From contig JACPYL010000001.1 of the NCBI GenBank assembly GCA_016196065.1, positions 62,001-126,000 of the forward strand: 64,000 nt of DNA, written 5' to 3'. Both the position numbers and the translations under genes were made by a program. The notes below the pieces were generated by a model, which was not told the DNA's origin, made no database searches, and saw only the letters and a list, made by a program, of their open reading frames with translations. This document shows positions 1 through 64,000 of the stretch, piece after piece. Source of the stretch: Acidobacteriota bacterium. Lineage in GTDB: Bacteria > Acidobacteriota > Terriglobia > Terriglobales > Acidobacteriaceae. How positions within the stretch are numbered: position 1 is the stretch's first letter; each line of letters opens with the position of its first letter.

Positions 1-619
1 CGGGGATCTTCTTGAACGGCTTCTTCGCATAGCAGATCGAAAGCGGCACCAGGATGGCGCGCGACCACGAAGAAATTTCGTAAATATTGAACCAGAACCA
101 GTTCGGAAAGAGCACGATCTCGGGCGGGATCGCGGGAACCGCATCGTAGTCGTACTGCCCGAAGAAGCAGAGGTAGATTTTGGTGAAGGTGTTGACCTCG
201 GTCACTCCACCCATTTCCAGGATTCTCTTGCGCGCGCTTGCGAGAGCGGGATGATCCGCCTTGAAGCCGGCGAGTTTCAGTCCGAAGTAGGCCTTGACGG
301 AGGCAGAGATGTTCGACGGGCCTCCCGCATAAATACCCCAGCCGCCGTCGGCATTCTGATGATTGAGGATGTGGCGAGCGGCCTTATCGAAGCGCTGCTG
401 ATTTCCCGTACCGAAGAGGGTGTGAAGCAGGATGTAGTCGGATTCAAGGGTGGTGTCAGCTTCCAACTCGCCGCACCAGTAGCCTTCTTCGTGCTGTTGA
501 GAAAAAAGGAATTTGCGCGCGCCGTCGATTCCAACTGCGACCCGGCTCATCAGGTCGTCGATCTTGCCGAATCGCATCTGCGGCGCAGAGGCCGGACTCG
601 AGGGGGAGTAATCGTCCAT
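1..619 (-). CDS. shc: squalene-hopene cyclase, N-terminal part (cut by window edge)
   Basis: The frame stays open from the ATG at 619 to the window edge, giving about 206 residues of the amino end. It would cyclise squalene to hopene or diplopterol, the hopanoid membrane lipids, at the inner membrane. The prenyltransferase/cyclase N-terminal pattern is clear: a GYWCGELEADTTLESDYI stretch, the repeat NADGGWGIYAGGPSN, and FPNWFWFNIYEISSWSR. The DxDD catalytic motif lies beyond the edge. The start ATG shares its A with the stop of ispH (TAATG on the minus strand), so the two are very probably translationally coupled. Hopanoids are built from the isoprenoid units that IspH supplies, so the pairing makes sense metabolically. 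Confidence 0.93.
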   Translation of the reverse strand, partial: MDDYSPSSPASAPQMRFGKIDDLMSRVAVGIDGARKFLFSQQHEEGYWCGELEADTTLESDYILLHTLFGTGNQQRFDKAARHILNHQNADGGWGIYAGGPSNISASVKAYFGLKLAGFKADHPALASARKRILEMGGVTEVNTFTKIYLCFFGQYDYDAVPAIPPEIVLFPNWFWFNIYEISSWSRAILVPLSICYAKKPFKKIP

Positions 620-1593
620 TAGGACTCCACAGCGACGCTCGCGGGCGCCGCAGCAATGGCTTCCACGATTTCCGGCGGCAGTCCAAAGCGGACATTCTCC
701 GGCATGATCTCCAACTCCTGAATATTGTTAAAACCCTGGGTTCCCAGGAAAGTTACGACTTGCTCCACCAAATGTTCCGGAGCCGAAGCTCCGGCTGTCA
801 ACGCAACTGTCTTCACGCCAGTCAACCACTCCGGACGGATATCGCGGTCATTGTCGATTAGATGCGCGTCCGTGCGCAAAGCGCGCGCCACTTCCACCAG
901 GCGCTTGGAATTCGAACTGTTGTCGGAGCCAACGACGAGCAACAAGTCGGCGTCAGAGGCAACATGCTTTACTGCGACCTGGCGATTTTCGGTGGCGTAG
1001 CAGATGTCCTGCGCTGCCGGCCCTTTGATGTTGGGGAATTTCTTGCGGAGGGCAGCGATGATGTCGCGAGTCTCGTCGAGGCTGAGCGTGGTCTGAGTGA
1101 GATAGGCGACGCGGTTGGGATCCGGCACAGTGACGGAGTCCACTTCGCTGGGCGACCCGACGACTTGTGTCACCGTAGGCGCCTCGCCGAGTGTTCCGAT
1201 CACTTCGTCGTGATCGCGATGGCCGATGAGGATAAGCGAATATCCCTCGCGCGCGAACTTGACCGCTTCCACGTGCACCTTTGTGACCAAGGGACAAGTT
1301 GCATCAATCACGCGCAGCTTGCGGAGCTTGCTCTTCTGCCGCACTTCCGGGGAAACTCCGTGCGCGCTGTAGATGACGCGCTCGCCTTCAGGGACCTGGC
1401 TGACACTGTCCACAAAAATGGCGCCCTTCTGCTGGAGTTCTTCCACGACAAACCGGTTGTGGACGATCTCCTTGCGGACATAGATGGGCGGACCAAAAGC
1501 TTCCAGAGCGATCCGGACGATGTCGATTGCGCGGACGACTCCTGCGCAAAATCCACGCGGCTTCAACAGCAATAAAGTCTTACTTTCGGCCAA
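619..1593 (-). CDS. ispH: 4-hydroxy-3-methylbut-2-enyl diphosphate reductase
   Basis: This cytosolic [4Fe-4S] enzyme makes the last step of the MEP pathway, turning HMBPP into IPP and DMAPP. The 324-residue protein has the normal length. The three cluster cysteines are visible: C16 (GFCAGVVRAI), C100 (DATCPLVTKV) and C198 (QDICYATENRQ). Substrate residues are H45 (EIVHNRFV), H78 (SAHGVSP), H128/E130 in GHRDHDEV and the SSNSKRL loop. The start is TTG at 1593, preceded by GGGGG with a 7-base gap. No ATG fits better. Its stop overlaps the shc start. The 293 bases upstream, to the end of recN at 1887, hold no feature I can recognise. Confidence 0.96.
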   Translation of the reverse strand: MAESKTLLLLKPRGFCAGVVRAIDIVRIALEAFGPPIYVRKEIVHNRFVVEELQQKGAIFVDSVSQVPEGERVIYSAHGVSPEVRQKSKLRKLRVIDATCPLVTKVHVEAVKFAREGYSLILIGHRDHDEVIGTLGEAPTVTQVVGSPSEVDSVTVPDPNRVAYLTQTTLSLDETRDIIAALRKKFPNIKGPAAQDICYATENRQVAVKHVASDADLLLVVGSDNSSNSKRLVEVARALRTDAHLIDNDRDIRPEWLTGVKTVALTAGASAPEHLVEQVVTFLGTQGFNNIQELEIMPENVRFGLPPEIVEAIAAAPASVAVES

Positions 1594-1886
1594 TGCAATT
1601 CCCCCACTGATATCAGGTTACACGTTTCCTTGTGACGATTGTTTCTAGGGTATCGAAAACGGCACTCCCAGTCAATGTAAGCCTTTGATAGGGCGGGGAT
1701 TAGCAGCGAATGGGGACTGGGAGTAGCGAACGGTACTGGCCTACCAGAGGCGGCGGACTCCATAGTGATCGAAGACTACTTCGTTGCTGACAAGAACCAG
1801 GTCTTCGGTCTAGCAAATGTGGGCTAGCTAAGGCAAGAGTTGGGTCCGTGGGATCTGATTTTGAGGCGGGATGAGCCCCGAAAGTC

Positions 1887-3587
1887 TCACCCGTTGGCCT
1901 TGATCATTTGCTCGGCATGTTTCCGTGACGTTTCCGTGAGCTTGGCGCCGGAGAGCATCCGCGCCACTTCTTCGGTGCGCTGTTCGCCCGTGATCAGGCG
2001 GACTGAGGTCTTGGTTCGGCCGGAGGTTTCACGTTTTTCGATCAGATAGTGCTGGTCAGCGAAAGTGGCGATTTGCGGTAAATGGGTAACGCAGAGGACC
2101 TGATTGCCCTTGGACAACGCTTTCAGTTTCTTGCCGACGGCTTCCGCGGCACGGCCGCCGATGCCGGTATCGATTTCGTCGAAGACCAAGGTGCGTTGAG
2201 CGGCTGCGGACTTCTTCTTCCCTGCCGGATTGGCTCCCGCCTCTACACTCGCTTTCAGCGCCAGCATAACGCGAGATAATTCTCCGCCTGATGCGATTTC
2301 TTCCATCGGCCGCATGGGCTCGCCGGTGTTGGTGGCAATGCGGTATTCCACCTGGTTAATGCCGGACGGCGTCCAGTGGTCCTCGCTGTCCTGCTCCTCG
2401 ACGGCGATTCGAAAGCTTGCGCGCATGGCGAGGTCGTTGATCTCGGCTTCGACCAACTTTTCCAATTTGCGGCCGGCCTCGGCGCGTTTGCGGGACACGG
2501 CACGAGCCGCCTTTCGATACTCCTCTGCCGCTACTGCTTGTTTAGCGCGCAGTTCGCGTAGGACTTCATCTTTGTTTTCCATCTCGTCCAGTTTGCGGCG
2601 GACGTCTTCCCCGAATGCAATGACCTCTTCCAAAGTTGGTCCGTACTTGCGTTTGAGGCGATCGATTTGCGCCAGGCGATCTTCGAGTTCGGCCAAGCGC
2701 TCAGGAGATGCCTGAATGCCACCCGCATAGTCACGCAGGGTTGCGCCGACGTCTTCCACGGAGATGCGTGCGGATTCCAAGGCTGCGAATGCTTCCTGAA
2801 ATTTCGGTTCGTAGCGGGCCAGTTCTTCTACCTGTTTCTGCGCGGCGCGCAGGCTCGACGACGTGGAGGCATTCCCTTCATAGAGCAGGTCGAACGCATT
2901 GATGGCAGCGCCGTAGATCTTTTCGGAGTTGGCCAGGACCCGCTTTTCGGTTTCGAGGCGTTCATCTTCGCCGGGCTGCAGGCGGGCCTCGTCGATCTCG
3001 CGGGATTGGAAGGTCCACAAATCCAGCAGGCGCATTCGATCCTGCTCGTCGCGTTCCAGGTCGGCGATGCGGCTGCGGATCTGCTTCCAGTTAGCAAACG
3101 GAGCTGCTACCGCGTGGGGCTCGACGTTGGCGTAGGCGTCCAGCAAGGACTGCCGCGCGGCCGCGTCGGAATGAGCAATCGATTCGTTCTGGGCGTGGAT
3201 AATCGCCAGGTGGGGCGCGATCTGCTTCAGGACCGACACGGTGGCGGGCTGATTGTTGATGAAGACGCGGCCCTTGCCTCCGGAAGCAATCTCGCGGCGC
3301 AGGATGAGCGAGGCGTCTTCGGCATCCAGACCGTTACTTTCGAGGATCTCCTCGATCGCGGCCAGGGCCGCACCTTCACTCTCGAAAACGGCAGAAACAA
3401 CCGCACGGTCTGCGCCGGTGCGGATCACTTCGGACGAAGCCTTGTCGCCCAGGAGCAAACCGAGCGCGTCGATCAGGATGGACTTGCCGGCACCGGTTTC
3501 GCCGGTCAGGAGGTTCAAACCGGCGGCGAACTCGACGACTGCGTTGTCGATCACCGCGTAATTTTCGAGTCGCAGTTCGCTGAGCAC
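1887..3587 (-). CDS. recN: DNA repair protein RecN
   Basis: RecN is an SMC-like ATPase that helps recombinational repair of double-strand breaks. The 566-residue length is typical. The Walker A motif GETGAGKS is at residues 29-36. The ABC signature ASGGELSRVML lies at about 430 and Walker B TLVFDEIDTGIGG at about 466-478, followed by the H-loop in VTHLPQIA. Between them, roughly residues 150-400, is a charged helical region rich in E, K, R and A that fits the coiled coil. It is followed about 300 bases downstream by ispH on the same strand. No LexA-type box was recognised in the 130 bases upstream. Confidence 0.95.
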   Translation of the reverse strand: MLSELRLENYAVIDNAVVEFAAGLNLLTGETGAGKSILIDALGLLLGDKASSEVIRTGADRAVVSAVFESEGAALAAIEEILESNGLDAEDASLILRREIASGGKGRVFINNQPATVSVLKQIAPHLAIIHAQNESIAHSDAAARQSLLDAYANVEPHAVAAPFANWKQIRSRIADLERDEQDRMRLLDLWTFQSREIDEARLQPGEDERLETEKRVLANSEKIYGAAINAFDLLYEGNASTSSSLRAAQKQVEELARYEPKFQEAFAALESARISVEDVGATLRDYAGGIQASPERLAELEDRLAQIDRLKRKYGPTLEEVIAFGEDVRRKLDEMENKDEVLRELRAKQAVAAEEYRKAARAVSRKRAEAGRKLEKLVEAEINDLAMRASFRIAVEEQDSEDHWTPSGINQVEYRIATNTGEPMRPMEEIASGGELSRVMLALKASVEAGANPAGKKKSAAAQRTLVFDEIDTGIGGRAAEAVGKKLKALSKGNQVLCVTHLPQIATFADQHYLIEKRETSGRTKTSVRLITGEQRTEEVARMLSGAKLTETSRKHAEQMIKANG

Positions 3588-3716
3588 AGAATTATCGAAA
3601 GTCCGAAATCAGGCGCAGCATAGCACACACAGGGGATCCACGCCCGTACATCAACGGGTACAGGATGGCGGAAAACTGCCCTTCTGAGTTTGCCTTCGGA
3701 GCGGGCATTCCGGATC

Positions 3717-4673
3717 ATGAATCCGGCCATGCAATTCTTCCCCCGAGTGGCATTGTTATTGTTTTTGTCGGCGTTACCACTGGTCTCAGCCAGTGCGCAG
3801 AAACTCGAATGCAAGCCATGCAGTAACCACTTCGGAAAAGTTCAGATCGGCAATTCAAGCCAGCGTTCCATCCAACTAAGTAATGTCGGCAAGCGTTCGT
3901 TGAAAATCATCGCGATATCGATCAAAGGCAAGGGCTTTAGTCTGGGAAAGTTCCCGGTGCCAATGAATCTGGGCGCGGGAAGGTCGATCAGTCTTCCCGC
4001 AACATTCAAGCCCAAGGTAGTGGGGAAGAGTACCGGTACGATCACGCTCTCCACAAACGGTACGAACGCAAAGCTCTTGATCGATCTGTCGGGCGTGGGG
4101 TTTACGCAGAGCCAGGCTCATTTGTCGGTGACCCCGACCAGCCTCGACTTCGGCAATGTCAACGTGGGTTCGAGTGCTTCGCTTTCGCTGACGCTGAGTG
4201 CCACGGGTGCAACCGTAACGGTGTCTGCGATCCAGTCGGATAATTCGGAGTTCACTTTGCCCGGGCTCAACCTGCCGCTCACCGTTGCGGTCGGGCAGAA
4301 CGTGCCGGTGACGGTCAAGTTCAAGCCCAGCATCGGGGGCACATCATCGGGAACGTTGACCATTGCCAGCAACGCTGACAATTCACCTGTCACGGTTTCG
4401 GTCACGGGGAGCGGCATTACGGGAGGGTCCCATAGCGCGGACCTGACATGGAACGCGAGCAATGATCCGGTGATCGGATACAACGTGTATCGAGGCGGCA
4501 CCAAGGGCGGCCCGTACTCGCAAATCAACGGCGTGCTGGACTCTTCGCTCGACTATACGGACAGCACTGTGAAGGGTGGCGCGACCTACTATTACGTGGT
4601 CAAGGCCGTCGCTTCGGACGATGTGGAAAGCGCGCCGTCCAATGAAGTGAAAGTTTCTATTCCTAGTCCGTAG
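3717..4673 (+). CDS. secreted protein with two ASH (HYDIN-like) domains and an Fn3 domain
   Basis: The protein has a signal peptide (MQFFPRVALLLFLSALPLVS, then SASAQ) and about 318 residues from the ATG at 3717. An ATG at 3729 is also possible and would start directly at the hydrophobic stretch. Two beta-sandwich repeats of the ASPM-SPD-2-Hydin 'choice-of-anchor D' type follow. They are marked by HFGKVQIGNSSQRSIQLSN and LDFGNVNVGSSASLSLTL. Last comes a fibronectin type III domain (LTWNASNDPVIGYNVYRGG ... YYYVVKAVASDDVESAPSNE). No catalytic motif is seen. Such proteins are usual in acidobacterial secretomes. The role is unknown and probably adhesive or structural. Confidence 0.75.
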   Translation: MNPAMQFFPRVALLLFLSALPLVSASAQKLECKPCSNHFGKVQIGNSSQRSIQLSNVGKRSLKIIAISIKGKGFSLGKFPVPMNLGAGRSISLPATFKPKVVGKSTGTITLSTNGTNAKLLIDLSGVGFTQSQAHLSVTPTSLDFGNVNVGSSASLSLTLSATGATVTVSAIQSDNSEFTLPGLNLPLTVAVGQNVPVTVKFKPSIGGTSSGTLTIASNADNSPVTVSVTGSGITGGSHSADLTWNASNDPVIGYNVYRGGTKGGPYSQINGVLDSSLDYTDSTVKGGATYYYVVKAVASDDVESAPSNEVKVSIPSP

Positions 4674-4680
4674 GGAAGAT

Positions 4681-4811
4681 CGTCGTGGGTCGTTCGTCCT
4701 TCGTCGTTCGCTGCTGGTCATTGGCACTCCTCTCTATGTCCTTTGCTAACTGTGATGCATCGAAGACTTTCAGCTAGCGATTAACGACGAACGACGCCCG
4801 CCCGACGACCA
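4681..4811. repeat. imperfect inverted repeat, GTCGTTCGTCGTT family (copy 1)
   Basis: The left arm at 4681-4712 carries GTCGTTCGTCCTTCGTCGTT and the right arm at 4776-4811 carries AACGACGAACGAC. They are inverted relative to each other around about 65 bases. A second member of the family is at 33247-33351. This looks like a short non-coding mobile palindrome (REP/MITE type) between the secreted protein and the tol operon. Confidence 0.6.
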
Positions 4812-4892
4812 TCCCAGCATTGACCGATGCGGTACCCCGCTCATCTGCTTGTCAACGCTGTTCTATAATCGACGGAAGGACTCTCCAACCTC

Positions 4893-5597
4893 ATGCATTT
4901 TTCTCCTGTCCTTGCATTTTTTGCCGGCGGCGAAATCGTCGATCTCGTTCTGCAGACTGGCGCGGTCGCTAAAGTCGTTCTCCTGATGTTGATTGCCTTC
5001 AGCGTGCTTTCCTGGGCAGTGATCCTTTCCAAGTGGCGCCTGATCAGCCGTGCGCGCATGCAGGGTGGGCGCTTCGTGCGTTCGTTTCGAAAAGCGCAGC
5101 GCATGCAAGATGTCGCTTCGGTCGTGGACCAGTTTCGCCCGAGTCCGCTGGTTGATGTCTTCGAAGGCGCGGTCGTGGAGTTCAAGCGCCAGATGGGAAC
5201 CACCGGCGCGATTCATAATCTTCCCGCGATTCAGCGCTCGATGCAGATTGCCTCGTCGGAAGGAATCACGCGGCTGGAACGAAATCTCCCGTGGCTCGCA
5301 ATTACGGGTGCGGTGACTCCGTTCATTGGGCTGTTTGGAACAGTCTGGGGAATCATTGACGCTTTTCACGGCCTGGGTACAGCTGGTGCGGCTACGTTGC
5401 GCGCAGTGGCTCCGGGAATTTCTGAAGCGTTGATCACGACCGCCGCAGGTCTCGCAGCTGCGATTCCGGCGGTGATTGCGTACAACCTGCTCATCGGATC
5501 AATTCGCGAGCTGGCGGCACGCAACGACGACTTCTCGCTGGAGATGCTGAACCTGGTCGAGCGCCAGACGCCGCAACCCGCGGAGGCGCGTCGCTAA
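4893..5597 (+). CDS. tolQ: TolQ/ExbB-type proton channel subunit of the Tol-Pal system
   Basis: This inner-membrane channel protein uses the proton motive force with TolR to energise the trans-envelope Tol machine during cell division and outer-membrane maintenance. The 234-residue length is usual. It has one transmembrane helix near residues 24-46, then two (about 133-158 and 170-195). These carry the MotA/TolQ/ExbB signatures GLFGTVWGIIDAF and APGISEALITTAAGLAAAIPA, including the conserved threonines. A TATAAT at 4864-4869 could be the -10 of the operon, but no good -35 is seen. The stop TAA overlaps the tolR ATG (TAATG). Confidence 0.93.
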   Translation: MHFSPVLAFFAGGEIVDLVLQTGAVAKVVLLMLIAFSVLSWAVILSKWRLISRARMQGGRFVRSFRKAQRMQDVASVVDQFRPSPLVDVFEGAVVEFKRQMGTTGAIHNLPAIQRSMQIASSEGITRLERNLPWLAITGAVTPFIGLFGTVWGIIDAFHGLGTAGAATLRAVAPGISEALITTAAGLAAAIPAVIAYNLLIGSIRELAARNDDFSLEMLNLVERQTPQPAEARR

Positions 5598-6025
5598 TGG
5601 CGTTTACCAATGCCAACGGACGAACGCAGACCGCGCTCGCGGATATCAACATCACCCCGCTGGTCGATGTCGTACTCGTCCTGTTGATTATCTTCATGGT
5701 GACTGCGCCGGTGCTGCAGTCGGGCATTGAAGTCGCGGTTCCGCATACGCGAACAGTGAAAGAGATCACGGAAGAACGCCTCGTGATCAGCATCGATAAA
5801 TCGCAGCGCGTTTATTTCGGCAACGATCCCATCAACATCAACCAGATCGCAGCTGCGCTGAAGAAGAGAGTGCGCGATCCGCAGCATCAGGCGATTTATC
5901 TGCGATCGGACGAAGCCGTGCCTTTTGGTGCCTTCGCGACCGTGATGGACGCGGTGAAATCTGCCGGTATCGGCAATGTAAGTATTGTGACGCAACCCAT
6001 CGACTCCCATGGCGGCAAGCACTGA
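5597..6025 (+). CDS. tolR: TolR/ExbD-type proton channel subunit
   Basis: TolR is the single-pass partner of TolQ. The 142 residues contain INITPLVDVVLVLLIIFMV at about 18-36, with the conserved proton-carrying aspartate D24. A periplasmic ExbD fold follows (VISIDKSQRVYFGNDPI ... IYLRSDEAVPFGAFATVMDA). The start overlaps the tolQ stop by one base and the 3' end overlaps the next gene by 17 bases, so translation is coupled across the operon. The intact aspartate is a useful contrast to the ExbB-ExbD fusion at 24551-25492. Confidence 0.93.
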   Translation: MAFTNANGRTQTALADINITPLVDVVLVLLIIFMVTAPVLQSGIEVAVPHTRTVKEITEERLVISIDKSQRVYFGNDPININQIAAALKKRVRDPQHQAIYLRSDEAVPFGAFATVMDAVKSAGIGNVSIVTQPIDSHGGKH

Positions 6026-6794
6026 CATCTATAGCGAACGCAGCCAACTGACGCGGCCCATGGCCTGGTCGGCGGGACTGCATCTCGCGTTCGTCACGTT
6101 CATTGTTCTCTACACCACGTTCGTCCACGGATTCCGCGGCGAAGGCTGGGGAGCGGGCGGCGGTGGAGATGCGATGGGCGCGACACTCGTCAGTTCCGTT
6201 CCCTTGCCCGCGAGCGAAGTACAAACAACAAATGTGCTGGCAACGGAATCCAAGGGTCTGTCGAAGTCGGAACCAAAGGCGCAGGAGCAGACTCCACCGG
6301 AAGCGGTTGCGATCCCGGACAAGAACACCAAGATCAAGCCGAAACCGGTCACCAGCGCCGCAAAGAAGAAACCCGAACCGGAGCCTGAGGATTCGAATCA
6401 GATTCCCTACGGTGAAGGCGGCCCAGTGAGCGGGCCGTACAGCATGTTCAACGCTGGTGGAGCGAAGGGTGCATTCGGCTTTACCGGAGGTAGCGGAGAT
6501 TTCGGCAACCGGTTCTCGTGGTATGTGCAGGCGGTGCAGCGCAAAGTATCGGAGAACTGGCTGAAGTATGAGATCGATCCCAGCATCACCGAAGCGAAGC
6601 GCTTCTATCTGACCTTCGACATCGCGCGAGACGGCACGCCCGGGAATGTGAGTATTGAGCAGTCCAGCGGTGTGCCGGTCGTTGACCAATCGGCCGTCCG
6701 GGCGATTCAACGCATTGATACTTTCGGACCGTTGCCGCCCGAGTATTCGGGAAATAAAGTTTCGGTAGAGTTCTGGTTTGATTACAAGAGATAG
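6009..6794 (+). CDS. TonB-family protein in the TolA position
   Basis: This is the energy-transducing arm that should span the periplasm and link TolQR to the outer membrane. The 261 residues comprise a short cytoplasmic start, one transmembrane helix at about 19-38 (AWSAGLHLAFVTFIVLYTTF), a proline/lysine-rich linker (about 85-125, PKPVTSAAKKKPEPEPE) and a TonB C-terminal domain (about 170-261, WYVQAVQRKVSENW ... IEQSSGVPVVDQSAVRAI). It has a TonB-type C-terminus rather than the long helical TolA of enterobacteria. It stands where tolA does, between tolR and tolB, so the TolA role is inferred from context. Confidence 0.88.
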   Translation: MAASTDIYSERSQLTRPMAWSAGLHLAFVTFIVLYTTFVHGFRGEGWGAGGGGDAMGATLVSSVPLPASEVQTTNVLATESKGLSKSEPKAQEQTPPEAVAIPDKNTKIKPKPVTSAAKKKPEPEPEDSNQIPYGEGGPVSGPYSMFNAGGAKGAFGFTGGSGDFGNRFSWYVQAVQRKVSENWLKYEIDPSITEAKRFYLTFDIARDGTPGNVSIEQSSGVPVVDQSAVRAIQRIDTFGPLPPEYSGNKVSVEFWFDYKR

Positions 6795-6795
6795 C

Positions 6796-6830
6796 GATTA
6801 GCTTCTAGCTCCTGGCTTCTAGCTCAAGAA
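6796..6830. repeat. short tandem repeat of the TAGCTTCTAGCTCCTGGCTTC kind
   Basis: Directly behind the tolA-like stop codon come imperfect tandem units of about 7 bases (AGCTTCTAGCTCCTGGCTTC, TAGCTC). A related string, GGCTACTAGCTACTAGC, follows the stop codon of the RsbU-like gene at 40499. Both lie immediately after a TAG stop. The function is unknown. Confidence 0.45.
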
Positions 6831-6873
6831 TCGCTCTTTGCATCAGCTACTCGCCGCGAAGCGGAGCAAGAAT

Positions 6874-6933
6874 GCAGCCCACGGCGCAAGCCGTGGGTGG
6901 GCTCCCAAGAAATCTAGAAGCCCCAAAGGGGCG
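6874..6933. repeat. REP-like palindromes just before tolB
   Basis: Two adjacent palindromes are seen: AGCCCACGGCGCAAGCCGTG with GGTGGGCT closing it, then GCCCCAAAGGGGC. They lie in frame with tolB but ahead of its likely TTG start, so they are probably untranslated leader. A hairpin here could affect tolB expression. Confidence 0.5.
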
Positions 6934-6954
6934 AAAGAAACACAGGAGAATAAA

Positions 6955-8307
6955 TTGAGGAAATTTGCTCAGCACAATGGCCGGTTCCCTTTCGTCGCGA
7001 TCGCGATGCTGCTTCTCTTCGCGGCGAGCGCCTTTGCACAAGATTGGATCAAGACCGGCACTGGCCTGGGCGTGGAGAAGGTTCGGCTGGCGGCATCCGA
7101 CTTCAAGCCTGCTACGCAGGATCCCAAGAACACCGACCTGCTGAAGACGTTCAACGACACTCTGTTCAGCGATCTCGATAATGCGGGCATCTTCGACCTG
7201 GTCTCGAAGAGCTTCTACCCGGTATCCGTCCCGGGACAACCGACCGAACTCAATGCGAGGGATTGGGGTTCTCCTCCACCGAATGCGTCGATGCTGGCGT
7301 TCGGCAACCTGGGCGTGACGTCGGACAAGGTTCAGGTTCAGGGCTGGCTCTATGACGTTAAGAGCACTTCAACTTCTCCGCAGGTACTGGGCAAGCAGTA
7401 CAACGACAATGCGACAACGGATGCCGTCCGCGTCATCGCGCACAAGTTTGCGGATGAAATCATCTTCCGATTGGGTGGGGGAATCGCGGGTATCGCCGAA
7501 AGCAAGATCTATTTCGTGAGCAGCCGCGGCGGTAGTAAAGAAATCTGGGTGATGGACTACGACGGCGCCAACCAGCACGCGGTCACGCATCTTGGATCGA
7601 TCTCGCTTTCTCCACGGATCGCGCCGGACGGATCGCGCCTCGCCTTCAGTTCGGTGCTCAAAAGCGGCTGGGAAATCATGATGTATTCGCTGGAACTGAA
7701 CCGGATGGTGAGTTTCACGCGGTTTGGTGGAATGAACCTCTCGCCATCATGGTCGCCGGACGGCAGCAAACTGGCGCTATCCTCTTCGCGCAACGGCTAT
7801 CCCAATATTTTCGTGGTGGACGCGGCGGGCGGAAATTCGAAGCGCCTTACATCCGGCCAGGGACCTGACGTTTCGCCAACGTGGAATCGTAAGACTGGGG
7901 CACAGATCGCATTTGTCAGCGGGCGCACGGGATTGCCGCAGATTTACACCATGGAAGCGGATGGCACCAATGTGCAGCGTCTCACTGACCAGGGGTATGC
8001 GGTATCGCCAAACTGGGCGCCTAACGGGCAGTTCCTGACGTTTTCATGGATGCGCAAATACGGTCCTGGCGAACCGGGATCGAACGATCTCTACTTGATG
8101 GATATCGCCAGTAAACAGTGGGTGCAGCTCACCCACGATGCAGGCCGTAACGATTCTCCGTGCTGGTCTCCGGATGGCAGGCACATCGTTTTCCAGTCGC
8201 ATCGCACCGGCACCGATCAGATTTTTTCCATGCTGGCCGACGGCACGAATGTGAAGCAGTTGACGTTCAGCGGCAACAACTCGCAGCCCAACTGGAGTTG
8301 GAAGTAG
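6955..8307 (+). CDS. tolB: Tol-Pal system beta-propeller protein TolB
   Basis: TolB is a periplasmic beta-propeller that binds Pal and the TolA arm. The frame is open from 6838, but the first 39 codons come from repeat-like DNA. I therefore choose TTG at 6955, with AGGAG six bases upstream, which puts a signal peptide at the start (residues about 10-31, FVAIAMLLLFAASAFA). The resulting 450 residues match the family. The TolB N-terminal domain is followed by repeated propeller blades (SLSPRIAPDGSRLAFSS, LSPSWSPDGSKLALSS, SPNWAPNGQFLTFS, SPCWSPDGRHIVFQS). It is the fourth gene of the tol operon. Confidence 0.93.
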   Translation: MRKFAQHNGRFPFVAIAMLLLFAASAFAQDWIKTGTGLGVEKVRLAASDFKPATQDPKNTDLLKTFNDTLFSDLDNAGIFDLVSKSFYPVSVPGQPTELNARDWGSPPPNASMLAFGNLGVTSDKVQVQGWLYDVKSTSTSPQVLGKQYNDNATTDAVRVIAHKFADEIIFRLGGGIAGIAESKIYFVSSRGGSKEIWVMDYDGANQHAVTHLGSISLSPRIAPDGSRLAFSSVLKSGWEIMMYSLELNRMVSFTRFGGMNLSPSWSPDGSKLALSSSRNGYPNIFVVDAAGGNSKRLTSGQGPDVSPTWNRKTGAQIAFVSGRTGLPQIYTMEADGTNVQRLTDQGYAVSPNWAPNGQFLTFSWMRKYGPGEPGSNDLYLMDIASKQWVQLTHDAGRNDSPCWSPDGRHIVFQSHRTGTDQIFSMLADGTNVKQLTFSGNNSQPNWSWK

Positions 8308-8400
8308 GGGAACCTGTTTAGCAACGGGGCTTCTGTTGCGGTGATCGTTGCACCCCGCAGAGCACGAGCATAGAATTTTATTAACGAGGTGAAGCACTCG

Positions 8401-9123
8401 ATGAGACGATTTTTGACGCTGGTATTCATGCTGAGCATCATTCTTTTCGTGGGCGCCTGCAAAAAGAAAGTTGCGCCACCACCGCCGCCACCCCCTCCCG
8501 CACCGGCTGCACCGACGGCTTCCCTGTCGGCGAATCCGAATACGATCGACAAGGGCCAGTCGACCACGCTGACATGGCAGACCACGAACGCCACCGAGGT
8601 CAGCATTGACGGGATCGGTCCAGTCGAGACAAGCGGCTCCAAATCAGTCACACCCGCCGACTCCACAACTTATCGCCTGAGCGCAAAAGGCACCGGCGGA
8701 ACGCAAGACGCGACCGCTCGGGTTACTGTGAACGCACCTCCGCCTCCGCCACCACCCCCTCCATCTCTGACCGAACAACAACTGTTCGCGCAGAGCGTGA
8801 AGGATATTTACTTCGAGTACGACAAGGCGGACATTCGCGCGGATCAACAGGCAGCTTTGCAGGCGGACGCGCAGTTCCTGCAACAGCATCCGAATATCCA
8901 CATCACGATTGAAGGACACTGCGACGAGCGCGGTTCGACGGAATACAACCTCGCGCTGGGAACAAATCGTGCGGACGCAGTCAAGAACGCGCTCGTGCAA
9001 GGTGGAGTGGGCGGCGATCGCATCAAGACGATCAGCTACGGCAAGGAAAAGCCGTTCTGCACTGAATCGAACGATTCCTGCTGGCAGCAAAATCGCCGCG
9101 GGCACTTCGTTTACGAACAGTAA
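8401..9123 (+). CDS. pal: peptidoglycan-associated lipoprotein Pal with an extra Ig-like domain
   Basis: Pal anchors the outer membrane to peptidoglycan. From the ATG at 8401 (GAGGTG nine bases before; a GTG at 8389 is the alternative) the protein has 240 residues. A lipoprotein signal ends in FVGAC with C20 as the lipid site. A run of prolines follows, then an Ig-like domain (about 40-105, SANPNTIDKGQSTTLTWQ), a second proline run, and the OmpA-like peptidoglycan-binding domain (about 125-240, GHCDERGSTEYNLALGTNRA). The Ig-like insert between two proline spacers is not part of classical Pal and lengthens the reach of the protein. Position between tolB and cpoB supports the call. Confidence 0.92.
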   Translation: MRRFLTLVFMLSIILFVGACKKKVAPPPPPPPPAPAAPTASLSANPNTIDKGQSTTLTWQTTNATEVSIDGIGPVETSGSKSVTPADSTTYRLSAKGTGGTQDATARVTVNAPPPPPPPPPSLTEQQLFAQSVKDIYFEYDKADIRADQQAALQADAQFLQQHPNIHITIEGHCDERGSTEYNLALGTNRADAVKNALVQGGVGGDRIKTISYGKEKPFCTESNDSCWQQNRRGHFVYEQ

Positions 9124-9234
9124 CAAACGTGGCAAGTTGCTGGCGCTACTCTCACGGGGCGGCTACGGCCGCCCTTATTTCTAAGCCCAACCAACTAGCC
9201 GTCGCCGGAGGGTTTTACATCCAATAGGTTGACT

Positions 9235-10068
9235 ATGAAATCAAATCGCATCTTCCCTGTCCTCGTCCTGATTCTTACCCTTGCCTATACGCCGGCGTAT
9301 GGCGCCAGCAAAGAAATCATCCAACTGCAGACGCAAGTCGATCAACTGCAGCAGCAGATGACGCAGATGACGCAGTCCTTCAATGAGCGCATGGGCGTGA
9401 TGAAGAACCTGGTCGAGCAGAATACTGACGTCGCTAACAAGGTGAATGTCAGCTTGAAGGATCTGCAGGCGCTGATCACCAAGCAGCAGCAGGATCGCGG
9501 CGCGCAAGTGGACCAGATCTCAGGCCAGGTACAGGCACTGAACGACACCATGGACGAAATCAAAGTCCGGCTGGCGAAGGTGAGCAAGCAACTGGAAGAT
9601 ATGCAGTCGGCACAGCAGTCGCTCGCGGCCAACCAGGCGCAGCAGCAACAACAGGCGCAAGCGATGGCAGCGGCCCCGCCGCCGGACGTCCTCTACAACA
9701 ATGCCTTGCGCGACTACAACGGTGGCAAGGCGGATCTGGCTTCGCAGGAATTGAACGACTACATCAAGTTCTATCCCAATACCGATCTGGCGGGGAATGC
9801 TTACTTTTACCTGGCGGAAATGCAGTACCGCGCGGGGAATTTTCCGAAAGCGATTGAACAATACGATCTGGTCCTGCAGAACTTTCCCAGTGGAAACAAG
9901 GCGGCCGCCGCGCAACTGAAGAAGGGCTTTGCCCTGCTGGAATCGGGCAAAGAGGACGAAGGGACGCAGGAACTGCGTCATGTGATCCAGCGTTATCCGA
10001 AGACGAACGAAGCGACGCAGGCACGGGAACGGCTGCGCAAAGCGGGCGGGACGCCAAAGTCCCGCTGA
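9235..10068 (+). CDS. cpoB: Tol-Pal associated TPR protein CpoB/YbgF
   Basis: This periplasmic protein coordinates Tol-Pal with cell-wall synthesis. It has about 277 residues with a signal peptide (IFPVLVLILTLAYTPAYGA). A glutamine-rich coiled coil follows (about 25-135, QLQTQVDQLQQQMTQMTQSF), then Q/A-rich linker sequence and tetratricopeptide repeats (about 155-270, YYNALRDYNGG-like units: NNALRDYNGGKADLAS, AYFYLAEMQYRAGNFPKAI). ATG at 9235 is chosen over the TTG two codons earlier. A GC-rich hairpin (GGGCGGC tac GGCCGCCC) lies in the 100 bases after pal and could act as an attenuator. cpoB closes the operon. Confidence 0.88.
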   Translation: MKSNRIFPVLVLILTLAYTPAYGASKEIIQLQTQVDQLQQQMTQMTQSFNERMGVMKNLVEQNTDVANKVNVSLKDLQALITKQQQDRGAQVDQISGQVQALNDTMDEIKVRLAKVSKQLEDMQSAQQSLAANQAQQQQQAQAMAAAPPPDVLYNNALRDYNGGKADLASQELNDYIKFYPNTDLAGNAYFYLAEMQYRAGNFPKAIEQYDLVLQNFPSGNKAAAAQLKKGFALLESGKEDEGTQELRHVIQRYPKTNEATQARERLRKAGGTPKSR

Positions 10069-10342
10069 GAATTTCTCTCACCGACCAGCGACTATCGTGG
10101 TGACCCACGGATATCCCTACGCAAATGAAGGGCTGTTGCGCCTCTGGCGCTAAAGTTCCGGCCCGAAATTACCGATAGGGCAAGCGGAGATATGCCGGGC
10201 TGGTTGCGTACGAGTCTCGCCTGCCTTTTGATGTGTTGGCACGAACCATCAAAACTTCAAGGGTCCTGCGAATGAGCAGCGGGTACTTCCCCGTCTTCCG
10301 TCCACTGCCGGCAGCAGGATACCGACCCAGGAGAACGCACGG

Positions 10343-11404
10343 TTGATTTCCCTGAAGAAGTATCTGGAGATGGACGCCACCGAACGCCTCGCCGAAAAAC
10401 CGGAAGGCGGCGAACTGCTTCCAGCGGTCATGGAGCTATATTGTTCTGCCTTGCGCTCGATGGGAAAGAGTGCGGTGAAAGCTTGCCCTGTGGTGGGCGC
10501 CGAACTGCAGGTTTCTCTCGAGAAAATAGAGCAGCAACTGACCAGTGAGCCAACGGCCGACAGTGTTAAGAAGACGGAAAAGCAAGTCACCGACAAATTG
10601 GAGCAATGGGGCACGGGCACTGCGAAACATTTCCAGGCCAAATCCGACGAAGTCAAAGAACTCCTGATCGTTCTGGCTAAGACGGCGGAGTCCGTGGGCG
10701 AACGCGATCAACGCTACACGGCCCAGTTCAGCGACCTGACGACGAGACTCAGAGCGATTGCCAACCTCGACGATCTCACGCAAATCCGGTCGTCCCTGAT
10801 GCAGCGCGCGACCGAATTGAAAAGCTGTGTCGATCAGATGGCGCGGGACAGTGAGGATTCGGTGACGCAACTCCGGGCTGAGGTTACGAACTATCAGACC
10901 AAACTCAAAGCGGTCGAACACCTCGCATTGAAGGACACGCTGACCAGCGTTGCCAACCGGCGCAGCATTGAGGCGCGCATGGAATGGCTGATCATGCAGA
11001 ACGAGATTTTCTGTGTCGTAATGCTCGACCTGAACGGATTCAAACAGATCAACGACTCGCATGGACACGCCGCCGGCGACGATCTACTCGTGCAGTTTGC
11101 CAAGGAACTGGAATCGAATATCCGCGCCAACGATCTGGTCGGCCGCTGGGGTGGAGACGAGTTTATCGTGGTGCTGGCCTGCAATTTGGCCGGCGCCAAG
11201 TCTCATCTGGAAAGAATTCAGAAGTGGGTCTGTGGCAAGTACACCATTCAAACCGGACAAGGAAAAGAAACACGGGACGTGCAGGTCTCGGCATCGGTTG
11301 GCCTGGCGCAATGGCGTCCCGGAACCAGCATGCAGGACGTGCTGAAGGAAGCCGACGCAGCCATGTACAAGGACAAGCAAGCGAATCGTAAGGGAAAATC
11401 GTAG
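10343..11404 (+). CDS. diguanylate cyclase (GGDEF) with product-inhibition site
   Basis: The enzyme makes cyclic di-GMP from two GTP. The start is TTG at 10343 with AGGAG nine bases before. The 353 residues have a helical N-terminal half (about 1-180) of unknown sensing role, with no transmembrane helix. A GGDEF domain follows (DTLTSVANRRSIEARM, then VVMLDLNGFKQINDSHGHAAGDDLL). The active-site GGDEF is at 270-274 and intact. RAND at 261-264 sits exactly five residues before it and fits the RxxD inhibitory I-site, so feedback control by c-di-GMP is likely. The cytosolic protein stands alone. The 274 bases upstream hold small hairpins but no riboswitch I can name. Confidence 0.92.
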   Translation: MISLKKYLEMDATERLAEKPEGGELLPAVMELYCSALRSMGKSAVKACPVVGAELQVSLEKIEQQLTSEPTADSVKKTEKQVTDKLEQWGTGTAKHFQAKSDEVKELLIVLAKTAESVGERDQRYTAQFSDLTTRLRAIANLDDLTQIRSSLMQRATELKSCVDQMARDSEDSVTQLRAEVTNYQTKLKAVEHLALKDTLTSVANRRSIEARMEWLIMQNEIFCVVMLDLNGFKQINDSHGHAAGDDLLVQFAKELESNIRANDLVGRWGGDEFIVVLACNLAGAKSHLERIQKWVCGKYTIQTGQGKETRDVQVSASVGLAQWRPGTSMQDVLKEADAAMYKDKQANRKGKS

Positions 11405-11606
11405 CGTCGTCTGCCAGGATTCCGATCACCCAATCGAGGCTACCCGCCTTCCAAACAGCCCCGGCAGAAGAAATATTGCATCTTGGGGAGACTTCCACGA
11501 GTCCTTCGTGAGAGAGTCATTGCAGTCTACAAACAGATCTCTGGGGCCGGATCCAAACAATCGCGCAGCGTAAACCAACTCAATCCAGTTGAGGAGGTGG
11601 ATTGTC

Positions 11607-12554
11607 ATGAGAACAATATTGCTGTTGTTGTTCCTCGCCGTCATCGTCGGCCCAAGACTTGCCAGCGCCGCTGGCAAAATTCCGTCCCTGAAGGCAGAGC
11701 GCTGGGTGAATTCGCCTCCCCTCACCGCGGAAAATCTGCGCGGCAAAGTGGTTCTGATCGACATCTGGGAATACACGTGCGTGAACTGGATCCGGACCGC
11801 GCCTTACGTGAAGGCGTGGAACCGCGATTATGCCAAGTCCGGCCTGGTCGTGATTGGCGTGCATGCACCCGAGTTCGAGTTCGGCAAGCATGCTGAGAAT
11901 ATCGATCGTGGGATTCTCGATCATGGGCTCACTTATCCGATTGCCATTGATAATGATTTTTCCATCTGGCGATCTTTGGACAACAACGCCTGGCCAGCGA
12001 AGTACCTCTTCGACGCGCAGGGGAAGCTGGTAAAGCGGTGGTTGGGAGAAGGAAGCTATCAGGAGATCGAGAAAGAGATCCGGCGACTCTTGCTTGCCGC
12101 AAACCCTGGGATCGAACTGCCCCCGCTCAGTCCAGAAGCGACGGCGTTTGCGAAGGCTGGTGAGCCGTCTTATGCCGGAATCACCGAAGAAACCTATATT
12201 GGCAATGACCGGCGCGAGCCCGGAACGGTGAGCACCGAAGGCGATTGGCGGAGCGCAGGCCAATATGTCGAACTCCGGAAGGGCACCGGGAAAATCGTGC
12301 TTCCCTTCGCCGCCGGTGAGGTAAACCTGGTCATGCAACCGGGAACGTCAGGAAAGTCCGAGGTGACGGTTTTGCTCGACGGAAACCCAGTCGGCGAATC
12401 GCGCGGGGCCGACGTTGGGCCTGATGGAGTGGCGCGATTCGATCGTGCAGGAATGGTCCGACTGGTTGCAAGAGCGCCCCGGGCAAGGCACGTCCTCACT
12501 CTGGTCGCTAGTGATCCCGGTGTGCGGGCCTATGTGTTCACCTTCGGCCCCTGA
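11607..12554 (+). CDS. secreted redoxin (DipZ/TlpA-like) with CVNW in place of CxxC
   Basis: The start ATG at 11607 has a strong GAGGAGG nine bases before it. The 315 residues begin with a signal peptide (ILLLLFLAVIVGPRLASA). A thioredoxin-fold domain follows (about 30-170, KVVLIDIWEYTCVNWIRTAP, WPAKYLFDAQGKLVKRW), then a beta-rich C-terminal domain (about 180-315) like the C-terminal part of DipZ. Relatives usually carry a CxxC active site such as TCINC. Here only C58 is kept and the second position is W61. It may therefore act as a one-cysteine redoxin or peroxidase, or be inactive. It stands alone between the GGDEF gene and the hydrolase. Confidence 0.82.
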   Translation: MRTILLLLFLAVIVGPRLASAAGKIPSLKAERWVNSPPLTAENLRGKVVLIDIWEYTCVNWIRTAPYVKAWNRDYAKSGLVVIGVHAPEFEFGKHAENIDRGILDHGLTYPIAIDNDFSIWRSLDNNAWPAKYLFDAQGKLVKRWLGEGSYQEIEKEIRRLLLAANPGIELPPLSPEATAFAKAGEPSYAGITEETYIGNDRREPGTVSTEGDWRSAGQYVELRKGTGKIVLPFAAGEVNLVMQPGTSGKSEVTVLLDGNPVGESRGADVGPDGVARFDRAGMVRLVARAPRARHVLTLVASDPGVRAYVFTFGP

Positions 12555-12684
12555 GGATAGTGAGTAAAGCACGCACGCCGGTTGCTGTCAGCGTTGCCGC
12601 TCCCGAAGCTGGGTAGAGGAAGCGGCGCAGCAATCCTGATTCATAGTTGTTGGTCACAACACCTGTTCTGAACGAGGGAAACAA

Positions 12685-13737
12685 GTGTCATTTGAAATCG
12701 ATCATGATCGCCGAAAGTTTTTGCAGAAGTCAGCTATCGCCCTGGCTGCGGCCGAATTCGCCGCCCTCAGCTCTGCGATCGCCCAACCCGCCGCCGTACC
12801 TCAAAACGATGTGGGACGGATGAAGCCAGGCGCGAACGCCTCATTTGGCCCGTTGAAGCAAGTGGATGCAGGCCTTCTTAACGTCGGATACGCCGAAGCT
12901 GGCCCCGCGAATGGTCGTGCGGTAGTCCTGCTGCATGGTTGGCCCTACGATATTCACAGCTTTCTCGACGTTGTGCCGTTGTTGGTCTCCGCGGGTTATC
13001 GCGTGATTGTTCCCTACCTGCGGGGCTACGGCACAACTCGCTTTCTTGCCAGCGAGACTTTCCGAAACGGCCAGCCAGCAGCGCTCGCCGTTGATGTTAT
13101 TGAGTTGATGGACGCTCTCAAGATACGGGCGGCAATATTCGGCGGCTTCGACTGGGGCGCTCGGACTGCAGCTATCGTGGGTGCGCTCTGGCCTGAACGG
13201 TGCAAAGCACTGGTCTGCGTCAGCGGCTATTTAATTGGCAACCAGGAAGCCGGCAAGGTGCCGTTACCTCCGAAGGCCGAGTTCCAATGGTGGTATCAAT
13301 ACTATTTCGCCTCGGAACGCGGACGGGCTGGATATGAAAAGTACCGGCGCGACTTTGCCAAACTCATTTGGGGGCTCGCGTCGCCGAAATGGAACTTTGA
13401 CGATCCCACGTTTGATCGGAGCGCCACGTCGTTCGACAACGCAGACCACGTCGCTATTGTGATCCACAACTATCGCTGGAGGCTGGATTTGGCGGAAGGC
13501 GAAGCGAAGTATGACGACCTGGAAAAGCGTCTTGCAAAAGGCCCGGCGATAAAGGTCCCCAGCATTACTCTCGAGGGTGAGGCCAATGGCGCACCACACG
13601 CGGATGCCAGCTCCTATGCTAAGAAATTCTCGGGAAGGTATGAGCACAGACTCATCACGGGTGGAATTGGGCACAATCTGCCTCAAGAGGCACCCGACGC
13701 TTTTGCAAAAGCTGTTATTGATGTGGATGGTTTTTGA
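12685..13737 (+). CDS. Tat-exported alpha/beta hydrolase, epoxide hydrolase/dehalogenase-like
   Basis: The gene starts at GTG 12685, with GAGGG upstream. The amino end has a Tat motif, DRRKFLQKS, and a hydrophobic alanine-rich stretch, so folded export is expected. The alpha/beta-hydrolase core shows the oxyanion motif HGWP (84-87) and the nucleophile elbow GGFDWGAR with D156. An aspartate there points to epoxide hydrolases or haloalkane dehalogenases rather than serine esterases. The base is H330 (GIGHNLPQ). The VOC gene begins 20 bases downstream and is probably in the same operon. The substrate is unknown. Confidence 0.85.
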   Translation: MSFEIDHDRRKFLQKSAIALAAAEFAALSSAIAQPAAVPQNDVGRMKPGANASFGPLKQVDAGLLNVGYAEAGPANGRAVVLLHGWPYDIHSFLDVVPLLVSAGYRVIVPYLRGYGTTRFLASETFRNGQPAALAVDVIELMDALKIRAAIFGGFDWGARTAAIVGALWPERCKALVCVSGYLIGNQEAGKVPLPPKAEFQWWYQYYFASERGRAGYEKYRRDFAKLIWGLASPKWNFDDPTFDRSATSFDNADHVAIVIHNYRWRLDLAEGEAKYDDLEKRLAKGPAIKVPSITLEGEANGAPHADASSYAKKFSGRYEHRLITGGIGHNLPQEAPDAFAKAVIDVDGF

Positions 13738-13757
13738 CTTACCCAGGAGGAAAGAAC

Positions 13758-14444
13758 ATGGCAACTACGCAGGCTGAAATCCGCAGCAACGACCAGACCA
13801 GTGTTACGAAACTCGATATGAAGTTCGAAATCGTCGTCATCCCGGTATCCGATGTCGACCGAGCCAAGGAGTTCTATGCGCGGCTGGGGTGGCGGCTCGA
13901 TGCCGACTACGACAGCGGCCAAAACTTTCGCATCATCCAGTTCACGCCGCCCGGCTCCGGATGCTCGATCATTTTCGGCAGGGGCGTCACTGACGCGGCG
14001 CCTGGCTCCGCCCAGGGTCTGTACCTGATCGTCTCGGAAATCGCTGCTGCACGCACCGAGTTGCTCAGTCGCGGCGTCGAGGTCAGCGAGGCGTTCCATG
14101 CCGCCCCCGGCCAGTTCGCCGGCACGGACGAACCTTTCTTGTTTGGCCATCTCCGTGTCACTGGTCCGGAGCCTGATCACGCGAGCTATCGCTCGTTCGC
14201 GTCGTTCCACGATCCGGATGGCAACGGCTGGTTGTTTCAGGAAGTCACAAACCGGATGCCCGGCCGCCTCGACCCCGCGGCCACGACCTTCGCGTCCGCA
14301 AATGATCTCGCAAGCGCGATGCGGCGCGCGGCCGCCGCCCACGGACGGCACGAAGCGCGCACAGGCCAGGCCGACCAGAACTGGCCTGACTGGTACGCCG
14401 AATACATGGTGACCGAACAGAACGGCAAAGAGCCGCCGCAGTGA
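13758..14444 (+). CDS. VOC (glyoxalase/bleomycin-resistance-like) family protein
   Basis: The start ATG at 13758 has AGGAGG seven bases before it. The 228 residues contain a two-module VOC fold. One module runs from KFEIVVIPVSDVDRAKEFYA to about residue 90, the second to HDPDGNGWLFQEVTNR at about 165. A charged tail follows (ARTGQADQNWPDWYAEYMV), a pattern seen in VOC proteins fused to a small C-terminal region. The usual first-strand metal histidine appears to be replaced (IVVIPV), while the distal glutamate (FQEV) is present. The gene follows the alpha/beta hydrolase closely. The substrate cannot be deduced. Confidence 0.84.
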   Translation: MATTQAEIRSNDQTSVTKLDMKFEIVVIPVSDVDRAKEFYARLGWRLDADYDSGQNFRIIQFTPPGSGCSIIFGRGVTDAAPGSAQGLYLIVSEIAAARTELLSRGVEVSEAFHAAPGQFAGTDEPFLFGHLRVTGPEPDHASYRSFASFHDPDGNGWLFQEVTNRMPGRLDPAATTFASANDLASAMRRAAAAHGRHEARTGQADQNWPDWYAEYMVTEQNGKEPPQ

Positions 14445-14530
14445 GTGCGCAGTGTGTGGAATAGTGAGCGCGGAATGTCGGCGACTGGGGTAAGCGAACA
14501 GGGTGCTTTAGTCCCTGTAGCCTATCGGCT

Positions 14531-15370
14531 TCAGCCTGCGTCCACCGCCGCAGGCTGTCCGACTTCCGCGCCGGATGGACGCAAAGTGATCCAGTCGGTT
14601 TGCACGCGATCCCAATCCTGAATGAGGAAGCCGTAGGACTCGAACAGCTGTCGAATGCGCGGCCGTTGCCACCCTGCAATCTGTTCGAGGATTGGCACCA
14701 GCACCGCCAGGGCGTTGTCGCTGAGGACAGTTCGCTTGGCAATCTGGGCAACGTGCTTCGACTCGGATACTGCAATAGTAAAACCGTCGCGCCGGTTGAC
14801 GTGCAACATTACGTGAATATCGGAACTGCCATCGCCGACATACACCACATGGTCGGCTGCGATACTTAGATCTTCTTGCAGTTGGTCGAGGCGCGCGACT
14901 TTCCCGTATCCGGCGGTGGCGCGCACCAGGGTATCGATCTCGCCGGTGGCGGTGTATTTGAACTCGGTGCCAAAGATGTGATCTTCGGGAACAATCCCTT
15001 CGAGCGCGGACTTGATCACTTCCACGGGCGCCGCGGACAGGACGTAAAAGTCGAAGTGAAAGCCGTCAATCTTCCGGTCCAGGATTTCGTAGACCTGTTT
15101 GATATTTTCTTTCAGGCGAATCCGCTTGCCGACTTCAAGCAGGTGCTCTTTGCGGACGCGTCGGCGGAATTCCGGGTCGTGCAACAGCAGGTATGACAGT
15201 TCAGCGCCCTGCTGCACAAGGTTCAGCTTGGTCATTCCCTTGATCTTGCGTTCGAACTCTTCCACGGAAATACCAACCAGTTCACTCAAGACGTAACCGG
15301 TATCGTTGAAGGTCAGCGTCTGATCGAAGTCACTGGCGAACAAATAGCGTTTCAAATGCTTCTTGGGCAT
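14531..15370 (-). CDS. HAD-superfamily phosphatase, phosphoserine-phosphatase-like
   Basis: The 279 residues hold the HAD motifs: DFDQTLT at 14-20 with the nucleophile D14 and acid D16, the motif II serine in VLSAAP, and motif [14 protein letters not shown] helical cap region lies between motifs I and II (about 25-105), as in phosphoserine phosphatase and related HAD-IB enzymes. It is a cytosolic hydrolase acting on an unknown phosphorylated metabolite. The gene stands alone and is convergent with the VOC gene. Palindromic GGCTTCAGCC-like bases lie at its 3' end near 14525. Confidence 0.85.
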
Positions 15371-15543
15371 GGACTATTTTAGATTCCGCGGGCCATGAAT
15401 CGACTATTAAATTTCCATATCGCTATGATTACAGGAAGTTACGGACAAAGATCGGGACTTCAGGGGTTGTTCCAAAAGGTGGACGAGCGTAGGCTTGCGC
15501 TGTAAGAAAGTCGTACTTAATTCGCATTCCTAGGAGTTCATCC

Positions 15544-15765
15544 ATGTCCGGACACGCGGCCGATCATCTCAAGAACGATTCCGACCGAGGCAAGGGTTCG
15601 CTCGAACCCGACGAGCGCGATCAGGCTGGGAACAATTCGATGAATGGCCAGCTTTCGCATCGCAATGTTCATCCCATGGCGGAAGGGGCGGATTCGGATT
15701 TTCCGGAACCGGCAGCGGGTCCGGAACATTCGTTCGAGGGAGAGTTCGAGAAGAAGAGCGCGTAA
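15544..15765 (+). CDS. small hydrophilic acidic protein, unknown
   Basis: The 73-residue frame has a good ribosome-binding site (AGGAG at 15532-15536, seven bases before ATG). It is rich in D, E, G, H and N, with no hydrophobic stretch and no cysteine, and looks disordered (LEPDERDQAGNNSMNGQLS, EGEFEKKSA at the end). Composition recalls small stress-associated hydrophilic proteins, but no family is recognised. It stands alone between the HAD phosphatase and the alcohol dehydrogenase. Confidence 0.6.
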   Translation: MSGHAADHLKNDSDRGKGSLEPDERDQAGNNSMNGQLSHRNVHPMAEGADSDFPEPAAGPEHSFEGEFEKKSA

Positions 15766-15924
15766 ATACTTTCCCGCGCGCGCATGAAACGCGGCAAGCC
15801 GCGGCTCTACATCGAATTTTTTTCTTCGTCAAACGCGCAATGCCTGCGACTTCGCCTGCTCCTGCCTCATCTGATGAACTGCGTTTTCGTTCTCTTACAA
15901 CTCCCTAAATTCAAGGAATACAAA

Positions 15925-16938
15925 ATGCCCAGCATGAAAGCAGTGCAAGTCGGAAAACCCGGCGGCAATTTTGAACTGGTGGAGCGCCCGATTCCCGATC
16001 CCGGCCGCGCGCAGGTTCGAATCAAGGTAGAAGCCTGCGGCGTCTGCCATAGCGATGTACTCGTGAAAGCGGGACTATGGCCTGGCATTCAATATCCCAG
16101 GGTGCCCGGACACGAAATCGCCGGGCGCATCGATGCGGTCGGCGCTGATGTGACCAACTGGAAGCCTGGACAGCGCGTCGGGGTCGGGTGGCATGGCGGA
16201 CACTGTTTCACCTGTGAATTTTGCCGGCGCGGCGATTTCGTTCTCTGTCGCAACGAAAAAATTACTGCCATTCATTTTGACGGCGGCTACGCCGAGTACA
16301 TGATCGCTCCCGCGGAAGCGGTGGCGGCCATGCCCGATGATCTGGATGCCGCTGACGCTGCTCCGCTGATGTGTGCCGGGATCACGGTATTCAATTCCTT
16401 GCGCAATGCCGGGGCACGCGCGGGCGCGCTGGTCGCGGTGCAAGGCATTGGAGGCCTCGGGCATCTCGGGATCCAATACGCTCACCAGATGGGTTTCCGT
16501 ACGGTTGCAATCGGACGCGGCGCCGACAAGGAGGCGCTCGCTCGCAAACTGGGCGCCAGCATCTACATTGACACAGCAGCTGGCGATCCCGCGGCGGCAC
16601 TTCAGAAGCTAGGCGGCGCTCGCCTTATTCTCGCTACTGCGCCGGATTCGAAGTCGATTTCAGCGATGGTGGACGGGCTCGCTCCGGGCGGAGAGTTGCT
16701 TGTGATTGGAGCCGCTCCCGAGCCTCTCACTGTCAGTCCCTTGCAACTGATTCCGGGACGCAAGACGGTTCAGGGATGGCCGTCCGGTACGGCCATGGAC
16801 TCCGAGGATACCCTCGCCTTCAGCGCACAGACCGGAGTGCGTCCGATGATTGAACGGTACCCGCTGGAAAAGGCGGCTGAGGGATTTGAACAGATGATGA
16901 GTGGACGGGCCCGGTTCCGGGTCGTCCTGACGATGTAA
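15925..16938 (+). CDS. zinc-dependent alcohol dehydrogenase
   Basis: This is a medium-chain dehydrogenase that oxidises an alcohol, or reduces an aldehyde, with NAD(P). The frame is open from 15784, but AAGGA seven bases before ATG 15925 and family length (337 residues) favour this start. The catalytic zinc ligands are in GVCHSDV and PGHEIAG. The structural zinc cysteines are in HCFTCEFCRRGDFVLC. The Rossmann motif is GIGGLGHLGIQYA. The domain order is the usual GroES-like fold, then the nucleotide-binding fold. It ends before a clear terminator. The 140 bases upstream hold a CGCGGCAAGCCGCGG palindrome. Confidence 0.92.
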   Translation: MPSMKAVQVGKPGGNFELVERPIPDPGRAQVRIKVEACGVCHSDVLVKAGLWPGIQYPRVPGHEIAGRIDAVGADVTNWKPGQRVGVGWHGGHCFTCEFCRRGDFVLCRNEKITAIHFDGGYAEYMIAPAEAVAAMPDDLDAADAAPLMCAGITVFNSLRNAGARAGALVAVQGIGGLGHLGIQYAHQMGFRTVAIGRGADKEALARKLGASIYIDTAAGDPAAALQKLGGARLILATAPDSKSISAMVDGLAPGGELLVIGAAPEPLTVSPLQLIPGRKTVQGWPSGTAMDSEDTLAFSAQTGVRPMIERYPLEKAAEGFEQMMSGRARFRVVLTM

Positions 16939-16989
16939 CCTGCATCCTCCCCGCCCAAGATCAGGCGCAACGGCCATGTTCGACCTCCT

Positions 16990-17019
16990 ATCCCCACCGA
17001 CCGTTCGGTGGGGATTTTT
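16990..17019 (+). terminator. rho-independent terminator after the alcohol dehydrogenase
   Basis: ATCCCCACCGA at 16990-17000 pairs perfectly with TCGGTGGGGAT at 17005-17015 around a four-base loop, followed by TTTTT. It sits about 50 bases behind the stop codon. Confidence 0.85.
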
Positions 17020-17200
17020 CCGCACTTCCTACTGATAATTCCCAACTAGACACTCGACATTTGATTGATTTTTCTACTATTGTGCGTAGTAGTTCCATTT
17101 GTGCCTAGCGGTCACGTGGGGATTCTTCGAGAACCGTCATGTGCCTTCCCATCCGGCACAGGGCCTGGAGTTCATTCACAAATCACGTAAGGAGAACGAA

Positions 17201-19627
17201 ATGGTCGGAAAGAGTGCACCCTCCCTCAGACATGCCATGGTCGTGGCAAGCCTATTGTTGTGCTGCTGTGTATCGGGATTCGCGCAATCCCGAATGACGG
17301 TTCGCCGGGAAGTACAACGCGACGTTTCGCCGCCATTGCGGGAAATGATCAAACTGATGCCACCGCCCTCGCTGGCGCGTCATGAAGCGGAGCCGGCTCG
17401 GCGGATTCCACTTCCTCCAGGCCTGGAAGCACAAGGGCAAGTAGAAGACTCGGTCCGACAACAGACGATGGTTCCTTTCACACCGGTGGTCGGCACCAGT
17501 TTTGAAGGCTTGGGGCAAGCTCAATACGGGTTCACCGTTAACAGCGCTCCTCCGGACACGAACGGCGCAGTCGGCGCGACCCAGTACGTGCAATGGGTGA
17601 ATTCCTCCTTCGCGATCTTCAACAAGAGTACAGGCGCACTCGTCGCCGGTCCCACCGCAGGCAATACTCTGTGGGCAGGATTCGGCGGAGGCTGCCAGAC
17701 CAACAATGACGGCGATCCGGTGGTGCTGTATGACAAGCTGGCGCAGCGCTGGGTCTTCAGCCAGTTCTCAGTTTCGACCACGCCGTTTCTGCAATGCGTG
17801 GCTGTCTCGACGACGTCCGATGCAACCGGCACCTATAACCGCTACAGCTTCCAGTACAACAACTTTGATGACTATCCCAAGATGGGCGTGTGGCCGGACG
17901 GCTACTACGAAACCTTCAACATGTTTAACGGCAACACCTTCGTTGGCGGCGATGTCTGCGCGTACAACCGTGCGGCCATGTTGAGTGGATCGGCAGCCAA
18001 TCAAATCTGCTTCCAGCAAGGATCCTCGGTGGGCGGCATGTTGCCGAGCGATCTCGATGGCACCACCGCTCCACCAGCCGGATCGCCGAACTACGTGGTG
18101 TACTTCGGAACCAATAACCTGAACCTGTTTAAGTTCCACGCCGATTTCACAACTCCGGGAAACTCAAGTTTCACCGGTCCGGCGGTAATCCCGGTGGCAG
18201 CGTTCACGCCACTCTGCAACGGCGGAACCTGCGTTGTGCAACCGAGTACAACACAGCGGCTGGATTCACTTGCCGATCGCATGATGTACCGGCTGGCATA
18301 CCGCAATCTAGGCAACCATGAGTCGCTGGTCACGAACCATTCGGTCGCGATCACCGGCGGCGGCGGCGTGCGCTGGTACGAAATTCAGAATCCCAGCGGA
18401 ACGCCGGTACTGGCACAGCAAGGCACGTTTGCTCCGGACGCGAGCTATCGCTGGATGGGCAGCATCGCAATGGATCAATCGGGAGACATGGCGGTGGGTT
18501 ACAGCGTGTCCAGCAGCACGATTCGTCCGTCAGTTCGCTATACGGGGCGAGTCCCGACCGACCCCTCTGGCACGATGGAAGCGGAGGTGAACGTCGTCAC
18601 CGGCGGAGGATCCCAGACCGGAAGCTTGAGCCGCTGGGGCGACTACAGTGCCATGACGGTTGATCCGGTGGATGATTGCACGTTCTGGTTCACCACCGAA
18701 TACATGAAAACGACCGGCAGCTTTAATTGGGCGACGCGAATTGCGAACTTCAAGTTCCCAACTTGCGGCGGTGTCCAGACTCCGGACTTTTCGATTGGCG
18801 CGGCGCCGTCTACCTTGAGCATCCCGCAAGGTGGGAATGGTACCAGCACGATCACCATCACCAGTCTTGCCGGCTTCAACAGTGCAACCACGCTCAGCGC
18901 CTCCGGCTTGCCGACGGGCGTCACGGCGGCATTCTCGTCGAACCCGGTCACTCCCCCGGCCAATAGCAGCGCAACTTCAACCTTGACGTTGACTGCTTCG
19001 GGCACGGCAACGACGGGCACCGTCAATGTCACTGTCAACGGAACCTCGGGGACGCTCAGCCACAATGCAACCATCGCGCTCACGGTGACCTCATCCGGTG
19101 GAGGAGGTGCGCAAACCGCGGTGTTCGATTCGGTCCTGAAGGCACCGAAGTGCGCGACGGTGGGAACATCGTGCGACTCGGGTCCAACGCTCCTGTTGGG
19201 ACGAGGCACGATGACTGGCGGGAATGAAGTCAACCGTCCGAACACGATTAACAGCACGTGTGCAGACGGCAATTCGGGCACGTTCCATTCGGATGAATCG
19301 AACGACCGTCTTTCCATTTCCGCGACCAGCGGCAATCTGACGCACGGAGCAACGGCCACGGTGAACGCGACCGTGTGGGCATGGAGCGGATTCACGAACG
19401 ACCATCTTGACCTGTACTCCGCAGCCAATGCGAATAGTCCGACGTGGACTCTGATCGGAACGATTACTCCGACGGCGGCCGGCGCGCAGACGATTTCGCG
19501 AACCTTCACACTTCCGACGGGCACGTTGCAGGCGGTGCGCGCTCAATTCCGCTACCAGGGAAGCGCTTCTTCCTGCACGGCAGGCTCGTTCAACGATCAC
19601 GACGATTTGATCTTCGCGGTGCAGTAA
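17201..19627 (+). CDS. large secreted protein with Ig-like and C-terminal beta domains
   Basis: ATG 17201 (GGAG seven bases upstream) gives 808 residues and a signal peptide ending in CVSGFAQS. An upstream in-frame extension from 17099 is unlikely. Residues about 90-530 form a beta-rich, propeller-like region (PPDTNGAVGATQYVQWVNSS, DDYPKMGVWPDGYYE, GDYSAMTVDPVDDCTFW). An Ig-like domain follows (about 535-660, IPQGGNGTSTITITSLAGF), then a cysteine-containing C-terminal beta domain (about 670-808, FNDHDDLIFAVQ at the end) of the kind attached to secreted enzymes. No catalytic motif is recognised. The product is probably an extracellular or surface protein. A terminator follows. Confidence 0.75.
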   Translation: MVGKSAPSLRHAMVVASLLLCCCVSGFAQSRMTVRREVQRDVSPPLREMIKLMPPPSLARHEAEPARRIPLPPGLEAQGQVEDSVRQQTMVPFTPVVGTSFEGLGQAQYGFTVNSAPPDTNGAVGATQYVQWVNSSFAIFNKSTGALVAGPTAGNTLWAGFGGGCQTNNDGDPVVLYDKLAQRWVFSQFSVSTTPFLQCVAVSTTSDATGTYNRYSFQYNNFDDYPKMGVWPDGYYETFNMFNGNTFVGGDVCAYNRAAMLSGSAANQICFQQGSSVGGMLPSDLDGTTAPPAGSPNYVVYFGTNNLNLFKFHADFTTPGNSSFTGPAVIPVAAFTPLCNGGTCVVQPSTTQRLDSLADRMMYRLAYRNLGNHESLVTNHSVAITGGGGVRWYEIQNPSGTPVLAQQGTFAPDASYRWMGSIAMDQSGDMAVGYSVSSSTIRPSVRYTGRVPTDPSGTMEAEVNVVTGGGSQTGSLSRWGDYSAMTVDPVDDCTFWFTTEYMKTTGSFNWATRIANFKFPTCGGVQTPDFSIGAAPSTLSIPQGGNGTSTITITSLAGFNSATTLSASGLPTGVTAAFSSNPVTPPANSSATSTLTLTASGTATTGTVNVTVNGTSGTLSHNATIALTVTSSGGGGAQTAVFDSVLKAPKCATVGTSCDSGPTLLLGRGTMTGGNEVNRPNTINSTCADGNSGTFHSDESNDRLSISATSGNLTHGATATVNATVWAWSGFTNDHLDLYSAANANSPTWTLIGTITPTAAGAQTISRTFTLPTGTLQAVRAQFRYQGSASSCTAGSFNDHDDLIFAVQ

Positions 19628-19650
19628 CAGAAGATCAGTCGCCAAACAAT

Positions 19651-19690
19651 TCGAGCCGGTCCTGAAGTCAGGGCCGGCTCGATGATTTTT
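19651..19690 (+). terminator. rho-independent terminator
   Basis: TCGAGCCGG at 19651-19659 pairs with CCGGCTCGA at 19674-19682 and is followed by TGATTTTT. It lies between the secreted protein and the convergent HD-GYP-like gene. Confidence 0.75.
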
Positions 19691-19713
19691 GGGATGGCGA
19701 TCTCTCGTACGGA

Positions 19714-20634
19714 CTAAGCGCCGGCGCTTGCACCCACGGCGCGTACGCCTTCGTTGCAGACTTTTGCGAAGGCATCGACGACTCCGCTCTGGAATTTTTC
19801 ACCGGACGCTGCCGCGATCATGCCCTGAGCTTCGTCGGATGTCATGGCCTTCCCATCTTTCGCAGAGGTCAGGCGCAGATACATGTCGGCCACGGCAAGA
19901 ATGTGCGCTTCGATCGGCACATTGACCGCGCGCGCGCCTTGTTCTTCGAGGATCTGTTCCGCGACGATGATCGGAATCACGCGACGCAAGGATCCACCCA
20001 TCGCATGGGCGCGAGGATCCGCCTTGCGATTCTTGCGAAAACTGGCAACGATTTCCTGGCGCGTGACGTCGGCGGCTTTGTAGAGCATGTCGTGACTGAT
20101 ACCGAGCGAACTCAAATCACGCAACAGGATCGCAGAACGCAACATGTCAATGCGGTCCGACCCCATGCCCATGACGTTCGCCATGCGGGTCACGATGTCC
20201 AAGACGCGCTGGTTCTCACCCTGCGTGAAGCGTTCGTTTTCGAGAAAATGCTGCAGGACGACCAGAAGTCCGCTGAAGCTTTCGCGGATGTCGTTGGTCA
20301 TCGCCTGCTTGCGTTCGTAGAGCGTGCCCATCACGTAGCTGGTGACCGCCAGCATGCCCGCCCAGATAGCGAAGTTGAAGAGGCGCTCTCCCGGCAGAAC
20401 CAGCGTGCGGTGGGCCGGCATCATGTTGTTCACGAAGTTCAGCAGCACGACCACGAAAACGCAAGCAAATGCGGTCAGAGTGGCGTGGCGGCGTCCAAAG
20501 AAATAAGCGGAATAGATGGCGGGAAGAAAATAGAAACACAGCACCATGGGCAGCGAGTCCGCGAAGAACTGCAGTGTCGCCGCAATCAGAAACAAGGACA
20601 GCAGGAGAACGAGTTCTTTTGTGACTTTGCTCAT
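19714..20634 (-). CDS. membrane protein with a degenerate HD-GYP domain
   Basis: The 306 residues start with three to four transmembrane helices (about 8-28, 30-50, 54-72, 88-106). A cytosolic helical domain aligned by eye to HD-GYP phosphodiesterases follows. The active HD-GYP pattern LLHDIGK is here LLRDLSS (about 171-177), so the metal-binding histidine is lost, and no HHE or GYP motif is seen. The distal part is preserved (AHILAVADMYLRLTS, then FQSGVVDAFAKV). It is probably a receptor-like or scaffold protein rather than a c-di-GMP hydrolase. ATG 20634 is chosen over a TTG one codon earlier. Confidence 0.65.
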   Translation of the reverse strand: MSKVTKELVLLLSLFLIAATLQFFADSLPMVLCFYFLPAIYSAYFFGRRHATLTAFACVFVVVLLNFVNNMMPAHRTLVLPGERLFNFAIWAGMLAVTSYVMGTLYERKQAMTNDIRESFSGLLVVLQHFLENERFTQGENQRVLDIVTRMANVMGMGSDRIDMLRSAILLRDLSSLGISHDMLYKAADVTRQEIVASFRKNRKADPRAHAMGGSLRRVIPIIVAEQILEEQGARAVNVPIEAHILAVADMYLRLTSAKDGKAMTSDEAQGMIAAASGEKFQSGVVDAFAKVCNEGVRAVGASAGA

Positions 20635-20848
20635 CAAGGAACCTTGTTTGGACGTTTATGAAACTTGGCGGGATTCGGTCTGGGGGGCGACCTTCCGGAT
20701 AAACCGCCGGGAGACTGACACGCCTCCCTCTCGTTTCATGTTGAGGCACCTTGGAGTCCAGACAAAGTTACGCAAGTAATGAAGAGGGGGATGGGCCGAA
20801 GCGGACACGCCCCCAGCGGCTGAAGCCGCCTTCAGTGGCCACCCTTAC

Positions 20849-20868
20849 GGCACGACTGAAGTCGTGCC
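20849..20868. repeat. REP-like palindrome
   Basis: GGCACGACT and AGTCGTGCC form a perfect 9-bp inverted repeat with a two-base loop. A weaker partner, GGCTGAAGCC, is about 30 bases to the left. The 266-base gap between 20634 and 20901 shows nothing else. Confidence 0.6.
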
Positions 20869-20900
20869 CTCCCGCCCTCATCTAAACTAAGGAGCTTGCT

Positions 20901-21407
20901 TCAGGCAAACGGGTTCTCGTCGGCGCTCCGACCGTAGATCACAGGAACGGGAACGTCCAGCAGGCGGAGATAGACCGACAGCTGACCGCGATGGTGATAC
21001 CAGTGGTTCATCATGATAGACCGCGCTACTTTGATGCGAGGCATTTGAAAAGCTGGCTTACCACGCACAACCAGGCGCCAGTTCGTCTGCGCCGCGTCGT
21101 CGCTCATGCCGTTGAGGAAGGCCTCGGCGTCGCGGACGCTCTGCTCGAACGCCGCATGAATTTCGGCCAACTCCTTCGGTCCAGGCGGATCAAAATTGGC
21201 CTGCGAGGCATCGAATTCATCCACTTGCAGAAGTTTTGCGAGGTCCCCGGGAACTTTGGCGATGTGCATCGCTAACTGGCCTAGAGACATTGATTTCTGA
21301 TGAGGCTTCCAGGCCAGTTTGTTTGCCGGTACGCGATCGAGGATCCGCTTGGTAATCGCGGCCTCTTCGCGAAATTCATCCAGCATCGATTCCGTTGCTG
21401 CTGTCAT
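20901..21407 (-). CDS. DinB-family protein
   Basis: This is a four-helix-bundle protein of the DinB/YfiT metalloenzyme superfamily, 168 residues. The metal-ligand histidine pattern is visible: one histidine in GQLAMHIAKVPGD (about 48) and the pair in MMNHWYHHRGQLSVYLR (about 135-140). Relatives bind a divalent metal and some are thiol-dependent transferases. The role here is unknown. It is the last gene of the leftward arsR operon, 55 bases behind the DUF899 gene, so it is probably induced together with it. Confidence 0.82.
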   Translation of the reverse strand: MTAATESMLDEFREEAAITKRILDRVPANKLAWKPHQKSMSLGQLAMHIAKVPGDLAKLLQVDEFDASQANFDPPGPKELAEIHAAFEQSVRDAEAFLNGMSDDAAQTNWRLVVRGKPAFQMPRIKVARSIMMNHWYHHRGQLSVYLRLLDVPVPVIYGRSADENPFA

Positions 21408-21462
21408 ACCGTCTTCTCCTGGGCAATGCTTTCGCTTTTATTAATTCGTCGTGACCGGACCA

Positions 21463-22272
21463 TCAGGCGGATTCCTTGTCCGAGCAACACGAGTCCTGAG
21501 TCTTGGCCGGGGCTTGAGAGAGTTGCTTCACGTCGACGAGATTGCTTTCACTGTATCGGTCATGGTGTCGCACCCATGCCATTGGATGAGGCAACCCTTC
21601 CTCGTCCCGGCCCTTGGGCGTCAGGTCGATATATTGGTAGGCGACCAGCATGGGATCGAGTCCACGCGCGTAGACGGAATACGTGTGGAAGATCTCACCC
21701 GCTGCGTTCTTGTAGAACACGCTCGCTCCCGGACCTTCCTCGGAGGGAAATCCGCTCGCGGCATAGTTGTAGTACGCCGTTCCTTTCGCCATCTCCTCTT
21801 TCGAGAACGAGACGTGATAGTCAGAGTTGAAATCGCTTCCGAAGGAAGACATCCACTTAAAGCGCCATCCCATGCGCTTTTTGAAGGCATCGATCTCGGG
21901 CAGGGTCGCGCGGGAAACCGCCAGTAGTGTCGTGTCGCGCGCCGCCAGGTGCGGGATCGCTCCATCGAAGTTGTCGGCAATGAACGAGCAACTGGGACAC
22001 CCTTCTTTCCAGCCCGGACCGAACATGAAGTGATAGATGATCAACTGGCTCTTGCCACCGAACAGGTCGGCGAGGGTCTCTTTCCCCTTCGCCCCCTCGA
22101 AGACATATGGCTTCTCTACTTTTTCCCATGGCAGTTCGCGGCGTTGCTTGCTGAGTTCGTCGCGCAGGAGCGTCAACTGTTTTTCCTTCTTAAGCAGATC
22201 CTTGCGTGCGGCCAGCCATTCTGCCGGCGGCACGACGGTCGGTACTTCTCGTTTAATCGTCGCGGTAGTCAT
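21463..22272 (-). CDS. DUF899 thioredoxin-like family protein
   Basis: The family has a thioredoxin-like fold. Visible marks are WLAARKDLLKKEKQ near the start and FMFGPGWKEGCPSCSFIAD (about 85-105, with a CPSC pair in the redox position). WMSSFGSDFNSDYHVSF and the ending CCSDKESA also fit. Biochemistry is not established. Two starts are possible: ATG at 22278 is only two bases from AGGAG, while ATG at 22272 has an eight-base gap and is preferred. The stop of the small upstream gene lies inside this spacer, so translation is coupled. It belongs to the arsR operon. Confidence 0.83.
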   Translation of the reverse strand: MTTATIKREVPTVVPPAEWLAARKDLLKKEKQLTLLRDELSKQRRELPWEKVEKPYVFEGAKGKETLADLFGGKSQLIIYHFMFGPGWKEGCPSCSFIADNFDGAIPHLAARDTTLLAVSRATLPEIDAFKKRMGWRFKWMSSFGSDFNSDYHVSFSKEEMAKGTAYYNYAASGFPSEEGPGASVFYKNAAGEIFHTYSVYARGLDPMLVAYQYIDLTPKGRDEEGLPHPMAWVRHHDRYSESNLVDVKQLSQAPAKTQDSCCSDKESA

Positions 22273-22274
22273 AC

Positions 22275-22424
22275 TCATTTCTCCTTTGAAAGTCTGTTCT
22301 GCGAATCTCTCTCTTCATCTGCCTTCTTCGGCCGGACGATCTTCACGATCAGAGCGGTGAGGCCGCCGGTCGACATCACGCCGCTGATCATCAACGCCGC
22401 ACTGGGCAAGCATTCTGGACACAT
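22275..22424 (-). CDS. 49-residue membrane protein with a CPEC motif
   Basis: The ATG at 22424 is preceded by GAGGAAG and encodes MCPECLPSAALMISG, then a hydrophobic helix (about 8-30, ending ALIVKIVRP). A highly charged tail follows (KKADEERDSQNRLSKEK). It lies between the SRPBCC gene (28 bases) and the DUF899 gene (overlapping its ribosome-binding region). This arrangement, with good start signals, makes it a real gene despite its size. The CxxC next to the membrane might bind metal or be redox active. No family is recognised. Confidence 0.65.
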   Translation of the reverse strand: MCPECLPSAALMISGVMSTGGLTALIVKIVRPKKADEERDSQNRLSKEK

Positions 22425-22452
22425 GAATTCTTCCTCGATGGAAAATCGCCCT

Positions 22453-22911
22453 TCAGCGGGAACGCTTCCCTTCCGCTCGCTTGCGAACGCTTTCGTGCAT
22501 GTGCGTCCAGCCTTTGTTGACACCTTCCCGATGGGCTTCCTGGATCAGTCCCAGCGCCGAATGATGAAACTTGATCAACGTTCCACCGTTCTCCTCCGAG
22601 AGGAGGTACTGCAAGTTCGAAACAACCGGATAGGACATGAACAGGGGCCCGGAGATTTCCAGCAGCGTAGGACGCTTGATCGCTTGCACGGTTCCCCAGC
22701 AATGGCCGTTGTCGCCGCCCAGGTCTCGGAACCACCGTCCGCCCGGCCACGCTTCGATCTTCATCGGCATTGCCGTGCCGTCGGGTTTGTCATTTTCCGG
22801 GCCTATCTGCTCTAAAAGAGCTGCGAACGTCACGTCGATCGGCGCTTTGACGTGGATCTCATGGGTCACGTTGAGAATCATCTGTTCAATGCTTGGTGCG
22901 GTTACAACCAT
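22453..22911 (-). CDS. SRPBCC (AHSA1-like) domain protein
   Basis: The 152-residue START/Bet v1-like fold has EIHVKAPIDVTFAALLEQIG at the beginning, the strand region KIEAWPGGRWFRDLGG, and the family-typical helix at the end (GWTHMHESVRKRAEGKRSR). Such domains bind hydrophobic ligands and are very often encoded next to an ArsR regulator, as here. The gene begins 25 bases after arsR and is the second gene of the operon. The ligand is unknown. Confidence 0.85.
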   Translation of the reverse strand: MVVTAPSIEQMILNVTHEIHVKAPIDVTFAALLEQIGPENDKPDGTAMPMKIEAWPGGRWFRDLGGDNGHCWGTVQAIKRPTLLEISGPLFMSYPVVSNLQYLLSEENGGTLIKFHHSALGLIQEAHREGVNKGWTHMHESVRKRAEGKRSR

Positions 22912-22936
22912 GTTTCCTCCTCAAAATGAAAAGTCA

Positions 22937-23269
22937 TCAGATGTCTTTTGCTTTGCTCTCGGCACGCTCTTTTACACGCGTCAATTGATGGGACCAGAGG
23001 CGCTCGAACGTGCTGGCCCACTCATGTAACGGACGAATCGCATGGGCATCCGTTCGATACAGCATGTGACGGCCGCTACGGCGAACGCGTACAAGGCCGA
23101 CATCGCGCAGGACCTTCAAATGCTTGGACACCGAGGGCTGCTCGATCCCAAGCTGCACGACAATGTCCCCTACTGGACGTTCCTGCAGCGCGAGGTAGCT
23201 CAAAATTTCGCGCCTGCGAGGTTCGGCGACGGCGTTGAAAGAATCGGACGTGGTAGCGGCTCGTGCCAT
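22937..23269 (-). CDS. ArsR/SmtB-family transcriptional regulator
   Basis: The 110-residue winged helix-turn-helix protein has EPRRREILSYLALQERPVGD, then the recognition helix region IEQPSVSKHLKVLRDVGLV and the wing VRRSGRHMLYRTD. The metal-binding cysteine box of ArsR (ELCVCDL) is absent, so it probably senses something other than arsenic, or protein or ligand signals. ATG 23269 is chosen. The open frame continues to a TTG at 23305, but that stretch is the promoter itself. It heads the operon arsR-SRPBCC-small protein-DUF899-DinB and should repress it through the operator at 23281-23300. Confidence 0.9.
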   Translation of the reverse strand: MARAATTSDSFNAVAEPRRREILSYLALQERPVGDIVVQLGIEQPSVSKHLKVLRDVGLVRVRRSGRHMLYRTDAHAIRPLHEWASTFERLWSHQLTRVKERAESKAKDI

Positions 23270-23275
23270 GAGCTG

Positions 23276-23305
23276 TTTATATATTCCTATATCGGAATAT
23301 GTCAA
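23276..23305 (-). promoter_or_regulatory. arsR operon promoter with palindromic operator
   Basis: Read on the minus strand, TTGACA (23305-23300) and TATAAA (23281-23276) are 18 bases apart and fit a sigma-70 promoter. The space between them holds a perfect 7-bp inverted repeat, ATATTCC and GGAATAT, around six bases (23281-23300). This is the kind of AT-rich dyad ArsR proteins bind. The predicted transcription start falls at the ATG itself (23269), and no Shine-Dalgarno sequence is present. Confidence 0.75.
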
Positions 23306-23354
23306 GCGCTTTTTCTAGTAGTTGCACCGGGCGCCGTGGGGGGCAGGTCGCGTA

Positions 23355-23382
23355 TTTGGTGTAATCGCCTGATTGCAACAAT
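23355..23382 (+). repeat. island palindrome, copy A
   Basis: TTTGGTGTAATCGCC followed by TGATTGCAACAAT. It is the first of five copies of a roughly 31-34-bp element with core TTGGTGTARTSGC. It lies upstream of the DUF4279 gene, in opposite orientation to copy B behind that gene. Confidence 0.7.
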
Positions 23383-23437
23383 CATCGCGGATCGTCCGTT
23401 GGGATTGCAGGCTGATTTGCTCTAACATCAGTGTTCT

Positions 23438-23887
23438 ATGGAGAAACCGTTCAGAACTTTGCGCGGGTTCCTAGCGGGAAAAGAACGCGAAGAAGACACC
23501 TACTTTGCGTATTCAGCAACCTTGCGCATCTCGGGCGAGATTCCAGACATGGACGAGATTTCTGCCACCCTCGGACTCTCACCCACGCATTCGCACCGGA
23601 AGGGCGAGAAACGTAGCGCCAATGGTCATCCGTACCGTCAGGACATGTGGTCGTACACTCCCGCAGTTGAGAGATCAGAACCGCTGCACAGGCACATCGA
23701 CGCTTTGTGGCTAGAACTGAAGCCACACAAGCGCTATCTAATGGGGCTCAAGAAATCCTTGAACGTCGATGTGTTCGCTGGGTACCGCTCGAATTGCGAT
23801 ACTGCCGGAATCGAGGTGCCACACACCTCCCTAGAGATGTTCACCGAATTGGAGATTCCCTTCGGGGTTTCGATCATCGTGACGTAG
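23438..23887 (+). CDS. DUF4279 family protein
   Basis: The 149-residue soluble protein has the family pattern: FAYSATLRISGEIPDMDEIS at the start, HSHRKGEKRS, a WSYTP aromatic stretch, and the ending GYRSNCDTAGIEVPHTSLE with LEIPFGVSIIVT. DUF4279 proteins are of unknown function and occur sporadically. Some authors have discussed immunity-like roles, but nothing here proves it. No partner toxin is adjacent. The gene is bracketed by inverted repeat copies A and B, and its TAG stop is part of copy B. No strong ribosome-binding site is seen. Confidence 0.78.
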   Translation: MEKPFRTLRGFLAGKEREEDTYFAYSATLRISGEIPDMDEISATLGLSPTHSHRKGEKRSANGHPYRQDMWSYTPAVERSEPLHRHIDALWLELKPHKRYLMGLKKSLNVDVFAGYRSNCDTAGIEVPHTSLEMFTELEIPFGVSIIVT

Positions 23888-23917
23888 TTGTTGAAAAATC
23901 GCGATTACACCAACAGC
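23887..23917 (-). repeat. island palindrome, copy B
   Basis: GTTGTTGAAAAATCGCGATT followed by ACACCAACAGC. The first base is the last base of the DUF4279 stop codon TAG. It is inverted relative to copy A. Confidence 0.7.
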
Positions 23918-23963
23918 TGCGACGATGTACCGCGCATTCGTCTTGGGCTAAACTTGCAAGTTG

Positions 23964-24290
23964 ATGCGCCAGACTGACCAGGTACCGCCCGACCTTTTCC
24001 ACTCGGAACTTCCGCGTTTCGGATCAAAACACTGGGTGCCGACAAACTACAGACAACGGGTAGTGGCGTTTGTGTTTGGACTGACATTCGTCGTGGGCGC
24101 AGTCCTCGCCATCGTGTCAACTGTACTTCTCAAAACCGAAGTGGCTGCTGCTCTTCATTCGGAAGCCGCTGCTACGGTTTTCAGCTTCTTTCTGGTGTGC
24201 TTAGTTTTGGTGGGCGGCGTAATCGTCATTGTCCTTGGCGTTCGCCTACTTAGGAGCGCCTTTCGCACCAGCGCAAATCGCCCTGTATAA
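23964..24290 (+). CDS. small two-helix membrane protein, unknown
   Basis: The 108 residues have a polar amino end, then two hydrophobic helices: about 35-56 (VAFVFGLTFVVGAVLAIVST) and about 70-93 (VFSFFLVCLVLVGGVIVIVL). A short basic tail follows (RLLRSAFRTSANRPV). ATG at 23964 directly follows an in-frame TTG, and neither has a clear ribosome-binding site. No family is recognised. It lies between repeat copies B and C in the accessory island, and its codon choice is less GC-biased than that of the flanking core genes. Confidence 0.6.
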   Translation: MRQTDQVPPDLFHSELPRFGSKHWVPTNYRQRVVAFVFGLTFVVGAVLAIVSTVLLKTEVAAALHSEAAATVFSFFLVCLVLVGGVIVIVLGVRLLRSAFRTSANRPV

Positions 24291-24317
24291 GACTGGCGTT
24301 TCCCTTAGATTCGCCGG

Positions 24318-24351
24318 GTTGTTGGGGTAACATCGCCATTACACCAACAAC
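24318..24351. repeat. island palindrome, copy C (most perfect)
   Basis: GTTGTTGG and CCAACAAC form the outer arms, with GTAA and TTAC as inner arms and CATCGCCA as the loop. The 34-base unit can fold into an almost complete hairpin. It lies 27 bases behind the small membrane protein gene. Confidence 0.75.
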
Positions 24352-24387
24352 CGCCCCAGGTGGCTCACCGCCCGACGCCGAACAAGA

Positions 24388-24419
24388 GTTGTTGGTGTAG
24401 TCGCCTGATTACGACAGTT
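24388..24419 (+). repeat. island palindrome, copy D
   Basis: GTTGTTGGTGTAGTCGCC followed by TGATTACGACAGTT. It has the same orientation as copy A and sits upstream of the ExbB-ExbD fusion gene, inverted relative to copy E behind that gene. The 260 bases between 24291 and 24550 hold copies C and D and otherwise nothing recognised. Confidence 0.7.
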
Positions 24420-24550
24420 GGGCACCGTGTCTGACCAATCTGACGGAACCCCACCGGCCTGTTTGGTGTCTCTATACTTTTGTGTCTTTATACTAGTGAA
24501 GTCCCACAAAAGTTAATACCACGGAGGCTGTCCTCACTTGTGACACTCTT

Positions 24551-25492
24551 ATGGGTGTGAATGGAGTGGTGGCGTATCTCTGGCGCTCGATGGACTGGTT
24601 GAGGCGCATCGACGTCATCGTGCTTGTGTTGATGCTTTCCTATGTCCTCTTTGTCGTTGCCCGCGCATTCCACCGCATACAGATAATTGGAGTTGTGCAT
24701 CGATTTCCTGATGCCGGTCAGAGGAAATCCAGCGACCTGAAAGCGCAAGCTCGCACGCTCAAAGCTATTGTTTCGATCGCGCCATACCTCGGACTCGTGG
24801 GCACGGTGCTCGGTATACTGAATGCCCCCGGCATGGGCAGCGGCATCGCCATGGAAAAGAGCGCTGCTCTTAGGCGTATATCGTCGGGAATAGCAGAGTC
24901 ATTAGTCCTCCCTGCTGTGGCGATACTCGTGACCGTTCCAGCGATATGCTCCTACAACTATCTCTGCACTTGGATAGGCCTGCTGGAAAACAGGAAATCT
25001 GAAAAGACACGACGAGGTTGCCAAACAGTCACGGGCGGATTCTCACGCCCACCAGCATTTTCTTTGGTTGCTGCAAGTGGACTCGCAATCCTTGTCGCTT
25101 TGTACACACCGTATTTCGACCCACACCGAACAGTAGGCTTCGGCATCGATTTAATTTCGACTCGCTGCGAATACGTTCAGAATGATCGAGTCACCGTGCT
25201 GCATGTCACGAACGCAAGAAAACTCTTCATTAACGACGAAGAGGAGGATTGGGGAAATTTGGCTGGTCGCTTGTCCGAGATTTACAGCGTGAGAGAGTAC
25301 CGGACGCTCGATCTACTCGTAGACAAGGAACTCTCTTTTCAGACTGTAGCAGATGTGATCGACATCGTGGCCGGTGCTGAGAACACGGTGGGAACGGAGC
25401 CTCTGAACATCGAAGTCCGCCTGATAACGCCCGACGCGTTGAATGCTGGTTGCGTCGCCATACCGTTGAGGTTTCTTTCTGGTCCGATGTAG
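24551..25492 (+). CDS. ExbB/TolQ-ExbD/TolR fusion-like membrane protein
   Basis: In 313 residues two partners seem joined. The first part has a helix at about 20-40 and then a MotA/TolQ/ExbB segment: IAPYLGLVGTVLGIL (76-90) and ISSGIAESLVLPAVAILVTV (110-129). A further helix (about 170-188, FSLVAASGLAILVALYTPYF) follows. A periplasmic domain with ExbD pattern comes last (about 205-295, VTNARKLFIND, LDLLVDKELSFQTVADVIDI). The usual proton path is damaged. The ExbD-type helix has no aspartate, and the second ExbB threonine position is a proline. The start ATG has no good ribosome-binding site. The stop codon merges with repeat copy E. The role is unknown and the ExbD assignment is by eye. Confidence 0.65.
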   Translation: MGVNGVVAYLWRSMDWLRRIDVIVLVLMLSYVLFVVARAFHRIQIIGVVHRFPDAGQRKSSDLKAQARTLKAIVSIAPYLGLVGTVLGILNAPGMGSGIAMEKSAALRRISSGIAESLVLPAVAILVTVPAICSYNYLCTWIGLLENRKSEKTRRGCQTVTGGFSRPPAFSLVAASGLAILVALYTPYFDPHRTVGFGIDLISTRCEYVQNDRVTVLHVTNARKLFINDEEEDWGNLAGRLSEIYSVREYRTLDLLVDKELSFQTVADVIDIVAGAENTVGTEPLNIEVRLITPDALNAGCVAIPLRFLSGPM

Positions 25493-25522
25493 TTGGCGTT
25501 AAATCGCCATTACACCAACAAC
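25492..25522 (-). repeat. island palindrome, copy E
   Basis: GTTGGCGTTAAATCGCC followed by ATTACACCAACAAC. It begins in the TAG stop codon of the fusion gene, exactly as copy B does for the DUF4279 gene. A loosely related GTTGTTGCCGCTAACGC follows before xerC. Confidence 0.7.
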
Positions 25523-25557
25523 CCAACCCGGCAGGCACGTGGGGCAAGTTGTTGCCG

Positions 25558-26490
25558 CTAACGCTTATTTACTGCCTTTGCGCGGGGATGGGTCTGGTCG
25601 TACACGTTCATGACGTGCTTGACCGAGAGTTGCGTGTAGCGCTGCGTGGTCGCCAGACGCTCATGGCCGAGTAGTTCCTGGATCGCTCGCAGGTCAGCGC
25701 CTTCCTCAAGCATGTGGGTGCCAAACGCATGGCGCAGCGTATGCGGATGTACATCCGGGGACAAGCCTTTCGCGACAGCGATCCGCTTGACGATTCGTCC
25801 TACGCTCCGCGTTGTCAGCCGTCCGCCGCGCTGGTTCACGAGCAAGGCTGCGTTCGTTTTCTTCAGGGTGACCAGCAACTGTTGTCGCCACGGAATATAG
25901 ACTGCGAGGGCTGCGCGCGCCGATCCTCCAAAAGGAACGTAACGTTCCTTCTTCCCTTTGCCGCGGATCAGAATGGCTTCCGCACTCAAGCGAATGTCAT
26001 CGAGATTGATGCCGACCAACTCCGAGTTGCGGATGCCACATCCGTAAAGCAGTTCGAGAAGAAGACGGTCGCGTTCGGGGAACGACGCCTGTTCCGGCAT
26101 CTTGCCGTCAAGGACAGTGTTCATCTCCTCGATCGTAGGAACACGCGGCAACTTCTTCGACAGCCGCGGCGTAGAAACAAGTTTGGCGGGATTGCTTTCG
26201 ACGACGCCGTCCTGTGCCAGCCAGCGATAGAGCGAGCGTACGGCAGCCAGGGCGCGAGCCACCGAAGTCTTACCGAGGCCATTGTCATAGAGATGCGAGA
26301 GGAAACCGCGAATTACAATGTGGTCGATACTCTTCCATCCGCGGGTGCCTACATAGGCTGCGAATGCGTCGAGATCGCCGGTATAGGCCTTGATGGTATG
26401 CGACGACGCGTTGCGCTCGCGCAAATGGCGTAGGAAGGAGTCGGTGGCCAGCTCCACGGTAGTGCGCGAATGTTCGCGGTCCAGTCTCAT
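25558..26490 (-). CDS. xerC: tyrosine recombinase XerC
   Basis: XerC with XerD resolves chromosome dimers at dif. The 310 residues have an N-terminal SAM-like core-binding domain (about 10-95, [20 protein letters not shown]) and the catalytic domain. All catalytic residues are present: R154 (CGIRNSE), K178 (RGKGKKER), H250 and R253 ([12 protein letters not shown]), H276 ([10 protein letters not shown]) and Y285 (QRYTQLS). Length and lack of an extra domain argue against an integron integrase. It lies just beside the repeat-bounded island and 136 bases before xerD on the same strand. No dif site was recognised nearby. Confidence 0.85.
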
Positions 26491-26530
26491 AGCGGATGAT
26501 CGCTACTCAATGTCCAATCCCCAAACAAGC

Positions 26531-26609
26531 TGTCATCCTGAGCGGAGCGAAGGACCTGATTTTGTGTGCTGCTGAGAACAACAGGTCCTTCGCTTCACTC
26601 AGGATGACA
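26531..26609. repeat. TGTCATCC...GGATGACA inverted-repeat element (copy 1)
   Basis: TGTCATCCTGAGCGGAGCGA then AGGACCTG form the left arm, and CAGGTCC then TTCGCTTCACTCAGGATGACA the right arm, with about 24 bases between. It fills the space between xerD and xerC. A second copy is at 31435-31506. Elements of this kind are very frequent in acidobacterial genomes and look like non-autonomous mobile palindromes. Confidence 0.8.
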
Positions 26610-26625
26610 ATTCCGAGAAGCATGT

Positions 26626-27630
26626 TCATCGCGCTTTTGCCCTAGGATGATGCTTCGTATAGACACTCTTCAGCCGGTCGAGCGCGACATGGGTGTAGAC
26701 CTGCGTCGTTGAAATATCGGAGTGGCCGAGGATGGTCTGCACGGTACGCAAGTCGGCGCCATTTTCGACCATGTGGGTAGCGCAGGAGTGTCGCAGCATG
26801 TGCGGACTCGCGGAACGGCCGGAGCCTATGGACGCTTTGCGAACCACCTGCCAAAGTCGCTGGCGGCTCAGCCGGCGCGCCCCAGCTCCCACGAAAAGGA
26901 GAGGCGATGACTTCTTTTTCGCTAACACTTCCCTGCTATTCTTCAAGTACTGCTGCAAGGTTTCCTGGGCGGGTACTCCGAGCGGAACCATGCGTTCTTT
27001 GTCACCCTTGCCGCGTACCAGGATGTATCCCATTTCAAGTTTAAGGTCTTCGAGGCGGGCATCGGCCACCTCGGAGACACGCACGCCGCTGGCGTACAGA
27101 AGTTCGAGCATGGCGCGATCGCGGAGCGCGAGGGCCTGCGCTCGCGGGGAGTCATTGCGCGGTTTCGTCGATGCCAAGGTCGCTTCCACTTCGTCGCGGC
27201 TGAGAGACTTTGGCAGCACCTTCCATTGCTTCGGGCTGTCAATATTCAGCGTCGGATCTTTTTCAATCTTCCCGTCGAGCAGCAGGTAGCGATAGAGATG
27301 GCGGATCGCGGAAAGTTTTCTTCCGACTGACCGGCCATCGATCTGGTTGGAAAACAATTCCTGGATAAAGTCCCTGACATCTTCGCGACGCGCCCCGTTC
27401 AGAACCTGACGGCGGCCTTCCAGAAATTCCGCAAACTGTGACAGGTCGCTGGTATAGGCGGCGATGGTTAACTTTGCGGAACCACGCTCCACACGCAGGT
27501 AGTCTAGAAAACTGGACAGCGTGCGGGAATTGGCTTCAGAAGGCACAAACCAAGTATCCGCGTTGTCAGACGTTCGAGGGAGTAATGAAACAGATGCCTC
27601 GAACTGCTGAGCACTACTCAATACATCCAT
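26626..27630 (-). CDS. xerD: tyrosine recombinase XerD
   Basis: This is the second Xer recombinase, 334 residues. The core-binding domain spans about 36-125 (FLDYLRVERGSAKLTIAAYT). The catalytic residues are R184 (SGVRVSEVAD), K208 (RGKGDKERM), H277 and R280 (SPHMLRHSCATHM), H303 (LGHSDISTT) and Y312 (QVYTHVAL). The first 35 residues are extra and weakly conserved, so a later start is possible; no clear ribosome-binding site supports the first ATG. Xer pairs are usually scattered, so the tandem placement is notable. Their partner role is inferred from family knowledge. Confidence 0.85.
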   Translation of the reverse strand: MDVLSSAQQFEASVSLLPRTSDNADTWFVPSEANSRTLSSFLDYLRVERGSAKLTIAAYTSDLSQFAEFLEGRRQVLNGARREDVRDFIQELFSNQIDGRSVGRKLSAIRHLYRYLLLDGKIEKDPTLNIDSPKQWKVLPKSLSRDEVEATLASTKPRNDSPRAQALALRDRAMLELLYASGVRVSEVADARLEDLKLEMGYILVRGKGDKERMVPLGVPAQETLQQYLKNSREVLAKKKSSPLLFVGAGARRLSRQRLWQVVRKASIGSGRSASPHMLRHSCATHMVENGADLRTVQTILGHSDISTTQVYTHVALDRLKSVYTKHHPRAKAR

Positions 27631-27661
27631 CGCGGATGATTCGGCTTAGAATAAATCCATC

Positions 27662-28255
27662 ATGCTTAAACTTAACGCCCTGCTCTTGATCGCGCTGCTC
27701 TGGTTGTGCGGATGCAGCAAGTCCGCACCCACTTCTCCCGCTACGGGTTCATCCGCCAGCAACATGTCGAACGCCAGCGCTCCGGTGAGCGCAGACGAAC
27801 CCGTCGACAAGAAACTCCAGGAATTGGCTGGCAGCGGCGCAACGAACTGCGGTCATCTGAAATCGCAGACGGTCCCCGAAATGGATGCGGCCGGAAAATG
27901 CGTTATGCAGGGAGCGCAGCAGAAGAAACCTTTTTACGTTGCCTACGAGTTGCCGGGGATGATCATCGCGATCGCCGGCAATGCGCAAGGAAAACTCTTC
28001 TCCGTACAGTCGCAACCTTCAGCCGAGGGCGGACTGGCAACAGTTCCCTGTCCAGCGGAACTGCGCATCGCGCCCAGCGGACGCGCGACCTGCTATTCCC
28101 CGGGCACGTTTCCCATGGGCATGGACGCGAATCATGGCGGCAGCATGACGAAACCGCCGACGGGAGCGAATCCCCATAAGGGCCTGGGCATTCCGGCGCC
28201 CGGAAATGCAAACCCCCACAAAACGCCGCCAGCGGCTCCCGCGAAACAATCGTAG
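27662..28255 (+). CDS. lipoprotein, unknown
   Basis: The 197-residue protein begins with a lipoprotein signal (LLLIALLWLCGCSK, lipid site C18). A Ser/Ala-rich spacer follows, then a compact domain with paired cysteines (ATNCGHLKS, GKCVMQGA, TVPCPAEL, ATCYSPG). The tail is rich in G, N, P, H and K with NPHKGLG/NPHKTPP repeats. It probably sits in the outer membrane or periplasm. No family is recognised. It is convergent with the M16 gene, 11 bases away, and starts 31 bases from xerD in the opposite direction. Confidence 0.7.
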   Translation: MLKLNALLLIALLWLCGCSKSAPTSPATGSSASNMSNASAPVSADEPVDKKLQELAGSGATNCGHLKSQTVPEMDAAGKCVMQGAQQKKPFYVAYELPGMIIAIAGNAQGKLFSVQSQPSAEGGLATVPCPAELRIAPSGRATCYSPGTFPMGMDANHGGSMTKPPTGANPHKGLGIPAPGNANPHKTPPAAPAKQS

Positions 28256-28266
28256 GCCGCGTAACG

Positions 28267-29730
28267 CTACTGCTGCGGCCCCTGGTCCCCTCCGATTCCC
28301 GGCGGTGGCGCCGGGATCGTGATGTCGATTGTGTGGACAGGCCCGAAAGTCGACAGGGGCTTGTCGAATTCACTGGTATTGCCGACCACCAGGACCGACA
28401 TCTGATCGCGGTGAATGTACTTTGCCGCAACCCGCGCGACATCTTCCTTGGTGACCTTCTCGATGCCGGACTGGTAGCGCTCCAGGAAGTCGAGCGGGTA
28501 GCCGTAAAACTCGTAGGCCATTTTTTCCTGCAAGACCTTTCCCGGCGAGTCAAAGCGGAAGATGAATGAATTCAGGATTGCATCTTTCGCGCGTTTGATT
28601 TCTTCATCGCTAATCGGCCGTTTCGGCGACAGGTCGGAAATTTCTTCGTCGAGCGCCTGAATCGATTCCACTGTGCTCTGACTTTTCGTGCTCATGATCA
28701 GACGCAGCATGCCCGGACGATCCCATCCCGTGCCGATTCCGCCGCCGACCGCGTAGGCAAGTCCCTTGGTGGTGCGAATGTCACTGAAGAGACGAGAGGA
28801 GAATCCGCCGCCGAACGCTTCGTTGAATACCGAAATCGCGAAGTAGTCCGGATTCTTACGCGTGGTTCCGAGGCCCACCAGATAGATGTTGCTCTGGTTG
28901 ACGTCCGTCTTCTCCACCAGGTAGTTGCCGGGCTTGGCGGGGGTGATCGGCACTTCGGGATCCTTCGCGGCCGGGCCTTTTGCCCACGCTGCAAAAGCCT
29001 GGCGCAAGCGCGCTTCCATGTCCGCGGAGTCGAAGTCGCCGACTACTCCCAGGATGATGTTGTTGGGATGAACGTAGCTGTGATGCCACTCGACCAGATC
29101 CTCGCGCTTGACGGCCGCAACCGATGCATACTCCGCAACGCGCGCGAATGGACTGTCTGCTCCATAGGCGAGTTTGGCTGCTTCACGTCCGGCGATGCCA
29201 TCGGGTTCGTCATTCCGACGGGAAATGGCGTCGTACATCCCCTTCTGGGCAATTTCTATTTTGTCAGCACGAAATTCGGGATTCTGCAGCAGGTCGACGA
29301 ACGCTTTGAAAACGTCGCCGAGATCGCCCTTCAGGCAAGACCAGCTGATGGTCGTCGAATCCATGCCGCCACCGGTTTCGACATGTGCGGCACGTTGTTC
29401 GAGGTAATCGTCAAGTTGATCGCCGGTTTGCGACTTCGTGCCACCGGTCCGCCACACTTCGCCGTAGATGTCCATCATGCCGGTCTTGGCGGCGGGAACG
29501 GCACGCCCTCCACCGCGGATGCGCGCGATGCCATCGATGAGCGGCAACTCATGATCTTCTTGCAGAAAGATCACCATGCCGTTGGGCAGAACGATGCGCT
29601 TGGGCTGCGGTGGATGAAACGTCGGCAGTGGCTTAATGGGGACGTCTTTCCAATTCACCGCCTGCGCGAAGAGTTGAACGCTCGCTGCGACCAGCGTTAT
29701 TGCTAGAAAAATCTTCAGGGCGCTCTTCAT
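28267..29730 (-). CDS. M16-family peptidase-like protein, non-catalytic subunit
   Basis: The 487 residues carry a signal peptide (IFLAITLVAASVQLFAQ) and the two-domain pitrilysin fold (PLPTFHPPQPKRIVLPNGM at the start, GDFDSADMEARLRQAF, VGLGTTRKNPDYFAISVFNE). The zinc motif HxxEH is missing: the matching place reads DIYGEVWRTGG. It therefore should be the inactive half of a heterodimer. Its ATG overlaps the stop of the active partner upstream by four bases (ATGA). The location is periplasmic by the signal. Substrates are unknown. Confidence 0.85.
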   Translation of the reverse strand: MKSALKIFLAITLVAASVQLFAQAVNWKDVPIKPLPTFHPPQPKRIVLPNGMVIFLQEDHELPLIDGIARIRGGGRAVPAAKTGMMDIYGEVWRTGGTKSQTGDQLDDYLEQRAAHVETGGGMDSTTISWSCLKGDLGDVFKAFVDLLQNPEFRADKIEIAQKGMYDAISRRNDEPDGIAGREAAKLAYGADSPFARVAEYASVAAVKREDLVEWHHSYVHPNNIILGVVGDFDSADMEARLRQAFAAWAKGPAAKDPEVPITPAKPGNYLVEKTDVNQSNIYLVGLGTTRKNPDYFAISVFNEAFGGGFSSRLFSDIRTTKGLAYAVGGGIGTGWDRPGMLRLIMSTKSQSTVESIQALDEEISDLSPKRPISDEEIKRAKDAILNSFIFRFDSPGKVLQEKMAYEFYGYPLDFLERYQSGIEKVTKEDVARVAAKYIHRDQMSVLVVGNTSEFDKPLSTFGPVHTIDITIPAPPPGIGGDQGPQQ

Positions 29731-31274
29731 TGGGCACCTCCTTGAGAAACAGGCGCCGCACCGGGCGGCGGTCCTGCCGGAGGAGCGAATTCGATAATTC
29801 CCACGGTGCGATTGTCAGGAATAAACGTCTGGTTGGCGATGCGCCGAATATCGGCTTTGGTGACTTTGTCGATACGATCCACCGATCGGAACAGCTCGCG
29901 CCAGTCGCCATAGCGTGCCGCGAAGGTTCCAAGATTCTGTGCAAGGCCTTCGTTTGATCCGAGCGAGCGAATTAGATTTGCTTTCGAGCGCGTCTTGATC
30001 ATGCGCAATTCTTCATCGGAAATATCTTCTTTTCTCAGACGATCTACCTCGGCGTGAATTGCGTCCGCCATCTCCTGCGGCTTATGGCCTGGAATCGGCA
30101 CCGCATAGAAAGCGAACAGGTGCGGATACTTGTTGCCCGGCATGCCGGAAAAACCTGCAGAGTCGGAAGCGATCTGCTTGTCGCGCACCAGCGCGCGATA
30201 GAGGCGCGAGGTTCGTCCGCTCGACATCAAGTCGGTGATGGCATCGTAGACGGCGTCGTCGGGATTGTACGAATCGGGCCGGTGGTAACCCTCGATATAG
30301 ATGGGCTGCGCCTGTTCGTGAAGAACGACGCGCCGCTCGGATTTTTGCGGTGGTTCGGTGGTGGTGGCCTCGTCAGCAGAGGGGCGGGTAGGCAGCCGCG
30401 AGAAATATTTTTCGATGATCGGCATCGTCTCGGAGGCCTTCACATCTCCAACCAGCACGACCACCATGTCGGACGCGACGTAATATTTGTCGAAAAACTT
30501 CTGCGCATCCGTCGCGGAAAACGAATTCAAGTCCCACATATAACCGACCGTTGGCCGGTGGTAAGGATGGGCCGCGAACGATGCGCTCGTGAACTGCTCG
30601 AGCAATCGTCCAATGGGATTGCTGTCGGTGCGCATACGCCGCTCTTCGATGACTACGTTACGTTCCTTGTAGAACTGCCGCATGACCGGATGCAGGAATC
30701 GTTCCGACTCCAGGTACGCCCAAAGTTCCACTCGATTGCTGGGGAAGGAATAGTTGTATCCGGTTTCGTCGTGATTGGTGAAGGCGTTCATGCCTTCGCC
30801 ACCTTCGCTCTCGACGATCTTTCCGAACTCGTTGTTATAGGGAGCGGAAAATTTGTCTGCCTCGGCGATGGCGTCTCTCCAGGACTTTTCCAGTGCCTTG
30901 AGCTTCTGGTCATCGCGGCCTACCCGTTTATCGCGCTCGGCGATATACGGACCGTAGGCATCTTCTACTTTTTGGAGCGCCTTCTTCTCGCCTTCATAGT
31001 CACGCGTACCGATTTTGTCGGTACCTTTGAACGCCATGTGCTCGAACATGTGCGCAAGGCCTGTCTTCCCCATCGGATCCTGCACGGAGCCTGCGTCGAC
31101 GTGGGTGAAGAAAGAGAAGACGGGCGCCTCGGGCCGCTCGCAGATGATGACGGTCAGGCCGTTCGGAAGTTTCTTCACGGTAATGCGTTTTTCGAAGGAT
31201 GCCAGATCCTGGCCGAATGCAAACGAGGAAAAACAGAACAAGAGAGTGATGAAAAGAACGTGACGGGACTTCAT
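29727..31274 (-). CDS. M16-family zinc peptidase, catalytic subunit
   Basis: ATG 31274 (GGAGGTG close upstream) gives 515 residues and a signal peptide (HVLFITLLFCFSSFAFGQ). An upstream in-frame extension to 31328 is unlikely. The inverted zinc motif is intact: HMFEH in KTGLAHMFEHMAFKGT, with the distal glutamate in a GGEGMNAFTNHDET segment. An insert rich in K, E and D lies at about 100-150. Together with the overlapping next gene it should form a two-subunit periplasmic oligopeptidase, as in other bacterial M16B pairs. Confidence 0.88.
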   Translation of the reverse strand: MKSRHVLFITLLFCFSSFAFGQDLASFEKRITVKKLPNGLTVIICERPEAPVFSFFTHVDAGSVQDPMGKTGLAHMFEHMAFKGTDKIGTRDYEGEKKALQKVEDAYGPYIAERDKRVGRDDQKLKALEKSWRDAIAEADKFSAPYNNEFGKIVESEGGEGMNAFTNHDETGYNYSFPSNRVELWAYLESERFLHPVMRQFYKERNVVIEERRMRTDSNPIGRLLEQFTSASFAAHPYHRPTVGYMWDLNSFSATDAQKFFDKYYVASDMVVVLVGDVKASETMPIIEKYFSRLPTRPSADEATTTEPPQKSERRVVLHEQAQPIYIEGYHRPDSYNPDDAVYDAITDLMSSGRTSRLYRALVRDKQIASDSAGFSGMPGNKYPHLFAFYAVPIPGHKPQEMADAIHAEVDRLRKEDISDEELRMIKTRSKANLIRSLGSNEGLAQNLGTFAARYGDWRELFRSVDRIDKVTKADIRRIANQTFIPDNRTVGIIEFAPPAGPPPGAAPVSQGGAQ

Positions 31275-31434
31275 TCCACCTCCAACGGCTGGAAACATGA
31301 TGAAATTCGAAGGTACTTGTGGGCGCAAGAAATTGTCAAACCGGACCTCTTCTATAGAGACGTAAGAGAGGCCAATGGGTTAGATGCTCGGGATGAAAGT
31401 TGCGCCGGCGGTCGCGCCCCAACTCCTTCGGAAC

Positions 31435-31506
31435 TGTCATCCCGAGCGAAACGAGGGATCTGATTCTCTGGCGAACTGCAGATCCCTCGCTTCGCTCGGG
31501 ATGACA
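31435..31506. repeat. TGTCATCC...GGATGACA inverted-repeat element (copy 2)
   Basis: TGTCATCCCGAGCGAAACGA then GGGATCTG pair with CAGATCCC then TCGCTTCGCTCGGGATGACA over a 16-base centre. Same family as 26531-26609. It lies between the amidohydrolase gene and the M16 genes, where it could also act as a hairpin terminator. Confidence 0.8.
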
Positions 31507-31544
31507 GACTTTAAGAGTGGAATCTAGAGGGCTGATGCGGGCGC

Positions 31545-33206
31545 TCAGCTCTCCCAGACCCACTTCCCTCCGACCATGGTGCGCTCGATAGGAATATTGA
31601 TGATGTTGCTGGGATCTTCCTTGAAGACATCGCGTCCCAGTACGACCAGGTCGGCCAGTTTCCCTGCCTCGATCGATCCCTTTAGGTTTTCTTCGTAGGA
31701 AGCGTAGGCGCCGTTCATCGTACCCACGCGGATCGCTTCTTCCAGCGTGATTTTCTGTTGCGGTCCCCAGACATTTCCCTTGGTATCGGTGCGAGTCACT
31801 TCGGATTGCAGCGCCATCATGGGCTCGAACGGTCCGGGCGGATAGTCGGAGGCTTGCGTGGGTCGAATGCCGGCATCGATGAAGCTACGGAGGGCAAACA
31901 TGTGATTCACGCGCTCGGCACCGTACTCTTTCATCTTCTCGCCGTGATAGTAGGCGTAGGTTGAAAAGGGCGTCGGGATCGCACCCAGCGCTTTGATCCG
32001 TCCGACAAGTGAATCGTTGACGACCGTGCAATGCTCGAGGCGGTAGCGCGCATCGCGACGCGGCATTTCCTTTTGCAGGCGTTGATACACCCGCAGCGTG
32101 GTGTCGATTCCCACGTCCCCATTAGCGTGCGTGCCCAGTTGCCATCCGGCGGCGTGCGCTTTACGAGCTTGTTCGTAGAGTTCCTGCTCGCCCGTCACGA
32201 GAATTCCGAAGTCGTCCGGACGACCAATGTACGGCTGCGATAGTCGCGCCGTGCGCTCGGAGATGGAGCCGTCGCATATCATCTTTTGCGCGCCGACCCG
32301 CACCCATTCATCGCCGAGGCCGGTCTTAACACCAGCAGCTAGCATCTGGTCGATATAGGGATAGCGGATGTGGCAGTACACTCGCATCAACAGTTCACCG
32401 GCCTCTCGAGCGTCCTGGTAGGCGCGAAGGTCGTCGGGCGAGCCGCCAGCGTCGGTGACGGACGTGACTCCGGTGCGGGTCATCATCCTGGTGATCAGTT
32501 TCACGCCCTCGCGGTGATCGTCGCGCGTGAAGGTAAGAGGGTTGGCCTTTTCGAATGCATCCTTGCCGTGTTCGCGGACGTGCCCAGTCAAGCGTCCGGT
32601 CGCTGAATCGCGATCATATTTTCCACCCGGAGGGTCTGGAGTCTTGTCGTCCAGTCCGGCCAGTTTGATGGCTAGCGAGTTTGTCCACGCTGTGTGACCG
32701 CCACGGTGCTCGACAAATACGGGATGGTCGGGCACGGCGGCGTCGAGTTCCTCACGCGTGAGCGGCCGGCCCTCGGACGTCTTCGTGTCGTCGTACTTAA
32801 AACCGAGCACCCATTGGGCGGGAGGCGTGATGGCGGCGCGTTCGCGCAGAGCTTTCAGGATTTCGGCGATCGACCGCAAGTCGCAATCCACCATCCGCAA
32901 GTGAGACAGGCCAGCCTCGGCGGGATGCGAGTGAGCGTCAATAAATCCGGGGAGCACGGTCTTACCGCCAAGATCGATCTTCTTCGCATTGCCAGATGCC
33001 AGCGCCAGGACTTCGTCGTTCGATCCAATCGCAAGAAACCGGCTATTGGAAATGGCGGCAGCTTGCGCCTTCGGCTGACGGGGATTCACCGTCCAGAAAT
33101 TGCCGTTGTAAAGAATCAGCTCGGGCTCACTGCGATCCATTGCAAAAAGGGACGATGCGCTTAATACTCCAACCCCGTAGAGAAACTCGCGACGCGATGC
33201 AGGCAT
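31545..33206 (-). CDS. amidohydrolase-family protein (YtcJ-like) with Tat signal
   Basis: ATG 33206 has AAGGAG five bases before it. The amino end carries a Tat-like motif (SRREFLYGVGVLSASSLFA), so export is likely. The 553 residues match metal-dependent amidohydrolases of the YtcJ type. The small beta domain is at both ends (LILYNGNFWTVNPRQPKA ... LADLVVLGRDVF). The metal motif DAHSH follows PGFI, further ligands are in THANGDVG and LEHC, and the catalytic aspartate is in ASDYPPGPF. The substrate is unknown. It stands alone, bordered by repeat elements on both sides. Confidence 0.87.
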   Translation of the reverse strand: MPASRREFLYGVGVLSASSLFAMDRSEPELILYNGNFWTVNPRQPKAQAAAISNSRFLAIGSNDEVLALASGNAKKIDLGGKTVLPGFIDAHSHPAEAGLSHLRMVDCDLRSIAEILKALRERAAITPPAQWVLGFKYDDTKTSEGRPLTREELDAAVPDHPVFVEHRGGHTAWTNSLAIKLAGLDDKTPDPPGGKYDRDSATGRLTGHVREHGKDAFEKANPLTFTRDDHREGVKLITRMMTRTGVTSVTDAGGSPDDLRAYQDAREAGELLMRVYCHIRYPYIDQMLAAGVKTGLGDEWVRVGAQKMICDGSISERTARLSQPYIGRPDDFGILVTGEQELYEQARKAHAAGWQLGTHANGDVGIDTTLRVYQRLQKEMPRRDARYRLEHCTVVNDSLVGRIKALGAIPTPFSTYAYYHGEKMKEYGAERVNHMFALRSFIDAGIRPTQASDYPPGPFEPMMALQSEVTRTDTKGNVWGPQQKITLEEAIRVGTMNGAYASYEENLKGSIEAGKLADLVVLGRDVFKEDPSNIINIPIERTMVGGKWVWES

Positions 33207-33246
33207 CACAACTCCTTTTTCGTTTGCGGGAAACTATACTGGAAAA

Positions 33247-33351
33247 CGTCGTTGGTCGTTAGTCGCTGGTTGCTTGCAGAGCGCAGGTCCGGATGGAACT
33301 CTGCCCGGCAAGCGAATTCCGAGTGACAAACGACCATCGACGAACGACGCC
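33247..33351. repeat. imperfect inverted repeat, GTCGTT family (copy 2)
   Basis: The left arm CGTCGTTGGTCGTTAGTCGC is inverted against GACAAACGACCATCGACGAA then CGACGCC. It is the same family as 4681-4811. The right arm ends two bases before the ATG of the LigD-like gene, so it replaces any normal ribosome-binding site there. Confidence 0.6.
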
Positions 33352-33353
33352 CT

Positions 33354-34394
33354 ATGCCCACCTCTACCATCGTCGACGTTGAAGACCGCAAGCTGAAGCT
33401 GTCTAATTTGGAGAAAGTCCTGTACCCGGCTGCCGGATTCACCAAGGGACAGGTGATCGACTACTACGTCCGGATCGCGCCCGTGCTGGTGCCGCATCTC
33501 GCCGGACGCCCACTCACGATGAAGCGGTATCCCGAAGGCGTCGATCACGAATACTTCTTTGAGAAAAACGCTCCCATGCACCGGCCGGACTGGGTGAAGA
33601 CGGCCCCCGTGTGGAGCGACAGCAATCACCGCACTATCAATTTCATTCTCGCCAATGACTTGTCGACGCTCGTCTGGATCGCGAACCTGGCGTCGCTGGA
33701 ACTGCATCCGTCGCTCGCGCTCGGAGCCGACATTGAAACTCCTACCATGATCGTTTTTGATCTCGATCCCGGACCACCCGCCAACATTGTGCAGTGCGCA
33801 CAGGTCGGGTTGTGGGTACGCGCGATTTTCGATCATTTCGGATTGCAAAGCTTCCCTAAGACTTCCGGATCGAAAGGGATGCAGATTTACGTCCCGCTCA
33901 ACACGAAAATGAGTTACGACCAGACGAAATCCTTCGCGCATGCGATCGCGCGCTTGCTGGAGCAGGAACATCCTGACCTGGTTGTGTCGGACATGAAAAA
34001 GGCGGTCCGCACCAACAAGGTATTCGTCGACTGGAGCCAGAACGATCAGCACAAGACGACGATCTCCGTCTATTCGCTGCGGGCGCGCGAGCAGCCAACC
34101 GTGTCAACGCCGATCACCTGGTCGGAAGTCGAACAGGCATTGAGGAAGAAAGATGCGCAACGCCTGGTCTTCGAAGCAACGGACGTGCTGAAGCGCGTGG
34201 ACAAGATGGGCGACTTGTATGCGCCGTTGCTGACGTTGAAACAGAAACTGCCACAACTCGCTGGACTTGGCGGCGAAGCGGCCGCAGAACAATCGGAATC
34301 AGTTGCGATAGCGGCGCAGGCGGACGAGAGTCCCCGTTCACGCACGAGTGCGAAGAAAGCGACCGTCGCTGCGAAAAAACGTCGCAAGGTATAA
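33354..34394 (+). CDS. stand-alone LigD-type polymerase/primase domain protein
   Basis: The 346 residues correspond to the AEP primase-polymerase module of bacterial NHEJ ligase LigD. Metal-binding aspartates are D136 and D138 (VFDLDPG) and D226 (VFVDWSQN). The nucleotide motif TSGSKGMQIYVPL begins at 170, and the start DRKLKLSNLEKVLYP is typical. A lysine/alanine-rich tail (about 300-346) may bind DNA. Neither the ligase nor the nuclease domain is fused, and no ku gene is seen in the window, so partners must be elsewhere. No Shine-Dalgarno is visible because a repeat abuts the start. The DUF72 gene follows after 29 bases. Confidence 0.87.
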   Translation: MPTSTIVDVEDRKLKLSNLEKVLYPAAGFTKGQVIDYYVRIAPVLVPHLAGRPLTMKRYPEGVDHEYFFEKNAPMHRPDWVKTAPVWSDSNHRTINFILANDLSTLVWIANLASLELHPSLALGADIETPTMIVFDLDPGPPANIVQCAQVGLWVRAIFDHFGLQSFPKTSGSKGMQIYVPLNTKMSYDQTKSFAHAIARLLEQEHPDLVVSDMKKAVRTNKVFVDWSQNDQHKTTISVYSLRAREQPTVSTPITWSEVEQALRKKDAQRLVFEATDVLKRVDKMGDLYAPLLTLKQKLPQLAGLGGEAAAEQSESVAIAAQADESPRSRTSAKKATVAAKKRRKV

Positions 34395-34423
34395 TCGCGC
34401 TCTACGCAAGCGCTACAGAACCC

Positions 34424-35137
34424 ATGGCTACGCTTTACGTCGGCACCTCCGGATGGGCATACCCGAGTTGGAAGCCTGAGTTCTATCCGGAGAAGCTCGC
34501 GCAGAAGAAGTTCCTGAACTACTACGCGTCGCGCTTGAATGCCGTCGAAGTGAACTACAGTTTTCGGCAACTCGTCAAAGAGACGACCATCCAGAATTGG
34601 ATCGCCGAAACGCCCGAGCACTTTCACTTCACGATCAAGGCCCACCAGGTTCTCACTCACATCAAGCGCCTGAAAGATGCGGAAGATTTCCTGAAACGTT
34701 TCCTCGGCACGCTGGAAGGACTGGAACGCGCCGGACGTCTCAGCCCGATACTTTTTCAACTTCCGCCGAATTTCAAGGCGGACCAGACGGTACTGTCGGA
34801 ATTTCTGAAGCTCCTGCCCCGAACATTGCAGGCTGCTTTCGAATTCCGGCACGAATCCTGGTTCACCGACGCGACGTGGACTACTCTCCGCGAGCGCAAC
34901 GTCGCGCTCTGCGTCGCAGAAACGGAAGAGCGAAACACGCCCGATGTGGTCACCGCCGATTATGCCTACTATCGCTATCGCAAGCCGACTTATTCAGCGG
35001 AAGAACGTGCGGCGATGGTGGGTCGCATCCAGGAGCACATTTCCGCCGGCCGCAATGTGTTTGCCTATTTCAAGCACGAAGAGACACCCGAAGGCGTGCT
35101 GTACGCGGTCGACGTTCTCAAGACCGTAGGCGCATGA
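34424..35137 (+). CDS. DUF72 (YecE-like) family protein
   Basis: The 237-residue TIM-barrel-like protein shows the family marks YVGTSGWAYPSWKPEFYP at the start and YASRLNAVEVNYSFR. HFTIKAHQVLTHIKRL, the strand LFQLPPNFK and AFEFRHESWF follow, with ADYAYYRYR near the end. The biochemical role of DUF72 is not established. It lies 29 bases after the LigD-like polymerase gene in the same direction, and this neighbourhood recurs with DNA-repair genes in some genomes by general experience. The functional link here is only inference. Confidence 0.87.
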   Translation: MATLYVGTSGWAYPSWKPEFYPEKLAQKKFLNYYASRLNAVEVNYSFRQLVKETTIQNWIAETPEHFHFTIKAHQVLTHIKRLKDAEDFLKRFLGTLEGLERAGRLSPILFQLPPNFKADQTVLSEFLKLLPRTLQAAFEFRHESWFTDATWTTLRERNVALCVAETEERNTPDVVTADYAYYRYRKPTYSAEERAAMVGRIQEHISAGRNVFAYFKHEETPEGVLYAVDVLKTVGA

Positions 35138-35185
35138 AGTCAAGCTGACTAGCAAATCAGATGGTGTGCGATACGGTTTTCAATT

Positions 35186-35599
35186 ATGACTACTCCGGCT
35201 CGCGAAAAAGCACAGTCCCTGAAGACGGTCTTCGACAATCTGTACAAGATCCTTTCGCGCCACTCCCCACCCTTCAAGATCAAGACAGGGCTGGTCCGAA
35301 ATAAACGCGACCTGCATTTGATTGCGCCCAAACCCGTGGCCATCCCCGGCGCCTATGGCGGCAAGCCGATGGATAAAGCGGTGACTGCGATCATCGAGCA
35401 GAAGGGCTACATCGGCTTCTATTGTTCGCCGGGCTATTTTACGGAGGGGTTAGGCGCGGATGCGCCCCCTGAGATGATGAAGTTCCTGAAGGGAAAGAGC
35501 TGCTTCCATGTCACGCGCCTCGATGCCAAGCTGGAAAAAGAAATCGAAGGCGCACTGAAGGCCGGAACAAAACTGTTCAAAAAACAAGGCTGGCTGTGA
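35186..35599 (+). CDS. DUF1801-like protein
   Basis: The 137-residue soluble basic protein resembles small DUF1801-type proteins: LKTVFDNLYKILSRHSPPF, KRDLHLIAPKPVAIPG, IEQKGYIGFYCSPGYFTEG, and a helical lysine-rich end (KEIEGALKAGTKLFKKQGW). No catalytic residues are known. It is third in a run of rightward genes after ligD-pol and DUF72 and ends convergent to the MurU-like gene, 22 bases away. Confidence 0.65.
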   Translation: MTTPAREKAQSLKTVFDNLYKILSRHSPPFKIKTGLVRNKRDLHLIAPKPVAIPGAYGGKPMDKAVTAIIEQKGYIGFYCSPGYFTEGLGADAPPEMMKFLKGKSCFHVTRLDAKLEKEIEGALKAGTKLFKKQGWL

Positions 35600-35621
35600 T
35601 TTTTGGTTTCGAGCGAACAGG

Positions 35622-36362
35622 CTAAGGTTTGCCGCTCATCTCTTCCGCCGCTTTCGCGACGCTTTCAGGCTTGCCCAAATCCCGCCAGTAGTATTCGTCG
35701 GCGCGGAAACCCAGAATTTTCTCTCCCTGCGAAGCAAGACGCATGTAAGTGGAGATGATCGAGAACGCGCCCTCTTCGGTCATCATCCCGAGCAGACGCG
35801 GTGAGATCACGTGGATGCCAGCGAACGCGAGTGCTCTGGGCCGGTGCGCGTGTTGCACAAGTTCCGGAATCCCGTCTACGCCCGCGCGTCGCCCGCATAA
35901 CTGTTGCTTTTCATCAAAGAGCAAGTAGCGAGAGGTTGCGCGGTCTTGCACGGCCAACGTTGCCAGAGGCTCATGCTCATCGTGGAACTTCATCATGCGG
36001 CCGAGATCGATGGTGCTGACCACGTCCACGTTATGCAGCAGGAAGGGCTCTCTGGAATGGTGAGGATCCTGCTTAAAGAACCATGCTGCTTTCTTCAGGC
36101 CTCCGCCGGTGTCGAGCAACAACTCTTCGCGAGAGACTTCGATTCGCATGCCGAAGTTGTCGTTCGCTTTCAGGTAGTCGACAACCATGTCGGCAAAGTG
36201 ATGGACGTTGACGATGACGTCGCGGATTCCGAAATCGCGCAAACGCTCGAGCGTGATTTCGAGCATGGTGTGGCCAGCGACCTCGACCAGGGCTTTTGGG
36301 CGATCGTTGGTCAGCGGACGCAGACGCGTTCCGAGGCCGGCGGCGAGCACCATGGCTCTCAT
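35622..36362 (-). CDS. murU: sugar-1-phosphate nucleotidyltransferase, MurU-like
   Basis: The enzyme would join MurNAc-1-phosphate and UTP to UDP-MurNAc in peptidoglycan sugar salvage. The 246 residues have the nucleotidyltransferase signature AAGLGTRLRPLTNDRPKAL at 7-25, the metal aspartate in LLHNVDVVS, and TGGGLKKAA. It starts inside the end of the upstream AmgK-RapZ gene (four-base ATGA overlap), so the kinase and this enzyme are made together. Specificity for MurNAc rests on this partnership. A mannose- or glucose-1-phosphate transferase cannot be excluded from sequence alone. Confidence 0.82.
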   Translation of the reverse strand: MRAMVLAAGLGTRLRPLTNDRPKALVEVAGHTMLEITLERLRDFGIRDVIVNVHHFADMVVDYLKANDNFGMRIEVSREELLLDTGGGLKKAAWFFKQDPHHSREPFLLHNVDVVSTIDLGRMMKFHDEHEPLATLAVQDRATSRYLLFDEKQQLCGRRAGVDGIPELVQHAHRPRALAFAGIHVISPRLLGMMTEEGAFSIISTYMRLASQGEKILGFRADEYYWRDLGKPESVAKAAEEMSGKP

Positions 36363-37801
36363 TGGCCAACCTTCTCCAACTCCATCCGTTCCAGTTCACG
36401 GTGCTGCAACTGGACTTCGACGCCGCTCCGTCCGCGCAAATGTTTGGCCAGTTTCTCGGCGAGAAATACCGAGCGATGCTGGCCGCCGGTGCAACCGAAC
36501 GAGACCATCAGATTCTTGAAGCCGCGGCGTTGGTAGGTGTCGACGCTGGCATCGACAAGAGACGTAGCGTTGGCCAGAAATTGGTGGACGCTATCCTGCT
36601 GGTTGAGATATTCGATGACTGGAGCATCTCGGCCCGTCAGCGGCTTGAAACGATCTTCGCGGCCGGGATTGGGCAGACTGCGGCCGTCGAAAACAAAGCC
36701 GCCGCCATTGCCGATCTCGTCCGCTGGTAAGCCGCGGTGGAACGAAAAGCTGAGAATCCGCACGGTGAGCGGATTTCCCCCCGAGGCCACGCTCTGCAAC
36801 CGATCGGAGGCGAGCATGCTGTTGAAGGCCTCAAACAGCGTGGGGAGCGCGATCGGCAAGGTCACGTTGTGCAGCAGCCAGCGGACATTCTTCAGTGCAT
36901 AGGGGACGCTTTGCAGAAAGTGCGTCTTGCGCTCGTAGAATCCGCGGAAGCCGTAGGCACCAAGCGCCTGCATGATGCGGATGTAGACGTAGGCGTAGTA
37001 GTGCTGGAGGAATGCGTCCCGATCGAATTCGGTGTATCCGGCGAGGACTTCGAGATAGTGATCGAGCAGCTGCTGGCGCAATTCGGGAGGCAGGTCGGCC
37101 TTGGCGTCGTAGAGTAGCGACGCGATGTCATATTGCAGCGCGCCTTTTCGGCCACCCTGATAGTCGAGAAAGAAAGGCTGGCCGTCGCGCAGCATGATGT
37201 TGCGCGATTGGAAATCGCGATAGAGAAAATATTCGCGCGGCGCGCTCAACAAGAACTTGGTGAGGCGTCCGAAGTCATCTTCGAGTGACTGCTCGTTGAA
37301 GGAAATGCCCGCTAGCCGCAAAAAGTAGTATTTGAAATAGTTCAGGTCCCACGCAATCGATTGCCGGTCGAAACTCCCGCGCGGATAGCACACTTTGTAA
37401 TTCAAATCGCGACCCGCCTCGACCTGAAAACGCGGCAGCATGGCGACTACTTTGCGATACGCTTCCACTGCCTCCGGAGAAATCTTGTCACCTGTGCGAT
37501 TTTTCGAAAGGAACTCGAAGAGCGTGGTGTCGCCGAGGTCCTCTTCCAGGTAGGCGCCTTCGTCTAGTGCTTCCGCATAGATTTCCGGCACCGGCAAGCC
37601 GAGCCGACGAAAGTGTCTGGAAAACTCGATGAACGCAACATTTTCCTCGCGCACGTTGTAGAGGATGCCGACTGCGGTGGCGCTTCTGTTCGAAAGACGA
37701 ATGATCTTGCGTCCCGACCCGCCCAGTTCCCCTTGCACCGGCAGCACCCGGTCCGCGGGCGCGTGAAAGCGCCGCTCAAAAAGTTGTTTGAGGATATCCA
37801 T
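36359..37801 (-). CDS. AmgK-like sugar kinase fused to a RapZ C-terminal domain
   Basis: In 480 residues two modules are joined. Residues 1-330 form an aminoglycoside-phosphotransferase-type kinase. It has LEEDLGDTTLFEFL, the catalytic loop YRDFQSRNIM with D196 and N201, and the metal aspartate D213 in FLDYQGGRKG, as in AmgK, which phosphorylates MurNAc and GlcNAc at C1. Residues about 347-465 match the C-terminal domain of RapZ (SFSFHRGLP, FDGRSLPNPG, SFGCTGGQHRSVFLAEKL). That domain in enterobacteria senses glucosamine-6-phosphate and binds RNA. The Walker ATPase half of RapZ is missing. It overlaps murU by four bases. The fusion suggests that salvage flux is tuned to amino-sugar level. Confidence 0.83.
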   Translation of the reverse strand: MDILKQLFERRFHAPADRVLPVQGELGGSGRKIIRLSNRSATAVGILYNVREENVAFIEFSRHFRRLGLPVPEIYAEALDEGAYLEEDLGDTTLFEFLSKNRTGDKISPEAVEAYRKVVAMLPRFQVEAGRDLNYKVCYPRGSFDRQSIAWDLNYFKYYFLRLAGISFNEQSLEDDFGRLTKFLLSAPREYFLYRDFQSRNIMLRDGQPFFLDYQGGRKGALQYDIASLLYDAKADLPPELRQQLLDHYLEVLAGYTEFDRDAFLQHYYAYVYIRIMQALGAYGFRGFYERKTHFLQSVPYALKNVRWLLHNVTLPIALPTLFEAFNSMLASDRLQSVASGGNPLTVRILSFSFHRGLPADEIGNGGGFVFDGRSLPNPGREDRFKPLTGRDAPVIEYLNQQDSVHQFLANATSLVDASVDTYQRRGFKNLMVSFGCTGGQHRSVFLAEKLAKHLRGRSGVEVQLQHRELERMELEKVGQ

Positions 37802-37942
37802 GAAAACGTGGTGCGCCGAACGGGAGCCGACGACTAAAGATCAAGATAACACTGGAGGAGCTTCGGAGTGGGGCCCGGCATCTGCGATTCTCTGGTCGGG
37901 ACTAGCTACGGAGCGTGGTTAGAGTGGCGCGCTGTTTCCGGT

Positions 37943-38050
37943 TCAGTTCTTGGGCCGTCGGTCTCTCTCCGCTTTGTCGAACAGGTACTTGATGCCGCCC
38001 AGCACGACGGCAAAGAGCAGGACCGCACTCAATACTCTCCACGTAAACAT
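37943..38050 (-). CDS. 35-residue single-helix membrane protein, unknown
   Basis: An ATG at 38050, with GAGGGGG directly before it, opens a 35-codon frame: MFTWRVLSAVLLFAVVLGGI, then KYLFDKAERDRRPKN. It has one hydrophobic helix (about 5-20) and a strongly charged end, the usual plan of a small membrane protein. It lies alone in the 438-base gap between 37801 and 38240, which shows nothing else. A competing frame on the plus strand (37868-38227) has no such start signal and an unconvincing composition. Confidence 0.55.
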   Translation of the reverse strand: MFTWRVLSAVLLFAVVLGGIKYLFDKAERDRRPKN

Positions 38051-38239
38051 TTCCCCCTCGGATCTGAGTTGACTTTACTTTGCGCAGGCATCGGACGAAA
38101 GATTACGGGGTACTTGTTACGGTGGCATTACGCGCGGGTGAGCCAAGAATGGTCTGGAGACGTAAACCAACGCCAAACCCATCATTTGACAGATCTGAAG
38201 GAGAGGCATAGTGTAAGGCGAACATAAGGCGAATACGCG

Positions 38240-39268
38240 ATGCCAGTGTCAGGACTGCCCCTTCTCCCCGACTTCGAAACCGGTTCGAAACTTGTGGGCA
38301 TTGCGCGTATTGCGGCGGCTGGCGAATCGTTGCGCGAGGGGCACAACGTGGAGTACTTCACGCTCGGCATCCGGTCGCTTCTGTGTCGCATCGTGAGCCA
38401 GCGGAAGTTGCCGTTTGCCTGGGCGATCAATCCTTACCGAGGATGTGAGTTTGCCTGCAAGTACTGCTACGCCCGCTACACGCATGAGTTCATGGAACTG
38501 CGGGACGGAGTCGACTTCGAGCGCAAGATATTCGTCAAACAGCATGCTGCGCAGTTATTGCGGCAAGAACTGCGCCGAGTGAAGGCAGGCGAAGGCATCG
38601 CCATCGGGACGGCAACCGATCCCTATCAGCCGGCGGAACGGCGTTTCGAAGTGACGCGGGCGATTCTTGAAGAGTTGGCGCTGCACTCGGGCCTGTCGGT
38701 TGGGATTGTGACCAAATCAAATCTGGTTACGCGCGACGTCGAGTTGCTGCGCAAGGTTGCGCAGAATAACCGCCTGCACGTCAGCGTCACGGTGACGACG
38801 GTCGACGCGGACCTGGCTCGGATTTTGGAGCCACGCGCGCCGCGACCTGATCTGCGATTGGAAGCTGTCCGTCAATTAAATCTGGCGGGTGTCGACGCGG
38901 GCGTCAATCTGGCGCCGGTCTTGCCGGAGATCACAGATCGGCCCAGCGACCTCGATGCGCTCGTCAAGGCTGCTAGCGAGGCTGGAGCAAAATTCATTTT
39001 TTCGGGGCCACTGTTTCTGAAGCCGTGCTCGGCAGCAGTCTTCCTGCCGTTTCTGGAAGAAAACTTCCCTGCTCTGGTTGAGCTTTACCGGAAGCGCTAT
39101 GCGGACCACGCGTTCCTGCCCAAGGGATATACGGAACGCCTGTCTCGGTTGATCGAGAATCTAAAACAGAAATATGGCATCGGCAAAGGCGATCGCGGAA
39201 AACATGAGCGCGCGCGGTACGTTCCGCCTGAGGAGGCGCAATTGCAGTTATTTGGAGGCGCGGGCTGA
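38240..39268 (+). CDS. radical SAM protein, SplB-like
   Basis: The 342 residues carry the radical SAM cluster motif CEFACKYCYAR (CxxxCxxC) at about 69-79 in NPYRGCEFACKYCYARY. GTATDPYQPAERRF and the TIM-barrel segments TKSNLVTRDVELL and VSVTVTTVDADLARILEPRA follow. This is the pattern of the Rv2578c/spore-photoproduct-lyase-like group. The substrate is unknown. The C-terminus (RARYVPPEEAQLQLF) is typical of the group. ATG 38240 has no strong ribosome-binding site. The gene stands alone. Confidence 0.86.
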   Translation: MPVSGLPLLPDFETGSKLVGIARIAAAGESLREGHNVEYFTLGIRSLLCRIVSQRKLPFAWAINPYRGCEFACKYCYARYTHEFMELRDGVDFERKIFVKQHAAQLLRQELRRVKAGEGIAIGTATDPYQPAERRFEVTRAILEELALHSGLSVGIVTKSNLVTRDVELLRKVAQNNRLHVSVTVTTVDADLARILEPRAPRPDLRLEAVRQLNLAGVDAGVNLAPVLPEITDRPSDLDALVKAASEAGAKFIFSGPLFLKPCSAAVFLPFLEENFPALVELYRKRYADHAFLPKGYTERLSRLIENLKQKYGIGKGDRGKHERARYVPPEEAQLQLFGGAG

Positions 39269-39336
39269 AAGCATGGTGTGCCCACGCCTTCGCAGCGACG
39301 TTACATTCCTCTGACGCCTATAATGTCTTTTCTGCC

Positions 39337-40497
39337 ATGACCTTTCCCCAGCCACCAGGCTCGCCCTCTCGACTGAAATCCGAGGCCAATCGTTTCTGGC
39401 AGCGCGTCACGGAAGGGTTGGAAGCCGATCAGCTCTGGTCACAATTCGCCAAGGACGCTCGCTCCAGTTACCGTTTCTATTCTGCGGAGTTGTCCGAACG
39501 GGCTGAAGGGCAGTCGGGACCAGCGCACGTGTGGCATGTTGCGAAAGCGCTGTTCTGGGCGGTAATTGAGAAGCTCACTCCCGCGCGACGCGTTCTGCTG
39601 TTGGTCGCGCTTGTCCTGCTGTTCCTTCCGTCGGGTGGATTCACGTTTGGAGATCGCGCCGGCCAGGTGCGCGTAATCGCGTTCGACATGCGTCTCTGGG
39701 GCGGCCTGCTTTTGCTGATGGTGTTGCTGCTGGAGCTGGCCGACCGGGTCGTCATGAAGCGTGATCTGGAAATCGCCAAAGATATTCAATCGTGGCTGCT
39801 GCCCGGTACTCCGTTGCAGCTTCCGGGATACGAAATCGCCTACGCCACGCGTCCCGCGAACACGGTCGCGGGCGACTACTACGACGTCATTGTGAGAGCG
39901 GGCTCATCTCCCGCCGATGGCCGAATCCTGTTTGTGATTGCGGACGTCGCTGGAAAAAGCATTCCGGCGGCGATGTTGATGGCGACGTTTCAGGCCAGCC
40001 TGAGGACACTTTCGAGCACCGGCATTCCTCTTGCGGAACTGGTGGTGAGTTTGAATCGCTACGCCTGCTCTAACACCCAAGGTGGTGCGCGCTTTACAAC
40101 TGCCTTTCTCGCCGAACTGAATCCGGCAACCGGGGACCTCGTCTATGTCAACGCCGGGCACAATGCGCCCATGCTGAGAAGAAGCGCGGGAAGCATGGAG
40201 CGGCTGGAGACGGGCGGAATCCCGCTGGGAATTTTGCCCGAAGCAACTCACGAAATAGGTTCCACGAACCTCAATTCTGGAGACTGGCTGATCGTGTTCA
40301 CCGATGGAGTGGTCGAGGCGGTGAATTCCAAGGGTGAAGAATACGAAGAACCCCGGCTGGTTGCAGTCGCTGATTCCGCTGCAACGACTGCGCCTCCAGA
40401 GTTTCTGCGCCGACTCCTTGCCAACCTTGATGGGTTCGTCGGCAACACGCCACAGCATGACGATATGACGTGCCTACTGCTGAAAAGAAGCGGGTAG
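39337..40497 (+). CDS. membrane-bound PP2C-type phosphatase (RsbU/SpoIIE-like)
   Basis: The 386-residue protein has a soluble amino end, two transmembrane helices (about 84-100 and 117-137), then a linker helix (EIAKDIQSWLLPGTP) and a PPM phosphatase domain. That domain has AGDYYDV, VIADVAGKSIPAAML, NAGHNAPMLRR, FTDGVVEAVN and HDDMTCLLL. The metal aspartates are present. Such phosphatases dephosphorylate anti-anti-sigma factors, but none is adjacent. A TATAAT at 39319-39324 lies only 12 bases before the start codon, so any leader would be very short. Confidence 0.88.
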   Translation: MTFPQPPGSPSRLKSEANRFWQRVTEGLEADQLWSQFAKDARSSYRFYSAELSERAEGQSGPAHVWHVAKALFWAVIEKLTPARRVLLLVALVLLFLPSGGFTFGDRAGQVRVIAFDMRLWGGLLLLMVLLLELADRVVMKRDLEIAKDIQSWLLPGTPLQLPGYEIAYATRPANTVAGDYYDVIVRAGSSPADGRILFVIADVAGKSIPAAMLMATFQASLRTLSSTGIPLAELVVSLNRYACSNTQGGARFTTAFLAELNPATGDLVYVNAGHNAPMLRRSAGSMERLETGGIPLGILPEATHEIGSTNLNSGDWLIVFTDGVVEAVNSKGEEYEEPRLVAVADSAATTAPPEFLRRLLANLDGFVGNTPQHDDMTCLLLKRSG

Positions 40498-40498
40498 G

Positions 40499-40526
40499 CT
40501 TCTGGCTACTAGCTACTAGCTTTTCC
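40499..40526. repeat. short tandem repeat GGCTACTAGCTACTAGC
   Basis: About three imperfect CTACTAG units directly behind the TAG stop of the phosphatase gene. Same style as 6796-6830. Confidence 0.45.
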
Positions 40527-40557
40527 CCCGAAAGAGCGAACAGCTAAAGACCGTTTC

Positions 40558-41646
40558 TCAACTTCCCGGGATGAGCTCCCGATACATGCGATGAAAGGCG
40601 TGGACGCCTTTTTCCTGCTTCACGCTGTAGCGGCCATTGTGATAACTGCGGGAGTGCAGGTTCTTCTGGACGATCTCACAGATGGATATGTCTTCCCGCT
40701 GAATCTCGTCACTGAAAGTTACCGACTGGCGGGCTGCTTCGCTGCCCAGGTTCTCCTCCGGCAAATACCATTCGAAGATGGCCAGCGTGCGTTCCGGTTC
40801 GAGCGGCAGGATGATATTCAGGGAGAAGTTGTCGGGATAACAGTTCAGCATCCAGTTGGGAAACATCCAGAAATAGTCGGCGGTGAGTTCGTCACTCGCT
40901 TCCTGGTAGCGTCGCGGAGTGCTGTCGCCCGGTTGCGCGCCGCGGATCGGACTCCACTGACGCACGTGCTGGGCATAGCTTTCCACGGTGTAGGAGTTGT
41001 AATTAAGTTCGCGGTTCAATGCCGGGTGGACGCTGGGCAGATGGTAGCCTTCGAGATAATTGTCCACGTAGGTTTTCCAATTGCACTTCATCTCGTAGGT
41101 GCGACGCTCGGAAAACTTCATCTGACGGAAATTGAACTTCTCTGCTTGCGCGGGCAATTCGCCTAGGAATTCAGCCAGGGGCGCCGCTCCGGGATCCAGG
41201 TTGACGAATATCAGGTTGAACCATTCTTCCACCTGGACGGGGACCAATCCATGCTCCCGGGGATCAAAATGCTCGACGCCATCGAACTCGGGCGTAACCA
41301 GCAAAGCACCGTCGAGGCGATAGGTCCATCCGTGATATCCGCAGCGAAAGAGTTTACGATTGCCGCAACCCACCGCAGGATTGCCGGCCCGATGACGGCA
41401 AACATTGTAAAAGGCGCGCAGGATCCCATCTTCTCCGCGCACGATCAAAAGGGGCTCCCCGATCAGGTCAAAGGTGAAGTAGTCGCCGGGTTGCGCGACC
41501 TGATGGACGTGGCCAACCAACTGCCACGTGCTGGAGAAGATCCTGCTTTTCTCGTCTTCGAATACTTCCCTGGTGAAATAGCGCGGAGCGTCCAGGGTGG
41601 ATGCGCGCGCGATATCGCGATCCGGATCCATTTTCAGGTTGGTCAT
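40558..41646 (-). CDS. Rieske [2Fe-2S] ring-hydroxylating oxygenase alpha subunit
   Basis: The catalytic subunit of a Rieske non-heme iron oxygenase. The Rieske ligands are CRHRAG and CGYHGW (about 90-115), and the mononuclear iron site is in DNYLEGYHLPSVHP. The C-terminal half has the usual alpha-subunit fold (MFPNWMLNCYPDNFSLNII). The open frame reaches 41802, but the family begins near ARASTLDAPRYFTREVFEDE. ATG 41646 or 41631 is therefore more likely, and neither has a clear ribosome-binding site. No reductase or beta subunit is adjacent. Relatives include choline- and carnitine-type monooxygenases. The substrate is unknown. Confidence 0.85.
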   Translation of the reverse strand: MTNLKMDPDRDIARASTLDAPRYFTREVFEDEKSRIFSSTWQLVGHVHQVAQPGDYFTFDLIGEPLLIVRGEDGILRAFYNVCRHRAGNPAVGCGNRKLFRCGYHGWTYRLDGALLVTPEFDGVEHFDPREHGLVPVQVEEWFNLIFVNLDPGAAPLAEFLGELPAQAEKFNFRQMKFSERRTYEMKCNWKTYVDNYLEGYHLPSVHPALNRELNYNSYTVESYAQHVRQWSPIRGAQPGDSTPRRYQEASDELTADYFWMFPNWMLNCYPDNFSLNIILPLEPERTLAIFEWYLPEENLGSEAARQSVTFSDEIQREDISICEIVQKNLHSRSYHNGRYSVKQEKGVHAFHRMYRELIPGS

Positions 41647-41841
41647 GAGGGTGAGAAACAACATTCTAGCGCGGACATGCGGAAATCCAATCGCGAACAC
41701 GCCATAATTTGTCAGTCTGAACCACGCGGCATTGTCACATCGAGTAGCCGCACTGTGATCCGGCGTAGGGTACGGTGCGAAAAAGTACCCAAACTGTTGC
41801 AATTTCCGTCTTTTTGAACGTTACCAACGTCATGGGGAGCT

Positions 41842-41858
41842 TGGCCTGCGAGATGCAA
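41842..41858 (+). promoter_or_regulatory. sigma-54-like promoter of pilin gene 1
   Basis: TGGC, eight bases, then TGC (TGGCCTGCGAGATGCAA) gives the -24/-12 pattern with GG and GC ten bases apart. The pilin starts 57 bases downstream. The same pattern stands before all four pilin genes. Confidence 0.65.
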
Positions 41859-41914
41859 TAGTCATTGCGGGTGGCCGGCGTGCCATCCCAAACGCCACCG
41901 AGAGACGAGGGAAC

Positions 41915-42415
41915 TTGAAGATGCGGAAACAAAAGGGCTTTTCATTAATCGAACTGCTAATCGTAGTAGCTATCATTTTGATCATTGCGGCAATTGCGAT
42001 CCCGAACTTGCTACGGGCTCGTATCGCGGCCAACGAGGCTTCGGCGGTGTCATCCGTTCGCACCGTAAACACAGCGGAAGTCAGCTATAACTCGGCGTAT
42101 CCGACGGTGGGCTACTCTGCCACGTTGAACACGCTTGGATCCGGCGGAACCTGCCCGACGCCTCCGACACAAGCGCAAGCGTGCCTGGTGGATGACGTTT
42201 TGGCAATCACACACGTCAAGACTGGCTACACGTTCACCTACCAGGTGGTCGCGGGCACCGGACCAAACGTAGGCTATGCGGTCGAGGGCAATCCAACCGC
42301 GTTGAACCAGAGTGGTGTTCGCAGTTTCTGTTCTTTCGCAGATGCGGTGATTCGTTTTCAAGCGTCCGGTGGCGGTCTCGTGACCTGCCCCAGCGCGACT
42401 CCTCCGCTCCAGTAA
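41915..42415 (+). CDS. pilA: type IV pilin, copy 1
   Basis: The major-pilin-type precursor has 166 residues. A short basic leader ends in G, then FSLIELLIVVAIILIIAAIA begins the mature protein with the conserved glutamate at position 5. The soluble head holds four cysteines (GTCPTPP, QACLVDD, SFCSF, VTCPSAT) that can form two disulfides. TTG 41915 is preferred because pilin 2 aligns with it and has no ATG there; an ATG at 41921 is the alternative. The protein is nearly identical to copies 2 and 3, but many codons differ silently. It is the first of four units, each with its own promoter and terminator. Confidence 0.92.
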   Translation: MKMRKQKGFSLIELLIVVAIILIIAAIAIPNLLRARIAANEASAVSSVRTVNTAEVSYNSAYPTVGYSATLNTLGSGGTCPTPPTQAQACLVDDVLAITHVKTGYTFTYQVVAGTGPNVGYAVEGNPTALNQSGVRSFCSFADAVIRFQASGGGLVTCPSATPPLQ

Positions 42416-42445
42416 TACAAGTTCCAGCTTGCGTGGGCGTGGATC

Positions 42446-42485
42446 ACGGGAACATCGGAAGTATCCGATGTTCCCGTTTGTTTTT
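42446..42485 (+). terminator. terminator of pilin gene 1
   Basis: Perfect 14-bp arms (ACGGGAACATCGGA and its complement) with loop AGTA, followed by TTGTTTTT. The 328 bases between pilins 1 and 2 hold this hairpin and the next promoter and nothing else recognised. Confidence 0.92.
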
Positions 42486-42668
42486 GGGCTGATTTCGCAT
42501 GCGGAGGCCACGGCGGCCGTCCCATCTGCCATAAATTGGCATGTGTACACCGTTTCCGGGCAGTCTCGAATCCGAGATTACCTCAGCTGGGGAGATCTGA
42601 AGCTCCGGGCGCGCGGACAGCGAAGGGACTTGGACGAGAAGGGACGATACTTTCGTTACTTAAGCCAG

Positions 42669-42685
42669 TGGCCACTGAGGTGCCA
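42669..42685 (+). promoter_or_regulatory. sigma-54-like promoter of pilin gene 2
   Basis: TGGCCACTGAGGTGCCA matches TGGC-N8-TGC and is followed by TAGT, as before pilin 4. The start codon is 59 bases downstream. Confidence 0.7.
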
Positions 42686-42743
42686 TAGTGAGAGTGGCTG
42701 GTCATTAAACCAGAAGCGTAAAAACCGGAGACGAGGACACAAT

Positions 42744-43244
42744 TTGAAGATTCAGAAACAGAAGGGCTTTTCTCTTATCGAGTTGCTGATCGTCGTGGCG
42801 ATCATCCTGATCATCGCGGCTATCGCAATCCCGAACTTGCTGCGCGCTCGCATCGCAGCCAACGAGTCTTCGGCGGTCTCGTCGGTTCGTACCGTCAATA
42901 CAGCGGAAGTGAGCTATAACTCGGCTTATCCTACGGTCGGCTACTCCGCCACACTCGATGCCTTGGGCTCGGGCGGCACCTGCCCGACTCCTCCCACGCA
43001 GGCTCAGGCCTGTTTGGTTGACGATGTTCTGGCGATCACCAAGGTGAAGACTGGCTATACCTTCACGTATCAGGTTGTGGCTGGAACTGGTCCGAACGTC
43101 GGCTACGCGATCGAAGGCAATCCGACTGCATTGAACCAGAGCGGCGTGCGCAGCTTCTGCTCGTTTGCAGACGCTGTCATCCGTTTCCAGGCGTCGGGCG
43201 GCGGTCTGGTCACTTGCCCGAGCGCTACGCCTCCGCTTCAGTAG
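42744..43244 (+). CDS. pilA: type IV pilin, copy 2
   Basis: The 166-residue pilin starts at TTG 42744 with GAGG upstream. The frame is open further upstream from 42429, but that region contains the promoter and the preceding terminator, so it is not translated as one protein. The leader MKIQKQKG is cut before FSLIELLIVV. It differs from copy 1 at a handful of positions (DALGSG, AITKVK, AIEGNP). All four head cysteines are kept. The mature helix is identical to that of copies 1 and 3, so mixed filaments could form. Confidence 0.9.
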   Translation: MKIQKQKGFSLIELLIVVAIILIIAAIAIPNLLRARIAANESSAVSSVRTVNTAEVSYNSAYPTVGYSATLDALGSGGTCPTPPTQAQACLVDDVLAITKVKTGYTFTYQVVAGTGPNVGYAIEGNPTALNQSGVRSFCSFADAVIRFQASGGGLVTCPSATPPLQ

Positions 43245-43273
43245 TTGAGGTCGTCAACGCAGAGATTCAAACG

Positions 43274-43309
43274 GGAACACCGGAGCAATCCGGTGTTCCT
43301 TTTGTTTTT
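43274..43309 (+). terminator. terminator of pilin gene 2
   Basis: GGAACACCGG pairs with CCGGTGTTCC around AGCAAT and is followed by TTTTGTTTTT. Confidence 0.92.
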
Positions 43310-43531
43310 GCCGGGATTATTAGAACTAGATTGGACGAGACCGAAGGCTGGACGCCCGTTTCCGCCGGTTTAATCCATTGCAAAATCTGCCACAAATTGT
43401 CAGCGCCGCTATCCAAAAATGTCATCCCCGGCAGCTTGGCGCATTCCTTGAGGTAACCAATAGTTTGAAAATGGCTTGCAATAATTGGACTTGGTCGCGC
43501 GGTGCACTCTTACTTTCGTCACTCCAGCCTC

Positions 43532-43548
43532 TGGCCCTTTACATGCCA
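43532..43548 (+). promoter_or_regulatory. sigma-54-like promoter of pilin gene 3
   Basis: TGGCCCTTTACATGCCA fits TGGC-N8-TGC, 57 bases before the start codon. The 360-base gap between pilins 2 and 3 holds the terminator and this promoter only. Confidence 0.65.
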
Positions 43549-43604
43549 TATTGCATGGCGACTGGTAATCAAACCAGGAAAAATTTAACGGGGAGACCTA
43601 AGAG

Positions 43605-44099
43605 ATGCGGAAACAGAAGGGTTTTTCACTTATCGAATTGCTGATCGTGGTGGCGATCATCCTGATCATCGCTGCTATCGCGATTCCGAACTTGCTGCGT
43701 GCACGTATTGCAGCGAACGAGTCCTCGGCGGTCTCGTCGGTTCGCACCGTCAACACAGCTGAAGTCAGCTATAACTCGGCCTATCCGACCGTGGGCTACT
43801 CGGCCACGCTGGACGTTCTTGGCTCCGGCGGCACCTGCCCGACGCCTCCGACCCAGACTCAGGCCTGCTTGGTTGACGACGTTCTCGCCGTCACCAAGGT
43901 AAAGACTGGCTACACCTTCACGTATCAGGTTGTTGCTGGAACTGGTCCGAACGTTGGGTACGCTGTTGAAGGCAACCCGACCGCGTTGAACCAGAGCGGC
44001 GTGCGCAGCTTCTGCTCGTTCGCAGACGCTGTCATCCGTTTCCAGGCGTCCGGCGGCGGTCTCGTGACCTGCCCCAGCGCTACGCCTCCTCTGCAGTAA
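43605..44099 (+). CDS. pilA: type IV pilin, copy 3
   Basis: The 164-residue pilin starts with ATG 43605 and the leader MRKQKG before FSLIELLIVV. The head has DVLGSG, TQTQACL and AVTKVK as its small differences from copies 1 and 2. The four cysteines are conserved. The start lies directly behind an in-frame TAA, so no longer leader is possible. It is an independent unit with its own promoter and a UUCG-type terminator. Which of the copies is the main fibre subunit cannot be told from sequence. Confidence 0.92.
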   Translation: MRKQKGFSLIELLIVVAIILIIAAIAIPNLLRARIAANESSAVSSVRTVNTAEVSYNSAYPTVGYSATLDVLGSGGTCPTPPTQTQACLVDDVLAVTKVKTGYTFTYQVVAGTGPNVGYAVEGNPTALNQSGVRSFCSFADAVIRFQASGGGLVTCPSATPPLQ

Positions 44100-44124
44100 G
44101 AGGCGACCAACTGGTCTAGGAAAG

Positions 44125-44162
44125 AGGGACATCGGGTTCGCCCGATGTCCCTTTTGCTTTTT
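44125..44162 (+). terminator. terminator of pilin gene 3
   Basis: AGGGACATCGGG, loop TTCG, CCCGATGTCCCT, then TTTGCTTTTT. A 12-bp perfect stem with a very stable tetraloop. Confidence 0.93.
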
Positions 44163-44356
44163 GCGGGAACCTTCAAGCCCGCCCTTCGACACCAGCTACC
44201 CCCTTTCCACCACCTGCTGTCACGCAATGACAATTTGTGTCAAACCGGACTTACATAGTGCGTTAGAACGGTCTCATCGACTCACTCCGTCGCCTCTCAC
44301 AACTTTGATCTAAAGGACTTAGGCGAGTTTGGCGATTACCAATGGGTAGTCCGGAT

Positions 44357-44373
44357 TGGCCCTTGAGGTGCCA
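44357..44373 (+). promoter_or_regulatory. sigma-54-like promoter of pilin gene 4
   Basis: TGGCCCTTGAGGTGCCA, then TAGT, is nearly the same as before pilin 2. It lies 35 bases before the start codon, closer than in the other units. The 308-base gap between pilins 3 and 4 otherwise holds only a terminator. Confidence 0.7.
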
Positions 44374-44407
44374 TAGTCAAGAGTGAGAAACACGAGGTTA
44401 GCGGAAG

Positions 44408-44929
44408 ATGCGGCACACCACTACAAAAGGCTTTTCGTTGATCGAATTGTTGATTGTTGTGGCGATCATCCTGATCATCGCAGCGATTGCAATTCCGAAT
44501 CTGCTGCGGGCACGAATGGCGGCGAATGAATCGTCCGCCGCGGCCGCGATCCGTGCGATCACGTCGGCCGAGACCGGATATTTCAGCGCGTACCCGACCG
44601 TGGGATATGCGAACCAGCTTCAGGATCTGGGTCGGACCGAACCCTGCATCCCAGCTCCAACGCATGCCTGCCTGCTGGACGATAACCTGGCCAACGCCGT
44701 ACCCGGAAGCGGAGGGCACAGCGGCTATTCGTTCCTGGCGACGGGAATCAATCTGGGAGGCACGATCAACAGCGCCTATGTGGCAGGAGCCGCCCCAAAC
44801 GACCCCAGCATGACCGGAACACGAGATTTTTGCGCACTGGCGGATGGTGCTCTGCACAGCCAGCCGACCGCCGGACCTGCTCCTGCGAACACGATTGGAG
44901 TCTGTCAGGCATACGCCATCGCACAATAA
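44408..44929 (+). CDS. pilA: type IV pilin, divergent copy 4
   Basis: The 173-residue pilin has leader MRHTTTKG and then the same FSLIELLIVVAIILIIAAIA helix. The head is clearly different from copies 1-3 (ITSAETGYFSAYPTVGYANQ, GYSFLATGINLGGTINSAYV), though cysteines remain (EPCIPAPTHACLL, RDFCALADG, GVCQAY). The shared helix with a divergent head suggests a specialised or minor pilin made under the same control. ATG 44408 directly follows a GGAAG-like site. Confidence 0.9.
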   Translation: MRHTTTKGFSLIELLIVVAIILIIAAIAIPNLLRARMAANESSAAAAIRAITSAETGYFSAYPTVGYANQLQDLGRTEPCIPAPTHACLLDDNLANAVPGSGGHSGYSFLATGINLGGTINSAYVAGAAPNDPSMTGTRDFCALADGALHSQPTAGPAPANTIGVCQAYAIAQ

Positions 44930-44969
44930 AGTTTGGCCTAGTACCTGGGGGAGGGTACAAGCCGGAAAT

Positions 44970-45004
44970 GAGCCTGGAAGAAATTCCAGGCTCTTTTCTT
45001 TTTG
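44970..45004 (+). terminator. terminator of pilin gene 4
   Basis: GAGCCTGGAA, loop GAAA, TTCCAGGCTC, then TTTTCTTTTTGG. It closes the pilin array. Confidence 0.92.
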
Positions 45005-45138
45005 GAGACGACTCGATACGGAATGGGCTGATCCCTCAATGCCGCTGACTTTCGTAATGCAGGCAAACGCTGCGGAGATTTCATCGCGCCTGGTGCGAAC
45101 TATAATCACGTCGATGCCGTTCCCGGCATGAATTACCC

Positions 45139-46080
45139 ATGCTCGCCATCGAAACCAACAATCTGGAGAAGACTTACGCCGTTGGGTTCTGGCGCAAGAA
45201 ACCACGGATTGCACTCCATCCGCTGAACCTGACCGTTCAGGAAGGCGAAGTATTCGGTTTTCTAGGCCCCAACGGTGCCGGGAAAACCACGACTTTGAAA
45301 CTACTCATGGGCCTGGTTTTTCCGACCAGCGGATCGGCTCGGGTTCTCGGCATGGAAGTCGACGATGTCCGCGTCAAAGCACAAATCGGATTCCTGCCCG
45401 AACAGCCCTATTTCTACGATTATCTGACTGCCAGGGAATTGCTGGAATATTACGCCCAGCTTTCGGGTGTGCCGGCAAAAGAACGCGCCACTCGCGTAGA
45501 CAATATGCTCGCGCGAGTTGGACTCGCGGATGCGGCACGTACGCAATTGCGCAAGTTTTCGAAAGGCATGCTGCAACGCGTGGGACTGGCACAAGCGATC
45601 CTCCACGACCCCAAGCTGGTCTTTCTGGATGAGCCCATGTCGGGCCTGGATCCGATGGGCCGGCGCGAAGTCCGCGAACTGATCGAGCAATTGAAGCGGG
45701 AAGGAAAAACCGTTTTCTTTTCCACGCACATTCTTTCGGACGCGGAAGCGCTCTGTGATCGCGTGGCGGTGATCCAGAAGGGCGAATTGCGTGGAGTGGG
45801 AGCGGTGGCGGATCTGACCAGGCAAGTGCAAGGCAAGATCGAAATCATTTTTACCGGCCGCGCTGTCCCGACCGCGCTGTCGAGTTTAGGGGCTGAAGCT
45901 CATGCCAGCGGAGATGTGGTAATCGCGGTGTTGCGGGAAGATCATCAGGATGCAGCACTAGATATCCTACGGCGCGAAAAGCTTCGCCTCATCTCGTTGA
46001 CTCCAGTGCGCAAATCCCTGGAAGAGTATTACGTACAGAAACTTCAGCCGCAGGAAAGCGGTCGGGGAGTGGGCGCATGA
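45139..46080 (+). CDS. ABC transporter ATP-binding protein
   Basis: The 313-residue ATPase has Walker A GPNGAGKTTTLKLLMG, the signature LRKFSKGMLQRVGLAQ, Walker B LVFLDEPMSGLDP and the H-loop FFSTHILSDAE. The extra C-terminal domain (about 225-313) is typical of ABC-2-type exporter ATPases. Its stop overlaps the permease start (ATGA). A TATAAT at 45101-45106 may be the -10 of this operon. The cargo is unknown. Exporters of this class handle polysaccharides, drugs, or help gliding and secretion. Confidence 0.92.
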   Translation: MLAIETNNLEKTYAVGFWRKKPRIALHPLNLTVQEGEVFGFLGPNGAGKTTTLKLLMGLVFPTSGSARVLGMEVDDVRVKAQIGFLPEQPYFYDYLTARELLEYYAQLSGVPAKERATRVDNMLARVGLADAARTQLRKFSKGMLQRVGLAQAILHDPKLVFLDEPMSGLDPMGRREVRELIEQLKREGKTVFFSTHILSDAEALCDRVAVIQKGELRGVGAVADLTRQVQGKIEIIFTGRAVPTALSSLGAEAHASGDVVIAVLREDHQDAALDILRREKLRLISLTPVRKSLEEYYVQKLQPQESGRGVGA

Positions 46081-46853
46081 ACTCGAGAATCGCTCATATC
46101 GCATTCAATACGTTTCGCGAAGCGGTGCGAGACCGCGTTCTCTATAACCTGATTGCCTTCGCGCTTCTACTCTCGGGCGCAGCAATTCTCGTCGGACAGA
46201 TCTCCATCGACATTGAGCGCCTGGTGGTTGTGAACCTGGGGCTGACAGCCGTGACGCTATTTGGCGTCGTGATCGCGATCTTCATCGGCATCGGACTGGT
46301 TTCGAAAGAGATTGAAAAACGGACTCTCTACACCGTGCTCTCACGGCCGGTGCGGCGCTGGGAATTTGTCGTCGGCAAGTTCTTCGGACTCACGGGCACG
46401 CTGGTTGTGAACACGTTCTTCATGGCGATCGGAGTGTTCCTGGCGCTGCTCTATGTCGCGCATCACTTCCAACTCAGCGACGTGGGAATTCTGGCGGCTC
46501 TGTACTTTATCGTCCTGCAATTTTTCATGGTGTGTTCGCTGGCGCTTCTGTTCTCGTCCTTTTCATCGCCGATGCTGGCGGCGGTTTTCACGTTTGCGCT
46601 CTTCGTGATCGGAAATCTTTCCGAAGACTTGCGCGGATTTGCCGCAGTCGCCAAAGGGGTTGGAGGATGGGTGGCGACTACGGTCGGCTATCTGGTTCCT
46701 AATTTTTCCGCATTGAATGTAATCAGCCAGGTGGCTCATGGGGAAGCGATCACGGGGCGCCTGATCCTCTACAACAGCGTGTACGCGTTGCTATATTCGG
46801 CGATGGCCATCTCGGGAGCGGTGTTGATCTTCCAACGCCGGAATCTGAAATGA
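46077..46853 (+). CDS. ABC-2-type permease
   Basis: The 258-residue membrane protein has six hydrophobic helices: about 22-42, 53-75, 101-130, 136-160, 165-190 with a re-entrant stretch, and 232-250. It has the ABC-2 pattern LVSKEIEKRTLYTVLSRPVR between helices 2 and 3. It partners the ATPase just upstream, with a four-base overlap, and its stop overlaps the following TPR gene in the same way. Confidence 0.88.
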   Translation: MNSRIAHIAFNTFREAVRDRVLYNLIAFALLLSGAAILVGQISIDIERLVVVNLGLTAVTLFGVVIAIFIGIGLVSKEIEKRTLYTVLSRPVRRWEFVVGKFFGLTGTLVVNTFFMAIGVFLALLYVAHHFQLSDVGILAALYFIVLQFFMVCSLALLFSSFSSPMLAAVFTFALFVIGNLSEDLRGFAAVAKGVGGWVATTVGYLVPNFSALNVISQVAHGEAITGRLILYNSVYALLYSAMAISGAVLIFQRRNLK

Positions 46854-47776
46854 ACTCGTCACGCCGGGTCACCTTCGTCGCGTCGGCCCTGCTCGTTCTG
46901 ACTCTCCTGGGCACGGTGGCAACTTTGCGAGCGCTCGATCGCATGCGCCGCGATACTGCGTTTCAGGAAGTTTTGTATGTCAGGTCCCCGAAAGCTCTGC
47001 GAAGAATGAGCCTGGGATATACCGGCTTGATGGCGGACCTCTACTGGACGCGCGCCGTTCAATATTTCGGTTACCAGCATCACCAGCACTCGCGCGACTT
47101 CCATTTGCTGGCTCCCCTGCTGCAGATTGCGACCCAATTGGATCCCAAACTGCAGCCCGCATACCAGTTCGGCAACAATTTTCTGGCTCCGCAGCCACCG
47201 AACGGTGCGGGTCAGCCGGAAGAAGCAATCAGATTGGCGGAGTTCGGAATTCAGAATAATCCGGACAGCTGGAAGCTCTACTACGGGCTAGGATTTATTT
47301 ACTACACGGAGATGAAGGACTATTCGAAGGCCGCGGAGGCTTTCGCGCGTGGTGCGGAAGTGCCCGGGGCGCATCCCTTCTTGCGGATCCTGGCGGCCCG
47401 CATGGCGCAACACGCCGGCGAATTCGAGACGGCTCGCATGTTGTGGACCACGACATACCAGACCAGCACCGACAAAGACATTCAGCGCAACGCCACCGAC
47501 CATTTGCGCGCTCTGAAGGTGGACGAAGATGTAACGCAACTGGAAAAGCTGGTGAGCGCCTACCGCCAGGAGTTCGGACTATTTCCAGCCAGCATGTACG
47601 AACTGGTTCGGGCGGGAATGATTGGCGGAGTTCCGGTTGATCCGACGGGGCACCCCTACGGAGTCATGCCTGACGGCCGGGTGGAAGTGCAGGACCCTGA
47701 CAGCATTCTCTACATCACCAAGGGGACACCGCTGAATTACGAACCTCCGCAGCCGAAAGCCGAGAAACAGAAGTAA
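46850..47776 (+). CDS. membrane-anchored TPR-like protein linked to the ABC transporter
   Basis: The 308 residues have one N-terminal membrane helix (VTFVASALLVLTLLGTVATL). Helical repeats resembling tetratricopeptides follow (DPKLQPAYQFGNNFLA, PDSWKLYYGLGFIYYTEMKD, AAEAFARGAEVPG). The tail is proline/lysine-rich (PLNYEPPQPKAEKQK). It is the third, overlapping gene of the ABC operon, so it is probably an accessory subunit facing the periplasm. The last 62 bases overlap the convergent methyltransferase frame. Confidence 0.75.
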   Translation: MNSSRRVTFVASALLVLTLLGTVATLRALDRMRRDTAFQEVLYVRSPKALRRMSLGYTGLMADLYWTRAVQYFGYQHHQHSRDFHLLAPLLQIATQLDPKLQPAYQFGNNFLAPQPPNGAGQPEEAIRLAEFGIQNNPDSWKLYYGLGFIYYTEMKDYSKAAEAFARGAEVPGAHPFLRILAARMAQHAGEFETARMLWTTTYQTSTDKDIQRNATDHLRALKVDEDVTQLEKLVSAYRQEFGLFPASMYELVRAGMIGGVPVDPTGHPYGVMPDGRVEVQDPDSILYITKGTPLNYEPPQPKAEKQK

Positions 47777-48575
47777 GCTCCAGTTCACTTCCCGGATCGT
47801 CCTTAACATCGAACGCGTCGTGATCGAAATCTGACGGCTTCCGAAACAGGTAGTTGAAGCGTCCTTCCGGCCAGTCATGGGGCCAATAGCGGACCAACTC
47901 CAGTCCCGCTTCTTCCGCCATGGCAACGAACTCCGAAGGCTCGGCGTAAAACGAAACAGAAGAGCCACTGCGAATGATCATTGGCTTGCCTGTCAGTTTC
48001 CAGAAGATCATGCGGCGGGCCATTCCGAGCGCCGCGCGTGTCCCGTATTCTCCGAACAGGTAGGTCAGTGTTTCGCGAACGGTTTCGAACTCCGGTTCGG
48101 GCGGCGGCCCAGGCACAAACGGAATCTCGCCCAGATAGACGCGGGCACCGGGCCTTGCGATGCGTTCGATCTCTCGCAAACTTTCTGGGATACGTTCCCT
48201 GGGCACGACCAACAACACATTGTTGCAGACCACGACCGATGCGCAGGCATCGGCCACGGGCAGACTGTGCGTGAATCCTTGACGCACCTCCAAGCCGCGG
48301 CGGCGCACGAGTGCCGCTTCTTCTTCCGTGGCCAGTAGTCCGATCGCGTTCGCGACTCCTGATTCGTGCGCAAGGCGTAACAAAGTACCATCGCCGCAAC
48401 CAACGTCGACCAGGTCGTCGGCGGGAGTCAATCCAACTTCACGGATGATTCCAGCATTGACGCGGCGCGTAATTTCGCTGGTGTTCTTGCCGCGCAGGGC
48501 GAGATCCCCAACATCGCGAATTCCTTGGGCGACTTCGCGGCAGTACTCCACGTAGTCTTCAGAGCGGGCAATCAT
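47715..48575 (-). CDS. class I SAM-dependent methyltransferase
   Basis: The 286 residues contain the SAM-binding motif LVDVGCGDGTLLRLAHESG (about 54-72) and VVCNNVLLVVPRERIPESL, as in small-molecule methyltransferases. ATG 48575 is preferred over an upstream in-frame extension to 48671. The acceptor is unknown. The 3' end overlaps the convergent TPR gene by 62 bases, so the last about 20 residues (VSRLSAAEVRNSAVSPW) are antisense to its end. Confidence 0.82.
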   Translation of the reverse strand: MIARSEDYVEYCREVAQGIRDVGDLALRGKNTSEITRRVNAGIIREVGLTPADDLVDVGCGDGTLLRLAHESGVANAIGLLATEEEAALVRRRGLEVRQGFTHSLPVADACASVVVCNNVLLVVPRERIPESLREIERIARPGARVYLGEIPFVPGPPPEPEFETVRETLTYLFGEYGTRAALGMARRMIFWKLTGKPMIIRSGSSVSFYAEPSEFVAMAEEAGLELVRYWPHDWPEGRFNYLFRKPSDFDHDAFDVKDDPGSELELTSVSRLSAAEVRNSAVSPW

Positions 48576-48661
48576 TAAGAAAATCTTAGGGGCATTGCTC
48601 GATTGGACGAAGTACCGAGACGGGTTCCCTGCCCTGTGTAGGACGGACTTGGCGGGCTGAT

Positions 48662-49426
48662 TTGCTAGCATGCATCGTGTCCAGTTTTCCCCAGCAGCTG
48701 TCGAGAGCGATTGCGGAGCGGTGGCGGGAGGAATCCGCGCGCGGCAATTCGCTATCGGCGACCGGCGCGATTCTGCGCGAGCTTTACGGCTTCGTACGCG
48801 ACTCTACTCCCGAGCGAAGGCGCAGCCGATATGGCGACATGGACTACGACTGGGAACATCGCGTCAACACAACCAGCGGCTCAGTCGGTTGGCAGGAGCG
48901 CCTGCTGGGAGTGTTTCATTCAGCCTATCAGCCGACCGATGCCGAAGCATTTCACGAAATGATGGCGGCGTTACCCATCGACTTCGGTGAGTTCACTTTC
49001 ATCGACATCGGATCCGGCAAAGGGCGCACGTTGTTGATGGCGTCGGCCTATCCGTTTCGAAGAATCATCGGTGTTGAACTCTTGCCGGAACTGCACCGCG
49101 CAGCTGCGGAAAACATTGCCGTGTATCGGAATGACGATCAGCGATGCAAGCAGATCGAGTCGCTGTCGGCGGATGCTCGCGAGTTTGAATTTCCTCTCGA
49201 GCCACTGGTGGTGTACTTGTTCAATCCGTTGCCGTCCGCCGGTTTAGAGCGCCTTCTCGCAAATCTCGGCGAATCTTTGCAGCACAAACCGCGAGCGGTC
49301 TATGTGGTCTACCACAATCCCCTGCTGAAGGAACTGTTGGAAACATGTGCCTGGCTGACGAAGGTTGGGAACACCACCAACTCTGTCATCTACCGCAACA
49401 GTGCATTCCCACAAAACCCGCCGTAG
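48662..49426 (+). CDS. SAM-dependent methyltransferase-like protein
   Basis: The 254 residues contain FTFIDIGSGKGRTLLMASAY (about 117-136) and GVELLPELHRAAAENI, the first two SAM motifs. VVYLFNPLP stands in the motif IV position. The family is the class I type often annotated as unspecified methyltransferase. The start is uncertain: the frame opens with TTG at 48662, and a GTG at 48677 is possible. It is divergent from the neighbouring methyltransferase, 87 bases away. The stop codon merges with a GTAGAGACGCGGC repeat half. Confidence 0.78.
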   Translation: MLACIVSSFPQQLSRAIAERWREESARGNSLSATGAILRELYGFVRDSTPERRRSRYGDMDYDWEHRVNTTSGSVGWQERLLGVFHSAYQPTDAEAFHEMMAALPIDFGEFTFIDIGSGKGRTLLMASAYPFRRIIGVELLPELHRAAAENIAVYRNDDQRCKQIESLSADAREFEFPLEPLVVYLFNPLPSAGLERLLANLGESLQHKPRAVYVVYHNPLLKELLETCAWLTKVGNTTNSVIYRNSAFPQNPP

Positions 49427-49530
49427 AGACGCGGCGTGTCACGTCTCCTTCGCCGACGGCACAAACACTTCGGCGGAGAGTGGGGACGTCCGCGTCTATG
49501 CGTGCTGGTTGCATCTAAGATGGAGTGAGC

Positions 49531-50247
49531 ATGACTGCGAAGATTCACTTCGGCGTAACCCTTGTCTCCAAGCGAGCGGCTAATATTTCGGTCCGACTCT
49601 TGAGGACCGTGGTGGCCGTTCTTGTTCTGGCTGGGCCTTTGGCGATGCAGGCACAGGACATCCGCCCGATCGCCCGGGCCGTCGACGAGCACTACAACCA
49701 CCTGCGCAGCCTGCAGACCGACTTTACCGAGATCTATCGCGGAGACGGGGCGGAGCGGACCGAGACGGGAACCCTTTGGCTCAAAAAGCCCCGCAAGATG
49801 CGATGGGAATACCGTTCTCCCAAGGAGAAGCTGTTCGTAAGTGACGGGAAGGTCGTCTGGTTTTACCTTCCGGCAGAAAAACAGCTGCGGAAGACGGAGT
49901 TCAGAAAACTGGACGACTTGCGGTCCCCAATTGCATTTTTGCTTGGTAAAACCAAACTGGAGAATGAGTTAGCTGGACTTTCAAAGGTAGCAGATCAGGC
50001 TCCAATGAATCCAGACAATACTCTTCTCCGCGGTGTACCGAAAGCGATGGCGGAACGGATCAGCGAGGTCCTGCTGGAAGTGACACCGTCGAGCCAGTTG
50101 GCTCGAATCGTGTTCACCGAAGTCGATGGGGCATCGACCGAATTTCGCTTTGCGAGTCCGAAGGAGGACTTGGAGATTAGCGATCGCCAGTTCCTGTTCA
50201 CCCCTCCTCCCGGGGTGGAAACTGTGGAAGGCGAATTGGGGCAGTAG
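49531..50247 (+). CDS. lolA: outer-membrane lipoprotein carrier protein LolA
   Basis: LolA shuttles lipoproteins across the periplasm. The 238 residues have a long basic amino end, then a signal peptide (VVAVLVLAGPLAMQA). The LolA half-barrel follows (LRSLQTDFTEIYRG, GTLWLKKPRKMRWEY, LFVSDGKVVWFYLP). ATG 49531 has GGAG upstream; the GTG two codons before is an alternative. A LolA confirms an outer membrane and suits the several lipoproteins in the window (Pal, the 27662 and 61129 proteins). It is followed after 113 bases by the pilus platform genes. Confidence 0.88.
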   Translation: MTAKIHFGVTLVSKRAANISVRLLRTVVAVLVLAGPLAMQAQDIRPIARAVDEHYNHLRSLQTDFTEIYRGDGAERTETGTLWLKKPRKMRWEYRSPKEKLFVSDGKVVWFYLPAEKQLRKTEFRKLDDLRSPIAFLLGKTKLENELAGLSKVADQAPMNPDNTLLRGVPKAMAERISEVLLEVTPSSQLARIVFTEVDGASTEFRFASPKEDLEISDRQFLFTPPPGVETVEGELGQ

Positions 50248-50360
50248 GCGGTCCGGTAGACCGCACAGTTACTTGCGTACCAGAACAGGGTACGGTACGG
50301 TAACTGCTTGCGTAATCGAATGTTACACTTGCGGTAAGGCACCGGATCTGGACCGTAATC

Positions 50361-51563
50361 ATGGCTGAATTTCTGGTCAAAGTCGCCGACGAACAAGGCC
50401 ACCTGCGCCAGCAGGTGGAGCACGGGTATTCCGAGGCCGAGGTACACGACCGCTACACGCAACAGGGATACCTGGTCTACTGGGTAAAGCCCCGCAGCCT
50501 GCTCACCCCCGGCGGCATGACCCGGCGCAGCAAGCTAAAAGCGGCCACCTTCTTGATCTTCAATCAACAGTTCTTGACGCTGATGAAGGCGGGCCTGCCG
50601 ATCCTGGTTTCGCTGGACCTGTTGATCAAGCGGCAGCGCGACAAGTTCCTGCTGCAATTGCTGGAGAACGTCCGCGAACGGGTCAAAGGCGGCGAGCTTC
50701 TATCCGACGCTTTTGCTGCCCAACGCGTGTTTCCGAAGATCTATACGACGACCCTGTTGGCGGGCGAGAAGTCTGGCAACATGGAAGAAGTGCTCAGCCG
50801 GTATATCGCATACCAGCGGCTGGCACAGACGTTCCGCAAGAAGCTGGCAGTTTCGCTGGTGTATCCGGCGCTCCTGATTTCGGTGGTTTCGGTGATGATG
50901 ATTTTCCTCGTCACCTATGTGGTCCCGAAGTTTGCCGAACTGTTCAATAACCTGGGGGCCACATTGCCCGCGATCACAGTTTTCATGCTGGCGGTCGGCT
51001 TGAACGCGCAAAAGTATGCGTGGGCGATCGTAGTGATTCTGGCGGTCAGCATCCCGCTCTTCTGGCGCTGGAAGCAGAGTGACCGCGGGGCCGAACAGGT
51101 CGATAAGATGTTGTTGTCGATCCCCCTGCTGGGCGAGATCCGGCTGAAATACCAGGTGGCGAATTTCTCGAGGATTCTGGCGACGCTGCTGCAAGGTGGC
51201 CTGCCGCTGGTTCCGGCGATGGAAACTGCCGGAGCGTCCATGAGCAGCCGGAAGATGTTAAATGGGATCCTGAACGCGACCGAGAGAGTCAAAGAAGGAC
51301 AGAGCCTGGCGAAGAGCCTGGAGACGGAGAAGATCTTCCCCGACCTGGCGGTAGAAATGCTGGAAGTCGGTGAATCTACAGGCGCACTACCGGCAATGTT
51401 GAGTTCGGTGGCGGAGTTTTACGAGGAAGACGTCCAGACTGCGCTAGGTGCGGCCATGGCGTTGATTGAGCCTTTGATTCTGATTGTGATGGCAGTCGTT
51501 GTGGGAGGCATATTGATTTCCCTCTATCTGCCGATCTTTACGCTGGGGTCCGGCATCCACTAG
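50361..51563 (+). CDS. pilC: type II secretion/type IV pilus inner-membrane platform protein
   Basis: The 400-residue GspF/PilC-family protein has two T2SSF domains, about 65-190 and 268-390. Transmembrane helices lie near 168-192 (LLISVVSVMMIFLVTYVVP), 210-235 and 370-395 (LILIVMAVVVGGILISLYLP). Marks include FLIFNQQFLTLMKAGLPIL and LLAGEKSGNMEEVL. It anchors the assembly ATPase encoded directly downstream. Given the pilins nearby, pilus function is more likely than secretion, but the two cannot be separated from this gene alone. Confidence 0.88.
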   Translation: MAEFLVKVADEQGHLRQQVEHGYSEAEVHDRYTQQGYLVYWVKPRSLLTPGGMTRRSKLKAATFLIFNQQFLTLMKAGLPILVSLDLLIKRQRDKFLLQLLENVRERVKGGELLSDAFAAQRVFPKIYTTTLLAGEKSGNMEEVLSRYIAYQRLAQTFRKKLAVSLVYPALLISVVSVMMIFLVTYVVPKFAELFNNLGATLPAITVFMLAVGLNAQKYAWAIVVILAVSIPLFWRWKQSDRGAEQVDKMLLSIPLLGEIRLKYQVANFSRILATLLQGGLPLVPAMETAGASMSSRKMLNGILNATERVKEGQSLAKSLETEKIFPDLAVEMLEVGESTGALPAMLSSVAEFYEEDVQTALGAAMALIEPLILIVMAVVVGGILISLYLPIFTLGSGIH

Positions 51564-51602
51564 GGACTGACCAGCGATTTTGGAAGTACACTGGTAATAA
51601 GA

Positions 51603-53282
51603 ATGGCCGAAAAGAAAACCATCGTGGTAAACGGCGGCGCCAATGGCGGAAAGCTTTCGCCAGAGCCGGCACCGACTGCTGGAGATGAGCTCGAGCGAGC
51701 TCGCGATATTGCGCGCCGGTACCGCTGCGAATTCATCGATCTGAGCGACTTCCAGTTGCATCACGATCTGTTCGAAAAGATCCCAGTGCATCTGATGTTC
51801 CGCTACAACTTCGTCCCGCTGGAAGAAATCGCGGACGGACGTCTGGCCATTGCGATCGCCGATCCCAGCCAGTTGATGATGATCGATGAGATCAGCCTGC
51901 TGCTCGGCAAGCGGATCGTCACCAAGGTCTCCACGCTCAAGCAGATTTCAGAAATTCTCAAGAAGACCGAGCAGTCGAAGCGCGTTCTGGAAGACGCCAG
52001 TGAAGGCTTCACGCTGGACGTGATCCGCGAAGACGAAGCGGGTAACGACGAAACGATTTCGATCGACAAACTGACCGCGTCGACGGGCGACATGAGCCCG
52101 ATCATCCGCCTGGTCGATACCACAATCTTTACAGCGTTGCAGCGGCGCGCCAGTGACATTCACATTGAAACCCGCGACGATTCGGTCCTCATCAAGTTCC
52201 GTATCGACGGTGTGCTTACACATGCCATGCCGCCGATTGGCAAAGAGCATCACTCGACCATCATTTCCCGCATCAAGGTCATGAGCGAGCTCGACATTTC
52301 CGAGCGCCGCGTCCCGCAGGACGGCCGTTTCCGCGTGAAATACAACGGACGCGCCATCGACTTCCGCGTTTCGATCATGCCGTCGATCCACGGTGAAGAC
52401 GCCGTGCTTCGTGTGCTGGACAAAGAGTCGATGAGCGAGAAGTTTCGCAAGCTCACGCTCGATGTGGTCGGGTTCGACGAACTCGACCTGCGCCGTTTCC
52501 GACGCTACATCAAGGAGCCGTACGGGATGGTGCTCGTCACGGGCCCAACCGGTAGCGGTAAGACAACCACACTGTACGCGGCGATCAACGAGATCAAGAG
52601 CGACGAAGACAAGATCATCACCATTGAAGATCCGGTTGAATACCAGTTGCGCGGCATTACACAGATTCCGGTCAACGAGAAAAAGGGCCTGACGTTCGCG
52701 CGCGGACTGCGGTCGATTCTGCGTCACGATCCTGACAAGATCATGGTGGGCGAAATCCGCGACAACGAAACCGCGCAGATCGCGATCCAGTCGGCGCTGA
52801 CTGGCCACCTGGTGTTCACCACGGTCCACGCCAACAACGTTGTCGATGTGCTCGGCCGTTTCCTCAACATGGGCGTCGAGCCCTACAACTTCGTGTCGGC
52901 TCTGAACTGCATCCTGGCTCAACGACTCGTGCGTTTGATCTGCGATTCGTGCCGTACCGCCGTGCACTATCCAGCGGACGTACTCGAAGCCAGCGGCCTT
53001 GATCCGCAGCAGTGGGGACAGGTTCCGCTTTACGAAGGCCAGGGCTGCATTGAGTGCGCGGGCACGGGATTTAAGGGGCGAACCGCAATTCATGAACTTC
53101 TGGATTTGACCGATCGCATCCGCGAGATGATTCTGGCCAAGAAGCCAACCTCGGAAATTCGCCGCGGTGCGCGCGAAGAGGGTATGCGTTTCCTGCGAGA
53201 ATCCGCGCTCGACAAAGTGCGCTCCGGGATGACGACGTTGAAGGAGATCAACAAGGTCACGTTTATCGAGACATTCCGGTAA
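51603..53282 (+). CDS. pilB: type IV pilus/type II secretion assembly ATPase
   Basis: The 559-residue hexameric ATPase has the N-terminal MshEN-like region (about 35-140) and then the GspE core. The core has Walker A GPTGSGKTTTLYA at about 314, the Asp box region, HDPDKIMVGEIRDNETAQIA as Walker B, and the His box TGHLVFTTVHANN. Two CxxC pairs for zinc are present (ICDSCRT and CIECAGTGFKGR). It follows pilC after 40 bases and powers subunit extraction from the membrane. PilB and GspE are equally possible by sequence; the context favours PilB. Confidence 0.9.
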   Translation: MAEKKTIVVNGGANGGKLSPEPAPTAGDELERARDIARRYRCEFIDLSDFQLHHDLFEKIPVHLMFRYNFVPLEEIADGRLAIAIADPSQLMMIDEISLLLGKRIVTKVSTLKQISEILKKTEQSKRVLEDASEGFTLDVIREDEAGNDETISIDKLTASTGDMSPIIRLVDTTIFTALQRRASDIHIETRDDSVLIKFRIDGVLTHAMPPIGKEHHSTIISRIKVMSELDISERRVPQDGRFRVKYNGRAIDFRVSIMPSIHGEDAVLRVLDKESMSEKFRKLTLDVVGFDELDLRRFRRYIKEPYGMVLVTGPTGSGKTTTLYAAINEIKSDEDKIITIEDPVEYQLRGITQIPVNEKKGLTFARGLRSILRHDPDKIMVGEIRDNETAQIAIQSALTGHLVFTTVHANNVVDVLGRFLNMGVEPYNFVSALNCILAQRLVRLICDSCRTAVHYPADVLEASGLDPQQWGQVPLYEGQGCIECAGTGFKGRTAIHELLDLTDRIREMILAKKPTSEIRRGAREEGMRFLRESALDKVRSGMTTLKEINKVTFIETFR

Positions 53283-53285
53283 GGG

Positions 53286-53373
53286 CAGAGGTTTGAGGTC
53301 AGATTGCAGAGGTAAGAATCGTGATTCCGACAGGCTTTGACCTCTGCAATCTGACTTCCGACCTCTAACCTGC
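53286..53373. repeat. palindromic element in the pil operon, copy 1
   Basis: GAGGTCAGATTGCAGAGGT on the left is inverted against ACCTCTGCAATCTGAC on the right (TGACCTCTGCAATCTGACTT). The centre is about 20 bases. It begins directly after the pilB stop. Confidence 0.75.
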
Positions 53374-53445
53374 CTTTAGGCCATGGCCCGGCACCCTCCG
53401 AGGTAACTGTCCTCCGCAGGAATGTCTGGGATATCATCGGGGTAA

Positions 53446-53532
53446 GGTCAGAGATGAGAGGTCAGATTGCTGAGGTAAAAAACAGATCCTAGGGGTTTTA
53501 CCTCTGCAATCTGACTTCTGATCTCTAACCTC
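53446..53532. repeat. palindromic element in the pil operon, copy 2
   Basis: The arms GAGGTCAGATTGCTGAGGTA and TTACCTCTGCAATCTGACTT are those of copy 1, again with a short centre. Its last base directly precedes the pilM ATG, so no normal ribosome-binding site remains there. Confidence 0.75.
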
Positions 53533-54432
53533 ATGACGACAGGATCGACCAAATTCGGTGCACGACCGGCGCTGGCTTGCGAGATTGCGGCGGACCGCGT
53601 TCTGGCTGGACGCTCGGCTGATGCCGGACGAATGGTCGAAATGTGTTCGGCGCAGGAACTCGCCCCGGGTACCGTGGTCCCCGACTTGATCGAACCGAAC
53701 CTCCGGGATGGCACCGCAATCCGGCAAGCGATCGAGAGTGCTCTCGGTGGTGTGAGTGGACGCTCGCGCGATGTAATCGCCATTCTTCCCGACACAGCAG
53801 TTCGCGTAGTGCTGATGGATTTCGAAACGCTGCCTTCCAAGCCCGAAGAAGCGGAAGCGGTGGTCCGGTTCCGGTTAAAGAAGTCTCTTCCCTTCAACCT
53901 GGATGACGCACGAGTCTCGTATCACGCGCAGACAGGCGGAACCGGTTTACGCGCCATCGCAGCCGTGGTGTTGAAAAGCGTTTTGCAGGAATACGAATCT
54001 GCGTTTCGGGATGCCGGTTACAACCCCGGAGTCGTGATGCCGTCGATGCTTGCAGCCTTGGGCGCGGCGGACGCGGAGAAGCCCACGTTGGTCGTGAAGG
54101 TCGATGCGCGTTCTATCGGCATTGCGATTCTCGATCAGGAACAAGTACTACTGTTTCGCACACTGGAGAATGTCCGCGGAATCACGATCAGCGGCGAGCA
54201 GTTGGCTGAAGAGGTGTATCCGTCCGTGGTCTTCTTCCAGGATACTTACAACCTGAATATTGACCGGATTTACGTTGCCGGTCTGCCGGAAACGGTTGGG
54301 GCCGCACCTGCTTTGAAAGCACAGACCGGTGCGACCGTCGCGGAATTGGTCGCTGCTTCGCAGATCGGAGCCGTCACTGGCTCGGCACCGCGCTGGCGAA
54401 TGGCTGGCGTCGTAGGAGCGCTGATCGCATAA
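53533..54432 (+). CDS. pilM: pilus assembly protein PilM-like
   Basis: The 299-residue cytosolic actin-like ATPase builds the inner ring with PilN and PilO. Visible features are the middle region VIAILPDTAVRVVLMDFETL, SKPEEAEAVVRFRLKKSLPF and TLVVKVDARSIGIAILDQEQ in the phosphate/adenosine regions. The PilN-binding interface is inferred by family. The start ATG abuts repeat copy 2, so initiation may depend on structure or read-through from pilB. pilN starts three bases after the stop. Confidence 0.8.
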   Translation: MTTGSTKFGARPALACEIAADRVLAGRSADAGRMVEMCSAQELAPGTVVPDLIEPNLRDGTAIRQAIESALGGVSGRSRDVIAILPDTAVRVVLMDFETLPSKPEEAEAVVRFRLKKSLPFNLDDARVSYHAQTGGTGLRAIAAVVLKSVLQEYESAFRDAGYNPGVVMPSMLAALGAADAEKPTLVVKVDARSIGIAILDQEQVLLFRTLENVRGITISGEQLAEEVYPSVVFFQDTYNLNIDRIYVAGLPETVGAAPALKAQTGATVAELVAASQIGAVTGSAPRWRMAGVVGALIA

Positions 54433-54434
54433 CC

Positions 54435-55016
54435 ATGCGTCTCGACATCAATCTCGCTACTCGACCCTACGAGGATGCCCGCGAATTCTGGGCGCGCTGG
54501 GGAATTGGCGTGGGACTGCTCGGATTATTGACTGCGGTACTGCTCGGCTTTGCCGTGCTTGGCTGGGTGAAGGCGGGAAGAGACCGGCAAGCGATCCAGC
54601 ATCTTCAGCAGCAGATTGCGGACCGCGACCGTGAACGCGCAGCGGCAGAGCAATTGCTGGCACTGGATGCGAACCGCAGCACTCGTGATCAGTCACAATT
54701 TCTGAATGAACTGATCCAGCGCAAGGCGTTCTCGTGGACGCGCGTGTTTGAAGATCTGGAAAAGGTGATGCCTTCCAGCCTGCACGTGGTCGCTCTGAAA
54801 CCGGAATTGAACGATCAAAATCAGCTGGAACTGGAAATGAAAGTGGCAGCCGACAATCGTGCGGGAGCCGTCGACTTGGTCCACCGCATGGAAGGGTCCA
54901 AACACTTTCAGGGAGCGCAGTTAGTGCAGGAAGGTTCTTCCGAGAACGGTGCCGGGGTATCGGCCACGATCGTGGCCGTGTATGTTCCCGACGCAGGCAA
55001 CAGGAGCGGAAAGTAA
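54435..55016 (+). CDS. pilN: PilN-like protein
   Basis: The 193-residue protein has a short cytosolic amino end (MRLDINLATRPYEDAREFWA), with the N-terminal sequence that binds PilM in other systems. One transmembrane helix (about 23-46, GVGLLGLLTAVLLGFAVLGW) follows, then a coiled coil (about 50-85, HLQQQIADRDRERAAAEQLL) and a periplasmic ferredoxin-like domain. It is contiguous with pilO, with no gap. Confidence 0.85.
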   Translation: MRLDINLATRPYEDAREFWARWGIGVGLLGLLTAVLLGFAVLGWVKAGRDRQAIQHLQQQIADRDRERAAAEQLLALDANRSTRDQSQFLNELIQRKAFSWTRVFEDLEKVMPSSLHVVALKPELNDQNQLELEMKVAADNRAGAVDLVHRMEGSKHFQGAQLVQEGSSENGAGVSATIVAVYVPDAGNRSGK

Positions 55017-55556
55017 ATGCCGGAATTACAAGGCTCACGCCGCAAACTGCAAATCGCGATCGCGGCCATGGTAGTGGCTGATCTGATCGCAGTGGGAGTT
55101 CTGTTTTCGCCGCTGGTTGGCTCGGCGGAATCGCGGCGCGTCACCATGAGCGAACTCTCCCTGGCGCTGCAGCGGAAGACTCGCGAAGTGGAGCCACTCA
55201 AGGGTATCGATAAAAAAATCGTCCTCGCGAAAGGCCAGATCGGCCAGTTTTACCAGGACCGGTTTGCGCCACGCGATTCCGATCTTGCGGCGGAACTGGG
55301 TAAGCTTGCCTCCGAAAATGGAGTGCGCATTCTGCAGGCGAAGTACAAGCAGGAAGATGCAACCGGCGCTGGGATTGTCCCGACCGAAATTGAGGGCAAC
55401 TTCTCCGGCGATTACCTGCAACTGGTGCGGTTCATCAATGCTCTCGAACGGTCGAAGCAATTCTTTACCGTCGACAGCATCAGCCTGGCGGGCGAAAGCC
55501 AAGGCCCGGTAAAGCTCGAAGTCAAAATGCATAGCTATTTGCGGACAGGTGTTTAA
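55017..55556 (+). CDS. pilO: PilO-like protein
   Basis: The 179-residue protein has a membrane helix at about 15-36 (AIAAMVVADLIAVGVLFSPL), a coiled-coil stretch (about 45-80) and a periplasmic domain (EIEGNFSGDYLQLVRFINAL, SISLAGESQGPVKLEVKMH). It forms heterodimers with PilN. The pattern GNFSGDYLQLVRFINALERS is characteristic of PilO. It is followed at once by the PilP-like gene. Confidence 0.87.
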   Translation: MPELQGSRRKLQIAIAAMVVADLIAVGVLFSPLVGSAESRRVTMSELSLALQRKTREVEPLKGIDKKIVLAKGQIGQFYQDRFAPRDSDLAAELGKLASENGVRILQAKYKQEDATGAGIVPTEIEGNFSGDYLQLVRFINALERSKQFFTVDSISLAGESQGPVKLEVKMHSYLRTGV

Positions 55557-56144
55557 GTGGAACTGGGAACCAAGAATAAGAAAGAAGTGATCGCGCTGAT
55601 CGTGCTCGGTGTAATCGGGCTGATCACGACTGCGAACTGGCTCCTGTCGTCGCCGGCGAGCGCGCCCGTGGCGGGGCCGCAGGTCGCTTCCGCCAGCGCT
55701 CCCAAACCGGCTGTCCGGCGCACTTCTTCAGGAAAACTCGTCAAGGTCACCGAGCCTCGACTTGATCCGACGCTCGATCTTGATCTGCTGCGCCAGAATG
55801 AGCAGATTAAGTATGCGGGCAACGCGAGAAACATTTTCGTGGCCGGATCGGTGGCTCCGATGGGTGACGGAACAACGGATCACCCCAAGAAGCACGTGAA
55901 AGAGGCGTATGTCCCTCCGACGATACCGCCGCCGCCGCCGATTGAGTTGAAGTTTTTTGGTTTTGCCAGCAAGCCCGGAGAACCGAAGAAAATCTTCCTG
56001 TCTCATGGTGAGGATATCTTCATCGCTTCCGAAGGAGACATCGTCAATCGTCGCTATCGCGTTTTGCACATCTCTCCCATGGCCGTGGACATCGAAGACG
56101 TGTTGAACAACAACCGGCAGAGCATTCCGCTCACGCAGGGATAA
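55557..56144 (+). CDS. PilP-like pilus assembly protein
   Basis: The start is GTG 55557, directly after the pilO stop. The 195 residues have one N-terminal helix (about 10-28, VIALIVLGVIGLITTANWLL). A proline/alanine-rich linker with PPTIPPPPPIELKFFGFA follows, and the end is a small beta domain (KIFLSHGEDIFIASEGDIVN ... YRVLHISPMAVDIEDVL). That domain is like the homology region of GspC/PilP proteins, which touch the secretin. PilP is usually a lipoprotein; this one has a membrane helix instead, as GspC does. The assignment is by position and pattern. Confidence 0.7.
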   Translation: MELGTKNKKEVIALIVLGVIGLITTANWLLSSPASAPVAGPQVASASAPKPAVRRTSSGKLVKVTEPRLDPTLDLDLLRQNEQIKYAGNARNIFVAGSVAPMGDGTTDHPKKHVKEAYVPPTIPPPPPIELKFFGFASKPGEPKKIFLSHGEDIFIASEGDIVNRRYRVLHISPMAVDIEDVLNNNRQSIPLTQG

Positions 56145-56148
56145 TGAA

Positions 56149-57141
56149 ATGCCGTTCTCAGTTCCCAGTTCCCGGTTCTCAGCAACAACTCCCGCGAGGG
56201 CGGGGCTGCGAACAGGAAACTGGAGACCGAAAGCTCTATCCACTCGCAATTCTGCCCGCGGCTACATCCTCATCACATTGATGCTGTTCCTGGCTCTGTT
56301 CGCAATGGCGGCACTGGCGGTGTTGCCGGATCTCGTGCAGCAGATCAAGCGCGATCGCGAAGAAGAAATGTTGCACCGCGGAACGGAGTACCGGCGAGCC
56401 GTCAAGAAGTATTTCCGTAAATTGGGACGGTATCCGGCTCGGGTTGAGGACCTGGAAAGCACCAACCATCTGCGATTTCTGCGCAAGCGGTATAAGGATC
56501 CCCTGGTCGCCGGAAATAAGGACTTCAAGTTTGTGCGTGTTGGCGACCCGCTCCTGACCAACCTGGGCATGGGCATGATCGGCATGGGACCAGGTGGGGG
56601 GCTTGGACAGATGCCGGGCCCTGGCTCGATGCCGGGACCAGGTCTGAATCCCGGAACCGGACCAACAGGTAACACGCAACGCATGGTGGCGGCCCAGGGC
56701 GGTGGCGTTCGGCCTGCCGGTCCGGACGATGCCAACGCTCCGCCGGTCACTGGGTTGCCTGGACAGGAGAATGCAGGCACGACGAACGCCCCCGCTGGTG
56801 ATGCTGAAAATGCCGCCCCCGGTGATGCGAAGTCCTCGTCAGACTCAGCCGAGCAAGGCAATAACGTTTTCGGTGGTGGCGCGATTCTCGGCGTGGCCAG
56901 CACCAGCAAGGCAAAGTCGATCCGCGAATTCAACAAGAAGAATCACTACAACGATTGGCTGTTTGTTTACGATCAGAACTCTGATCGTGGCGGCTTGCTG
57001 CAAGGGCCATTGCAAACCGGAGGCACGATGGGTATCCCCGGGGCGATGCAACCGGGCGCTGCTCCCTCTCCAACGGGCCAGAATGCGCGACCGCAGCCCG
57101 GGGGACAGCCATCCGGCGACTCAGAGCCTCCTGAAGAGTGA
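56149..57141 (+). CDS. pseudopilin-like protein with long Gly/Pro-rich region
   Basis: The 330 residues contain a prepilin-like segment (RGYILITLMLFLALFAMAAL at about 38-57, cut after G possible) but lack the glutamate at +5. A charged helix with EEEMLHRGTEYRRAVKKYFR follows, as in GspG-type pseudopilins, then a Gly/Met/Pro-rich stretch (about 140-260) and an end rich in P, Q and G. The first about 36 codons come from repeat-like DNA (CAGTTCCCAGTTCCCGGTTC units), so the true start may be later, or translation runs through a repeat. It closes the pilus operon; no secretin gene follows. Confidence 0.65.
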   Translation: MPFSVPSSRFSATTPARAGLRTGNWRPKALSTRNSARGYILITLMLFLALFAMAALAVLPDLVQQIKRDREEEMLHRGTEYRRAVKKYFRKLGRYPARVEDLESTNHLRFLRKRYKDPLVAGNKDFKFVRVGDPLLTNLGMGMIGMGPGGGLGQMPGPGSMPGPGLNPGTGPTGNTQRMVAAQGGGVRPAGPDDANAPPVTGLPGQENAGTTNAPAGDAENAAPGDAKSSSDSAEQGNNVFGGGAILGVASTSKAKSIREFNKKNHYNDWLFVYDQNSDRGGLLQGPLQTGGTMGIPGAMQPGAAPSPTGQNARPQPGGQPSGDSEPPEE

Positions 57142-57270
57142 TCAAAACGCCCGACAGGGAGGCGATTCGCGGCGCAGGCCTCTTCGCTAAAAACAAGATA
57201 GATTCCAGCTTTGAGTGTATGATCGCTCATCCCCCCTGCTGCTGAACACTGTCCCTTACGGAGGTACCTC

Positions 57271-58083
57271 ATGCAAATTTGGAAATCTCATACTCTTCGT
57301 TTTGGCGTCTTGCTGTTGCTGACGACGATTCTTGCGGTCTCAGCATCGGCCGTTACGTTCACCAACGCGAGCCTGAAAGGTGGTTACGGTTACTTAATCA
57401 ACCGATGGACCGCCGACGTGAGCGTGAACCAGAATGCCGTCGTGGGCGTGATGGTATTCGACGGACTTGGCCACATGACCTTTTCGAATACTGCAGTCTT
57501 GGGCGGAATCGTCCAGACAGCTTCCGGAAGTGGGACCTACGCGATCAATGCCAATGGCACGGGGACCATCACTTTCACAACAGGATCGAACCCGCCCGTG
57601 TTTGCCATTGTGCTCAACTCAAACGCTGCTGGGCAGGCCAACGGGTTCCAGTTATTGACGAAGAACGACAACAACAATCGCATCGAGAGCGGAACCGCCC
57701 TGCTGCAGGATACGGCGGCGACCACTTACACCATTGCCAACGTGAAAGGTAGTTTCGGGCTTCTACTCAATACGTGGACAGCTAACTCTTCTGAGCTCGA
57801 AGACGGCATTCTTGCTCTCTTGACCTTTGACGGTAAAGGCAAGATCAAGGGGACTTTTTCGGGCGTGAGTAGCGGAGTATTTGAATCGGGGACGGTCACC
57901 GGCACGTACACGGTGAACGCCGACGGACACGGCAGCTTCTCGCTCATCGCTTCCGATGGCGCCACACCCACGATTGCCTTTGCACTGAACACTGCCAAGA
58001 CCGGATTAGCGAAGGGTTTGCAGGTTCTCGAGACCAGCGGCAGCGGCAACTCGGTGCACAGTGGTACGGCGGTAAAACAGTAA
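57271..58083 (+). CDS. secreted protein with two internal repeats, unknown
   Basis: ATG 57271 has GGAGGT seven bases before it. The 270 residues have a signal peptide (FGVLLLLTTILAVSASA). Two repeats of about 115 residues follow, beginning ASLKGGYGYLINRWTAD and NVKGSFGLLLNTWTANS. Each continues with VxFDGxGxM-type and GTYxxNAxGxG strands and a FAxxLN element. Such repeats occur often in acidobacterial exported proteins. They resemble beta-barrel or adhesin-like folds, but no function is known. A bidirectional terminator follows. Confidence 0.7.
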   Translation: MQIWKSHTLRFGVLLLLTTILAVSASAVTFTNASLKGGYGYLINRWTADVSVNQNAVVGVMVFDGLGHMTFSNTAVLGGIVQTASGSGTYAINANGTGTITFTTGSNPPVFAIVLNSNAAGQANGFQLLTKNDNNNRIESGTALLQDTAATTYTIANVKGSFGLLLNTWTANSSELEDGILALLTFDGKGKIKGTFSGVSSGVFESGTVTGTYTVNADGHGSFSLIASDGATPTIAFALNTAKTGLAKGLQVLETSGSGNSVHSGTAVKQ

Positions 58084-58107
58084 GGCTATCCTTTGCGCTT
58101 CAAAACG

Positions 58108-58139
58108 AAGGCCCCGCCTGAGATACGCGGGGCCTTTTC
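58108..58139. terminator. bidirectional terminator
   Basis: AAGGCCCCGC and GCGGGGCCTT form a perfect 10-bp stem around nine bases and end in TTTT; on the other strand a run of A/T is shorter. It separates the convergent secreted protein and erpA. Confidence 0.85.
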
Positions 58140-58165
58140 AAAATCAGGATCGGAAACGCCAATCG

Positions 58166-58531
58166 TTACGCCTGGAAGGACGATCCACAACCGCACGTGC
58201 TCTTGACGTTGGGGTTCTCGAACTTGAAGCCCGCGCCCTCCAGAGTTTCCACGTAGTCCACGTTGGCGCCAGCCAGATACATCAGAGAGGTGGCGTCCAC
58301 AAAAAGCTTCAGGCCGTCCATCTCGAAAACCTTGTCCATCATGCCAGCACCATTCTCAAAAGCCATGGAGTACTGGAATCCAGAGCAGCCGCCGCCTTGC
58401 ACAGACAGGCGCAATCCCGCTGGGACCGGGGTCTGCGAAGCCATGATTTCCTTTACCTTGGAAACGGCGCTGGGGGTCATGGTAACGGGCGCAGTCTTGG
58501 GTTTTGCCTCGGGTACGGTGGTGGTTGCCAT
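58166..58531 (-). CDS. erpA: A-type iron-sulfur carrier protein
   Basis: This small carrier delivers Fe-S clusters to client proteins, which in this window include IspH. ATG 58531 (AGGAG nine bases before) gives 121 residues; a longer frame to 58636 is unlikely. The cluster cysteines are C49 (GGGCSGFQY), C113 and C115 (STCGCGSSF). The IscA/ErpA/HesB fold is complete. Which of the three types it is cannot be told for certain, so the symbol is tentative. Confidence 0.85.
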   Translation of the reverse strand: MATTTVPEAKPKTAPVTMTPSAVSKVKEIMASQTPVPAGLRLSVQGGGCSGFQYSMAFENGAGMMDKVFEMDGLKLFVDATSLMYLAGANVDYVETLEGAGFKFENPNVKSTCGCGSSFQA

Positions 58532-58795
58532 CTGGAATATCTCCTTTGAAAGCCTGATTATACCAAACTCTTTTTGGCTGCCGGCAAGGTCTTTCTGACC
58601 AAGGTCACTGGCGCGGCACCTGCTGATTAGATGCAACAGCTTGCGGAAGGACGCTCCTCACTTGCCAAACGGGTCTATAATGCTGGGCAGTAGGAGCCTT
58701 TCCCGAACCCACGACGCTCCGGGGTGGCACAGAGCTTGGCGCGGCGATAGAGGCGGATTCGGACAGTTGGCTCCATCTCAGGTCCGAGGTGGCGT

Positions 58796-59077
58796 ATGAC
58801 TCCAATGGTCGGGCTGCTCATCGCGTGGGGAGTTCTAACGACGATTCTCATCGTCCTGATGATCTACAAGAGCACTCTCACCATGCACGAGGACGATTCG
58901 ATCTTCCTCAGCGAAACAGAATCACAAATGGAAAAAGAGCAAGTCGAGATTCTGAGTAAGGTGAATAAAATCACCCCCATGATCAAAATCTTGGGCGCGG
59001 TCTCGGGCTTAATGATCCTGGTCATCGCAGGAATGTTCATCTATCAAGGCTTGATGATGAACTCGGTTCCGCAATAA
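58796..59077 (+). CDS. small two-helix membrane protein, unknown
   Basis: ATG 58796 has GAGGTGG close upstream. The 93 residues have a helix at about 5-24 (VGLLIAWGVLTTILIVLMIY), an acidic cytosolic or periplasmic loop with EDDSIFLSETESQMEKEQVE, and a second helix at about 63-88. The recurrent acidic loop between two helices is seen in acidobacterial hypothetical proteins. A TATAAT near 58675 could give a leader of about 115 bases with possible structure (GGAGCCTTTCCC ... CTCCATCTC). Confidence 0.65.
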   Translation: MTPMVGLLIAWGVLTTILIVLMIYKSTLTMHEDDSIFLSETESQMEKEQVEILSKVNKITPMIKILGAVSGLMILVIAGMFIYQGLMMNSVPQ

Positions 59078-59174
59078 CCCGATCGGAACGGGCAGCGCGG
59101 AAGTTCCTGAACGCTCCAACGCCGGGAAAGTTCCGTACGGATTCTCCGAGGCTTGCTCCTCACGTTGTCCTTTC

Positions 59175-60365
59175 ATGAATCCATCACTTCCCATCGCCAT
59201 TGTTGGAGGCGGTCCGGCCGGTGCACTCGCCGCAGAGCGCCTGGCGGCCGGCGGGCGAAAAGTACTTCTCTTCGACGAGAAACTCGCCTGGGAAAAGCCC
59301 TGTGGCGGCGGTCTCACTCACAAGGCGCTGACACAGTATCCCTTTCTGGCGGAAGCTCGCACCGACTCCAGATTCATTCAACACTGTGAACTGATCAGCC
59401 CGGCCGGACGTCGCGTGAGTTTCGAACTACGCCACCCGCTGGCGATCTTCTCGCGCCTCGCATTGAATGGCCTATTGCTGGAACGAGCACTGCGCACTGG
59501 AGTGGAAGTGCGCAAAGAACGCGTGACGAGAATCTCGGGAGGCGATGGAGACTGGCGGCTGTTTACATCGGCAGGCGAACATCACGCGCAATATCTGGTG
59601 CTAGCGGCAGGCGCGCGCAATTCTCTTCGCAGCCAGTTTGTGTCAGTGATTTCCTCCGACGACCTGATGGTCACGGCTGGGTATTTCATTACCGGCGAGA
59701 GTTCCCTGGTACAAATCCAATTCCTGAAGCAGCTCAGCGGATACATCTGGATATTTCCGCGTCCCGATCATCTTTCGGCTGGCATTGCAGCGAAGATGGG
59801 TGAGGTTTCCGCCTCCGATCTGCGCCGCCAACTCGAAACCTGGCTCGCGGACAATGGTTTTCACCTCGATGGTGCGCGATTTTTTTCGCACATTCTGCCA
59901 GCATTTCGTGCGCAGACTCTCGATGAGATGAAAGTCTCCGGTGAGGGCTGGATGATGATCGGCGACAGCGCTGGGCTCGTCGATCCGATCACCGGCGAAG
60001 GCTTGTATTACGCGTTGCGCTCAGCCGAGCTGTGCGCCGAGGCCCTGTTGGCGCAGGAACCCACACGTTACGCGGCGCAACTGGAAGAAGAAGTCGTTTC
60101 TGAATTGAAGCTGGCGGCGCGCGTGTCGCAACGTTTCTACCATGGACAGATTTTCGGAGATAGCGTGCTCGAACGCATGATTTCTCTCACCCAGCAAAGC
60201 GCAGGTATTCGCGATCTGATGGGCGATTTGTTTGCGGGAATGCAAGGCTACCGTGGACTCAAGACGCGCCTCATGCGAATTGCTCCGGCGCTGGCGTTGG
60301 CGGCGATGACCGGGGCGCTAGGTTTTCCGGGCAAGCCGTCAGAACCGATCAAGCATCCATCGTAG
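59175..60365 (+). CDS. FAD-dependent geranylgeranyl-reductase-like oxidoreductase
   Basis: The 396-residue flavoprotein has the dinucleotide motif AIVGGGPAGALAAERLAAGG at 8-27, the family motif CGGGLTHKAL, and the second FAD motif GEGWMMIGDSAGLVDPITGE (about 256-275). This is the GR2-type subfamily that includes geranylgeranyl and other prenyl reductases and halogenase-like enzymes. The substrate could be an isoprenoid quinone or lipid; this is inference only. The gene stands alone, convergent with the peroxiredoxin gene. Confidence 0.85.
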   Translation: MNPSLPIAIVGGGPAGALAAERLAAGGRKVLLFDEKLAWEKPCGGGLTHKALTQYPFLAEARTDSRFIQHCELISPAGRRVSFELRHPLAIFSRLALNGLLLERALRTGVEVRKERVTRISGGDGDWRLFTSAGEHHAQYLVLAAGARNSLRSQFVSVISSDDLMVTAGYFITGESSLVQIQFLKQLSGYIWIFPRPDHLSAGIAAKMGEVSASDLRRQLETWLADNGFHLDGARFFSHILPAFRAQTLDEMKVSGEGWMMIGDSAGLVDPITGEGLYYALRSAELCAEALLAQEPTRYAAQLEEEVVSELKLAARVSQRFYHGQIFGDSVLERMISLTQQSAGIRDLMGDLFAGMQGYRGLKTRLMRIAPALALAAMTGALGFPGKPSEPIKHPS

Positions 60366-60389
60366 AGACGCGGCTGGCCGCGTCTCTAC
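60362..60389. repeat. perfect palindrome GTAGAGACGCGGC-TG-GCCGCGTCTCTAC
   Basis: 13-bp arms with a two-base loop. It begins at the stop codon TAG of the FAD reductase gene. A half copy stands at the stop codon of the methyltransferase near 49423. It can serve as a hairpin between convergent genes, but no T run follows. Confidence 0.7.
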
Positions 60390-60421
60390 ATGGAGATCTT
60401 CTTTAGCGGTATCTGCCAGGC

Positions 60422-60889
60422 CTAGGCGGCTTTCTCTTTCAGGTTGGCGATGTCGTCGAGCAGCACTTTTTCGTGCCCTTCGGGATTCACCTTCTCGTAG
60501 ACCTTGCGAACGATCCCCTTGGGATCGACCACAAACGTGGTCCGCTCCCAGAATTTCATTCCCTTCCACTCTGACTGGCCCAGCCCCAATGTCTTCATCA
60601 AGCTGGAATCTGTGTCGGCGAGGAGGTCAATCGTAAAGGCGAACTTGGTGCAGAAATTCTTGTGCGACGCCGAATCATCTGCGCTGACACCGGCGATCTT
60701 GATTCCGGCCGCGTCAAAATCGGACTTAGTGGCAGTGAAGGCCTTGCCTTGGATGGTGCAGCCGGGCGTGTCATCTTTCGGATAAAAGTAGACCACCAGC
60801 CAATGTCCGGCATAGTCGCTGAGTTGCGTGAGCTTGCCGTCCTGATTGGGCAGCGAGAAATTCGGGAAGGGTTTGCCAGCAGAAAACAT
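60422..60889 (-). CDS. bcp: peroxiredoxin, Bcp/PrxQ type
   Basis: This thiol peroxidase removes H2O2 and organic peroxides. ATG 60889 with AAGGA seven bases before gives 155 residues; a longer frame to 60955 is unlikely. The peroxidatic cysteine is C44 in DDTPGCTIQGKAF. The resolving cysteine five residues later, common in PrxQ, is absent (K at that place), and the only other cysteine is C80 (HKNFCTKF). It may be a one-cysteine type or use C80. It stands alone. Confidence 0.87.
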   Translation of the reverse strand: MFSAGKPFPNFSLPNQDGKLTQLSDYAGHWLVVYFYPKDDTPGCTIQGKAFTATKSDFDAAGIKIAGVSADDSASHKNFCTKFAFTIDLLADTDSSLMKTLGLGQSEWKGMKFWERTTFVVDPKGIVRKVYEKVNPEGHEKVLLDDIANLKEKAA

Positions 60890-61128
60890 GAGGGAGTCCT
60901 TTCGTGCAAAGACGTTAGCGAAAATTGTAGCAGGCGAATAGGATGGGCAAGGCATCTTGCACTGCTATCGGCCCAAGCGCACGATGATCAGAGGCGCGCA
61001 CTTGCGGAGTCGTGAGCGCACTTTAGTCCATGTACTTGCGGATGTTTTCCGTTCGCTCTTCAGTGCTTCTCGAGGCTCTATCGGCGAGGAAGCGCGCAGG
61101 CTACGATTTGTCCAGAGGTGTACGTTCC

Positions 61129-63318
61129 ATGGGCGCAAACATGAAGACTGGTAAGGTTTTGACCCTACTGCTGTTAGCAGGCCTGACCTTCGGTTGCGGT
61201 GGAAGCAGCTACGGCGGAGGAGGCGGGGGCGGGGGAACAGCGCCGTCGGCTCCCACGGGGCTTGCCGCCACACCCGGCGATCAGCAGGCCAGCCTGACTT
61301 GGAACGCCAGCAGCGGAGCAACCAGTTATCACGTAAAGCGGGCAACCGCGAACGGAGGACCCTACACGCAAGCCGGATCACCCACCGCCACCACCTACAC
61401 CGATAGCGGCCTCACGAACGGTACGGAATACTTCTATGTAGTTTCCGCAGTGAATTCCTACGGAGAAAGCACGAATTCCACCGCCGTTTCGACCATTCCG
61501 AACCTGCCGATACCGCCGATACCCACGGGTGTGAGTGCCACGCCTGGCAACCAGCAAATAAGCCTTTCGTGGACGGCCAGTGCGCGCGCTTCCAGTTATC
61601 ACGTGAAGCGCTCCACCACCAGCGGCGGCCCCTATACGCAGGTTGGTGCACCCACGGGCACGAGTTACACGGACACCGCCCTTACCAATGGAACCACGTA
61701 CTACTACGTCGTATCGGCGCTGAATGCGAGAGGCGAGAGCGGCAATTCAACTCAAGTGAGCGCCACGCCGACCGGCGGAGTGAATGTGACCGTCACCGTC
61801 GATCCGACGCAAACGAAGCCGGTTTCACCCTATATCTACGGCCTCAATTTCTATACCGGCATCACGGGCGCTCCGCCCCACCTCACGCTCGATCGTGCGG
61901 GTGGAAATCGCTGGACGGCCTACAACTGGGAGACGAACGCTTCGAATGCCGGGAGCGACTTCTTCTATCAGAACGACAACTTCCTGAGTTCGAGCAGCAC
62001 TCCAGCGGAGGCGGTTCGCAGTTTCGTCGCCGCTGACCACGGCCTCGGAATCGCCAGCGTCATGACCGTTCAACTGCAGGGCCTGGTATCGGCCGATGAG
62101 AGTGGTCCGGTCGACATCAGCAACCCGCCCGACTTGTCGCGTTTCAAACAGGTGGTCGACAAGAAGAGCACCGTCACACCCGCTCCTTTCACAATCAGCC
62201 CCGACAACACGGACGCTAACGTCTACATGGACGAATTTGTCTGGGCAATGGACCAGAAGTTGCCGGGAATCTTTGCCGCCAATGCTTCCCTACCGACATT
62301 TGTGAGTCTCGACAACGAGCCCGAACTTTGGAACTCCACCCACCTGGAAGTGCAGGGGCATAACCCAGTCACGTCGGACAACTACATCGCAAAGACGATC
62401 ACGCTCACGAAAGCCTTGAAAGACCAATTCCCGAACCTGATGATTTTCGGGCCCGTGCACTACGGATTCCTCGGCATCTACAACTGGCAGGGCGAACTCG
62501 CGGCCACGCCGAATGGGGCCAACTGGTTCCCCGATAAATATCTGGCGGCCCTCAAGACCGCGTCCAATACCTATGGCAAGCGACTGGTGGATGTCTACGA
62601 CTTCCACTGGTATTCGGAAGCAACCGACGGCACCACGCGCGTGACCAACATGACCGGATCGAATCTGACTGCGGCCCAGGTGCAGGCCATTGTGCAGAGC
62701 CCACGCAGCCTGTGGGATCCGTCATTTACGGAAACATCCTGGATTACCCATGATGTGCTGGGCGGACCCATCAATCTGCTGCCCAGACTGCAGACAAAAA
62801 TCGCGGCTGGATATCCGGGCACAAAAATCTCAATCACCGAATATGAAAACGGCGGCGACAACCACATTGCCGGAACCATCGCTCAGGCAGATAACCTCGG
62901 CATCTTCGGCAGCCAGGGGATCTATGCGGCAACCCTATGGCCGCTCGGCAACGTCCCCTACATTTTCGCGGGATTCCGTGCCTATCGCGGCTTTGACGGA
63001 GCCAACTCCCACTTCGGCGATACCTCGTTGCAAGCGACATCAAGCAACGTGCAAAACGTGATGGTCTATGCCAGTTCCGATACGACCCATCCCGGACGCA
63101 TCGTATTCGTCGCCATCAACCGGGCTACAACCCAGCAGGTCACTGCAATCAACGGTGCGACCCTGTCAGGGACCGCTTCCGTGTATCAGATGACAGCGAC
63201 TTCGGCGCAGGGGCAGAATCCGATTCATCCGGTGCTGGTGCAGACGACGCCGGTGAGTGGGACGTCGATGACGATTACGCTGCCGGCCTTGAGTGTGTCA
63301 ACAATTGAGGTGAAGTAG
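61129..63318 (+). CDS. GH44-like secreted glycosidase with two Fn3 domains
   Basis: ATG 61129 has GAGGTG about nine bases before it. The 729 residues start with a lipoprotein-like signal (KVLTLLLLAGLTFGCGG) and a run of glycines. Two fibronectin type III domains follow at about 42-132 and 133-222 (LTWNASSGATSYHVKR and LSWTASARASSYHVKRS). The catalytic region (about 225-729) fits glycoside hydrolase family 44, endoglucanase or xyloglucanase: YIYGLNF, LDRAGGNRWTAYNWE, the acid/base E397 in LDNEPELWNS, and the nucleophile E571 in ITEYENGG. It is likely surface-bound and acting on plant beta-glucans. Confidence 0.85.
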   Translation: MGANMKTGKVLTLLLLAGLTFGCGGSSYGGGGGGGGTAPSAPTGLAATPGDQQASLTWNASSGATSYHVKRATANGGPYTQAGSPTATTYTDSGLTNGTEYFYVVSAVNSYGESTNSTAVSTIPNLPIPPIPTGVSATPGNQQISLSWTASARASSYHVKRSTTSGGPYTQVGAPTGTSYTDTALTNGTTYYYVVSALNARGESGNSTQVSATPTGGVNVTVTVDPTQTKPVSPYIYGLNFYTGITGAPPHLTLDRAGGNRWTAYNWETNASNAGSDFFYQNDNFLSSSSTPAEAVRSFVAADHGLGIASVMTVQLQGLVSADESGPVDISNPPDLSRFKQVVDKKSTVTPAPFTISPDNTDANVYMDEFVWAMDQKLPGIFAANASLPTFVSLDNEPELWNSTHLEVQGHNPVTSDNYIAKTITLTKALKDQFPNLMIFGPVHYGFLGIYNWQGELAATPNGANWFPDKYLAALKTASNTYGKRLVDVYDFHWYSEATDGTTRVTNMTGSNLTAAQVQAIVQSPRSLWDPSFTETSWITHDVLGGPINLLPRLQTKIAAGYPGTKISITEYENGGDNHIAGTIAQADNLGIFGSQGIYAATLWPLGNVPYIFAGFRAYRGFDGANSHFGDTSLQATSSNVQNVMVYASSDTTHPGRIVFVAINRATTQQVTAINGATLSGTASVYQMTATSAQGQNPIHPVLVQTTPVSGTSMTITLPALSVSTIEVK

Positions 63319-63589
63319 CACCGCAGCGATACTCGCTTTTGGGCGGTGCGGCGTTCCAATGCTGCGCCACCCAAGAGCAACTTCAACATCCGTCACCGGA
63401 TTCTTCTTCTCCACCCGACCAACAGATGTTTGCACATCACAGCCTCCTCCTTACTCCGAGCGTATGATTTTCAGGTCGAACCGCAGCGCACATGAGGCCG
63501 GTTGTGCACGCATCTTTGGTGATGATGATGCGCACCCGACCGAGGTACGCGCGGCGACAATTTGTAATCATAAATACAAGGTGGATAAC

Positions 63590-64000
63590 GTGAAGACGAA
63601 GAAAGGCGTTATTGGAATCCTAACTGGTGGCGGCGACGTACCTGGCTTGAACCCCGCCATCCGGGCTGTAACAATCCGCGCACTGCGCGAGGGCTGCGAA
63701 GTGATTGGCATTCGCCGGGGATGGGGCGGGCTGGTCGACATCGTCCGCGAAAAAGACTACGACAATAGCGAGAACTACCAGACGCTTTCGGAGGACTTGG
63801 TCAACCGCACAGGACGCACAGGAGGCACGTTCCTGCATACGTCCCGTACCAACCCCAGCCGGGTCAGCAAGGCCAGCGTGCCGGCGCATCTGCAGTCGAC
63901 TTACAACGCCGAGAAGAACGACCTGACCGCAGAAGTTCTGAAGAATCTGGACTGGCTCGGCATCGATTACCTCATCCCGATCGGCGGAGATGACACGCTG
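63590..64000 (+). CDS. 6-phosphofructokinase, N-terminal part (cut by window edge)
   Basis: The frame opens at GTG 63590 (AAGGTGG five bases before) and runs off the edge after 137 residues. It phosphorylates fructose-6-phosphate in glycolysis. Motifs are ILTGGGDVPGLNPAIRA at 9-25, IRRGWGGLV, and IGGDDTL at 131-137. The aspartate after GGD, where ATP enzymes have glycine, points to the pyrophosphate-type or group III enzymes. The second selectivity residue is outside the window. The 271 bases upstream hold no other certain feature. Confidence 0.87.
   Translation, partial: MKTKKGVIGILTGGGDVPGLNPAIRAVTIRALREGCEVIGIRRGWGGLVDIVREKDYDNSENYQTLSEDLVNRTGRTGGTFLHTSRTNPSRVSKASVPAHLQSTYNAEKNDLTAEVLKNLDWLGIDYLIPIGGDDTL

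Follow-up and report, generated by a model that had tools for sequence, protein, structure and literature searches.

A single-chain ExbB-ExbD protein of Acidobacteria without the ExbD aspartate, a possible passive accessory of the Ton system

A gene in the window (the whole 64,000-nucleotide stretch of DNA that was analysed) encodes a protein in which an ExbB/TolQ-type channel half is followed on the same chain by a helix and a periplasmic domain of the ExbD type, and this helix carries no acidic residue. Fusions of this kind were also seen in six more genomes of Acidobacteria, Acidobacteriaceae bog_202, fen_85, Inc-BW-H-2-O_MAG38 (MAG38), Terriglobia SRVP_1, Ca. Sulfotelmatobacter JOPF048 and G006, a search of other genomes having been proposed in the initial annotation. 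From sequence comparison and structural models, the fusion may be a proton-uncoupled protein that assists the Ton system passively instead of forming a second motor, a reading that is held tentatively and for which the mechanism is one that we infer.

Anatomy of the fusion protein

The gene and its parts are located as follows.

24551..25492, + strand, ExbB-ExbD fusion gene, single open frame of 313 aa
24557..25030, + strand, ExbB/TolQ-type half, residues 3-160 (Pfam E=1.2e-14; VIA-align Z 13.2 to TolQ)
25055..25114, + strand, fourth helix, residues 169-188, ExbD-type without Asp (AlphaFold helix; no acidic residue; pN 0.17 versus pS 0.95 against bog_202)
25163..25450, + strand, ExbD/TolR periplasmic domain, residues 205-300 (Foldseek; VIA-align Z 10.1 to 8vgc)

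The opposite strand of 24551-25492 is interrupted by stops in the same register. The initial annotation had read this frame as one 313-residue chain joining an ExbB/TolQ-type channel and an ExbD-type domain, and Pfam, the AlphaFold model and fold comparison agree. Residues 56-142 matched Pfam MotA_ExbB (PF01618; E=1.2e-14, 54.6 bits against a cut-off of 22.9), and residues 185-276 scored 25.8 bits with Pfam ExbD (PF02472), whose cut-off is 25.4, a match that is marginal taken alone. Nine of the 10 relatives scanned also matched Pfam ExbD at E<=0.1, five above the cut-off and four below; the matches of bog_202 and JOPF048 were at ~2e-7 and that of SRVP_1, at 16.8 bits, was under the cut-off. 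A profile of seven fusion rows matched TolQ (1.8e-20), ExbB (2.4e-16) and ExbD (4e-5) among solved structures. The top seven Foldseek matches of the fusion ExbD domain were all ExbD/TolR. A phmmer search of the PDB with the lone ExbD domain gave no match up to E=5, but the profile searches did match, and the ExbD similarity of residues 205-295, on which the call of a fusion depended, is present by both profile and fold. The protein fell under the NCBI cut-offs of the equivalog models for TonB-system energizers, TIGR02797 (45.1 of 206.2 bits), TIGR02805 (39.4 of 135.35) and TIGR02804 (18.6 of 123.45).

The AlphaFold model built on a 29-row alignment (mean pLDDT 77) has helices at 16-48, 55-91, 103-154 and 169-188, followed by an alpha/beta domain spanning ~212-294; confidence is lower in the fourth helix (block pLDDT 52-65), and a model from seven rows only reached a pLDDT of 52 and its channel half was poor. 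The ExbB/TolQ-type half thus consists of three helices, with a short loop between the first two. VIA-align superposed residues 3-161 on TolQ/ExbB with Z up to 13.2 over 151-155 residues, although the tool warns that the shared arrangement of helical bundles can by itself give Z ~13; the channel-half assignment therefore depends mainly on the sequence match. Residues 212-294 superposed on the D-box-bound ExbD of 8vgc over 75 of 75 residues, with an rmsd of 2.0 and Z 10.1. Foldseek and VIA-align also returned unrelated helical proteins (CorA etc.), which were disregarded. In the normal topology the C-terminus of ExbB and the N-terminus of ExbD are both inside, and the predicted domain order of the fusion is compatible with this.

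Residues of the proton path

PMC6778125 places the two Asp25 residues of ExbBD close to the ring formed by ExbB Thr148 and Thr181. The ExbB-side positions in the window protein are as follows.

24803..24805, + strand, Thr85, equivalent of ExbB Thr148, kept (Thr in 35 of 35 ExbB rows, 26 of which came from a selection demanding a GT motif)
24911..24913, + strand, Pro121 at the ExbB Thr181 position (Thr in 34 of 35 rows, the window protein being the sole exception)

The fourth helix of the window protein, already described as having no aspartate, has neither Asp nor Glu in its 19-residue core, in the six residues before it or in the two after. None of the 14 related helices (seven fusions, six proteins with another N-terminal part and one short protein) has an acidic residue in this core, a fifteenth Asp-less row without the helix being outside the count; in MAG38 and SRVP_1 a Glu lies in the six-residue stretch ahead of the core. 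No homologue was seen in which the Asp was restored. In comparison, the motif NVTPxxDV, with Asp present, was found in 34 of 34 canonical ExbDs from 20 loci of the same family search, a count not biased by selection for Asp; the 36 ORFs matched there comprised these 34 and two Asp-less proteins. The canonical ExbDs in the tree rows were not used as an Asp count, 24 of the 28 having been chosen with an Asp-requiring pattern. Among the sequences compared, loss of the Asp is a trait of the whole related group.

The proline reported at the second ExbB threonine position was confirmed as Pro121, and among the rows tested this change is private to the window protein; the five other fusions tested have both ring threonines. 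As the ExbD-side loss is common to the relatives and the ExbB-side loss is private, the latter is probably recent. The dismantling of the proton path that had been proposed is therefore upheld group-wide for the ExbD side but not, as a general feature, for the ExbB side: across the fusion family, by these alignments, what has been lost is the ExbD side rather than both. The five other fusions lack the Glu of the GISEAL motif, which is not itself universal. The canonical TolQ and TolR at 4893-6025 of the window retain both Thr and the Asp, as had been noted.

With both threonines in place, the rings of the five other fusions might accept a normal ExbD. It is conceivable, though unlikely, that a fused ExbB pentamer takes Asp-bearing ExbD dimers into its pore, with the fused helices elsewhere, and is still proton-driven. 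This would fit the Thr148 and Thr181 equivalents in five of six fusions tested, the normal ExbDs encoded by the same genome and the promoter class common to the fusion and the TonB operon, but not the Pro121 of the window protein, nor the better conservation of the Asp-less helix than of the rest in three comparisons, which suggests a role of its own for that helix.

The fourth helix offered no candidate residue for another ion. Asp21 (in RIDVIVL), where the first helix begins, is common to the window protein, bog_202, fen_85, MAG38 and SRVP_1, and is also present in the N-terminal fragment of G006, and could in principle serve a motor using another ion or protonatable residue. Such a motor is nevertheless highly improbable, as JOPF048 has RVVLTIL and no Asp21, the first helix of ExbB structures is not known to line the pore, and the fourth-helix core is without an acidic residue in 14 of 14 rows, even if a Glu stands just ahead of it in MAG38 and SRVP_1. 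Of the initial suggestion that the protein may not pass protons, or may use another ion or act as a scaffold or sensor, the Asp-less single chain stands, a helix residue for another ion does not, and a scaffold or sensor is possible.

Distribution of the fusion

The relatives are 25-55% identical to the window protein, and the full-length homologue with 55% identity is in bog_202, a genome of the same genus. The frame is intact in five genomes (window, bog_202, MAG38, SRVP_1 and JOPF048) and is interrupted in fen_85 by a run of N (assembly gap). The G006 copy is frame-shifted, over two frames (locus L069, 1435-2419), and G059 has a broken three-frame remnant of the ExbD half (locus L036, around 5020-5472).

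In the genus, 3 of 24 genomes carry the fusion. With five candidates scored per genome, so that weaker fusions could escape, the order search found matches at E<=1e-30 in 6 of 397 genomes, including that of the window and all in its GTDB family, and a phylum-wide search, over 396 genomes and at E<=1e-32, found three. MAG38 was drawn from a collection other than the 397-genome sample. One of the three phylum matches, G427, which belongs to another family, was rejected as a fusion carrier as it has separate TolQ and TolR, with the Asp. At least 306 relatives were confirmed in the family search, and among the 80 matches listed, of which some loci were read individually, at least five were fusions (four intact and the gap-split fen_85); a further 11 loci of this search had ExbB and ExbD as separate genes. 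At 36 of 39 loci tried, the ExbB ORFs were 140-282 aa, too short for a fusion. The rarity in the order genomes, together with the frame-shifted copy in G006 and the remnant in G059, argues against a role as a Ton accessory.

Selection on the fusion gene

Wherever dS could be computed, dN/dS was 0.22-0.48, estimates that are rough because dS is high in most pairs; silent sites were saturated in four comparisons, three of the helix and one of the ExbD domain with MAG38. Between the window and bog_202 the ratio was 0.26 overall, 0.24 for the ExbD domain and 0.38 for ExbB, and it was 0.37-0.42 for bog_202 and fen_85, 0.34 for the channel part of SRVP_1 and fen_85 and 0.48 for that of the window and MAG38. 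These values indicate that the fusion gene is not simply decaying and, on this measure, is under purifying selection. The fourth helix is 69, 48 and 54% identical to those of bog_202, fen_85 and MAG38, versus 55, 42 and 39% for the whole alignment, with pN of 0.17-0.34 and pS of 0.92-0.95 in the three comparisons.

The patchy presence in the genus and the broken copies in G006 and G059 would also be expected of a duplicate losing its function, motor residues first, as would the Thr-to-Pro change in the window, the missing GISEAL Glu in the five other fusions and an identity to SRVP_1 of 25-33% versus 44-82% for ten neighbouring genes. A decaying paralogue is nonetheless unlikely given the five intact frames, the dN/dS range and the retention of an upstream site in seven of seven loci.

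Phylogeny and origin

The ExbB halves of six fusions formed one clade (100/100), which adjoins a 468-aa ExbB of fen_85 with another C-terminus (100/100) and sits within a clade of acidobacterial TonB-operon ExbBs and one Gemmatimonadetes row (96/84). When the helix was included, the 15 Asp-less ExbD rows formed one clade (100/100) that joins the second ExbD of the TonB operon and one lone ExbD of the window's own genome (99/96). With the helix columns removed, the Asp-less rows were one group in just 10% of 200 bootstrap trees, and a single clade of the seven fusions had a p-AU of 0.0496, so the periplasmic domain of the window group may be a replacement, or its short length may prevent its placement. 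By these trees, the fusion is an acidobacterial paralogue whose source was the ExbB, and probably also the second ExbD, of a TonB-ExbB-ExbD-ExbD operon. The own genome also encodes normal ExbDs, and its TonB, the sole TonB checked against the family model, passes the TIGR01352 cut-off.

The Asp-less ExbD helix and domain were also found behind a different N-terminal membrane module in at least six proteins, one of them in the own genome.

L100 4667-5746 (own genome, C12), L064 850-1989 and L101-L104, Asp-less ExbD proteins with another N-terminal module, 356-586 aa

No Pfam family matched this module in the four proteins tested. Their existence would suit an unrelated scaffold use, in which a membrane-anchored ExbD domain would act independently of TonB, as a sensor or by binding the cell envelope; this is quite unlikely for the fusions, which have an ExbB half and a site of the TonB-operon type. 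A Ton-linked accessory is better supported than a scaffold or sensor by that site and by the placing of both halves in the trees.

Promoter-like site

24445..24471, + strand, promoter-like site GGAAC-N16-GTGTCT, of a class found ahead of the TonB operon

This pattern was picked by eye after the upstream sequences had been viewed, and was then tested with alternatives allowed. GGAAC-N16-GTGTCT is present in five of the seven fusion loci, and the other two have one change from it; it starts 44-106 bases upstream of five fusion gene starts. It is absent before six of eight other Asp-less ExbD genes and all six control genes. The related GGAGC-N16-GTGTCT was found upstream of TonB in 25 of 25 starts tested, which represent at most 21 distinct places and had at least 60 bases upstream, nine more with too little having been set aside. 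The strict GGAAC form occurs once in the 5.5 Mb of the own genome, upstream of the fusion gene. This count does not exceed chance (2-3 sites expected at equal base frequencies; one match in a backward control), and the weight of the site lies in position and recurrence, not in rarity in the genome. As sequence sites, those of the fusion and the TonB operon belong to one class of putative promoters. The site may be similar to ECF sigma-factor promoters.

Two further observations were made. GGAGC-N16-GTGTCT at ~60 bases before TonB (e.g. L002 11-37) is conserved and is perhaps an ECF-type control site of acidobacterial TonB operons. At the gene for the 468-aa ExbB of fen_85 (L039 2481-3887), a site of the fusion-promoter type overlaps the start picked by the ORF finder.

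Genetic context and a dispersed repeat

SRVP_1 shares the window gene block 19714-41802 (L116), locally rearranged, with the fusion inside. In the flanking sequence compared, no gene adjacent to the fusion in bog_202, fen_85, MAG38, JOPF048 or G006 was shared with the window, and one distant weak match was seen in G006. Two tyrosine recombinases adjoin the fusion gene (25558-26490 and 26626-27630), but a mobile element was rejected on the neighbourhood as both have counterparts in the shared SRVP_1 block (82% and 70% identical); they are accordingly read as probable XerC/XerD-like housekeeping genes.

A dispersed palindromic repeat has three copies in the window.

23884-23918, no strand, repeat copy
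24318-24352, no strand, repeat copy upstream of the fusion gene
25489-25523, no strand, repeat copy with the TAG stop of the fusion gene in its first bases

The repeat contains or abuts the stop codons of two window genes, the fusion and a DUF4279 gene, and degenerate copies read by eye follow the stops of bog_202 and fen_85. The own genome has 15 copies at <=1 mismatch and a control had none. At only 5 of the 12 copies elsewhere in the genome does a same-strand ORF of >=60 aa end within 60 bases, which argues against an integron gene cassette, a reading that the copies at stop codons could suggest. No integron integrase above the TIGR02249 cut-off was found in the own genome, and none in the 24 genomes of the genus at E<=1e-40, a search in which the control genomes gave no match either. 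Folding z-scores were mixed, at -1.55, -0.77 and +0.79 for the minus strands of the three window copies, -3.63 for the plus strand of one of them, and -4.15 and -3.85 for two copies elsewhere. The repeat may be attC-like or REP-like.

Proposed role

The steps beyond the anatomy of the fusion are ones that we infer. As its own ExbD-type helix has no acidic residue, the fusion would be unable to couple proton flow to rotation through that helix, and a passive role beside the Ton motor is suggested by the retained ExbD domain and the TonB-type site. The fusion most likely builds a ring of the ExbB type, either by itself or together with normal ExbB. A pentamer, if formed, would have five ExbD helices, of which two could fill the pore and three would be left over. 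PMC10907165 describes binding of the D-box by the ExbD periplasmic dimer, and the ring, carrying ExbD periplasmic domains, may hold or buffer TonB by strand pairing of the D-box type. Alternatively, the fusion might tune the number of active motors.

A more specific form, doubtful but possible, is a dead stator: an Asp-less fusion with a helix kept by selection and a TonB-type promoter would capture TonB or ExbB as a brake, reservoir or clutch, and would be one member of a larger Asp-less ExbD clan, the domain of which occurs with other membrane modules too.

Comparison with known systems

In the listed open-access titles and abstract openings, no description of a natural ExbB-ExbD fusion was found. 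The residue held essential for coupling is missing here from a protein under purifying selection, and the fusion would represent a natural separation of Ton-motor structure from the proton drive, in which the role of the ExbD domain can be asked about without that drive.

The fusion has in common with the ExbB-ExbD Ton subcomplex (PDB 5SV0, 6TYI; PMC6778125) both folds, the Thr148 position and a hydrophobic fourth helix where the ExbD helix would be. It differs in being one chain, which fixes the encoded ExbB:ExbD ratio at 1:1 versus 5:2 in known motors, in lacking Asp25 and, in the window protein, in having Pro for Thr181; the loop between helices 1 and 2 is mostly absent in the window fusion and present in SRVP_1. 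The channel half finds its best match, in structure and in profile searches, in TolQ-TolR (PDB 9DDM, 8ODT), but the Tol proteins of the window (4893-6025) are separate, with their Asp and both Thr, and the trees put the fusion in the Ton branch. A short loop between helices 1 and 2 is likewise found in the ExbB2-type short ExbB (TIGR02805), which the fusion matches below the cut-off, whereas ExbB2 is a separate protein (140-151 aa) with a neighbouring Asp-bearing ExbD. The vWA proteins with an ExbD-like helix that partner TolQ likewise give a TolQ-like pentamer a partner of non-standard architecture, but they keep the proton-binding Asp, according to PMC12204202, and the fusion family has lost it.
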